Shown in pieces: positions 1 through 33,551 of a stretch of DNA of 33,551 bases (within the stretch, counting starts at the first letter, position 1; the number at the start of each line of letters is the position of its first letter). The notes under the pieces are model-generated. The model worked only from the letters and a program-made list of their open reading frames with translations, had not been told where the DNA came from and did not search any database. The stretch comes from a virus: positions 1 through 33,551 of the IMG/VR virus record IMGVR_UViG_3300020156_000067, one strand, 5' to 3'. The position numbers and the translations under genes were made by a program.

Positions 1-1
1 C

Positions 2-166
2 AAGGGTCGGCAAATGATGAGTCCTCCAGGCGGGTTTGCCGGTAGCCCGAACAAGCCTAAAAAAATCAGCGCGATCCTGAACCTCCGCGACTTACGCAAT
101 CCGGCTCAGCTCAAACACGAGTTGCCGGAAAAATCAGCGCCGCCCGCGAGATTCCAGGAGGTTTGA
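2..166 (+). CDS. Partial or doubtful reading frame at the left edge
   Basis: This plus-strand frame is open from the window edge to a TGA at 164-166. It contains two adjacent ATG codons (14 and 17), giving at most 50 residues from the first one. The product is basic and proline-rich (NKPKKISAILNLRDLRNPAQ) and matches no family I recognise. It may be the C-terminus of a gene starting outside the window, ending 7 bp before a convergent minus-strand gene. Against coding, third positions are less GC-rich than in the phage genes, and a 12-bp direct repeat (61-72 and 129-140) lies inside it in two different frames. That would also fit a phage-end site rather than a gene. Confidence 0.3.
   Translation, partial: KGRQMMSPPGGFAGSPNKPKKISAILNLRDLRNPAQLKHELPEKSAPPARFQEV
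61..140. repeat. 12-bp direct repeat near the left edge, possible transposase-binding sites
   Basis: AAAAATCAGCGC occurs exactly at 61-72 and at 129-140, 68 bp apart. An 11-bp version lacking the first A recurs at 1413-1423 inside the membrane-protein gene. Mu-type phages carry several transposase-binding sites within about 200 bp of each end, and this pair is in the right kind of place beyond the early region. No terminal TG/CA dinucleotide or 5-bp target duplication can be assigned, so the function is inference. Confidence 0.35.
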
Positions 167-173
167 CGGAGAA

Positions 174-806
174 TCAGAACAGCTGCCCTTGCCCTGCATC
201 GGCATTGCAGCGGCCTTTCCGGGCGCGTTCTGCAGCGAGCTTTTCGCGGAGGGTCTCCTCATGCCGGGCCTGCACGAGATCGCCGATCCTGGGCGCCTGG
301 CGGTCTGCCTGGCGAAGCGCTGCCGCCAGGATCTGGCCGACGTGTGCGCCGGCCCGGCGGGCCTCGTCCTGGAGCTCCTCGGCGTTGAGTCCGACGTAAC
401 GGTCGACGGTCGCCTGGAAATAGGCCCAGAAGTTCAGGACCTTTCCGGCGCGTTGATAGCGGCCGACCGTGTCGAGCAGATCGCGGATCCTGGTCGCCAG
501 GGCGCGGCCGTCGAGAAACCAGCCGCGACGCCATAGATCGAGGACGACCCGCTCCAGGTAGACGCGGCACTGTTCGAGCTGGCGCCGGGCGGTCGCCTCG
601 TCGGACGGCCAGACCAGGCAGGAGCCGAGCTCGGCGCGCAGCCAGGCGTCGAACGCCAGCAGACGCTCGGCGTCGGATCGGCCGCCGTTCAGCCAGATCC
701 GGAGCGCCTCCTCGCCTTTCGCATCCCGGCCGCTGCGCTCGCGGGCTGCGGCGTCGGCCTGGCGATCGTCGTCGCGAGCGTCAAGGAATTGACCGAGGAC
801 GTTCAT
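174..806 (-). CDS. Hypothetical protein, alpha-helical, 210 aa
   Basis: No family is recognised. The protein reads as real: third codon positions are strongly GC-rich on this strand and the composition is balanced, rich in Ala, Arg, Leu and Glu. It has a helical core with aromatic positions (WRRGWFLDGRALATRIRDLL, then NFWAYFQATVDRYVGL) and a charged C-terminal helix with Glu, Arg and Lys. There is no signal peptide or membrane segment. The ATG at 806 lies 17 bp from the divergent gene at 824, so its promoter must lie inside that gene or be extremely compact. It sits outside the main early operon, which ends at 1907, and may be a leftmost accessory gene. Confidence 0.65.
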   Translation of the reverse strand: MNVLGQFLDARDDDRQADAAARERSGRDAKGEEALRIWLNGGRSDAERLLAFDAWLRAELGSCLVWPSDEATARRQLEQCRVYLERVVLDLWRRGWFLDGRALATRIRDLLDTVGRYQRAGKVLNFWAYFQATVDRYVGLNAEELQDEARRAGAHVGQILAAALRQADRQAPRIGDLVQARHEETLREKLAAERARKGRCNADAGQGQLF

Positions 807-823
807 GGCTCGACGGTGCAGAT

Positions 824-1192
824 ATGCCCGGCGGCGTGATCGTGAACCCAGAAGTCTACTACGTTGTCAGGCTGCTCGTGCCGCTGCCGGTCGAGGCGGT
901 CGTCGATAAAACCGTCTACCGGCTGCAGGCGCACCCGATCAACTGGCAGCTGTGCGACCTCGTGCTGCTCGATCCGCGCGGCCAGCCGTGGGGCATTGAG
1001 CGTTTCACCTCGCGCGAGCAGCTTGACCGCGCGCTCGTTCAGGGGCTGGAGCTGGAGCTTTCGCGCACCCTCGCGAAGGACTTTTTTGCAGCGCTCCTGC
1101 GCGACGGCCGCGCCGAGGTCGTGATCGGCCGGCACTGCCGCGTGGGCTTTCGCACGTACCAGCTGCAAGGGATAGCGGAGCGGGCCAATTGA
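824..1192 (+). CDS. Hypothetical protein, 122 aa
   Basis: The family is unknown. Strong GC bias at third positions and a regular alternation of hydrophobic and polar residues (PEVYYVVRLLVPLPVEAVVD, then DLVLLDPRGQPWGIERFTSR) mark this as the coding strand, while the overlapping minus-strand frame looks like a shadow. The product seems to be a small soluble alpha/beta protein with no signal peptide. The ATG at 824 was chosen as the first in frame; the GTG at 836 is an alternative. It runs in the same direction as the membrane-protein gene 82 bp downstream and diverges from the gene at 174-806. The orientation is opposite to the early operon, which suggests an accessory unit. Confidence 0.6.
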   Translation: MPGGVIVNPEVYYVVRLLVPLPVEAVVDKTVYRLQAHPINWQLCDLVLLDPRGQPWGIERFTSREQLDRALVQGLELELSRTLAKDFFAALLRDGRAEVVIGRHCRVGFRTYQLQGIAERAN

Positions 1193-1274
1193 ACTGCAGC
1201 TGGCTCGTCGGGCGGAATCGACTGGGGCTCTTGTTTTTGCTCTGCTGGAGTCGCCCCGATCCCTTCCAGCCGCT

Positions 1275-1901
1275 ATGCTTCTTACTCCCGAACAAATCCA
1301 AAAGATCGCAGAGCTCATTGCGGAGCAGCTCCAAACGCCCTGGCATTGGGGCATCCTTTTGGTGGTTGCTGCCGCTTCGTCATGGCTGGGCGCCTTCCTG
1401 GCCGAAAGGGGCAAAATCAGCGCAATGCAAACAAGCGTTCGGCAACTGACGAATACAGTCGAGGAGGTGCGTAATCTCTACGCTGAGAAACTGTCGGACA
1501 GGGTAGCCCGCCACCAATTGAGAATGGCCTGCATCGAGCAGCGCCTGCGTGTTAACCAGAAAGCGTTCACGCTTTGGCGTCAGCTTTGCAGCGTCGGTAT
1601 AGGCATCGACCCGAACCAACGTGAACGGGCGATGGAGCTTGCGTACGAATGCCAGGATTTTTGGTTCGAAAACTGTCTCTTCATGGAGGCTGACGTGCGG
1701 GAGGCGTTCCATAGTGCCTTCCAGGCAGTGATCGACCTCAACAGCCTTCTCCCAATGCCCGGCGACAAGCATGACCCCACCTCGATGCGCGAACTCGCCG
1801 AGATGCGGCGCACGGTCAGGAAGTGTGGCAGTATCATCGTGAAAGCTTGCGGTCTGCCCCCGCTCAGTGCCGATGAGCCAGAGAAGAAGGATGCGGAGTA
1901 G
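1275..1901 (+). CDS. Membrane-anchored helical protein, probable cargo (moron) gene
   Basis: This 208-residue protein has a hydrophobic segment near residues 25-43 (WGILLVVAAASSWLGAFLA). A coiled-coil-like stretch follows (about 50-75), then a cytosolic helical domain with conserved-looking aromatic and Cys residues (ECQDFWFENCLF). The tail is acidic and lysine-rich. No family is recognised. The DNA has visibly lower GC and more A/T third positions than its neighbours. It runs against the early operon and its stop lies only 5 bp from the end of that operon. This is the usual pattern of a recently acquired gene expressed from its own promoter in a lysogen. Superinfection exclusion is possible, but that is inference. 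Confidence 0.75.
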   Translation: MLLTPEQIQKIAELIAEQLQTPWHWGILLVVAAASSWLGAFLAERGKISAMQTSVRQLTNTVEEVRNLYAEKLSDRVARHQLRMACIEQRLRVNQKAFTLWRQLCSVGIGIDPNQRERAMELAYECQDFWFENCLFMEADVREAFHSAFQAVIDLNSLLPMPGDKHDPTSMRELAEMRRTVRKCGSIIVKACGLPPLSADEPEKKDAE

Positions 1902-1906
1902 CCGAT

Positions 1907-2245
1907 TCATGGCGTGACCGGCGGGCGCCGGTAAAAGATGCGGTCGGTGCGGATGACCTTTGCGAGCATGAGCCGGCACTGACTGCGGCGGCCGTTGCGG
2001 TAGGCGTGATACTCGTCGGACGTGACGTGTCGGATATGCCGATAGCCTTTGCGGCCGGGGGAAGAGATGATGAGGTCGCTCGCGCTCGCGAGGTCGCGAA
2101 TCTTGCGATCGTTCCAGCCGGTCTCGGCCGCGATCTCGTGGGCCGACTTCCAGGTAGACTGCTCCTCAAACCAGCGCTCCAGATCCGCGACGCCGGGATC
2201 TTCCGGCAGCGCGCGAGTGAGCGTGAGCTGGAGCTGCTCGGGCAT
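1907..2245 (-). CDS. Small winged-helix-like protein, last gene of the early operon
   Basis: This 112-residue basic protein contains a plausible helix-turn-helix at residues 34-60 (SAHEIAAETGWNDRKIRDLA). It is followed by a wing-like hairpin with basic and Gly residues (SSPGRKGYRHIRHVT) and an arginine-rich C-terminus. In Mu the distal early region carries the middle-gene activator Mor. This protein is not recognisably Mor, but it could be a regulator made late in early transcription. Its ATG shares one base with the TAA stop of the gene upstream, so translation is probably coupled. Its stop is 5 bp from the convergent gene at 1275-1901, and no hairpin terminator is visible between them. Confidence 0.65.
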   Translation of the reverse strand: MPEQLQLTLTRALPEDPGVADLERWFEEQSTWKSAHEIAAETGWNDRKIRDLASASDLIISSPGRKGYRHIRHVTSDEYHAYRNGRRSQCRLMLAKVIRTDRIFYRRPPVTP

Positions 2246-2739
2246 TAGAACGGCGACGGCTCGGCCGGCTTCGGCGCGGCGGCTTCACGTTTGCGGGCGC
2301 TGCGTTCAAGGACCCCCATGAGCTGCTGCTGCTGGCGGTCCGTGAGGTCGGTGATCTTGCCGAACATGCGATCAGCCAGCTTGTGCTTGTAGCTGGCGCG
2401 AGCGTGCACGGCGTGTGCATCGCTCTTGCAACCGCTGCGCGGGATGATGACGGCGAGCGCATCGTCGATCCGAGAGAGGACGTCCTCGCGGCGGAGATCC
2501 TCCTGGTCCTGCTGGCGCATTTGCGCGCCGAAGTCGTCAGGAGCGACGATCGCCATCATCGCCGCGAGCACCTGGTCGAACTCGGAATTGCTCAACTCCT
2601 TTGAGCTGCAGCGGCGGCCGATCGTGCGCTCGTGCAGAGCGTATCGGGCCGCCTCGTCGTGCGGCTTGCCGGCCGCCTTGAGGGCGGCGCGACACTTCGC
2701 CCAGGTGGCGTGATATTTCGTGAGCTGGGCCGGGCTCAT
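2245..2739 (-). CDS. GemA-like (DUF1018-type) early protein, tentative
   Basis: This is a 164-residue helical protein. The N-terminal half has the pattern seen in Mu gp16/GemA-type proteins: an initial helix that lines up with the GemA start, then a segment SSKELSNSEFDQVLAAM that resembles the S/T-x-K-x-L-T-x-x-E motif of that family. The C-terminal half is basic and ends in a helix (ITDLTDRQQQQLMGVLERS) followed by lysines and prolines. GemA affects host supercoiling and gene expression in Mu. The match here is by eye and weak. The ATG overlaps the upstream TGA (ATGA). Position near the end of the early operon agrees with the place of GemA in Mu-like phages. Confidence 0.55.
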   Translation of the reverse strand: MSPAQLTKYHATWAKCRAALKAAGKPHDEAARYALHERTIGRRCSSKELSNSEFDQVLAAMMAIVAPDDFGAQMRQQDQEDLRREDVLSRIDDALAVIIPRSGCKSDAHAVHARASYKHKLADRMFGKITDLTDRQQQQLMGVLERSARKREAAAPKPAEPSPF

Positions 2740-2975
2740 AGTTTGGCTGCTTCCTCTTCGAGACGGCAGACAAAGCGCTCGTGCGCCTCGCGCATCGTCG
2801 CAGCTCGCACGCGTAGCCGCCGGCCGGCGCAAATTGTCCAGCCATTCGGCGAGCCAGTGATCGAGATCGCCATCGGACCAGACCGGCCGCACTCCAGCAG
2901 CGACCCGACGAGCTGCAGCTCGTTCGAGAGAATGTGCAGCTCGCGGGGGCGCGAGGATGTGCGGCGGGCCGGCAT
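2736..2975 (-). CDS. Small hypothetical protein, 79 aa
   Basis: The family is not recognised. The ATG at 2975 follows the TAA of the FN3 gene by 4 bp, and the stop overlaps the next ATG. The N-terminus is basic (MPARRTSSRPREL), followed by a short hydrophobic region and a C-terminal helix rich in Arg and Glu with one Cys. It contains two Cys (30 and 49) and a third at 70. It could be a small DNA-associated or regulatory protein, but nothing in the sequence proves this. The support is position in a tightly packed operon with overlaps at its downstream end. Confidence 0.5.
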   Translation of the reverse strand: MPARRTSSRPRELHILSNELQLVGSLLECGRSGPMAISITGSPNGWTICAGRRLRVRAATMREAHERFVCRLEEEAAKL

Positions 2976-2979
2976 GGCG

Positions 2980-3480
2980 TTACTTCGCGACAGCGGCGAC
3001 GAGCAGCGTCTCGCCGAGCGGGATAGCGACCTGCGGGTGATCGCCGATTGCTTCAATGATCGCTTTGGACTCGGCCGCGGTGCCCGAGTGGACCGTGACC
3101 TTTGAGCCGCTCGGGATCGTGAGCGTCGGCGGGACATAGTCGTCCGGCAGCTTCGGAGAGAGTCCGCCGGGCGCGCTCGGCGGACCGCCGCGGCTGGTCG
3201 TGCTCACCTCGTTCGAGTAGCCGCTCGCGCCGTTGGCGTTGTAGGCGCGGACGCGGAAACGATATGTCGTCGCGTTGGCGAGCGTGGTGTCCTTGTACGT
3301 CGTGACGTTGGCGGCGACGACCGCGATCGTCGCGAAGGTGCCGGCGCCGGTCGCACGCTCGATCTCGAAGCCGGCCTCATCGTTGGAATTGTCATTCCAG
3401 GCGAGCGTCACTTCGGCGGCGTGGGAGAAAGCGGCAGCGACGAGCGCGACCGCGAGGAGGATTGTTTTTGTGGTTCGCAT
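2980..3480 (-). CDS. Secreted protein with one fibronectin type III domain
   Basis: The N-terminus is a typical signal peptide (MRTTKTILLAVALVAAAFSH, with cleavage likely after Ala-Ala at about 21-22). A single FN3-like beta-sandwich follows at about 23-97. It has the expected Trp in strand B (VTLAWNDNSNDEAGFEIER) and the Tyr/Arg motif in strands F-G (TYRFRVRAYNANGASGYSNE). A proline-rich linker and a C-terminal region of about 65 residues come next. An ATG further upstream is in frame, but this start puts the signal peptide at the N-terminus. Export of an early phage product is unusual. It may act in the periplasm or at the cell surface, for example in receptor blocking, but this is inference. 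Confidence 0.75.
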   Translation of the reverse strand: MRTTKTILLAVALVAAAFSHAAEVTLAWNDNSNDEAGFEIERATGAGTFATIAVVAANVTTYKDTTLANATTYRFRVRAYNANGASGYSNEVSTTSRGGPPSAPGGLSPKLPDDYVPPTLTIPSGSKVTVHSGTAAESKAIIEAIGDHPQVAIPLGETLLVAAVAK

Positions 3481-3491
3481 GGCGAAAGGGT

Positions 3492-3935
3492 TCAGGCGGC
3501 AGAGAGCCGGTGCTTGGCGAGCGAGCGGGCGCATTCGGACTGCAGCGACAGAACCAGGTCTCTAAACGCTCGGTCTGTCTCGCAGCGGTCCGTGATTCTT
3601 TGCAGCGCGGAACGGGCACTGCCGGACGAGTGGCGAAACAGGCGATCTAACTGCGCGGGGCTGAAGCCGCAGAGCACGTGGCAAATGTACGCCGCGACGG
3701 AGCGCGCATCGACGGCCTCTTGCGGTCGGCTCTTTGAATAAACGACATCAACAGCGACGCCGAAGTGATGGCAGACGATTTCCGCGACGGTCGTCACAGC
3801 GGGAGGAACCGCAGCGTTGCGCCGGCCCTGCGCGAGTTCTACCAGGACGCGGACCTCGTCGAGGGCGGCGCGGTATTCACGCTCGGCACGAGCCAGCCGC
3901 GCGGTCGCGCGGGCAAAACGTTCGGAGAGGGTCAT
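3492..3935 (-). CDS. DnaA domain IV-like DNA-binding protein
   Basis: This 147-residue protein has an N-terminal coiled-coil-like helix (about 5-35). Residues 48-135 then follow the pattern of the DnaA C-terminal DNA-binding domain: a first helix ending in a YSKSR motif (66-70), where DnaA has DL-x-SKSR. After that comes an acidic/Arg turn and a helix AAYICHVLCGFSPAQLDRLF, matching the DnaA basic-loop helices. The DnaA signature G-x-x-DHSTV is replaced by SSGSARSAL, so specific DnaA-box recognition is doubtful. There is no AAA+ domain. It could act on DNA during phage replication or on host initiation. The start was chosen because the ATG at 3935 overlaps the upstream TGA. Confidence 0.7.
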   Translation of the reverse strand: MTLSERFARATARLARAEREYRAALDEVRVLVELAQGRRNAAVPPAVTTVAEIVCHHFGVAVDVVYSKSRPQEAVDARSVAAYICHVLCGFSPAQLDRLFRHSSGSARSALQRITDRCETDRAFRDLVLSLQSECARSLAKHRLSAA

Positions 3936-4147
3936 GACGCGGGAGGATTGAGATCGGCGTTGAGGGCCGGCGCGGTCGGGACGAGGAAAAGGCCGGTCTC
4001 CGACTGCACGCGCTCCAGGAGCCAAGCGTGCGACCAGGAGAGCGACTCGGCGAAATGCTCCGGGCCGTAGGGGTTGGCGGCGTGCGGCGTACCGGCCTTG
4101 GCTGCGGCTTTGCCTTCGATCTGTGCGAGGGTGCGAGAGCGTGTCAT
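3932..4147 (-). CDS. Small hypothetical protein, 71 aa
   Basis: The family is not recognised. Both ends overlap neighbouring genes by ATGA, which supports it as a real operon member. It has a basic N-terminus (MTRSRTLAQIEGKAAAKAG), a central segment with aromatics (YGPEHFAESLSWSHAWLLER) and a proline-rich end. No membrane segment or signal peptide is present. No function can be given. Confidence 0.55.
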   Translation of the reverse strand: MTRSRTLAQIEGKAAAKAGTPHAANPYGPEHFAESLSWSHAWLLERVQSETGLFLVPTAPALNADLNPPAS

Positions 4148-4413
4148 TGCTGAACGGGTGCGGCGGGTTGCGGTGGAATGCCGGTCTCGAAGTGTTTGAG
4201 CTCACGGCTGACGCTCTCGCCGGTCGCGGTCGTGACGCTGAGCGGGAGCGGCGGATGCGGGCGGCCGTCCTGGCGGTGGCGATACGGCTCTTTCGTGTTT
4301 TTGTAGCCGTCCTTGAAAGCGTCCTCGATCGTCGTGCCCTGGCCGAGGAACGTCGCTGACTCCTTGGTCGTGAGATTTGTCACGACGATCCGGAACATGT
4401 GGGGCGCGCTCAT
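4144..4413 (-). CDS. Small hypothetical protein, 89 aa
   Basis: The ATG at 4413 overlaps the upstream stop, so the longer frame upstream of it is not used. The first 40 residues look like a small beta-rich fold (FRIVVTNLTTKESATFLGQG). The rest is polar and proline-rich, ending PPQPAAPVQQ. No family is recognised. ATGA overlaps at both ends place it firmly in the operon. Confidence 0.55.
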   Translation of the reverse strand: MSAPHMFRIVVTNLTTKESATFLGQGTTIEDAFKDGYKNTKEPYRHRQDGRPHPPLPLSVTTATGESVSRELKHFETGIPPQPAAPVQQ

Positions 4414-4625
4414 GGTGCGAGATAGCGGAGACCGAGGCCCAGGATCAGGCCGACCAGGAGGGCGCGGCCGTACTCCTGAAGGAACCAACCCGCGAACCGG
4501 ACCGGATGGCGCGCGAGGTCGACGAGGCCGACGACCAGGAAAAAGGCTGCGATGGCGAGAGCGAGAAACGCGCTGGCGATCCAGAGCGCCACGGTCCAGC
4601 AGAGATCAAAGGCGCGAGCGCTCAT
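4410..4625 (-). CDS. Small inner-membrane protein with two helices
   Basis: This 71-residue protein has a long hydrophobic segment at about 8-34 (WTVALWIASAFLALAIAAFF) and a second at about 55-68 (ALLVGLILGLGLRYL). A short basic/aromatic loop joins them. The ATG overlaps the stop of the Cys4 gene, and its own stop overlaps the next ATG. Holins also have two or three helices, but a holin would be expected among the late genes, so an early membrane function such as exclusion is as likely. The topology is read by eye. Confidence 0.6.
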   Translation of the reverse strand: MSARAFDLCWTVALWIASAFLALAIAAFFLVVGLVDLARHPVRFAGWFLQEYGRALLVGLILGLGLRYLAP

Positions 4626-4903
4626 GCTTCACCCCTCCGGATGACCTTGCGCGGGACGGGACCCGGCGCGGGCTTTGGCGCTGGGCACCATTGCGGAGTC
4701 ATGGTCTCGCCGCGCGTTGAGATCTGGCGGCCGTCGGGTTCAAGCGTCGGGTGCCGGTCGATTGCAGGGTGAGTGCAAAGCGAGTGATAAACCGGATACT
4801 GCCCGGACCGCACGAGCTGCCGGTCGAGGTGCTGGCAGCCGGAGCAATCCAGGTGCGGCGCGGGCGCGACCGGCCGAACAAACTTTGGACCGACGCGGCT
4901 CAC
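4622..4903 (-). CDS. Cys4 zinc-ribbon-like protein
   Basis: This 93-residue protein has four cysteines at 20, 23, 43 and 73 (CSGC, then LCTHPAID, then QWCPAPKPAP), a spacing that fits one zinc site. Similar small proteins with a CxxC, a Cys-x-His-Pro and a late W-C-P are common in phage early regions. Their role is generally unknown. There is no signal peptide. The gene is coupled by ATGA overlaps to the genes on either side. Zinc binding is inferred from the motif alone. Confidence 0.6.
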   Translation of the reverse strand: MSRVGPKFVRPVAPAPHLDCSGCQHLDRQLVRSGQYPVYHSLCTHPAIDRHPTLEPDGRQISTRGETMTPQWCPAPKPAPGPVPRKVIRRGEA

Positions 4904-5238
4904 TTGCGCCTCCGCTTGGGCTGCTTCTGATCGAGCTCGACCCGCTCGATATAGAACTTGCCGTCGGTGAATAGGGGCCGCAGCTCCGGGGCCTTGGCGT
5001 GGATAAACTCGCTAACGAGAGAGGTCCGAACGCGGCGGGCTGCGCGCTCAGTGCGGTCGATCGCTTTCTGCGCTTTGCCTTCGTCGCGGAAGAGAGTCCT
5101 GCCAGCGTTTGCAAACTGCTCTGGCGTTTCTCCTGGCAGCAGAATGCCTGCGCTTTTCGAGATGCCGACGATCGGGTGCAGTCTGCAGATGGAGCCATCG
5201 CGCCGGACTCGGTAGCGGATGATCTTCGGCGCGCTCAT
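4900..5238 (-). CDS. Hypothetical basic protein, 112 aa
   Basis: The family is unknown. It is strongly basic, especially at the N-terminus (KIIRYRVRRDGSICRLHPIV) and at the end (QKQPKRRRK), so contact with nucleic acid is possible. A central helix rich in Arg, Glu and Ala lies at about 55-80. It starts with an ATGA overlap at the end of the Gam-like gene. Its place next to Gam suggests, without proof, a part in DNA handling. Confidence 0.55.
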   Translation of the reverse strand: MSAPKIIRYRVRRDGSICRLHPIVGISKSAGILLPGETPEQFANAGRTLFRDEGKAQKAIDRTERAARRVRTSLVSEFIHAKAPELRPLFTDGKFYIERVELDQKQPKRRRK

Positions 5239-5840
5239 GCCGCCCTCCCTTCGGTTTTCACGGGCGCGGCGGACTCGACCTTGGCTTCGATGTAGAACGT
5301 TTCCTCCTGGGCGATCCGCAGCCCGATCGCGGCCGGCGCGATGACGACTTCGGGTTTCGCCTCCTGGTCCTCGGTGGCGGGCTTGGGCGGCTCGACAACG
5401 ATCACCCCGTCGGAGTCGCGATAGGCGGAGAGGATCGCCTCTTTGTTGAGCTCCTGCTTGGTCCGGATGAACCGGAACAGCTTGCGCCCGAGGAGGAGCG
5501 AAAGGACGAGCTCGACCGACGAGCGGCCGATCGGCTTTACCATGCGGTTGCCCAGGCGAAAGCCGTAGGTCGCGAGGCCAGTCTCGACGCTCTTGCTGCC
5601 TTTGGGCAGCAGCTCGGCGCGATGCTCTTCGGCGTACTTCTCCGCGAGGGTGAGCATCTGGTCGCGCTGCGTGATCAGCGGCGCGAGCTTGGCTGCGTAG
5701 GAGGCCTGCACTCGCTGCAGCGCGCGGTCGCGCCGGGCTTCGAGGAGGCTGATCATTGTCGAGGTGCAGGCGACGGCGTCGACCGTAGCGACGAACGAGC
5801 GCTCGTCGGGGAGCGAGGGAGCTTTAGCGCGGGAAGCCAT
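5235..5840 (-). CDS. gam: Mu Gam-like host-nuclease inhibitor
   Basis: This 201-residue protein resembles Mu Gam, which binds the ends of double-stranded DNA as a dimer (a Ku-like fold) and blocks host exonucleases such as RecBCD. Visible features are a long helix pair at about 30-75 with regular heptads (SLLEARRDRALQRVQASYAA, then QRDQMLTLAEKYAEEHR) and the following SVETGLATYGFRLGN turn typical of the family. A segment on to EAILSAYRDSDGV completes the core. The last 50 residues are an extension rich in Pro, Glu and Ala. Mu Gam is about 174 residues, so this one is slightly longer. It overlaps the upstream gene by 17 bp. Confidence 0.85.
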   Translation of the reverse strand: MASRAKAPSLPDERSFVATVDAVACTSTMISLLEARRDRALQRVQASYAAKLAPLITQRDQMLTLAEKYAEEHRAELLPKGSKSVETGLATYGFRLGNRMVKPIGRSSVELVLSLLLGRKLFRFIRTKQELNKEAILSAYRDSDGVIVVEPPKPATEDQEAKPEVVIAPAAIGLRIAQEETFYIEAKVESAAPVKTEGRAA

Positions 5841-6057
5841 GAGGGCTGGAGGTGGTGTTTTCTACGTTGCGGACTTGAGCGAACCCGAGGGCCGCGAGGA
5901 CGGCCTCGGTCGCAGTGGGAAAACGGATACTTGAAGGAGCCGGCGCCCCGACGCGCTGCAGTGCGTACTCGGTCGAGAGGCCGGGACGTGTGCTCGGGAC
6001 CGGGACGACGTCGACCAGGGGGCGGACGGTGGAGGGGCTGACGTTGGCGACATTCAT
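5824..6057 (-). CDS. Small hypothetical protein, 77 aa
   Basis: No family is recognised. The ATG overlaps the upstream TGA. The 3' end runs 17 bp into the Gam-like gene in another frame, so the two are likely translated together. The sequence is rich in Val, Pro and Ser and has one helix-like segment (PTATEAVLAALGFAQVRNVE). There is no membrane segment or Cys motif. It is supported mainly by operon position. Confidence 0.45.
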   Translation of the reverse strand: MNVANVSPSTVRPLVDVVPVPSTRPGLSTEYALQRVGAPAPSSIRFPTATEAVLAALGFAQVRNVENTTSSPHGFPR

Positions 6058-6260
6058 CGGCCGAGCAGTTGCGCGAGGTGCCAGAGGCAGTTGCGGAGAA
6101 AGCGGAGCCGGACCTCGCAGCGCGCGATCCGCTCTTCCCGCTCGGCGGAACCGATGGCGGCGGTCGGCGCGGCGCGGAGCTCGTACTCGATCGCTCGCAC
6201 GTGCTCGGCCGCCCAGGCGAAGCAGTTCTCGATTTGCTCCTGGGGCGTCTGGTTGCTCAT
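6054..6260 (-). CDS. Small helical protein, 68 aa
   Basis: It has two amphipathic helices (QIENCFAWAAEHVRAIEYEL and EERIARCEVRLRFLRNCLWH) with three cysteines and several aromatics, probably a small helical hairpin or dimer. The ATG at 6260 overlaps the upstream stop and is preferred to a TTG two codons earlier. Overlaps at both ends support expression. The family is not recognised. Confidence 0.55.
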   Translation of the reverse strand: MSNQTPQEQIENCFAWAAEHVRAIEYELRAAPTAAIGSAEREERIARCEVRLRFLRNCLWHLAQLLGR

Positions 6261-6397
6261 GGCCAAAACATCCGAACGAGGCCCGCCGTGATCAGGAACG
6301 CGCCGAGGCAGATGCCGACGGCCTCCAGGGTGGAGAGCACGACGGAGGGCCGGCAGCGGTAGCGACTGACGCCGGAAATAGGATGGCGCAGCTTCAT
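6257..6397 (-). CDS. Very small single-span membrane protein, 46 aa
   Basis: It has a basic N-terminus (MKLRHPISGVSRYRCRP) and one hydrophobic helix at about 19-44 (TLEAVGICLGAFLITAGLVR), ending MFWP. The positive-inside rule would place the N-terminus in the cytoplasm. ATGA overlaps at both ends support it as a real gene despite its size. It belongs to a cluster of small membrane proteins just after the transposition genes. Confidence 0.55.
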   Translation of the reverse strand: MKLRHPISGVSRYRCRPSVVLSTLEAVGICLGAFLITAGLVRMFWP

Positions 6398-6651
6398 CGG
6401 CGGGCCTCTTTCTCGCGCTCGATCACAGCCTCGATCTCGGCCGTGAGCTGGTCCAGGTGATCGCGGGCGCAACTGATCGCTTCGAGCGCGCTGCCGAGGT
6501 TCGCAACGACCTCGCCGGAGCGCATGGCCGGAGTTGCTTTGCGGTCGTCCTGCCACTCCATCGCGGCCCGAACGTGCTCGGTCGAGGTGCCGATCTCGAC
6601 GATCGCGTCGAGCGCGCGGCTTTTGAAGGCGAGGTTGTCGCTCGCTTTCAT
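6394..6651 (-). CDS. Small helical protein, 85 aa
   Basis: The product is helical and acidic to neutral, with a C-terminal coiled-coil-like helix (DHLDQLTAEIEAVIEREKEA). No family is recognised and there is no membrane segment. The ATG overlaps the upstream TGA, and an excellent ribosome-binding site (CCAGGAGGAC) lies inside the end of the upstream gene. It is probably well translated. Confidence 0.6.
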   Translation of the reverse strand: MKASDNLAFKSRALDAIVEIGTSTEHVRAAMEWQDDRKATPAMRSGEVVANLGSALEAISCARDHLDQLTAEIEAVIEREKEARR

Positions 6652-6866
6652 CGTGCGTCCTCCTGGTCGCGTTCAGCGGCGACACTCGACAGGCGGAGCA
6701 GCTCGTTGCGCTCGCGGCTGGCGTCGACCGTGGCGAAGAACCAGACGAACCCGGCGCCCATCGCCGACAGCACGGCCAGAGCGAGCGAGCTCTGTGCTTC
6801 GATGTGCAGCCAGGCGCAGGCCAGGAGCGCGAGAGAGCCCAGGCGGAGAAGAGCGCGGGCGATCAT
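6648..6866 (-). CDS. Small membrane protein, second of a tandem pair, 72 aa
   Basis: It has two hydrophobic segments (ALLRLGSLALLACAWLHIEA at about 5-24 and LALAVLSAMGAGFVWFFA at about 28-45) and a charged cytosolic tail. The order and motifs match the preceding gene: both start MIAR-x-x-LRLG, have the HI/HF turn near residue 21 and end in RDQED. This points to tandem duplication and divergence. The final Asp-Gln-Glu-Asp codons form the ribosome-binding site of the next gene. The function is unknown. Confidence 0.65.
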   Translation of the reverse strand: MIARALLRLGSLALLACAWLHIEAQSSLALAVLSAMGAGFVWFFATVDASRERNELLRLSSVAAERDQEDAR

Positions 6867-7078
6867 GACTCGTCCTCCTGGTCGCGAGATCCGGCGACGG
6901 CCTTGAGGTCGTGCTGGTGATCGCGCTCGGCCCGGTAGAGCTGCGACGCGGCCCAGAAGAGCAGCGCGGCAAAGACGAATGAGGCGATGCCGTGGGCCGT
7001 GGCGTCGTCCTGGAAATGCAGACCGCCGATCACCAGGACCGCGAGGCCGCCGAGGCGGAGAAAAATCCGGGCGATCAT
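6863..7078 (-). CDS. Small membrane protein, first of a tandem pair, 71 aa
   Basis: Two hydrophobic helices are visible (FLRLGGLAVLVIGGLHFQ at about 6-23 and ASFVFAALLFWAASQLYRA at about 32-50), followed by a charged tail ending RDQEDES. It is the paralogue of the next gene downstream. The ATG overlaps the MuB stop. The end of the MuB gene supplies a strong Shine-Dalgarno (AAGGAGGAGGG) 7 bp before this start. The role is unknown; two-helix membrane proteins near the transposition genes could act in exclusion or in tying replication to the membrane. Confidence 0.65.
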   Translation of the reverse strand: MIARIFLRLGGLAVLVIGGLHFQDDATAHGIASFVFAALLFWAASQLYRAERDHQHDLKAVAGSRDQEDES

Positions 7079-8181
7079 CGTTTGCCCTCCTCCTTGGCGG
7101 CGAACACTTGCTCACCCATCATCTGCCGACGCAGTGCAAGGGCCTTGAACACGTGCTCCTCGCTGAGCTCCTGGCGCTGCTTGCTCGCGATGCGAGTCGC
7201 GACCTTGAGCACCTCGACTAGGACGCGCACGCGGCCCATCGCGTTGACGATCGAGGCGGCCTCGCCCTTCAGCTTAGCCGAGGGCTTGCGGATGTACTGC
7301 TGCAGGACGGGCATGAAGTCGCCCTCCTTGAGCTCGCGAGGCAGGCGGACCGGCATGCCGATCCGGCCGAGCACCTGCTCGAATTGGTACTCCGATTTCT
7401 GGAGACTGTCGGAAAAGCGCTGCGTCGAGATGAAAGCCAGGGCGCAGCCGGTCTGGTCGTGCAGGTCGCGGAGGATCTCCAGGTTGACCGGGTTGCTCCG
7501 GCGGTCGGTCGGCAGCAGCCGGTGCGCCTCGTCGACCAGGAGGATCCGGTTTTCGTTGAAGGCACGATATACGGCCTCGGTCATCTGCGGCAGATTGAGG
7601 TTTTTGTTCACGCCGACCGCAGCGGCGATGGCGCGCAGCAGGGCCTTGATCCCGCCGATCGGAGGCGCGACGACGTAGACGCTGCGGCCGTGGTTGTGCG
7701 CATCGCGCCAGGCCTTGGTCGCGATCGACTTACCCTGGCCGCTCTCGCCCGTGATCTGGGTGATCGAGTTGTTGGCGACCGCGTAGTCTAGCGCCGCCCA
7801 GATCATGCGCGAAACGGAGTTGTGAACGAACTCGACCTTTTGGATCGTGCCGCGCTCGGCGAGGAGTCGGCGATAGGACGCAATGGCCGATTCGATGTTC
7901 TGCCAGTTGCCAGTGTAGGTGCCTTTCAGGACACGGAACACGGTTGACTGGTCGTAGTTGAGAGCGGTCGCGGCGTCCTTCAGCGAGAGCCGCTGGTCGA
8001 GGCAGTGCTGGTGAAACCAGAGTAGAGCGTCCTGCGTTTCCTGCGGGAGCGTGCGCCAGTTCTCCAGGTTCAGCGGGATATTGATCCGCGCTCCGGCGCT
8101 CGACGCCAGGGCGGCCTCCGAGCGGGTGACGATTGCGGTCGATTCCTGGGTTGCCTTGACTTGTGTATCTGACGTGACCAT
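7075..8181 (-). CDS. MuB/ExeA-like AAA+ ATPase, transposition target activator
   Basis: This 368-residue protein has an N-terminal helix-turn-helix at about 70-95 (LSLKDAATALNYDQSTVFRV). An AAA+ core follows with Walker A at 145-152 (GESGQGKS) and Walker B at about 213-218 (ILLVDE, Asp217 and Glu218). In Mu, MuB forms ATP-dependent filaments on target DNA, delivers it to the transposase and gives target immunity. MuB is 312 residues; this protein is longer at the N-terminus and also resembles ExeA-like AAA+ proteins found beside phage transposases. The start at 8181 has a good ribosome-binding site (AAAGGA, 5 bp upstream). It lies just downstream of the transposase gene. Confidence 0.9.
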   Translation of the reverse strand: MVTSDTQVKATQESTAIVTRSEAALASSAGARINIPLNLENWRTLPQETQDALLWFHQHCLDQRLSLKDAATALNYDQSTVFRVLKGTYTGNWQNIESAIASYRRLLAERGTIQKVEFVHNSVSRMIWAALDYAVANNSITQITGESGQGKSIATKAWRDAHNHGRSVYVVAPPIGGIKALLRAIAAAVGVNKNLNLPQMTEAVYRAFNENRILLVDEAHRLLPTDRRSNPVNLEILRDLHDQTGCALAFISTQRFSDSLQKSEYQFEQVLGRIGMPVRLPRELKEGDFMPVLQQYIRKPSAKLKGEAASIVNAMGRVRVLVEVLKVATRIASKQRQELSEEHVFKALALRRQMMGEQVFAAKEEGKR

Positions 8182-8209
8182 ACGAGTCCTTTCTTGGTTT
8201 GTTTGACTT

Positions 8210-8240
8210 GCCCCGGCGTTAGCGCGCCGGGGCGTTTTTG
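8210..8240 (+). terminator. Hairpin with T-tract between the transposase and MuB genes, plus-strand polarity
   Basis: A perfect 9-bp stem (8210-8218 pairs with 8225-8233) with a 6-base loop TTAGCG is followed by G and five T at 8235-8239. As an intrinsic terminator it works only for plus-strand transcripts, that is, antisense to the early operon. For the early transcript the same hairpin forms between the transposase stop and the MuB start without a U-tract. There it could affect mRNA stability or translation. Confidence 0.6.
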
Positions 8241-8241
8241 T

Positions 8242-10452
8242 TCACTGAGGGTCGTCGGAGAGGAGATCGGTGATCTCGTCCGCTGAGAATTGGGGCGCCT
8301 CGTCGGCGCTCGGCGCCGCGCCGGTCGCGGCGGCGATGTCCTCGGGCGATAGCTGAGCGGCGGCCTGGGCGATAGCCCGGCGCGACGCTACCTCCTGGAG
8401 GCGCTGCGCGTGTTTCTTGTCGGCCGCTGCAGCCATGCTGCGCGCCGTTTGCATGCCGAGTGCAGTCTCGGGTTGACCGCCGTTCGGGAGCGGGCGGTTG
8501 AGCGCAGCCGTGAGCGCGAGCTCCTGCTTGGCGGCTTCGGCGTTGCGCGCCGCGTCCAGGGCGAGCTGCGCGTCCGTCGCCTGGTGCAGCGGCCGGGAGC
8601 GGACCTCCTCGCGGAGTCCGTTGAAGATCGCGGCCAGATCGCGCTCGGCGCCGTTGATCGCGTCCTGGTCGCTGATGTCGACAGGGCCGAGGCGCTTGAT
8701 CTCGCCGATATAGCGCCCGTCAACGTGGCACACGTGAGCGCTCGCGGCGTCGCACGGGTCGAAGTAGACGAGGAGCTCGGTGCCCTCGGGCACGTTGAGC
8801 ACGGGCGAGCCATGCTCGGCGAAGGTGTAGGGCTTGCCGGCGTGATCGAACGTGAGCTTTTGGCTCTTGAGCTTCGCCTTTTTCGGCGTGAGGCAGAGCA
8901 TCATCAGCGCGGCCGGATCGACCGCTTGGCAGTGCACCTGCGGCATGAGCGCATTCCAGCGCTCGCGCGGGCTCTGCTTACGGCGGCGCAGCTCGCAGCG
9001 CAGCTGCTCGGCTTCGGTGAGCTGGCCGATCTCGGAGAGCGGGCGCCAGATCCCGGCGCCGTCGTCCGGCCGACGCCACTCAACGACGTCGTCAAAGCCG
9101 ATCATTGCGTGATCGGTGCGGAGCTCGACCAGATCGAAAACCGCGTTGTATTTCTCGATCAGCACGTCGGCGCTGTCGAACGGGACGGCGTACTGCTTGA
9201 GCCGCTCGATCGCGGCGATCGGATCGCGCGGGCCGGAGTTGATGAGCTGCAGCGTCTGCCGTTGCTTCTCCTCCAGGGTGCCGGGTTTCTCGATATAGTT
9301 GCGCCCCTTGTAGCCGGGGAAGGTCGCGGCGACATTCCAGGCGAGATTGAACAGACTCTCGATCCAGCCCTTTTGCTGCGGCTTGCCGCCGCGCTCAATG
9401 AAGCCGTTGGAGAACGCCTTGTCGGCGATCATGCCCGTCCGCGTGACCGCGACCCGGCCGCCGAATAGATTGGAGAACGTCGTCTTGAGCTCGTTCGTCA
9501 CGGCTGCGGCGGCATTCTCGCAGAGGATCGTCATGCCATGCGCGGGCACGCCGTAGCCGCGCAGGATCTCGAAGAGCACGAGCCGGACCTCGGCGCGGGT
9601 GATCGACTGCTCGGCGCCGTTGGCTTTGGGCAGGCGCGGCTTCATGAGGAGGCCGATCACCTTGCGCGTCGCGACATCCATCGCGGCGATGCCTGACACC
9701 TTGCAGAGGTGCGGGCCGGTCGCCGGATCGTTGAACACGCAAAGATGGTCGATTTCAAAGTCGTCGATCGTGATCAGCTGCAGCGGGAGCAGACCCGACG
9801 TGTCGCGGATCATGCTCGGGAGGTGCGCCCGCATGGCGGCAAAGCCTCGCGTGGCCAGGGCGCGGGCCGCTTTCTTCGGCTGGATCGCGTAGAGTGTGGA
9901 GTCGCTCCAGCCCTCGGGGTAACGGTCGATAAACGCGGGCGCCTCCTGGTCGGGAAAGTTCGCGAAGAACCAATCACGCCAGGTGCCGTAGCCGGGGATC
10001 GAGACGCCGCTGATCCATTGCCGGCGCAGGAGGTTGATTGCCTGCTTCATCGACCGCGGGTTCTGCTCCATGAGGGCGCGCACGTACTGCACGAACTCGG
10101 GCGGAAGCTTCGCCTTGCCGTTCGTGTAGCCGCGACGCAGCGCCTGCCAGCCGCAGGCGCGCCACTCGCGATGCAGGCGCTGCAAGTTCTCGCTACTGAA
10201 GCCGCGCACGTGGCGCAGCGTGAAAGCGAGCCGATCGGCCGCCGCGACCAACCCGGCCGGGTCGGTGTCCATCTGCTCGAACGCCGCGAGGAGCATGAGC
10301 ACGCGCTCGCGCTCCTTTTGCTTCAGATCGCGAAACGCGCCCATGTCGTCCTGCGGGATCGCATACCGGCCAGCCGACTGCGGGAAACCGAGGAGCGGCG
10401 CGGTCGAGACGGTCGTGAGAGCGGTCGATGTAGCGGGGGCGAGCTCGTGCAT
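8242..10452 (-). CDS. MuA-like DDE transposase
   Basis: This 736-residue protein (MuA is 663) carries out strand transfer of the phage ends. An N-terminal helical DNA-binding region (about 1-215) precedes an RNase H-like core. The first acidic cluster is LITIDDFEID (Asp230/231/235). The second catalytic position lies in TILCENAAAA, where Glu312 stands instead of the usual Asp. The third is Glu365 in KGWIESLFN. The 53-residue spacing from the second to the third is close to that of MuA (Asp336 to Glu392). A MuA-type beta-barrel region follows at about 450-620, then an Ala/Gln-rich tail that probably contacts MuB. No good ribosome-binding site is seen before the ATG. Confidence 0.9.
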   Translation of the reverse strand: MHELAPATSTALTTVSTAPLLGFPQSAGRYAIPQDDMGAFRDLKQKERERVLMLLAAFEQMDTDPAGLVAAADRLAFTLRHVRGFSSENLQRLHREWRACGWQALRRGYTNGKAKLPPEFVQYVRALMEQNPRSMKQAINLLRRQWISGVSIPGYGTWRDWFFANFPDQEAPAFIDRYPEGWSDSTLYAIQPKKAARALATRGFAAMRAHLPSMIRDTSGLLPLQLITIDDFEIDHLCVFNDPATGPHLCKVSGIAAMDVATRKVIGLLMKPRLPKANGAEQSITRAEVRLVLFEILRGYGVPAHGMTILCENAAAAVTNELKTTFSNLFGGRVAVTRTGMIADKAFSNGFIERGGKPQQKGWIESLFNLAWNVAATFPGYKGRNYIEKPGTLEEKQRQTLQLINSGPRDPIAAIERLKQYAVPFDSADVLIEKYNAVFDLVELRTDHAMIGFDDVVEWRRPDDGAGIWRPLSEIGQLTEAEQLRCELRRRKQSPRERWNALMPQVHCQAVDPAALMMLCLTPKKAKLKSQKLTFDHAGKPYTFAEHGSPVLNVPEGTELLVYFDPCDAASAHVCHVDGRYIGEIKRLGPVDISDQDAINGAERDLAAIFNGLREEVRSRPLHQATDAQLALDAARNAEAAKQELALTAALNRPLPNGGQPETALGMQTARSMAAAADKKHAQRLQEVASRRAIAQAAAQLSPEDIAAATGAAPSADEAPQFSADEITDLLSDDPQ

Positions 10453-10483
10453 GGCGTAGGGGCTGGAGGACTACGGAGGACGA

Positions 10484-11152
10484 TCAGACCGCGACAGCGG
10501 TCGCGTGCAGGCAGCTGTCGACGACGCGCTGCAGGTCGAGCAGCTCGGACTTGAGCGTCGCGAGTTTCGTCGGATCGGAGATGAGCTTGATCCGGTCGGC
10601 GTCGGTGAGGATGCCGCGCACGCGCTGCAGCGAGGCCCAGGACTCTTCCCAGGTGCGCTGCATATCGAGTTCGAGCTGGCGATCGGGCGAGAGGCTTCCG
10701 GCCGCGGGCTCCTGGAGCTCACCGCGCAGGCCGACGGCGCGGATCCCGAACTTGATGAGGAGCTCCGTCAGCGAGCATTCGCCGACGAAACGCTCGATTC
10801 GCTCGGTCGTGTCCTGGTCGTCGTGTCCAGAGACGATCGCGATCAGGGCCTTGCGGCCAATCTTGTGGCCAGCGACCGCGGCGAGTCGCATGTAATTGTT
10901 TACCTGGCGGCGGCCGATTCCTTTGATGTTCTCCTCCTGCCAGGCGGTCCAGGTTTTCGGCGGGAGGCCGAGCTTGATCGCGTGCAGGCGGATCCCGAGG
11001 CGGACGGCATCGGCCGCGGTGCGGCGTTCGGCGGACTGGATCTGCTGGAGATCAGCGACGGCTTGCGCCTGGAGGCGGGAGAGCGCGTCGCCGGCTGGCT
11101 TGAGCGAGGGGTGAGTGAAAAGCGAGAGAGCGGTGACTTGGGTTTGTGACAT
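10484..11152 (-). CDS. DUF3102-like protein upstream of the transposase
   Basis: This protein is 222 residues long from the ATG at 11152; an upstream in-frame ATG would add a low-complexity Pro/Ser stretch and is rejected. Residues about 45-95 fit the DUF3102 pattern: a helix, then LHAIKLGLPPKTWTAWQEEN, then RRQVNNYMRLA. In that family this looks like a helix-turn-helix-type region. The C-terminal half is helical (LQRVRGILTDADRIKLISD). The function of the family is unknown. Its place directly before the transposase suggests a helper or regulator of transposition. Confidence 0.65.
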   Translation of the reverse strand: MSQTQVTALSLFTHPSLKPAGDALSRLQAQAVADLQQIQSAERRTAADAVRLGIRLHAIKLGLPPKTWTAWQEENIKGIGRRQVNNYMRLAAVAGHKIGRKALIAIVSGHDDQDTTERIERFVGECSLTELLIKFGIRAVGLRGELQEPAAGSLSPDRQLELDMQRTWEESWASLQRVRGILTDADRIKLISDPTKLATLKSELLDLQRVVDSCLHATAVAV

Positions 11153-11174
11153 GGGAACGGGAGAGAAAAAGGGG

Positions 11175-11366
11175 CTAGGCGCCGAACTCGCGGGCGCGCC
11201 GGGTGAGCCGGAGCCAGGAGTTGGCAAAGGTGCGCATGATCTCGCGGTCGATCGGGGCGCCGGTGCGGCGGGCGAGATTCCGAAACGTGATCGCCTCGGC
11301 CAGGGCGTGAGCGGCGGCGCGCTTGTAGAAGTCGGCGCGGATGGGATCGGGCGAGGTCTCGTTCAT
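11175..11366 (-). CDS. Small hypothetical protein, 63 aa
   Basis: It is a small helical basic protein (DFYKRAAAHALAEAITFRNL, then MRTFANSWLRLTRRAREFG). The ATG overlaps the upstream stop, with AGGAG nine bases before it. No family is recognised. Its size and charge would allow a DNA-binding or regulatory role, but this is not shown. Confidence 0.55.
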   Translation of the reverse strand: MNETSPDPIRADFYKRAAAHALAEAITFRNLARRTGAPIDREIMRTFANSWLRLTRRAREFGA

Positions 11367-11680
11367 CGGAGGGACTCCTGGAGCTCGCGCAGCAGTTGGC
11401 GGCGCGTGGCGACGGGCAGGTCGCGCAGGAATTGGCCGCGGAGCGGGCCCGTGAGCCGCGACAAAATGAAGCGGTGATAGATCTCCAGCGGGATCCGGAT
11501 GCAGCGCTTGGTCGCGCCCTTGCCCTTCAGGTCGATCCCGACGAACGTGCCCTCGTCGATCTCGTTCAGTAGGTGCTGGTGGGATACGCCGAGCTTCTCG
11601 GCGATCTCGCTGAGCATCACCGTCGACCGACCGGGGAAGTCGAGCGACGCGAAAGGGAACGCGAGTTGATCGGCCGGCAT
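11363..11680 (-). CDS. Excisionase/MerR-like winged-helix protein
   Basis: This 105-residue protein contains a helix-turn-helix at about 21-42 (VMLSEIAEKLGVSHQHLLNE). A wing-like hairpin with basic residues follows (KGKGATKRCIRIPLEIYHRF), an arrangement found in excisionase and MerR-type DNA-binding folds. The C-terminal helix is basic (LPVATRRQLLRELQESL). In an early operon it could be a regulator or a DNA-bending accessory of transposition. The ATG lies 6 bp after the upstream stop. Confidence 0.65.
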   Translation of the reverse strand: MPADQLAFPFASLDFPGRSTVMLSEIAEKLGVSHQHLLNEIDEGTFVGIDLKGKGATKRCIRIPLEIYHRFILSRLTGPLRGQFLRDLPVATRRQLLRELQESLR

Positions 11681-11686
11681 GGCGAG

Positions 11687-11917
11687 TTAGGCAGCGCGGC
11701 TGCAGGCCGTGCGGAAATCTCCGGTGCGGGCGAACGCGGCGACAAAGCGCGTTTTCCAGGAGCGATCGAGGGAGAGCAGCTCGGCGACCGTGAGCTGCTC
11801 GAATGAACGACCGCCAGACTGGCGAGCGGCAAAGCGAGCGAAGCTCTCAGCGGAGGGGGCGCGCATGGTGGAGAGGCGACCGATCTGCGCGCATGGGGTG
11901 AGGGTATTTGCGGGCAT
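11687..11917 (-). CDS. Small hypothetical protein, 76 aa
   Basis: The family is not recognised. The sequence has a helical segment with aromatics (SAESFARFAARQSGGRSFEQ) and a second, TVAELLSLDRSWKTRFVAAF, that could form a small helical domain. The end FARTGDFRTACSRAA contains one of two Cys. There is a 15-bp gap from the gene upstream and 6 bp to the one downstream. It is supported by position and strand-specific third-position GC. Confidence 0.5.
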   Translation of the reverse strand: MPANTLTPCAQIGRLSTMRAPSAESFARFAARQSGGRSFEQLTVAELLSLDRSWKTRFVAAFARTGDFRTACSRAA

Positions 11918-11932
11918 GGCGGAAAAGGCGGG

Positions 11933-12100
11933 TTACTTGCTCGCGGCGAGGCGCGCGCGGGCGGGGTGATCGGCGGGCAGCTCGGCGAGCCATTGCTCGC
12001 GCCAGTCGGAGACGAGCTTGCGCTCGACTTCCCCGGTCGGGGCGTCCGGCCGAGGGCCGACGATCCACTCGGTGGATACCTGATGCCTCGCGCCGCTCAT
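11933..12100 (-). CDS. Small hypothetical protein, 55 aa
   Basis: This short gene starts at the ATG at 12100, which overlaps the TGA of the Cro/Ner-like gene, and ends with TAA at 11933-11935. The product begins MSGARHQVSTEWIVG and ends ELPADHPARARLAASK. A helical, charged middle (EVERKLVSDWREQWLAEL) suggests a small folded helix pair. The family is not known. The stop/start overlap is the main support. Confidence 0.55.
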   Translation of the reverse strand: MSGARHQVSTEWIVGPRPDAPTGEVERKLVSDWREQWLAELPADHPARARLAASK

Positions 12101-12318
12101 CGGGACAGGCTCCGCAGGGTATGGAGCACGGCGGCCGATAGGCCGTCCTTGCCCGGCCGGCGGCCGTTGAGGATCCGTGAGACGATGGTGCGGCTCACCC
12201 CGTGAGCCCTCGCGACATCGGCGAGCGTGAGCCCATCGCGCAGCAGCCGGGCGCGGACCCTTAATGGATCGAGCGTTGCGGTTTTGCTGTTGCTGCGACG
12301 GTTTCGTGCCGTAACCAT
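12097..12318 (-). CDS. Cro/Ner-like helix-turn-helix regulator, first gene of the early operon
   Basis: This 73-residue basic protein has a clear helix-turn-helix at about 29-52 (LTLADVARAHGVSRTIVSRI, then LNGRRPGK), as in the small Ner and Cro regulators. Mu Ner (75 residues) is made first in the lytic cycle and turns down early and repressor transcription. Size, position and orientation fit that role. The start at 12318 has an AAAGGA ribosome-binding site that lies partly inside an inverted repeat (12318-12337). Confidence 0.8.
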   Translation of the reverse strand: MVTARNRRSNSKTATLDPLRVRARLLRDGLTLADVARAHGVSRTIVSRILNGRRPGKDGLSAAVLHTLRSLSR

Positions 12319-12377
12319 GAGTCCTTTTTCGGACTCAGATCAGACCCTTGCAAGCCGATAATCAGACTTCATCAGAC
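12318..12377. promoter_or_regulatory. Divergent switch region with operator-like repeats
   Basis: Between the two regulator genes lie only 29 bp. A perfect inverted repeat, TGAGTCC (12318-12324) and GGACTCA (12331-12337), surrounds six bases. It is followed by TCAGA at 12335, 12340, 12362 and 12372, three of them as TCAGAC. Two more TCAGAC copies lie at 12547 and 12558 inside the repressor gene. The arrangement suggests binding sites for one or both regulators. Promoter boxes cannot be assigned with confidence. Confidence 0.55.
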
Positions 12378-12863
12378 TTTTACGCTCGCACCGAGGCGCT
12401 GGCGAACGCGCTCGGCGTGACGCAGAACGAGGTCGCGAAGACGATCGGAGTATCGAGGGCGATGCACTTCGGGTACAGAGGGGGAAAGTACCCAGTTTCG
12501 CGGAAGGTCTGGCGTAAGCTTGCCGAGGCTGAAGGGCGCGCGGGGATCAGACCTCAATCAGACTCCGGCCGCGTTGAAGAATCTCCTGCAAGATTAGGGT
12601 CTCTCGGTCCGTTACATGCAGGCGCCCCAGCTGGTCGGGGCGCAGTCCCATCTCCAGCCAGTGACTCGACACAGCGCGGGGTGATTGCCCCGCATCACAA
12701 CTTTCACACCCCACCACCTCCGACCACCCCAGATGACGTGCGCTCTTATGTTGAGCAGCTGATTGCGGCGGCCGGCAGCGATCCCGTGCGCTTAGCGAGG
12801 CTGTTGGACGAGCTGCGGCAGCGGTTTGAAGAAACGCGGATCTGGTGGAGTCGACAGGCGTAG
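12348..12863 (+). CDS. Repressor candidate with N-terminal helix-turn-helix
   Basis: This 171-residue protein is divergent from the early operon. Residues about 13-50 form a helix-turn-helix (ALANALGVTQNEVAKTIGVS, then the recognition-like RAMHFGYRGGKYPVSRK). A flexible linker rich in Pro and Ser (about 70-125) leads to a helical C-terminal part (VRSYVEQLIAAAGSDPVRLA) that may dimerise. No protease-type (S24) domain is seen, so if this is the repressor it is not of the LexA-cleavable type. The TTG at 12348 is the only start that keeps the whole helix-turn-helix, and this choice is not certain. The TCAGAC repeats overlap its 5' end. Confidence 0.7.
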   Translation: MQADNQTSSDFYARTEALANALGVTQNEVAKTIGVSRAMHFGYRGGKYPVSRKVWRKLAEAEGRAGIRPQSDSGRVEESPARLGSLGPLHAGAPAGRGAVPSPASDSTQRGVIAPHHNFHTPPPPTTPDDVRSYVEQLIAAAGSDPVRLARLLDELRQRFEETRIWWSRQA

Positions 12864-12870
12864 CTCAATA

Positions 12871-13755
12871 ATGCTTTCTGGACGGGATCGATTCCTTGAG
12901 GCTCTGCGATACCCGCCGAGGGGCCGGTTGCTCAATTGGGTAACGCGTGATCCTCCCGCCATGCTCGTCCACTATACGGGACAGCGAGGGCTTTTCGGCA
13001 TTCTTGAGAGCGGAGAGATATGGGCCACGAAAATAGACTACCTGAATGATTCATCCGAAAGGATCCACGGTATCCAAGAGATCCTTACGGTCATCAAGAG
13101 ACAGGTTCGAGAGGCCGACTTGCGGCTCAAAGATTACATCTTGGACCGTGTGATGGAGGCGCCGGATCGATTTGGAAATACTAACGTGTGCGTATGCTCT
13201 TGGACGGAGAACCCCGACGACCTCGGGCAGTGGAGGGCATACGGCAAAGGTGGCCAAGGCTATGCTCTATGCTTTAAAGGTTCCGACCTGGCCCGAAGCG
13301 CCAAGTACGCCAACTTCCACCTCGGCCCCTGCATTTACCTTCCACAGCAGAAATACGAGTTGATCGAGAAGATCACTGCTCGGTTCATCGGTGAACTGGT
13401 TATACACGAGAACGACGACGCGGGCACGAGCGAGGTCCTCGATCGGCTCCTGCACGTCATTCCCGAGATTGTTCCCTTCCTCAAAGATCCAAGTTTCCAT
13501 CAAGAGCGAGAATGGCGGATGGTCTCTGGACCGATCGATTTCTCCGATGATCGGTTCGACGTTCGAGACGGGCCGCTATGCCCGATCCCTTATTTCAGAC
13601 TGAACCTTGCGACTGGCGGCGCGGGGGTGCAGGTCAATATCATTGTCGGCCCCGGCAACCTGCAGGCGCTCGCAGCCGGAGCGCTGATGATGAAAAAGGG
13701 CAAGATTCGCGTACAAGGCGTGAGACAGTCGCCCATCCCGCTTAGGGCTATATAG
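12871..13755 (+). CDS. DUF2971 family protein, probable cargo gene
   Basis: The protein is 294 residues from the ATG at 12871, 7 bp after the repressor stop. It shows the DUF2971 hallmarks in order: LVHYTGQRGLFGILESGEIW and ATKIDYLNDSSER near the N-terminus, then VCVCSWTENPDDLGQWRAYG followed by GQGYALCF. Later comes HQEREWRMV. The function of the family is unknown. The H-Y-T motif and the Leu-Asn-Asp-x-x-Glu pattern recall ADP-ribosyltransferase-like folds, which is inference only. GC is lower than in the flanking phage genes. Placed beside the repressor, it would be expressed in a lysogen, and such genes often protect the host from other phages. Confidence 0.8.
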   Translation: MLSGRDRFLEALRYPPRGRLLNWVTRDPPAMLVHYTGQRGLFGILESGEIWATKIDYLNDSSERIHGIQEILTVIKRQVREADLRLKDYILDRVMEAPDRFGNTNVCVCSWTENPDDLGQWRAYGKGGQGYALCFKGSDLARSAKYANFHLGPCIYLPQQKYELIEKITARFIGELVIHENDDAGTSEVLDRLLHVIPEIVPFLKDPSFHQEREWRMVSGPIDFSDDRFDVRDGPLCPIPYFRLNLATGGAGVQVNIIVGPGNLQALAAGALMMKKGKIRVQGVRQSPIPLRAI

Positions 13756-13824
13756 AAGCGTATACTTCATTTACCTCAACCGGTCCGCCAGAGTGTCGAC
13801 AACAAGGGAGAGCCTCCGCCCTCT

Positions 13825-14097
13825 ATGTTCATCTCCAGCCCTACCTCTCAGGCCGAAGCCGCGCCGGCCGTACCCGCGACGCGGCAACCCACGACCAACA
13901 GCAAGCCAGCCTCGGCGACGTGCTGCTATGCGCTGGCACTCCTGACGGCCATCGCCGCGACCGTGCTAATCGTACTCCAGCTCATGTCGGGCGCCGGGTT
14001 CACCGTGATCGCCGCCACGGCCGGCGGCTTTCCGGTGGCGGTACTCTGGTGGGCGCTGGGCGACATCGTTGCCGGGATCGCCGACCTCTCTCGCTGA
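13825..14097 (+). CDS. Small membrane protein, 90 aa
   Basis: A polar N-terminus rich in Ala, Pro, Ser and Thr (1-32) is followed by a hydrophobic helix at about 34-53 (YALALLTAIAATVLIVLQLM). A second hydrophobic stretch follows at about 58-86 (GFTVIAATAGGFPVAVLWWA). AGGGAG lies 13 bp before the ATG. The arrangement would allow a holin-type protein. However, the gene is upstream of the putative late control region, not in the late operon, so membrane cargo is as likely. The 69 bp before it show no other feature. Confidence 0.55.
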   Translation: MFISSPTSQAEAAPAVPATRQPTTNSKPASATCCYALALLTAIAATVLIVLQLMSGAGFTVIAATAGGFPVAVLWWALGDIVAGIADLSR

Positions 14098-14112
14098 GCT
14101 CTCGGGTCGGAC

Positions 14113-14173
14113 TGGAACTCAGTTCCAATTTGCACCAATGGTTCCAACGGTTCCAACGGTGCAGTAACGGTGC
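14113..14173 (+). promoter_or_regulatory. Repeat-rich putative late control region
   Basis: The 112-bp gap before the late operon holds a perfect 15-bp palindrome with arms TGGAACT and AGTTCCA (14113-14127). Tandem GGTTCCAAC copies follow at 14140-14148 and 14149-14157. AACGGT occurs three times (14146, 14155, 14166), and TGCACC (14131) pairs with GGTGCA (14158). Such stacked sites are typical of activator or repressor binding. In Mu, late promoters need an activator (C). Which protein binds here cannot be told. Confidence 0.55.
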
Positions 14174-14209
14174 GCGGCCGTCCTCCGGTAAGGTGGCGAT
14201 GTCTCACAG

Positions 14210-14752
14210 ATGTCGCCCCTGGTCAACAGTTCCCGGCCGCCTCGCGTCACCGCTACGCGCCAGCTCATCGAAGCGCGCAGCGTCGAGTCCGTCTGCAAAG
14301 CGGGCGAGTCGGTGCGGATCAACTTCGCGACACGCGAAGGGCTGATCGCGGTCGTCGTCCCGCTCCACTCGTTCAACGAAATCTGCCGGGCTCCGCGGGA
14401 TCACCACGGCAACCCGTTTGAGCGCGAGCGGGATCCTGCACAGCTCGTGCAGGACGCGAGCACGACCCCTGCAAAGAAGGCGCCAGCACGGCCGGCGGAG
14501 CCGCTCGACCAGCGGCCTCTCTGGCAATCGCTCCCGAAGATCGGCCCGCTCACGCGCAAGGGCGGTGTGTCGGCGTTCCAGCGCGCGACGCTGCATGAGG
14601 CTTGGCGCTCCTACATCAGCGACCCGAGCCTGACGCGCGATGTCCTCGCGGCGGTGCTGAGCGTCTCGCCGCCGACGCTCACGAAATATTTCCGGATGTT
14701 TGCGGGCGAGCCGGGCGCGCCGCTCCTCAAGCCGAACGGGAGGCTCGCGTGA
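14210..14752 (+). CDS. First late-operon gene, possible DNA-binding protein
   Basis: This 180-residue protein has an N-terminal beta-rich part (about 15-60). A disordered linker rich in Pro and Ala (about 75-105) leads to a helical C-terminal part with a helix-turn-helix-like segment at about 140-162 (LTRDVLAAVLSVSPPTLTKY). The ATG at 14210 sits 36 bp after the last repeat of the control region. No known family matches. A late-gene regulator is one option, but Mu-type Mor/C similarity is not visible. It ends with a GTGA overlap into the hydrolase gene. Confidence 0.6.
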   Translation: MSPLVNSSRPPRVTATRQLIEARSVESVCKAGESVRINFATREGLIAVVVPLHSFNEICRAPRDHHGNPFERERDPAQLVQDASTTPAKKAPARPAEPLDQRPLWQSLPKIGPLTRKGGVSAFQRATLHEAWRSYISDPSLTRDVLAAVLSVSPPTLTKYFRMFAGEPGAPLLKPNGRLA

Positions 14753-15393
14753 ATCCGACGCTCGCGCCTCGCTCCGTCTGGATCTGCGTCAACGGCATCC
14801 ATGCGAACCCCGGCGACTCCGACGGCTGGACCGATCGCGCCGTGACCTGGCTGCACCTGCACACAGATACGCGCGCTGAGAAGTGGGAATACGCTGCGAG
14901 CTGGCTCACGCGCCGCCTGCATCAGCAGGCCCGAGCCGAGGCCATCGCGACAATGGTCCGCTTCTACGCGGACCAGGGATTCAAGATCGCTTTCCTCGCG
15001 CACAGCAACGGCGCCGACCTTTTCGAGCGGGTGCTCAAGCTGATTGCCCCGATCAAGATCGAGGCGGCGCACCTGATCGCGCCGGCCTGCAAGGGCGAGA
15101 CCCTGGAAGCGGCGCTCGAAGTGAAGCAGCTCGGCTGGCTGCACCTCTATGGCTCGCCGAACGATTCGGCGATGAAGCTCGCGAAGCTCTCGCAGCAGCT
15201 CGTCGGCTGGGCCGGCCTGGGCTACGGTGATCTTGGCGGGCGTGTATCCGACTTTGCGACACACGCGCCGCGGACGACGGCTTACGTCGACGAGACAGAG
15301 ACGCACTCCTCCTGGTTCCAGCGTGGCGACTCCTTCGAGCGCACGATGCGGCTCGTCGCCCGTGACATTATCCAACCCTCGCCCGTCGCATGA
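14749..15393 (+). CDS. Alpha/beta hydrolase in the lysis position
   Basis: This 214-residue protein starts at the GTG overlapping the previous stop. It has the alpha/beta hydrolase order: an oxyanion strand (VWICVNGIHANPG), a nucleophile elbow LAHSNGADL with Ser86, and an acid after strand 7 in YGSPNDS (Asp139). A late His follows (His186 in DETETHSSW), completing a plausible Ser-Asp-His triad. The elbow is H-S-N-G, a variant of G-x-S-x-G. Mu-like phages usually carry a lysozyme here, but none is seen. It could be an esterase attacking the envelope, like LysB of mycobacteriophages in principle, though sequence relation to LysB is not claimed. It lies directly before the lipoprotein gene. Confidence 0.75.
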   Translation: MNPTLAPRSVWICVNGIHANPGDSDGWTDRAVTWLHLHTDTRAEKWEYAASWLTRRLHQQARAEAIATMVRFYADQGFKIAFLAHSNGADLFERVLKLIAPIKIEAAHLIAPACKGETLEAALEVKQLGWLHLYGSPNDSAMKLAKLSQQLVGWAGLGYGDLGGRVSDFATHAPRTTAYVDETETHSSWFQRGDSFERTMRLVARDIIQPSPVA

Positions 15394-15794
15394 AAACTGT
15401 GATCGCCCGCTACTGCCTCGCCGCGCTGATCGTCGCGTTTGTCTCCCTCCTCGCCAGCCTGTTCTCCGGCTGCAGCTCGTTCGGCCGCGTTGCGAACAGC
15501 CCGGCCGAGACGATCGAGGCTGCGACGACGAAGGTCGCGCTGCCGCTCGCTGACGGTCGCGAGCTCTCGGTCGAGTTTCCAAAGGAACTCGACGCGACCG
15601 GGCTTGAGCTGGTCGTCGATCTGAAGAACCAGACCGCGACACTCAAAGCCAAGCGGATCAAGAGCTCCAGCCAGGCGCTCGTCGAGAGCGTGAGCTCCGC
15701 CCAGGCGGAAGCGCTGGCGGAACAAGCCGAGGCGAACGGCAAGCTCGCTGACGCATTCACCCAAACGCTCGGGCTCCTCAAGCCGACTCCGTAA
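15390..15794 (+). CDS. Lipoprotein, possible spanin-like component
   Basis: This 134-residue protein has a lipoprotein signal: a basic start (MKTVIARYC), a hydrophobic helix and the lipobox LFSGC, with the lipidated Cys at about 28. The mature part has a short beta-rich region (VALPLADGRELSVEF) and a C-terminal helix rich in Ala, Glu and Gln. It would be anchored in the outer or inner membrane on the periplasmic side. In this place it may replace the outer-membrane spanin. It is coupled by ATGA to the hydrolase. Confidence 0.65.
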   Translation: MKTVIARYCLAALIVAFVSLLASLFSGCSSFGRVANSPAETIEAATTKVALPLADGRELSVEFPKELDATGLELVVDLKNQTATLKAKRIKSSSQALVESVSSAQAEALAEQAEANGKLADAFTQTLGLLKPTP

Positions 15795-15821
15795 CCCGCA
15801 CGCCACTACGCTGCTCTCCTG

Positions 15822-16274
15822 ATGCCGCTCCTCCTCGCATCATTCGCCAACGCCGACCCGGCTGTGATCTACTTCGCCGGATCTGTCGTCCTGGTCCTCC
15901 TCACGTTTGGCGGCGGGTTCGCCTCGCTGCGGACGCTCCGGTCCAATCTAGCCAAGGAGTTCAAGGCGGAGATGGAAGCGCAGGCGAAGGCGCAACACGT
16001 CTCGGTGCAATCGCCGCTCGTCGTGAAGCCGGAGGAGCGACACGTCTCCGAGGTCGCCTTCGACGCGCTCAAGGCCGACGTGGAACGGCTCAGGGGAGAG
16101 GTGCGCGAGGGTTTCGACAAGCTCGGCCAGGAGCGCCGCGTCTCGGTCGCGAACCTGCACACCAAAGTCGACGACGCGAACCGCAAGGTGGACTCGCTCT
16201 CGGGCGAGATGCGCCAGCTCAACCAGCAAGTCGGCCAGATCTTGAGCCGCCTCCTGAATAGCTCGAAACCATGA
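15822..16274 (+). CDS. DUF2730-like membrane coiled-coil protein
   Basis: It has one membrane helix at about 13-35 (AVIYFAGSVVLVLLTFGGGF). A long coiled coil follows (about 75-148) with heptads (FDALKADVERLRGEVREGFD, then VDSLSGEMRQLNQQVGQILS). Mu gp25-type (DUF2730) proteins have this plan and this place in the late operon, between lysis and terminase genes. The family role is unclear. An inner-membrane spanin function has the same topology and is an alternative. The ATG is 27 bp after the lipoprotein stop. Confidence 0.7.
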   Translation: MPLLLASFANADPAVIYFAGSVVLVLLTFGGGFASLRTLRSNLAKEFKAEMEAQAKAQHVSVQSPLVVKPEERHVSEVAFDALKADVERLRGEVREGFDKLGQERRVSVANLHTKVDDANRKVDSLSGEMRQLNQQVGQILSRLLNSSKP

Positions 16275-16540
16275 ACGCCGCCAGCCGGGAACTCTTTCGC
16301 CAGTGCCTGTTGATCCAGCTCTCGCGGATCCGCGGCTTTGCTGCGCCGGCCAGTGTGCTGCGCGTCGGCGCCCAGGTGGAGGGCTTCGAGGCGACGCTCG
16401 ACGACGTCGGGGCAGAGATGCAGTACCTGGAGGACAAGGGGCTGGTCGCCGTGGACGCGAAGCCGATCAGCCCGGAAAATAAGCGCTGGCGGCTCACGGC
16501 CGACGGGCGCGACTACCTCGCCCAGGAGGGGCTCGCATGA
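16271..16540 (+). CDS. VpaChn25_0724-like winged-helix protein (often labelled ArsR-like)
   Basis: This 89-residue protein contains a winged-helix-like pattern: an initial helix (LFRQCLLIQLSRI), a segment with SVLRVGAQVEGFEAT, a helix DDVGAEMQYLEDKGLV, a wing and a closing RWRLTADGRDYLAQEG. Proteins like this lie between DUF2730 and the small terminase gene in many Mu-like phages. Their role is unknown; a structural or regulatory use of the fold is possible. It overlaps the upstream stop by ATGA. Confidence 0.7.
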   Translation: MNAASRELFRQCLLIQLSRIRGFAAPASVLRVGAQVEGFEATLDDVGAEMQYLEDKGLVAVDAKPISPENKRWRLTADGRDYLAQEGLA

Positions 16541-16922
16541 CGCGGCTCCGCCAAATCGCTTTAAACGGGCGAGCGCCCGAGGCGCCACGTTCATGCGCCG
16601 TGCGCTCTCCAATCGTTTTGCAAGGCGCTGCGCGGCGTTTGCAAAGGCTCCCTGAGCGGAGTCTAATCCTAACCCCAACCCCCAATCGGGGGCGGGTTCA
16701 ATTTACCCGGCCGAGCGCCGGGGGCTTCCGCCGTACCGCACACGCCGGCCGGTGGCATAGAGCCGCGCGGGTTGGGATTTCTCCCGCGCATGCGATGCGG
16801 CGCCGAGGGGCGCCCAAGCAGCCGGCCGGCGTCTCTCCCCTTGGACACACCCATGCGAACAATGGGCGGCCCGTAGTCGTGCACACACTACCCGCGATGG
16901 CCGTGAGCGCGGGTGATCGCCA
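16541..16922 (+). other. 382-bp gap with inverted repeats; weak reading frame
   Basis: A plus-strand frame (16537-16926, 129 codons) spans this gap and has ATGA overlaps at both ends, as a coupled gene would. The codons, however, are unlike the rest (several rare Leu and Arg codons, no third-position GC bias) and the product is low-complexity, so coding is doubtful. The DNA holds several inverted repeats: 16566-16579, CCCCC/GGGGG around 16679-16692, CCCGGC/GCCGGG at 16706-16722, and ACCCGCG/CGCGGGT at 16890-16914. The last lies 8 bp before the small terminase gene. A structured RNA or a packaging-related site is possible. Confidence 0.45.
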
Positions 16923-17435
16923 ATGAGCCGGAAACCTCGCACCGACTCCAAGCTCAAGACGCTCCCGCCGCAGGCGCAGGCGCAGCTTTTCGAGATGCTG
17001 CGCGCGATGCCGTACCGGAAAGCGGTCGAGCTCGTGCACGAGCACTTCGGCGTCGCAACGTCGATCGGCGCGTTGTCGGAGTTCTTCTCCTGGTATCCAC
17101 TCAGCCGGCAGCTGGAGCAATCCGCCGAGTTTGCGGAGAAGATCGAGGAGGCGCTCAAGACCAACCCCGCCCTGCAGCTCGACGCGAGCAAGATTTCTGC
17201 GGTCGCGCAGGTGGCGTTCGAGGCTCACGCGCTGGAGACGCAAAACTCCGACCTTTATATCGAACTCGCCAAGCTCCGCATCAAGCGCGAGGAGGGCGAG
17301 CGCGAGGAGCGGCGGATCAAGATCCTCGAAGCAAAGGCCGCAAAGGCCGACGAGGCCGCGAAAGTCGAGAGCGACGAAACCCTCACCGAGGAAGAAAAGG
17401 CGAAACGGATGCGCCAGATCTTCCGCATGGGCTGA
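16923..17435 (+). CDS. Terminase small subunit (DUF3486, Mu gp27-like)
   Basis: This 170-residue protein recognises phage DNA for packaging. The N-terminal part fits DUF3486: a basic start (SRKPRTDSKLKTLPPQAQAQ), a helix-turn-helix-like segment (KAVELVHEHFGVATSIGALS) and the FFSWYPLSRQ stretch. The remainder is a long charged coiled coil (AKLRIKREEGEREERRIKIL) as expected for oligomerising small terminases. It lies 2 bp before the large terminase gene. In Mu-type packaging the first cut is near one phage end and filling is by headful. Confidence 0.85.
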   Translation: MSRKPRTDSKLKTLPPQAQAQLFEMLRAMPYRKAVELVHEHFGVATSIGALSEFFSWYPLSRQLEQSAEFAEKIEEALKTNPALQLDASKISAVAQVAFEAHALETQNSDLYIELAKLRIKREEGEREERRIKILEAKAAKADEAAKVESDETLTEEEKAKRMRQIFRMG

Positions 17436-17437
17436 CG

Positions 17438-18982
17438 ATGGCTGACCGTCGAAAAGAAGCTCTGGAAAAACTCCGCGCCCAGGTCGAGGACGCGCAGCGC
17501 CGCGCGCTTGCAAATCCGATCTGGGGCGAGGAGCTGGAGCAGCTCGGCAGGCGCGTCGACGCGCACAAGCTCGGCACGACCGAGAGCGGCTGGCGCAACC
17601 CATACCCAAAGGACGACCCGCGTCATTTGCTGCTGGAGTATCAGTTCGTCATTTTCCACGACGAGAGCCGGTTCAAGGCCGCGCTGCAGTCGCGTCAATC
17701 GGGCAAGGATTTTACGCACGCGGGCGAGACGGTCGAGGATTGCCTCAAGCGTGCGGGCACAGAGTGGATGATCGCTGCGCCTTCGGAGCGACAGGCGCTC
17801 GACTCGCTGGAGCAGGATAAGATCTGGGCCGAGGCATTCAACCTCTACATCAAAGACTATCGGGAAGAGCGCGAGGGCAGCAGCTCAGACACCTTGCTCA
17901 AGAGTGCGGAGGTCACGTTCCAGAACGGCAGCCGGATCCGTGCGGTGCCGGGCCGGCCGGATACGGTGCGCGGACGCTCGGCCAACATCCGTTTGACGGA
18001 GTTCGATTTCTTTGAGGACGCGGCGGCTACCTGGCGCGCGTTGCTTCCGTCGATCACCAACCCGCTCCGCGGCGGAGAGAAAAAGGTCCGGATCTATACG
18101 ACCCCCAACGGCAAGGACGGGGCGATGCACAAGATCATGACCAAGCCGGATACTCCAGCGATGCGCTGGTCGCGTCACCTGGTCACGATCTATCACGCCG
18201 TGTTGATGGGTCTGCCGGTGAATGTCGCGCAGATCCGCGATGCGATGGACGATGCCGACGGCTTCGCCCAGGAGTTCCTCTGTCAGTTCCTCGACGGCTC
18301 CAACGTGCTGCTGCCTTACGAGCTGCAGGCGCTCGCGGAGAGTTTCGAGGCAACGGAGAGCTGGGATCTCGAACACGCCGGGACCTCTCATCCGGTTTTT
18401 CTCGGTATCGACTTTGGTCGTACAAACGATCCGACGGTCTGCTGGACCCTACAGCGCATCGGAGACATCCTTTGGACGCGCGAGGTCCTCGTCCTAGACA
18501 ACGTCGCAACGCCCGACCAGGAGCAGATCCTGCGCGACCGGATCAAGGGAGCGACGCGCGTGTGCTTCGACTACACGGGGCCGGGGATCGGCCTCGGCGA
18601 CTACCTGGTGCGCAACCACGGCGGCGAGTGGGATCCGCCCAAGCACAAGTTCGGAAAAATCGAGCTCTGCACTTTCACCACAGGATTTAAGCGCGAGCTC
18701 TTCCCACGGCTGCGCCAGCAATTCGTTGCTCCTACAAAGCTCCGCATCCCGGTCTCAACCGTGATTCGCGAGGACCTGCACCAGATGCAGCAGGTGATCT
18801 CGAACGGTGAATACAACTACTGGAGCCCGCGCACCAAGGCCGGCCACTCCGACCGCTGCACCGCTCTCGCGCTGGCGGTGCGGGCCGTCGGCGACGGTCG
18901 GCCGGCGTTCGCTCATTCGTCGGTGAAGATCCGCGGCGCAGGCCGGCGGATCAACCGCAGCACGAAAACCCCGCTTTGCTGA
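17438..18982 (+). CDS. Terminase large subunit (Mu gp28-like)
   Basis: This 514-residue packaging motor starts at the ATG at 17438. The ATPase half shows the Walker A variant SRQSGKD (85-91) and a Walker B region NIRLTEFDFFED, in which Glu188 is kept but the preceding Asp is Thr187. The nuclease half shows an RNase H-like set: Asp325 in FLGIDFGRTN, Asp378 in CFDYTGPG and Asp472 in GHSDRCTALALA. Length agrees with Mu gp28 (about 550). It converts ATP hydrolysis into DNA translocation through the portal and cuts the DNA at the end. It ends with a TGATG overlap into the portal gene. Confidence 0.9.
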   Translation: MADRRKEALEKLRAQVEDAQRRALANPIWGEELEQLGRRVDAHKLGTTESGWRNPYPKDDPRHLLLEYQFVIFHDESRFKAALQSRQSGKDFTHAGETVEDCLKRAGTEWMIAAPSERQALDSLEQDKIWAEAFNLYIKDYREEREGSSSDTLLKSAEVTFQNGSRIRAVPGRPDTVRGRSANIRLTEFDFFEDAAATWRALLPSITNPLRGGEKKVRIYTTPNGKDGAMHKIMTKPDTPAMRWSRHLVTIYHAVLMGLPVNVAQIRDAMDDADGFAQEFLCQFLDGSNVLLPYELQALAESFEATESWDLEHAGTSHPVFLGIDFGRTNDPTVCWTLQRIGDILWTREVLVLDNVATPDQEQILRDRIKGATRVCFDYTGPGIGLGDYLVRNHGGEWDPPKHKFGKIELCTFTTGFKRELFPRLRQQFVAPTKLRIPVSTVIREDLHQMQQVISNGEYNYWSPRTKAGHSDRCTALALAVRAVGDGRPAFAHSSVKIRGAGRRINRSTKTPLC

Positions 18983-20757
18983 TGCCCGCTCAATCGCGCA
19001 TTCCCGCTGCTCTGGTCCGCATGGTGAAGCAAACGCGGTTCAACCCGATCCGCTCGCTCACTCCGCAGGCCCTCGCCAACCAGCTCGACTCCTTTGCCGT
19101 CGGGCATCTGCGCGACTTCGCGTTGACGGCCCAGGCAATCAAGCGCCGCGACGACGTGATCTCGGTCGCACTTCCGAAGCGCGAGAAAGCGGTGAGCCGT
19201 CGCGACCTGGTCGTGAGCATCAACGACGGTCTGCCGGAGGAGCTGCGCGAGCGGGCTGCCCAGCACCAGGACGCGCTCAAATACTTTTACGACAACGTGA
19301 GCGTGAGCGATGCGCTCGACCGCGATGTCTCCGGCGGAGCAAAGCTCCTCGTGCGGCAGATGATGAGCGCGATCGGCTTCCGCTACGCGGTGCACGAGAT
19401 CATCTGGGAGCCACGCGTCGTCGCCGGCCGCGACCGCTTGACCGCGACGTTCGTGCACGTGCCGCTGCAGTTCTTCGAGGCCACGACGGGTAAGCTCCGG
19501 TTCCTCCAGAACTACCTCGGGCAGACGGAGGGCCAGGAGATGGCGGAGGGCGAATGGCTCGTGACCGTCGGAGACGGGATTATGGAGGCGCTGAGCGTGG
19601 GCTACATGTTCAAGCAGCTCTCGCTCAAGCATTGGGTCGCCTTCAACGAGCTCTTCGGCACGCCGATCCGCGTCGGCAAAACCAACGCGACAAAGGATTC
19701 GCCGGAATGGCAGGCGATGGAGACGGCACTGCAACAGATCGGCGAGGACTTCGCCGCCGTGATCAACGACGGCAGCTCGATCGAGTTCATCGACGCGAAA
19801 GTGCAGGGCTCGGCGCAGTTCCAGCCGCTCGTCGATCGCATGGATCGCGCTCTCGCGACGATCTGCCGCGGCGCGGATCTCTCAACGCTCTCGGCCGGCA
19901 CGGGCTCGGGCCAGGGCGCGAGCCTGCAGGGCGACGAGAGCGACCTCCTGGAACAGGACGACGCCGAACTCATCAGCGAGACGCTCAAGCGGGTTTCGCG
20001 GATCGTGATCCGGCAGCTCTTCGACGAGGAGCCGCTCGCCTTCGCGCAGATCGTCGTGCCCGAGCGCTCGGACAATAACGACGTGCGCGCAAACCTGACT
20101 TTCCTCCGCGACAGCGGCGTCGCTGTCGGCATCGAGTACGCTCGCGGGCAGCTCGGCGTGCCGGCGCCGGCCGACGACGAACCGACGCTCACCGCGCCGG
20201 CCGTTGCGCAGCCCTTGCCGGTGCCAGGCAAAGCCAATGCAAGCGACCCGACTCAGGCAGCGGCCGGCGGCGAGGTGCAGAGTACGGCGCTCAATGGGGC
20301 GCAGATTGCATCGCTGGCCGACCTGGCCGCGAAGGTCGCAGCCGGCGAGCTCCCGCTGACGACGGCGCAATCGGTCGCGAGCGCCGCATTTCCGCTCATC
20401 CCGGCGGCGACGATCGCCGCGATCTTCCGGCCGCTCTCGGGATTCAAGCCGACGCCGCAGCTCGCGGCGGCCAACGCGAACCGCGAGGCGGTGTTCCGCG
20501 CTGCTGCACTCGAAAAGCTCAGCCAGGCACAGCGGACCGCGCTCTCGCCGCTCATCTCGCGCCTGGAGGAGATCGACGGGATCGAGGACGACACGGCGCG
20601 CGAGGCCGCGCTGATCAAGCTCAAGGCCGACTTGCCCAAGATCCTGCGCCTGGTGGCAGCGGATCCGGCACTGGTCGACGCATTCTCCGCAATCATGGGC
20701 AGCGGCATCGCCTCCGGCGCGGCCGAGGCCGCGAAGCAACGCAAGCTCACGACATGA
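18982..20757 (+). CDS. Portal protein (DUF935, Mu gp29-like)
   Basis: This 591-residue portal forms the dodecameric ring at one head vertex. It has the typical DUF935 pattern: an early FNPIRSLTPQALANQLDSF, the middle VHEIIWEPRVVAGRDRLTAT, the conserved HWVAFNELFGTPIRVGK and a later ATICRGADLSTLSAGTGSGQ followed by ASLQGDE. A C-terminal extension rich in Ala and Pro (from about residue 385) contains helical segments; Mu gp29 is about 512 residues. The ATG at 18982 shares a base with the terminase TGA. The stop overlaps the next ATG. Confidence 0.9.
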   Translation: MPAQSRIPAALVRMVKQTRFNPIRSLTPQALANQLDSFAVGHLRDFALTAQAIKRRDDVISVALPKREKAVSRRDLVVSINDGLPEELRERAAQHQDALKYFYDNVSVSDALDRDVSGGAKLLVRQMMSAIGFRYAVHEIIWEPRVVAGRDRLTATFVHVPLQFFEATTGKLRFLQNYLGQTEGQEMAEGEWLVTVGDGIMEALSVGYMFKQLSLKHWVAFNELFGTPIRVGKTNATKDSPEWQAMETALQQIGEDFAAVINDGSSIEFIDAKVQGSAQFQPLVDRMDRALATICRGADLSTLSAGTGSGQGASLQGDESDLLEQDDAELISETLKRVSRIVIRQLFDEEPLAFAQIVVPERSDNNDVRANLTFLRDSGVAVGIEYARGQLGVPAPADDEPTLTAPAVAQPLPVPGKANASDPTQAAAGGEVQSTALNGAQIASLADLAAKVAAGELPLTTAQSVASAAFPLIPAATIAAIFRPLSGFKPTPQLAAANANREAVFRAAALEKLSQAQRTALSPLISRLEEIDGIEDDTAREAALIKLKADLPKILRLVAADPALVDAFSAIMGSGIASGAAEAAKQRKLTT

Positions 20758-22013
20758 AGATTCCCCGCATCCTCCGCCTCGCGAATGATGGCAGCTCGCA
20801 CGACGCGCCGCTCGCAGCCGTAAACGCCGAGCCGCTCGAAATCGGCGCCGACGGCTGGGCGCTCATCCCCTACGGCGACACGCACCACGACGCGAAGGAC
20901 GGCCGCGGGGCGGCGAACTCGAAGCAGCCAGAGGAGCTGCGTCGCGGGATCATCCAACGGTTCACCCGCCCGGCCGCCGAGGCGATCGAGCGCGACTTCC
21001 GCGGGCGCGGCTGGATCGGCCGCATCAAGCGCGCGTTTGTCGGCCTGCCGGTTTTCAAGGGCCATCCGGATGCACCTGCCTTCGCGCAGTTCTTCCCCGA
21101 CAAGGCCGCACGCGGCGCGATCGGCGACATGCAAGTCACCGAGCAGGGCCTGCGTATCCGGCCGGTGCTGACAGAGCAGGGCGCGTCCGACGTCGAAGGA
21201 GGCTGGGCGCAGTTCTCCCCGTATTGGGATCTCCGCGAAACCCAGGACCGCGCCAACGGGCTGCCGGTTTATGAGCCATTCCGCCTGCACAGCATCGGGC
21301 TTGTGCGCCGCGGAAACATGCCGGGCCTGAGCCTCGTCAACGCCGACTTTTCCGACGCCATGAAATCACTCCTCATCAAGATCCTGGCCGCCCTCGGCGT
21401 GTCCATGCCTCCCGAGACGGCCGACGATGCGGCTGCCTCCTTTGTTGAACAGGCCCTCGCGAAGATCCAGGGCATGCAACCCAAGGCCGAAGCCGAAGCG
21501 GAGCTCGCAACGGCCAACGCCGCCAAGGCTGAGCTCGAGCAAAAGGTGACGGCGCTCACCGCCGATCTCGCGGCCGCGAACGCCAAGGCCGCGACACTCG
21601 AAGGCGAAAAGCTCACGCTCGCCAACGCGAAGAACGCGGCCGAAGAGTCCGCCAAGGCCGAGCGCCGCGAGCGTGCTGCGCTCCTGGTCGGCGCTGCCGT
21701 TGCAGATGGCCGAGTGAAAGCAGCCGATCGGGAGGCGAAGATCCTCGCCCTCGCCAACGCGAGCGACTTCACCGCCGAGGCCGCCGCTCTCGCCAAACTC
21801 CCGCCGCAGCTCAAGACGACGAGCCGCACCGATTCGCTCACCCAGGGCGGACGCGAGCAGCAGGACCGCCAGGGCAAGCTCCTCTCGCTCGTGAATGCGC
21901 GGATGGAGAAGCACGGCGAGGACTACACGACCGCGTTTCAAGCGGTCGAGAAAACCGACGAGGGCAAGGCGCTCGTCGCAGCGATGAAGAAACCCGACAC
22001 GGCCAAGAGCTGA
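20754..22013 (+). CDS. Mu gpI-like capsid maturation protease with scaffold part
   Basis: This 419-residue protein has a protease half and a scaffold half, as in Mu gpI/gpZ. The protease half (to about residue 200) contains LPVFKGHPDAPAFAQFFPDK, the IGDMQVTEQGLRIRPVLTEQ strand pair, FSPYWDLRE and FRLHSIGLVRRGNMPG, matching the order in phage I proteins. The scaffold half (from 203) is a coiled coil rich in Ala, Glu and Lys (KAEAEAELATANAAKAELEQ). It ends with a C-terminal basic helix that probably binds the capsid. The N-terminus carries the motif PRILRLAN (4-11), also found in the decoration protein. Confidence 0.8.
   Translation: MKIPRILRLANDGSSHDAPLAAVNAEPLEIGADGWALIPYGDTHHDAKDGRGAANSKQPEELRRGIIQRFTRPAAEAIERDFRGRGWIGRIKRAFVGLPVFKGHPDAPAFAQFFPDKAARGAIGDMQVTEQGLRIRPVLTEQGASDVEGGWAQFSPYWDLRETQDRANGLPVYEPFRLHSIGLVRRGNMPGLSLVNADFSDAMKSLLIKILAALGVSMPPETADDAAASFVEQALAKIQGMQPKAEAEAELATANAAKAELEQKVTALTADLAAANAKAATLEGEKLTLANAKNAAEESAKAERRERAALLVGAAVADGRVKAADREAKILALANASDFTAEAAALAKLPPQLKTTSRTDSLTQGGREQQDRQGKLLSLVNARMEKHGEDYTTAFQAVEKTDEGKALVAAMKKPDTAKS
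21360..22013 (+). CDS. Nested scaffold protein (Z-like), internal start candidate
   Basis: An ATG at 21360 begins MKSLLIKILAALGVSMP exactly where the protease domain ends, and stays in the same frame to the common stop, giving 217 residues. In Mu the scaffold gpZ is made from an internal start within gene I. No strong ribosome-binding site is seen before this ATG (CCGACTTTTCCGACGCC), so use of the start is inferred from the domain border and Mu precedent. Confidence 0.4.
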   Translation: MKSLLIKILAALGVSMPPETADDAAASFVEQALAKIQGMQPKAEAEAELATANAAKAELEQKVTALTADLAAANAKAATLEGEKLTLANAKNAAEESAKAERRERAALLVGAAVADGRVKAADREAKILALANASDFTAEAAALAKLPPQLKTTSRTDSLTQGGREQQDRQGKLLSLVNARMEKHGEDYTTAFQAVEKTDEGKALVAAMKKPDTAKS

Positions 22014-22045
22014 GCGGGGCGGCGCAACTTTTCCCTCCTCCGAAC

Positions 22046-22216
22046 ATGGCAAAAAGAAACGAACCCACCGAGTCCGCCGCTCCCGCAGCGACGGACCGCC
22101 TCGCCGAGCTGATCGCTGAAAAGCGCGCGGCCGGTCTCCCGCAGAAGCAAGCCGAAGAGTGCGCGCGAGCACAGATCGCGCACGACGCCGAGCTCGCCAA
22201 GGCGGCGAAGAAATAA
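22046..22216 (+). CDS. Small hypothetical protein between scaffold and decoration genes, 56 aa
   Basis: The ATG at 22046 opens a 56-residue frame ending at the TAA at 22214-22216. The product is Lys/Glu/Ala-rich and helical (TDRLAELIAEKRAAGLPQKQ, then AEECARAQIAHDAELAKAAK). Third positions are GC-rich as in neighbouring genes. Small proteins of this kind with the pattern A-G-L-x-x-x-x-A are common before the capsid gene of Mu-like phages, with no known role. Confidence 0.6.
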   Translation: MAKRNEPTESAAPAATDRLAELIAEKRAAGLPQKQAEECARAQIAHDAELAKAAKK

Positions 22217-22290
22217 CGCGACCGCGCTCCGGACGCTCACCCTCAGACGCAGCAGATCCCTTTTCGTCAGCAACTCCACTCCTCCGATCA

Positions 22291-22794
22291 ATGAACATTC
22301 TGTTTATCGTTCTCTCTCTCGCCGCCATGCTGGGCCTCGTCGCCCTGCATGCTCGCGGCTTCATCCGCACTCCGCGGATCCTCCGGCTCGCCAATATCGG
22401 CGAGGGCACACACTGCGGCAGCATCAGCAAGAAAGCCGACGCGGCCATCGCGACGCGCAATCTCCTGGTGAAGTTCGGCAGCGATGGCGATCACGTCGCC
22501 GCCTGCGGTGCAAACGACATCCCGCTCGGCCCGGTCGATGATGAAGCCGAGGCCGCGGAGGATTTCATCAACGTCCGCCTGCTCGGCGTCGACGGCATGA
22601 CCCAGCTCATGGTCGCGAGTGAGGCGATCACCGCTGGCGAGGCTGTGTTCACCGCGGCCAACGGCAAGGTGCAGGACCTGCCAGGCGGTGCGGGCACGTA
22701 CTACCAAGTCGGCTACGCGCTCACTGCAGCCGGCGCCGATGGCGATGTGATCGAGGTGCAACACTGCGCCCCGATCAAGACCGTCGTCTCGTAA
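22291..22794 (+). CDS. DUF2190-like capsid decoration protein with N-terminal hydrophobic helix
   Basis: This 167-residue protein has a core (from about 45) of the short beta-strand type seen in DUF2190 head-decoration proteins: an opening around ATRNLLVKFGSDGDHVAACG, then IPLGPVDDEAEAAEDFINVR, LMVASEAITAGEAVFTAANG and YYQVGYALTAAGADGDVIEV. The N-terminus is unusual: a hydrophobic helix MNILFIVLSLAAMLGLVALH resembling a signal or anchor, then PRILRLAN (28-35), the same octapeptide as in the protease/scaffold. No later ATG gives a whole core, so this start is kept. Confidence 0.7.
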   Translation: MNILFIVLSLAAMLGLVALHARGFIRTPRILRLANIGEGTHCGSISKKADAAIATRNLLVKFGSDGDHVAACGANDIPLGPVDDEAEAAEDFINVRLLGVDGMTQLMVASEAITAGEAVFTAANGKVQDLPGGAGTYYQVGYALTAAGADGDVIEVQHCAPIKTVVS

Positions 22795-22857
22795 TCCGCC
22801 CAGGACTACAGCCCAGCTCAGACAGCAACCCAGCACACCAACTCAATTCTCTCTCTC

Positions 22858-23874
22858 ATGAGTCGTCGCAATATTCTCTCGGCCGCCAACGCCAACCTCC
22901 TGGCGCTGCAGGCCCTCGGCGGGGACACCCCGCTCCTCGTCGACAGCGGCGGGGTTTTCCAGCCCGGCGTCATCGCTGCGGCCAACGCGTCCCGGTTTAC
23001 CGAGACTTTCTTCGATGAGCCGCTGACGACCTACGCCGTCGGCTTCAAGGATCCGAACGACATCGAGGCCACCCTGGAGTTTTTCGCTCCGATGACCCCG
23101 ACGCCGGAGCGGTTCACGTACAAGACGACGTCGAGCGCCGAGGAGTTTCTCTCCGACGCGGACGACATCCGCGCGATCGGTGCGCCCTTCAAGGTCGTGC
23201 CGTACTCGGGCAGCGAGGTCGAGGCCCGCACCTACAACAAGGGCTTGACCGTGATCATCGACCGCAAGCAGCAGACGCCGGGCTGGGAACAGCGCACCGT
23301 CGCCCGCTTGCTGCGTCGCCTCTGGCGCAACGATCTGCGCCGCGCCATCGCGCTCCTCTCGGCCGCTGCGACGAACACGGCCAAGACCTGGGACACGACC
23401 GCCGGCAAGGATCCCGACCAGGACGTGATCTCCGAACTCGTCGCAGCCGCGACCGCGTCGGGCATCCGCCCGAACCGGATCGGCTACGGCGACACGGCCT
23501 GGAGCCGGCGCTCGATCTCGCACCGCGCGCAGGAGACGGCCGGCGGCTTCGCTTCCGCGATGCTGACGCCGCAACAACTGGCGCAGTTGCTCGGCGTCGA
23601 CGAGGTCCGCATCTCGAAAGAGCGCTACCAGACCGGCGCGGCCACCAAGGCCGAGATCCTCAACAACCTCGTGTTGATGTTCATGGCGCTCGGCGGCGGC
23701 GACCTGGAGGACGCGAGCAATATCAAGCGCTTTGTCTCGCCCGTCGAGGGCGGCGGCAACGTGCGCGTGTTTGTGCAGGAGCTGGGGCCGCACCTGGTGG
23801 CGGTCACGGTCGAGCACAACTCGAACATTGCGATCACGAGCACGCTCGGGATCCGCAAGTTCACCGTCAGCTGA
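22858..23874 (+). CDS. Major capsid protein
   Basis: This 338-residue protein lies between the decoration and gp36-like genes, the standard place of the major head subunit. The opening is helical (NILSAANANLLALQALGGDT). Next come FTETFFDEPLTTYAVGF, a strand-rich part with IGAPFKVVPYSGSEVEARTY, and a helical stretch with WEQRTVARLLRRLWRNDLRR. The C-terminal half includes GYGDTAWSRRSISHRAQETA and ends with strands (VAVTVEHNSNIAITSTLGIR). It probably has the HK97 fold. Similarity to Mu gpT itself is not evident, so it may come from another transposable-phage capsid group. No cleavage site can be named. Confidence 0.8.
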   Translation: MSRRNILSAANANLLALQALGGDTPLLVDSGGVFQPGVIAAANASRFTETFFDEPLTTYAVGFKDPNDIEATLEFFAPMTPTPERFTYKTTSSAEEFLSDADDIRAIGAPFKVVPYSGSEVEARTYNKGLTVIIDRKQQTPGWEQRTVARLLRRLWRNDLRRAIALLSAAATNTAKTWDTTAGKDPDQDVISELVAAATASGIRPNRIGYGDTAWSRRSISHRAQETAGGFASAMLTPQQLAQLLGVDEVRISKERYQTGAATKAEILNNLVLMFMALGGGDLEDASNIKRFVSPVEGGGNVRVFVQELGPHLVAVTVEHNSNIAITSTLGIRKFTVS

Positions 23875-23898
23875 GCGCGCGAGTCGCGTGATTTCTTC

Positions 23899-23927
23899 GA
23901 GCTCCGGCCGCACGCCGGCCGGGGCTC
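23899..23927 (+). other. Strong hairpin after the major capsid gene
   Basis: An 11-bp stem with one G-U pair (23899-23909 with 23917-23927) and a 7-base loop lies between the capsid stop and the gp36-like start. No T-tract follows, so it is not a normal intrinsic terminator. A hairpin here could stabilise the 3' end of capsid mRNA or slow transcription, helping high capsid expression. Confidence 0.5.
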
Positions 23928-23937
23928 CCTAGAACTC

Positions 23938-24387
23938 ATGGCCTGGAGCACTCTCACCGAAGCACAGATCGAGGACATCCTCAGCGAGGCCGAGCTCGGC
24001 ACGCTCAAGGATTTCCTCTCCGCATCGCAAACGAACCCGGTGCCCGGCACCCTCTCGAACGCCGTGCACCAGGTGCGCGGCTACATCCGCGCGAACCGGC
24101 AAAACCGTCTCGGCGACGGGGACACCGTACCGGATACGCTCGTCAGTGCGACCCTCGTCCTCGCTCGGCATCAGTTGCTCGGTCGGCTGCCGGTCGGCTC
24201 GCTGCTCACCGATGCGCGGCGCCGTGAGTACGAGGATGCGATGTCGCTCCTGCGCGACGTAGCGAGCGGCCGGTTCGGCGTCGAGCGGCCGGATACCGCG
24301 ACTGCGGAGAGCACGCCAGGACCGGCGATCTCGGTCGCCAACAAAAACACGCGCATCGCGACGCGGCAAAAGCTGAGCGGATTGTGA
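23938..24387 (+). CDS. Mu gp36-like protein (DUF1320)
   Basis: This 149-residue protein fits the DUF1320 pattern: an opening helix-rich stretch (LTEAQIEDILSEAELGTLKD), then LSNAVHQVRGYIRANRQN and VPDTLVSATLVLARHQLLGR, then DARRREYEDAMSLLRDVASG, where the family has R-x-x-Y-x-D-A. In Mu-like phages it follows the capsid gene and probably is part of the head-tail connector. The C-terminus is a flexible tail rich in Pro and Thr. It is separated from the capsid gene by 63 bp holding a hairpin. Confidence 0.85.
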   Translation: MAWSTLTEAQIEDILSEAELGTLKDFLSASQTNPVPGTLSNAVHQVRGYIRANRQNRLGDGDTVPDTLVSATLVLARHQLLGRLPVGSLLTDARRREYEDAMSLLRDVASGRFGVERPDTATAESTPGPAISVANKNTRIATRQKLSGL

Positions 24388-24397
24388 TCGGCTCAAC

Positions 24398-24991
24398 TCA
24401 CCAATGATCGTGTTCCCCCTTAAGGTATCGACTGAGGCGGCGAAACTGGACTCGGATCCGCCGGACACGCCAAAGAGCAGCGACAAACCAAGTCAGGCCC
24501 GCGATGCGAAGCCAGGATGGTCGGATTCGGCCCGCCCGATGATAGAGCCTCATATGAATCGGGTCGAAGCGGTCCAGCTCGGCTACCGCAATCGCCGCGC
24601 GAGAAGTCTCTTCAGGTTCAGCTTGCATCCGCTCCCAGCTGAGGAGCGTTTCTTTCTCCAGGCGGAGCGAGATCGCCTGGAGGCGCCTAGCTGCTGCGTA
24701 TTGCTGCAGACCAACGAGCGCCGAGCCGGGACTAATCAAGCTCCATACACACAGCCTTTCCACCTCGGTCCGGGACTCTTGGTTCAACGCGTTCCCGAAC
24801 TTGTCCAGGTAGTTCAGAATCTCCTCCTTCGCCCGTTGGATCTCTTGTTGGAAGAGTATCGCGCGCGATACTACCCAGCTGGTGTAGATGGACAGCACTA
24901 CTCCAACCGTCGCGGAAAGTGCGATGGGAAGCACCAGGCCGGAGAACCACCAGCGCGTATAGAGCTGCTGCAGGTAGTCGTTGAAGCTCAT
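24398..24991 (-). CDS. Inverted membrane protein, probable cargo (moron) gene
   Basis: The protein is 197 residues from the ATG at 24991 (a GTG two codons earlier is possible). A hydrophobic helix at about 17-43 (LVLPIALSATVGVVLSIYTS) is followed by a cytosolic helical region (about 46-150) and a second hydrophobic segment (about 162-175, LRIAGLTWFVAALWR). A basic C-terminus completes it. No family is recognised. It is the only gene against the late operon, and its GC and third-position bias are lower than those of its neighbours, so it looks like an insertion between gp36 and minor-head genes. It would be expressed on its own, perhaps in the lysogen; exclusion of other phages is inference. 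Confidence 0.75.
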   Translation of the reverse strand: MSFNDYLQQLYTRWWFSGLVLPIALSATVGVVLSIYTSWVVSRAILFQQEIQRAKEEILNYLDKFGNALNQESRTEVERLCVWSLISPGSALVGLQQYAAARRLQAISLRLEKETLLSWERMQAEPEETSRAAIAVAELDRFDPIHMRLYHRAGRIRPSWLRIAGLTWFVAALWRVRRIRVQFRRLSRYLKGEHDHW

Positions 24992-25044
24992 TGGCACGGT
25001 CTACGTGAACGCTTTGCCGCATTCAAACGTTTCAGATTGGTCGC

Positions 25045-25848
25045 ATGATCCTCGCCGAGCCATTGCCTTTTGCGGAAGCGATCGAGTCGCGCGAGATCCG
25101 CCAGATCTTGCCGACCGAGCTGCGCACGATGCTGCTCGACACGATCCCAGCCGAGCTGCGCGAGCGTGCGATGTTCTCGGCGGGCGTGACCAGCGCGGAG
25201 TTTCTCCAGCGGGCGAGCGACGCGATCGACGAGCTGCTGGCGGGCAAGAGTGATCGGGCGACGCAGCGCGCTGCGCTCAAGGAACTCCTGCAGGCGCTCG
25301 ACTATCGGCCGGCCGAGGGTGAAGAGGACACGCTGACGGATCTGTCGAGCGACGATCGGCTCAACCTGATCCTCGACACGAATCTCGAACTCGCGCAGGG
25401 CTACGGCTCCTGGATCCAGGGGCAGGATCCCGAGATCTTGGATCTCTGGCCAGCGCAGGAGCTCGTGCGCGTGCGCGAGGCCAAGGAGCCGCGCGACTGG
25501 GCGGCGCGCTGGGTCGAGGCCGGCGGTACGGCCTACGGCGGCCGGATGATCGCGCTCAAAAACGATCCGATCTGGCGGCGCATCTCACGGTTCGGCCTGC
25601 CGTATCCGCCCTTTGACTTCAACTCGGGTATGGATGTCTCCGACGTCGATCGCGAAACGGCGATCGAGGCCGGGCTGATCGACCGGGACACCGAGCTCCT
25701 GCCGCAGGATCGCGACTTCAACTCCGACCTGCAGGCGAGCCCGGAGGTGCGCGACCAGGCGCTGCGCGAGGCGCTGGAAGAGGCTTTGCAAGGGGTCGCC
25801 AGCTTCGATGCAGACGGTGTGCTACGAATCGACGGAGGTGCGTCGTGA
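25045..25848 (+). CDS. Minor head / head morphogenesis protein (Mu gpF-like)
   Basis: This 267-residue protein contains the phage head-morphogenesis (SPP1 gp7/Mu F) pattern: LNLILDTNLELAQGYGSWIQ, then VRVREAKEPRDWAARWVEAG and FGLPYPPFDFNSGMDVSDVD. These P-P-F-D-F-N-S-G and DTN motifs are typical. The N-terminal third is helical (IRQILPTELRTMLLDTIPAE). It normally acts inside the procapsid near the portal. In Mu the F gene is next to the portal; here it lies after gp36, probably moved. The stop overlaps the next GTG. Confidence 0.8.
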   Translation: MILAEPLPFAEAIESREIRQILPTELRTMLLDTIPAELRERAMFSAGVTSAEFLQRASDAIDELLAGKSDRATQRAALKELLQALDYRPAEGEEDTLTDLSSDDRLNLILDTNLELAQGYGSWIQGQDPEILDLWPAQELVRVREAKEPRDWAARWVEAGGTAYGGRMIALKNDPIWRRISRFGLPYPPFDFNSGMDVSDVDRETAIEAGLIDRDTELLPQDRDFNSDLQASPEVRDQALREALEEALQGVASFDADGVLRIDGGAS

Positions 25849-26555
25849 TCGGCTACGCGATCAACGTGAGCAACACGGCCGGACCGGCGCTCAAGGCGCT
25901 CGGCAACGTGCTGCGCCCGCAGCAGCTGAGGCCGATCGTCGGCCGCTCGGCGCGCAATGCTTTCGTCGCTCACTTCCGCGCGAAGAACACGCGCTCACCG
26001 AATCGCTTCGGCGCACGGCGGACGAACTACTACCTCGGCGCCGCGCGTGCGACATCGTTTCAACCGGTGGGCGATGGCGTCGTGATCTCGGTCGCGCAGA
26101 TCGGGATCCGCCTGCACTACTACGGCGGCACGGTCCGCGCCGGCCGCGGCATCTCGTCGTTCAGCGGCAAGCCGACAAAGTTCCTCACGATCCCGGCACG
26201 GGCCGAGGCGCACGGCAAACGCGCAAGCGAGTTTCCCGATCTGATCGTCCTCCGCCGCGGCGATCACCAGTTCGGCGAGCCGTATGCGCTCGCGCGCAAG
26301 GTGACGCAGTCGGTCAAGCACGTGACGACGAAGCGTCTCGGCCGCACGAGCCGCGAGGACTACGAGTCGGCCACGATGGTCACGAGCTACACGGGCGGCG
26401 AGATCCTGTTCTGGCTCAAGCGCGAGGTGCGCGTGCCTGCGGATCCCGACATCCTGCCGCAGCCGCTCGACATCGGCGCGGCGATTTTCTCCGACGTGAA
26501 CAAGGCGATCGACCTCGCCTGGCAGCGGAAGAACGGAGGCGCACCCAATGCCTGA
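25845..26555 (+). CDS. Virion morphogenesis protein, Mu gpG-like
   Basis: It is 236 residues with a GTG start overlapping the upstream TGA and a GGAGG ribosome-binding site. It contains a basic N-terminal part with ARNAFVAHFRAKNTRSPNRF and a beta-rich centre (GVVISVAQIGIRLHYYGGTV). The phrase KFLTIPARAEAHGKRASEF resembles the phage_tail_S/gpG family, with R-x-F-L-x-x-P-x. gpG-type proteins act in tail completion or head-tail joining. The C-terminal third contains a helical end rich in Asp and Ala. Confidence 0.75.
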   Translation: MIGYAINVSNTAGPALKALGNVLRPQQLRPIVGRSARNAFVAHFRAKNTRSPNRFGARRTNYYLGAARATSFQPVGDGVVISVAQIGIRLHYYGGTVRAGRGISSFSGKPTKFLTIPARAEAHGKRASEFPDLIVLRRGDHQFGEPYALARKVTQSVKHVTTKRLGRTSREDYESATMVTSYTGGEILFWLKREVRVPADPDILPQPLDIGAAIFSDVNKAIDLAWQRKNGGAPNA

Positions 26556-27252
26556 CCCGATCGAGCAAGATCAAGACGACATCGTCGGCCGGCTCCAGGC
26601 CGACAGCGAACTCGCGCTCGTGGCGATCCTGGAGCAGCGCCGCGGGGTCGCCGAGAGCGACGTGCAAAGCGCCGTCTCGATCGGCAACAAGCGAGCCGGC
26701 GGCAAGCGCGGGCTGGTGCTGATCGTGCTCATGCCAGAGCTCACGCCGAGCGAGGCGGACGCACCTGGTCCGGAGTACACGCTGCGCTATGGCGTGCAGG
26801 CGATCGAGCATCCGATCCTCAACCGCGGCACGCACGGCAGCGGGATCTCGGCCGAGGCCGCGATGCGCCGCGTGCGGCAGCTGCTGCATCGCTTCGAGCG
26901 CGAAGGGCGCACGCTCAGCTTTGGCGGAATGGAGCCGGTCCCGGTCGCGGAGGGCATGATCAGTTACATCGCCAATTTCACGGCGCGCGACATGGACGAG
27001 CCGAGCAATCGAGTCGGCCTGCCGCTCATCGACCCAGAGGAGGGCGAGGCTCCGCTAGAGGTGACGATCACCTGCGGCACGCCGACCGCCGCGATCTACA
27101 CGACGACGGACGGCAGCTATCCCTCCAGCGCCAACCCGGCCGCCGTCCTCTACTCGGGACCGTTCACCGTCGCGAGCGCGTGCAAGCTCCGGGCGGCAGC
27201 CGAGCTCGCCGGCCTGCAGCAGAGCAACGTCGCCGAGGCCATTTTCAGCTAA
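26548..27252 (+). CDS. Tail terminator-like protein with a chitobiase-type C-terminal domain
   Basis: The N-terminal two thirds (about 1-160) follow the pattern of phage tail terminator or completion proteins: an opening acidic helix with QADSELALVAILEQRRGVAE, strands GLVLIVLMPEL and YTLRYGVQAIEHPILNRG, and a helix in AAMRRVRQLLHRFEREG. The last 65 residues (from about 168) are a separate beta domain with IYTTTDGSYPS and YSGPFTVASACKLRAAA, the signature of the chitobiase/beta-hexosaminidase C-terminal FN3-like domain. That domain may stick to sugars or decorate the tail. It overlaps the gpG-like gene by 8 bp. Confidence 0.7.
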   Translation: MPDPIEQDQDDIVGRLQADSELALVAILEQRRGVAESDVQSAVSIGNKRAGGKRGLVLIVLMPELTPSEADAPGPEYTLRYGVQAIEHPILNRGTHGSGISAEAAMRRVRQLLHRFEREGRTLSFGGMEPVPVAEGMISYIANFTARDMDEPSNRVGLPLIDPEEGEAPLEVTITCGTPTAAIYTTTDGSYPSSANPAAVLYSGPFTVASACKLRAAAELAGLQQSNVAEAIFS

Positions 27253-27273
27253 CTCGCCAACCCATCGCCCGAC

Positions 27274-28452
27274 ATGAATCTCGCCAAACTCCTCGAAGGC
27301 CCGGCCATCGTGACGCACCGCGGCCAACTCTTCCATTCCCGCGGCGGTGCCGTGCTCAACCCGGAGGCGTCCGCGTTTCCGATCGAGACCGACATCCTCG
27401 GTCCCATCGACCAGCGGCACCTCGACAACTCGATCGCGCTCACGCTGACGCCGGTCGGCGTCTGGACCGATCCCGTCCTGGGCGTGCTCTATCGCTGGCA
27501 AAATCCCTCGATCGGCCAGTTGGTGACGCCGGTCTACGACGTCGACACGATCGACACCGAAGCGGACACGATCGAGCTCGTCGGCAGCGAGGGTCCGCGC
27601 AAGGGCTGCCCGATCAACGTCGCGAGCTTCGGCACAATGCCGACCGGCCTCGCCGAGGCGACGCTCTACTATGCGGGCGTGCCGAGTGACGCCGCGCCGA
27701 ATGTGATCTCGCTGCACGCGACTGAAGCGCACGCGCTCGCCGGGACCAACCTGATTGACCTCACCGACGACGGCGACGGTGATCACACGATCATTGAGCA
27801 GGAGCCGCTCATCATTCACACGACGCGCAACCGCAAGATCGTGTTCCACAACGCCGCGGTCGTCGGCATGCCAGCGATCAACTTTTCCGCTCAGCAGACG
27901 CTCCTCGGCCAGGTCGTGTTCGAGTGCTTCCGCAAAAACAACGCGGCCTGGAGCACGGCCAACTCACTTTTCACGATCACCAAGGAGGCGCTCTCGATCA
28001 CGGCGCCGGATCCCGACGACATCCCAACGCAGGAGTACAGCTTCGCGTGGGGCGCGTCGCCCTGGAACAGCTGGAAAACGCGCGGCGCGTTCGTCATAAG
28101 TCCTCAGCTGCAGCTCGCAGCAATCGAGAGCGACGCTCGCGGCACGCTGGGCCGAAAGATCCAGGGCATCAGTGTCACGGCGCAGGGCGCACCGCACGGC
28201 TTCAGCGAACAGCAGATGCTCGACGTGCTCGGGCTCCAGGGCGGCACGGCCGCGCGTGGCGTGAGCCGAGCTCGCGCCGACCTCACGATCACCGGGACAG
28301 ACGTGCATTGCATCATGCGCGGAGCGTCGGCCCAGGCGCTGCCGCAGACCTTCAGCGCCACGGATCCGCGCGCAGGCGAGATCCGATTCGTCGGCAGTCG
28401 CGGGCCGGATGCCGATGATGCGTTCTACGTCGGCACCGCTGCTCCGGCCTGA
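27274..28452 (+). CDS. Tail tube (major tail) protein candidate
   Basis: This 392-residue beta-rich protein follows the tail terminator, as major tail proteins do. Visible parts are an opening with GPAIVTHRGQLFHSRGGAVL, long strand regions, WGASPWNSWKTRGAFVISPQ and the ending IRFVGSRGPDADDAFYVGTA. No known family is clear. If this is a tube protein it is large; siphophage tube proteins are often 150-250 residues, so an extra domain may be present. No sheath gene of the gpL type is seen beside it, so a non-contractile tail is likely. Confidence 0.6.
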   Translation: MNLAKLLEGPAIVTHRGQLFHSRGGAVLNPEASAFPIETDILGPIDQRHLDNSIALTLTPVGVWTDPVLGVLYRWQNPSIGQLVTPVYDVDTIDTEADTIELVGSEGPRKGCPINVASFGTMPTGLAEATLYYAGVPSDAAPNVISLHATEAHALAGTNLIDLTDDGDGDHTIIEQEPLIIHTTRNRKIVFHNAAVVGMPAINFSAQQTLLGQVVFECFRKNNAAWSTANSLFTITKEALSITAPDPDDIPTQEYSFAWGASPWNSWKTRGAFVISPQLQLAAIESDARGTLGRKIQGISVTAQGAPHGFSEQQMLDVLGLQGGTAARGVSRARADLTITGTDVHCIMRGASAQALPQTFSATDPRAGEIRFVGSRGPDADDAFYVGTAAPA

Positions 28453-28464
28453 GCCTGACCAAGT

Positions 28465-29124
28465 GTGCGCATCCAATACGCCACCTCTTGGTTCGCTGCA
28501 GGCGGCCTCCTCGGAGAGCCGGTCGGCATGGTCTGCAACGGGCAGCAAGTCACCGACGCTGCGGGATTCTTCCGCGCGGCCGCGGAGACGTTCTTCGCGC
28601 GCGGCCAGCGCCGGACGGAGCTCACGTTCGCGGTGCAGCGCACGTTCGGCTCGCTGCGCCGCGCGCAAGCGTTCGCGCTCGTGCACTTCAACGATCTCCC
28701 CAACCGGGGCGACCTGGTCGTCACGTGCGGCGAAGGCGCCGACGTGCAAGCAGTCGTCCTGGAGGACGCCGTCCTGGACTCCGTCACCGTCGAAGAACTA
28801 CGCGGCTCAAGTGTGCGCGTGCGTTATCGGCTGCTCGGCGGTGCCTGGTCGACGGACGTCACACCCGGAGAGGAGCCGGATGAGGACGTGATCCGCCGCG
28901 ACACAGTAGCAATCGCCGAGGATGCGACGGAGGTCGCGGTCGAGTTCGGGACGCCGATGAGCGGGACGCCGACCGTCGTCGCCTCGATCCTCGCGCCCGA
29001 CGGCGCCGACATCATCTCGTGCCAGATCGAGGCGGGCTCCGTCACTGCCTCGGGCTTCACAGCCAAGCTCAGTTTCCCGGCGCCGAGCGCCCTCTACGAA
29101 CTCTCCTATATCGCCATCGCCTAG
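28465..29124 (+). CDS. Tail-region protein, unknown, with possible fibre-like C-terminus
   Basis: It has 219 residues from GTG 28465 (a GTG 2 bp upstream is out of frame). The N-terminal part contains a helix with GFFRAAAETFFARGQRRTEL and strands (QAFALVHFNDLPNRGDLVVT). The C-terminal part (from about 135) is a separate beta unit (DTVAIAEDATEVAVEFGTPM, then GTPTVVASILAPDGADIISC) like the small beta domains at the ends of tail proteins, with a T-A-S-G-F-T pattern. It is placed between the tube candidate and the secreted fibre. Confidence 0.6.
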   Translation: MRIQYATSWFAAGGLLGEPVGMVCNGQQVTDAAGFFRAAAETFFARGQRRTELTFAVQRTFGSLRRAQAFALVHFNDLPNRGDLVVTCGEGADVQAVVLEDAVLDSVTVEELRGSSVRVRYRLLGGAWSTDVTPGEEPDEDVIRRDTVAIAEDATEVAVEFGTPMSGTPTVVASILAPDGADIISCQIEAGSVTASGFTAKLSFPAPSALYELSYIAIA

Positions 29125-29127
29125 CGC

Positions 29128-30369
29128 ATGAACACACGCCTTGCACTGCTCCTGCTCTGCCTTTGCAGCACGCTTGCTGCGCAGACGACGGCGATCAAAA
29201 ACGCGCGGCTCACCGGAAACCTCGAAGCGAAGAGCGGCGCCGTCGTGCAGATCGAGTCCGGCGCGACGCTGCAGGTCGAAGTCGGCGGGCTGTTCGACTT
29301 CGATCAGCCGTTGTCGCTCGCGGCCGGCGGCTTGGGCGTGGGGCTCGCGGATCCTGGCGGCGATCGGATCGTTTTCTGGGACGAGTCGGGCAACGTCGTC
29401 GGCTGGCTCACGATCGGCGACGGGCTCCAGATCGTCGGGACGACGCTCAGCTCAACGGCTGAAGCATTCGAGAACCCGATGACGACGCTCGGCGACCTGA
29501 TCGTCGGCGGCGCGAGCGGTGCACTAGGGCGGCTCGGAGTTGGGAGCAATGGGCAGGTGCTTTCGGTCGTGAGCGGTGCGCCGGCCTGGGCGGCAGCCTT
29601 CTCGAATCCAATGACGACGGCCGGCGATCTGATCGTCGGCGGCACGAGCGGCGCTCCTGGTCGGCTCGGCATCGGCACCGACGGGCAAGTGCTCAAGGTC
29701 TCCGGCGGCGCTGTCGCCTGGGGCTCTGATTCGACGGGCGCGGGTTCGCTGCCGGCGACTCCTGAAGCGGGCGACATGAGCTATTTCGACGGGACCGACT
29801 GGATCGAGCTCGACATCGGAACCGCTGGACAGGTGCTGAAGGTGAACAGCGGCGCGACGGCGCCCGAGTGGGGCGTCGCCGCCGCGTCCGGCACCAAGAC
29901 CCTCGTCCAATGGACGCCGCTCGGCAACCAACCGCCGGCCTCGAACTACGCGACCTTCGCGACCCGCAACTCGATTGCCGTCCTGGTTTTCAACGCCTCG
30001 ACGGCGCAGTCGGCGAACTTTGTCGGCTGGATTCCAGAAGGCGCGAGCCTCGGCTCTGGCGTGCAGGTGCGGATCGCCTGGATCACGACAAGCTCGACGA
30101 CCGGCGACTGTGTCTGGCGTGCGTCGATCGAGCGCGGTCTGACCGACCTCGACTCCGACAGCTTCGCGACTGCCGTCGACGTGACGACGGCCGCGAGCGC
30201 GACGAGCGGCATCCCGATCACCTCCGCAATCAGCCTCGATTCATCGGCCGAGATGGACAGCGTCGCGGCTGGCGATTTCTTCCGGCTGCGAATCACCCGG
30301 CAAGCGGCCGACGGCGCCGATACGACGGGCGAGGTCCAGCTGCTGGCCGTCGAGCTCCGCTCCCTCTGA
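29128..30369 (+). CDS. Repeat-containing tail fibre protein with signal peptide
   Basis: This 413-residue protein begins with a signal peptide (MNTRLALLLLCLCSTLAAQ, with cleavage after about residue 18). A beta-rich stem then runs to about residue 110. Two 44-residue repeats start at residues 116 and 160 (NPMTTLGDLIVGG, then GRLGVGSNGQVLSVVSG), with a degenerate third (GTAGQVLKVNSGATAPEWG). The unit N-P-M-T-T-x-G-D-L-I is common in phage fibre and neck proteins. The C-terminal half (from about 255) is a globular beta domain that might bind the host. Three bases separate it from the upstream gene. Confidence 0.75.
   Translation: MNTRLALLLLCLCSTLAAQTTAIKNARLTGNLEAKSGAVVQIESGATLQVEVGGLFDFDQPLSLAAGGLGVGLADPGGDRIVFWDESGNVVGWLTIGDGLQIVGTTLSSTAEAFENPMTTLGDLIVGGASGALGRLGVGSNGQVLSVVSGAPAWAAAFSNPMTTAGDLIVGGTSGAPGRLGIGTDGQVLKVSGGAVAWGSDSTGAGSLPATPEAGDMSYFDGTDWIELDIGTAGQVLKVNSGATAPEWGVAAASGTKTLVQWTPLGNQPPASNYATFATRNSIAVLVFNASTAQSANFVGWIPEGASLGSGVQVRIAWITTSSTTGDCVWRASIERGLTDLDSDSFATAVDVTTAASATSGIPITSAISLDSSAEMDSVAAGDFFRLRITRQAADGADTTGEVQLLAVELRSL
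29473..29736 (+). repeat. Two tandem 132-bp fibre repeats
   Basis: Units 29473-29604 and 29605-29736 encode the 44-residue repeats starting NPMTTLG and NPMTTAG. They keep the GDLIVGG, GRLG and GQVL positions, while silent sites differ. A third unit after 29736 has only the GQVLKV part. Repeat number may vary between related phages. Confidence 0.75.
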
Positions 30370-30372
30370 GCC

Positions 30373-31080
30373 ATGAAGTTCCTCGCGCTCCTCCTCGCTC
30401 TCGCGCTGCCGCTGCAGGCAGCCCGCAACTTCAACGGCACGAGCGACCGTATCGACTTCGCGACGACGCCGACCCGCACGGCGTTCTCGTTTTCCGCGTG
30501 GGTGCGGACGACCAGTTCCTCGACGAGCGCCAACTGGTACGTGATGTGTGTGCATATCACAGGCAACACCAACGTCGGCGCTCTCCTGCGCCTAGGTGCC
30601 TCCCGTCGGCTGGAGTTCGGAACTGTCTTCGCGTCCGACCCTAACACCCTCTCGATCCGAGCGACCCAAGCGACTCTTTCAACCAACACACTCTACCATG
30701 TCGCGGTGATCTACGACGGAGGCAATGCGAGCGGGATCAGGATGTTCATCAATGGGGTGGAGGGGGCCTACACCTCGACGAGTGCCGACACGACTCTCGG
30801 CGCATGGGGCGGCACGTTGAGCGTCGGCGGTCGCATCTTCGACGATACCCGAAACTGGCCGGGCTACATCGACCTGCCCGCCGCGTGGAATATCCAACTC
30901 ACCGAAGCGGACGTCGCGGCGCTCGCGGCTGGAGCGCACCCGGCAATGATTCGCCCAGAGGCTTTGATCTTTGCCTCTGACCTGGGCGCGACTGTGCGAG
31001 AGGACATCGCGGGCGGGACAGTCACAAGTGACGGCACGACGCTCGCCGAGCACGTGCGGCACTACCGAGCCGCACGATGA
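30373..31080 (+). CDS. LamG/concanavalin-A-like lectin domain protein with signal peptide
   Basis: This 235-residue protein starts with a signal peptide (MKFLALLLALALPLQAA, with cleavage at about 17). A LamG-type jelly roll follows at about 18-180 with the usual motif order: FNGTSDRIDF, then FSFSAWVRTTSSS, LYHVAVIYDGGNASGIRMFI and NGVEGAY, and WPGYIDLPAAWNIQLTEADV. This fold binds sugars or proteins, so receptor binding is plausible. The C-terminus is short and polar. The stop overlaps the tape measure start. Confidence 0.8.
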   Translation: MKFLALLLALALPLQAARNFNGTSDRIDFATTPTRTAFSFSAWVRTTSSSTSANWYVMCVHITGNTNVGALLRLGASRRLEFGTVFASDPNTLSIRATQATLSTNTLYHVAVIYDGGNASGIRMFINGVEGAYTSTSADTTLGAWGGTLSVGGRIFDDTRNWPGYIDLPAAWNIQLTEADVAALAAGAHPAMIRPEALIFASDLGATVREDIAGGTVTSDGTTLAEHVRHYRAAR

Positions 31081-32558
31081 ACGGGCAGACTCCTCGCCTC
31101 GACGTCCATATCCGCACGCAGGCCGACACGGCCGGCGCGCAACAGGCGGAGCGCGCGCTCGACGGCGTCAACAAAGCCGCGACCCGTTCGGCGAAGGACG
31201 CGCAGCAAGCGGCGCGGGGCGTCAATGAGCTCGGCGAGAACTTCGAGAAGGGCGCAGCGGCCGGTCGGATCTTGGGACAGGCGCTCTCGGGCAACCTGCT
31301 GGCGCTGACGCAGCTCGCGCCCGCGATCAAGGTCATCTCGACCTTGATGAAAACGAGCCTCATCGGCGCGGTGGTAGCGCTCGGGGCTGCTGCCGCGCAG
31401 ATCGTGGTGCCGTTCGTGTCGGGGTTTAAAAAGAAGCGCGAGGCGATCGAGAGCGCGACGAGCTCGCTCGACACGCTCAAGCTCAAGCTCGGCGAGGTCG
31501 AGGATGAGGCCAAACGCAGCCTTGATGCCCAGATCGCCAAGGTCGTGGCGCTGCGGGAGTCATACTCCGGGCTTGTGAGCGACATCGACAAAGCGGAGCA
31601 ACGGATCGCAAAAGCAAACGAGCTGGAGGTCCGTCGACAAAAGGCGCAGCTCGATCTCCAGGAACAGCAGGCGCTCGCCGTCGCGAAAACGGACGAGGAG
31701 CGCGCGCAGATCTCGGCCGGGTTTAACCGGCGGCGCGAGCTGCTGGGTGACGATGCGGCTCAACTAACTCTGGAAAACCAGCTGCTCAACGCTGGCGTGC
31801 GCGAGGACGCTGCACGCCAAGCGCAGAGCGTCGCCGCCGCGCGGATCCGCGAGGCGCAAGGCATCGCTGCCGAGCGGACACGTGAACGCGGCGTCGCCGA
31901 CTCCGCGTTTCAAGCGGCGATGCGGGATCTCGGCGCCAACCTCGCCGAGCGGCAGAAGCTCGGCGACAGCCTGCGGACCAAGGAGCAGGCCGCGCGCGCG
32001 GCGGAGCTCGAAAACGAGCGCGCTGGCCTGGAAAGCCGGGCGAACGAGGCCAGCCAGCAGCGGACCGTCGCCATCGCGGCCGAGGAGGCCGCGCTGGACA
32101 ATGTGCGGACAGTCACGATCGAGGCGAACCAGGTGATCAGCAGCGCGCAGCAGCAGATCGACCAGGTCGCCGCGACGCGGACGAGCGTGCCGATCGAGCA
32201 GGAGATCCTCGGGACGCAGCGTGCGGCTCGGGAGGTCGGCTTATCCGCTGCGAGCGCCGCTCAGGCGCGGCAACTCAGGGAGCAGGCTCAGGCCGCAATG
32301 GAGGCTGGAGACTTCGCTGCGCAAGATCGCGCTGTCGCCGGGCTCCGCGCGCTGGGTAATCAGCCAGCGGCTCGCGGGGTCACGCCGGGCGAAGGCGACA
32401 CGCGCGGCGTTCAGCAGGCGGCGAAGCAGCAAGGCGAGGCGCTCGCTGAGCAGGGTCGCCTCATCATCGAAGGCTTTAACGGGACGACGCAGATCATCAA
32501 AAACACGAATCGCGAGCTGCAGAAGCAGCAGACAGCCGCGAAGAACTCCCGGCCATGA
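31077..32558 (+). CDS. Short tail tape measure protein
   Basis: This 493-residue, largely helical protein starts with a sequence typical of tape measure proteins (RLDVHIRTQADTAGAQQAER, then ALDGVNKAATRS). A hydrophobic stretch lies at about 86-120 (MKTSLIGAVVALGAAAAQIV). Long coiled coils follow (for example RRQKAQLDLQEQQALAVAKT and ELENERAGLESRANEASQQR). Tape measure proteins set tail length at about 0.15 nm per residue, so this one would give a short tail of roughly 70 nm. It lies immediately before a hub-like gene, as in siphophages. Confidence 0.7.
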   Translation: MNGQTPRLDVHIRTQADTAGAQQAERALDGVNKAATRSAKDAQQAARGVNELGENFEKGAAAGRILGQALSGNLLALTQLAPAIKVISTLMKTSLIGAVVALGAAAAQIVVPFVSGFKKKREAIESATSSLDTLKLKLGEVEDEAKRSLDAQIAKVVALRESYSGLVSDIDKAEQRIAKANELEVRRQKAQLDLQEQQALAVAKTDEERAQISAGFNRRRELLGDDAAQLTLENQLLNAGVREDAARQAQSVAAARIREAQGIAAERTRERGVADSAFQAAMRDLGANLAERQKLGDSLRTKEQAARAAELENERAGLESRANEASQQRTVAIAAEEAALDNVRTVTIEANQVISSAQQQIDQVAATRTSVPIEQEILGTQRAAREVGLSAASAAQARQLREQAQAAMEAGDFAAQDRAVAGLRALGNQPAARGVTPGEGDTRGVQQAAKQQGEALAEQGRLIIEGFNGTTQIIKNTNRELQKQQTAAKNSRP

Positions 32559-33551
32559 GTGCGACCTGGACGATCACAGCGCCGGGAGGCACTCGGACGC
32601 TCGCCGGCTGGGGGATCTCGCCCGCGATCCTGACGCGCCGATCGTTCGCGGCCGATACCCTGGAGCTTACGGTCGCCAAGGAGGACGCGCTCGCGGCGCC
32701 GACGTTCAGCTATGGGCAGGCGATCACACTTAAGCGCGACGGCGTGCCCGTGTTCATCGGCAAGATCATCCGGGAGCAGGCCCTCGGCGGGGCGGCAAAG
32801 GAGGCACACGGCTACGTCGCCGCGAATGCCTGGCACGATCTGGAGCGCCTCGTCTATCAACAGCCGCACTGTCTCGCCAACGGGACCTTTGCCGGGTTCG
32901 TCGAGACGATGATGCCGCTCGCGGTGCTGGGGCAGACCGATCTCGGCGGCTCGTACCTCACGACGACGGCGCAGATGCAGGCGGTCGTCGCTTACGCGCT
33001 CACCAAGGGCGTCGAGCTGCTCGACGGAGGACTCGTCGGCGGCGTGCCATTTGCCCGCGAAGAGGTGCAAAGCCTCACGTGCGCGGAGATCCTCCGCCGG
33101 CTCGGAGCACTGACTCCCGACGCGGCCATGTGGATTGAGTACGGGACCGGCGCCCAGGTGCTGCGCTTTGCGCGCCGCGACGATCTGACGGCCGTCGGCT
33201 ACAGCCTCACGGCGGGAAACGCGATCGTGAGCTGGCGTTGCGAGAAGCGCGCCGACCTGGTGCCGAGCGGCGTCCGCTTCATTTTTCGGACTGCCGAGGT
33301 CAACTCGGGCGGGGACGAGCCGGAGAACGCGGACGGTCGCGTCTACACACGCGCGACCGTGCAGGAGGCGGGCTTGCCCGATCTGCCGGGCGGCCTGATC
33401 GCCGCGATCGAGCAGCACGGCGTCGGCACCGCGGCGGAGGCTCCGATCCCTGGCAACCTGGCGGCCGAATATTACCTCTCGCTGCTGACGCCTCACTACG
33501 AGGGGCAGCTTGTGACCAGGGGTGAGGACGTGCGCGGGGATCTCCTGGTCG
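32555..33551 (+). CDS. Tail hub-like protein, partial (cut by the right edge)
   Basis: An ATG at 32555, overlapping the TGA of the tape measure gene, opens a frame that stays open for 332 codons to the edge. The N-terminal part is a beta domain (WTITAPGGTRTLAGWGISPA, then SFAADTLELTVAKEDAL, PVFIGKIIREQAL) like the tail hub proteins of siphophages, where the first domain binds the tape measure end. A later part contains TCAEILRRLGALTPDAAMWI and YGTGAQVLRFARRDDLTAVG. The C-terminus is not in the window. It probably connects the tube to the fibres. Confidence 0.65.
   Translation, partial: MSATWTITAPGGTRTLAGWGISPAILTRRSFAADTLELTVAKEDALAAPTFSYGQAITLKRDGVPVFIGKIIREQALGGAAKEAHGYVAANAWHDLERLVYQQPHCLANGTFAGFVETMMPLAVLGQTDLGGSYLTTTAQMQAVVAYALTKGVELLDGGLVGGVPFAREEVQSLTCAEILRRLGALTPDAAMWIEYGTGAQVLRFARRDDLTAVGYSLTAGNAIVSWRCEKRADLVPSGVRFIFRTAEVNSGGDEPENADGRVYTRATVQEAGLPDLPGGLIAAIEQHGVGTAAEAPIPGNLAAEYYLSLLTPHYEGQLVTRGEDVRGDLLV

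Follow-up and report, generated by a model that had tools for sequence, protein, structure and literature searches.

Particles of tailed phages are taken to assemble in the cytosol, and fibres can join finished particles late, as illustrated by in vitro complementation in T4 and P22. In JBD30, a phage with a comparable gene arrangement, the fibre genes gp47 and gp48 come later in the numbering than the tape measure, gp46 (PMC11445458). The nearest cases of signal-bearing phage proteins described in the open-licence papers searched are Lom of phage lambda and exported endolysins. The gene for Lom, a protein of the outer membrane, lies between those for the tail spike and the tail fibre (PMC12309495), and Lys44, the endolysin of Oenococcus phage fOg44, is exported through Sec and accumulates without its signal until lysis (PMC6116005). 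Here we describe two adjacent genes, A and B, whose products combine predicted export signals with fibre and lectin features. They lie in a stretch of 33,551 bases (the window), an IMG/VR record from environmental DNA that is classed as linear.

Materials and Methods

Signals were called with a rule-based detector of our own. Its calibration set was 104 annotated genes of E. coli K-12, where it called 23 of the 27 exported, one of the 57 cytosolic and two of the 20 inner-membrane proteins. Applied to ATG stretches read out of frame in the window, it called 2/140. The lipobox criterion was [LVI][ASTG][GAS]C. Calls discarded as artefacts were those from internal starts in L007, L012 and L077, those on the Ala-rich terminases of L084 and L087, and one at 7240 in L084. 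The clade of related contigs (L081, L082, L083, L084, L086 and L087) was found through the clade-defining tail protein, with 35-60% identity. A second set held fibre-repeat genes, 130 after deduplication, drawn from the clade and from viral contigs unrelated to it.

Results

Judged by its gene content, the window phage is a Mu-like transposable tailed phage, since it carries a Mu-type portal (Table 1), a terminase gene found in profile searches, and a MuB-type ATPase ORF (7075-8181) with matches to proteins that are annotated in Mu-like phages as acting in DNA transposition. MuB-type matches also occur in four related contigs. A MuA transposase with a DDE core was looked for in the 736-aa ORF 8242-10452, which gave a weak HTH match only. 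The right end of the window falls inside the gene 3' of the tape measure. GTDB genomes were scanned with the portal and then with the tail protein; neither scan returned relatives that would point to a host.

Table 1. Positions of the features discussed, in the window unless a contig is named.
Feature	Location	Strand	Remark
Early FN3 protein	2980..3480	-	signal MRTTKTILLAVALVAAAFSHA; likely true start 3480
Tail protein, clade-defining	27274..28452	+	signal absent; common to all seven contigs
Upstream neighbour of A	28465..29124	+	signal absent; conserved anchor of the slot
Protein A, fibre protein	29128..30369	+	413 aa; N-terminal export signal (predicted)
Signal peptide of A	29128..29181	+	MNTRLALLLLCLCSTLAA; predicted cut near A17/A18, before Q19
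Fibre repeat of A	29473..29727	+	NPMTTxGDLIVGGxSGxxGRLGxGxxGQVL, two copies
C-terminal jelly-roll tip of A	29890..30363	+	carbohydrate-binding-module-like (predicted fold)
Protein B, LamG (concanavalin-A-like) protein	30373..31080	+	235 aa; N-terminal export signal (predicted)
Signal peptide of B	30373..30420	+	MKFLALLLALALPLQA; predicted cut after A16
LamG domain of B	30436..30918	+	PF13385, 1.9e-18
Tape-measure-type protein	31077..32558	+	signal absent
Portal, Mu-type	window		PF06074, 3e-52
Slot fibre with signal	L081, 12260		
Slot fibre with signal	L082, 11964		homologous to A residues 1-109, 39%
Slot fibre with signal	L083, 12257		
Slot fibre with signal	L084, 11916		
Slot fibre with signal	L086, 12011		GTG start
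Slot fibre with signal	L087, 11601		

An earlier note on this DNA had read export signals at the N-termini of A and B, and the calibrated detector bears this out, assigning both to the Sec/signal-peptidase-I type. Both N-termini (MNTRLALLLLCLCSTLAAQTTA in A, MKFLALLLALALPLQAARN in B) show a positive n-region, a long hydrophobic core and an AxA-type cleavage site. The starts are secure, because the next in-frame ATG lies only at codon 118 in A and at codon 58 in B. The AlphaFold model of A has a helix at 2-22, over the signal peptide, and neither protein has a later transmembrane segment. B is also without a lipobox. A lipoprotein (SPase II) reading of A was rejected, as LLLC and LCLC have no G/A/S at -1, and so was a Tat reading of A and B, in which the twin arginine is absent. 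The sites are AxA-type, and 15 of 44 listed proteins have A then Q, a pattern that favours cleaved signals over plain membrane anchors.

The same note had labelled A a fibre-repeat protein, a label now backed by a match of the repeat to the tail fiber family PHROG 9851 (3.6e-8), a partial match that covers the repeat only. Relatives of A are encoded in 164 viral stretches, mostly recognized via this repeat, and a search of 50,697 phage records with A gave zero matches. Residues 261-413 are modelled by AlphaFold with pLDDT mostly 70-88. In Foldseek this tip resembles CBM15, CBM36 and a Bacteroides CBM, with target-normalised TM values of 0.65-0.68 at 5-9% sequence identity, and its likeness to carbohydrate-binding modules is one of modelled fold only. 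The tip is also found in other phages as stand-alone 165-residue proteins without signals (L007, L012, L019). With family-shared repeats, a beta-rich tip and a location in the tail operon, A has the make-up of a tail fibre, and its membership of the virion is a prediction. For B, the LamG label holds, with PF13385 (Laminin_G_3) scoring 67.5 bits against a curated cut-off of 27.6; the call rests on Pfam since the AlphaFold model is poor (pLDDT 42). Searched alone, B had zero matches in IMG/VR and in the 50,697 phage records.

A starts 4 nt past the preceding stop and B 4 nt past the stop of A, while the tape-measure start overlaps the stop of B as ATGA (neighbour gaps of 3, 3 and -4 nt). Because of this tight coupling we place both genes in the late tail operon, and their position upstream of the tape-measure gene refines the earlier placement in the tail region. 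In the related contig L081, 15437-17293 matches PHROG tape measure. No promoter-like site was found in 26500-32600, and expression during lysogeny is unlikely because the genes stand in a tightly spaced late operon lacking such a site. A Lom-type lysogenic-conversion protein was rejected on the same ground and on the LamG and jelly-roll folds. The 28465 protein has a weak H-type lectin match at its C-terminus (PF09458, 2.3e-4, below cut-off). Further upstream, the tail-region protein at 26548-27252 ends in a chitobiase C-terminal/Fn3-associated domain (PF13290, 9e-10).

A third export signal had been proposed for the early FN3 protein. It is present, but only if translation of the ORF at 2980-3534 on the minus strand begins at an internal ATG, that of 3480. 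This ATG, 12 nt past the stop of the upstream gene, is likely the start of the protein. The FN3 gene belongs to a separate early module on the opposite strand, and its product need not share the function of A and B. Elsewhere in the window, a lysis-region protein (15390-15794) carries a lipoprotein-type export signal, and two small early membrane-type proteins, at 6648 and 6863, were also called by the detector.

The position of A is conserved. Directly 3' of the 28465-type gene, 7/7 contigs (window included) encode a signal-bearing long fibre-like protein. The L082 homologue of A keeps its signal despite differing letters. More signal-bearing genes run from the fibre up to the tape measure in L081 and L087, one further slot gene is signal-bearing in L086, and two are in L083 before that contig enters other genes. 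As in the window, the fibre of L087 is directly followed by a signal-bearing LamG protein (in L087 PF13385, 1.1e-30). L086 has a PHROG tail fiber match; the small proteins encoded in the slots of L081, L083, L087 and L086 are not obviously fibres. A LamG domain fused to the L084 fibre was dropped from consideration, being sub-threshold (18.3 bits) and absent in a repeat search.

Signals were found in 15/17 slot genes versus approximately 10/95 other late genes when the tape measure is left out. With the tape measure counted in the slot the figures are 15/18 and 10/94 (Fisher p 1.2e-9), a comparison to be interpreted with some caution since the contigs share ancestry and their independence is overstated. 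The mature parts of the slot proteins are mostly unrelated across the seven contigs, and the persistence of signals while fibres are exchanged is a stronger point than the p-value.

Several smaller features of the clade can be recorded. A small signal-bearing protein, related in two or three contigs, is encoded at L081 14980, L083 14579 and L087 17134; it has no family match, and in L081 and L087 it directly precedes the tape measure. In L082, three consecutive signal-bearing genes (7939, 8898 and 9377) lie between two tail genes; the last encodes an extra, predicted secreted-type protein (9377-9943) with no Pfam match. One of the three contains a DPDGDGLPNLMEYALD motif, known from exported proteins of Verrucomicrobiota and a possible lead to the host. 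Cassette gene starts in L081-L087 often have pyrimidine-rich leaders (e.g. tcctcccATG) and not Shine-Dalgarno sequences.

Among the 130 fibre-repeat genes, 23 were called and 107 had no signal. With clade members and internal-start artefacts removed, the proportion was 17/124 fibre genes versus 75/1551 others (4.8%; p = 2e-4). Genes adjoining signal-bearing fibres were themselves signal-bearing in 20/69 cases, compared with 13/275 for genes adjoining ordinary fibres, and runs of signal-bearing genes occur in phage contigs such as L055, L056, L064, L094, L109 and L131. PHROG tail fiber matches were obtained for signal-bearing L064, L094 and L109 (4.7e-40 for L109), and L131 has an endosialidase-chaperone domain. 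Three annotated phage records matched by the L109 and L131 fibres (L181-L183) have no tail-gene signals, which indicates that the trait is lineage-specific. The fibre signal trait is real and recurrent, yet absent from most fibres.

Signal-like N-termini also precede a predicted N-terminal coiled coil in the major capsid proteins of L087 (6187-7680) and L084 (5753-7129). These proteins are 59% identical and belong to phrog_10 (PF05065, 5.8e-23 for L087), and there is no alternative ATG near their starts. A scan of capsid proteins for further signal-bearing heads returned L084 and L087 only. A head-region protein of L087 has a signal-like N-terminus as well. The capsid protein of L081, too, has a hydrophobic N-terminus. 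A hydrophobic N-terminal helix is present in the Phage cement (PF09956) proteins of the window (22291-22794) and of L086 (4907-5860); in the window it was not scored as a cleavable signal, nor were signals called on any other head protein there.

Discussion

We tentatively favour the view that A and B are Sec-exported, cleaved and periplasmic, most likely joining virions at lysis as tail fibres, and hold it with somewhat less than even confidence. In its favour, the proteins apart from their signals match tail-fibre families of virions. On this view the two genes make up a fibre/lectin cassette in a Mu-like tailed phage; their products would enter the host Sec pathway late, and signal peptidase I would cut off the N-termini. 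Mature A, with its jelly-roll tip, and mature B, with its LamG domain, both putatively glycan-binding, would then gather in the periplasm until lysis frees them alongside fibre-less tails, to which they would most likely bind as tail fibres. That the proteins are exported, cleaved and, once the cell has lysed, attached to virions we infer from what sequence analysis provides, namely the signals and their calibration, the recurrence in the slot, the coupling to tail genes and the predicted glycan-binding folds.

Three observations speak against this view. One is that some small slot proteins do not look like clear fibres. Another is the 28465 protein: with its weak lectin match and no signal, it could bind receptors after assembly in the cytosol, in which case A and B may be dispensable in the virion. 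The third concerns the capsid, since an exported capsid protein could not package DNA, and consequently signal-like need not mean exported in this clade. Either the capsid segments tether the protein to a membrane and are cut off as the head matures, or a signal-like N-terminus does not always lead to export here; the anomaly lowers our confidence in a simple export reading. The capsid N-termini are the most unusual lead of this work and a testable oddity in their own right.

A serious rival, though less likely in our estimate, is that A and B act outside the particle as lectins exported late, binding host surface glycans or receptors and so blocking superinfection or keeping progeny from adhering to debris. 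Such a decoy or masking role is equally compatible with these data and would suit the textbook signals and the two predicted glycan-binding folds, and the other candidate virion lectin, the 28465 protein, is without a signal. Moreover, lom is a signal-bearing tail-region gene with a non-virion role (PMC12309495). However, the cassette is tightly coupled within the tail operon, its repeats and domains are shared with signal-less virion fibres of other phages, and A and B have no barrel or anchor, unlike Lom. Stable surface display, another option of the earlier note, finds no support in an anchor domain, and the sequence data fit both display with later joining and a decoy.

Membrane-docked assembly, in which the N-termini serve less for full export than to tether structural proteins at the inner membrane until a phage or host protease trims them, would accommodate the signal-like capsid N-termini of L084 and L087, the L087 head-region protein and the hydrophobic N-termini that the window and L086 have on their cement proteins. 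We regard it as improbable for A and B, which have standard AxA sites, and the head proteins of the window score no signal, 2/7 capsid proteins being the only cases.

Least probable is that these are idle remnants, pieces of secreted host proteins taken up along with signals that go unused: cells often secrete proteins with LamG or FN3 domains, and L082 encodes an extra secreted-type protein, but same-slot signals stand on mostly unrelated proteins in seven contigs, their n/h/c design is kept while the letters diverge, and a useless signal exporting a needed fibre should be lost. The capture of host domains suggested earlier is unlikely as a one-off, because signals recur in the slot on mostly unrelated mature parts, and independently in unrelated phages as well. 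With one-off capture and lysogenic expression both unlikely, export is left as a late event, and known phage biology permits each step of the reading we favour.

A wider proposition, that virion parts are routed through Sec in one lineage and independently in others, with periplasmic fibres and some capsids docked at the membrane, seems to us unlikely; if true, tailed-phage morphogenesis would not be purely cytosolic. If fibres do leave the cytosol and are joined on only at lysis, the order of assembly, the control of superinfection and inter-phage fibre exchange would have to be rethought. Should the exported fibres stay free, phages would secrete receptor-blocking lectins at scale.

The fibre-repeat tail proteins of other phages (Gordonia and Synechococcus phages; L002, L015, L029) share the repeat class or tip domain with A but differ from it in that most are without signals. 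JBD30, a Mu-like siphophage of Pseudomonas, resembles the window in having two adjacent fibre-type genes beside the tape measure; the window genes precede it, whereas those of JBD30 follow. The JBD30 paper does not use the term 'signal peptide' (PMC11445458). The open-licence papers searched, a set with subscription papers and preprints outside, do not describe tail-fibre cassettes that regularly carry signal peptides. Like A and B, Lom is the product of a phage gene with a signal peptide among tail genes (PMC12309495), but it is made by lysogens and forms a beta-barrel in the outer membrane, whereas A and B are a fibre and a lectin coupled to late tail genes. Lys44 shares with them a signal on a phage protein and offers a precedent for export before lysis (PMC6116005); it is a lysis enzyme, however, and neither a fibre nor a virion-type protein.
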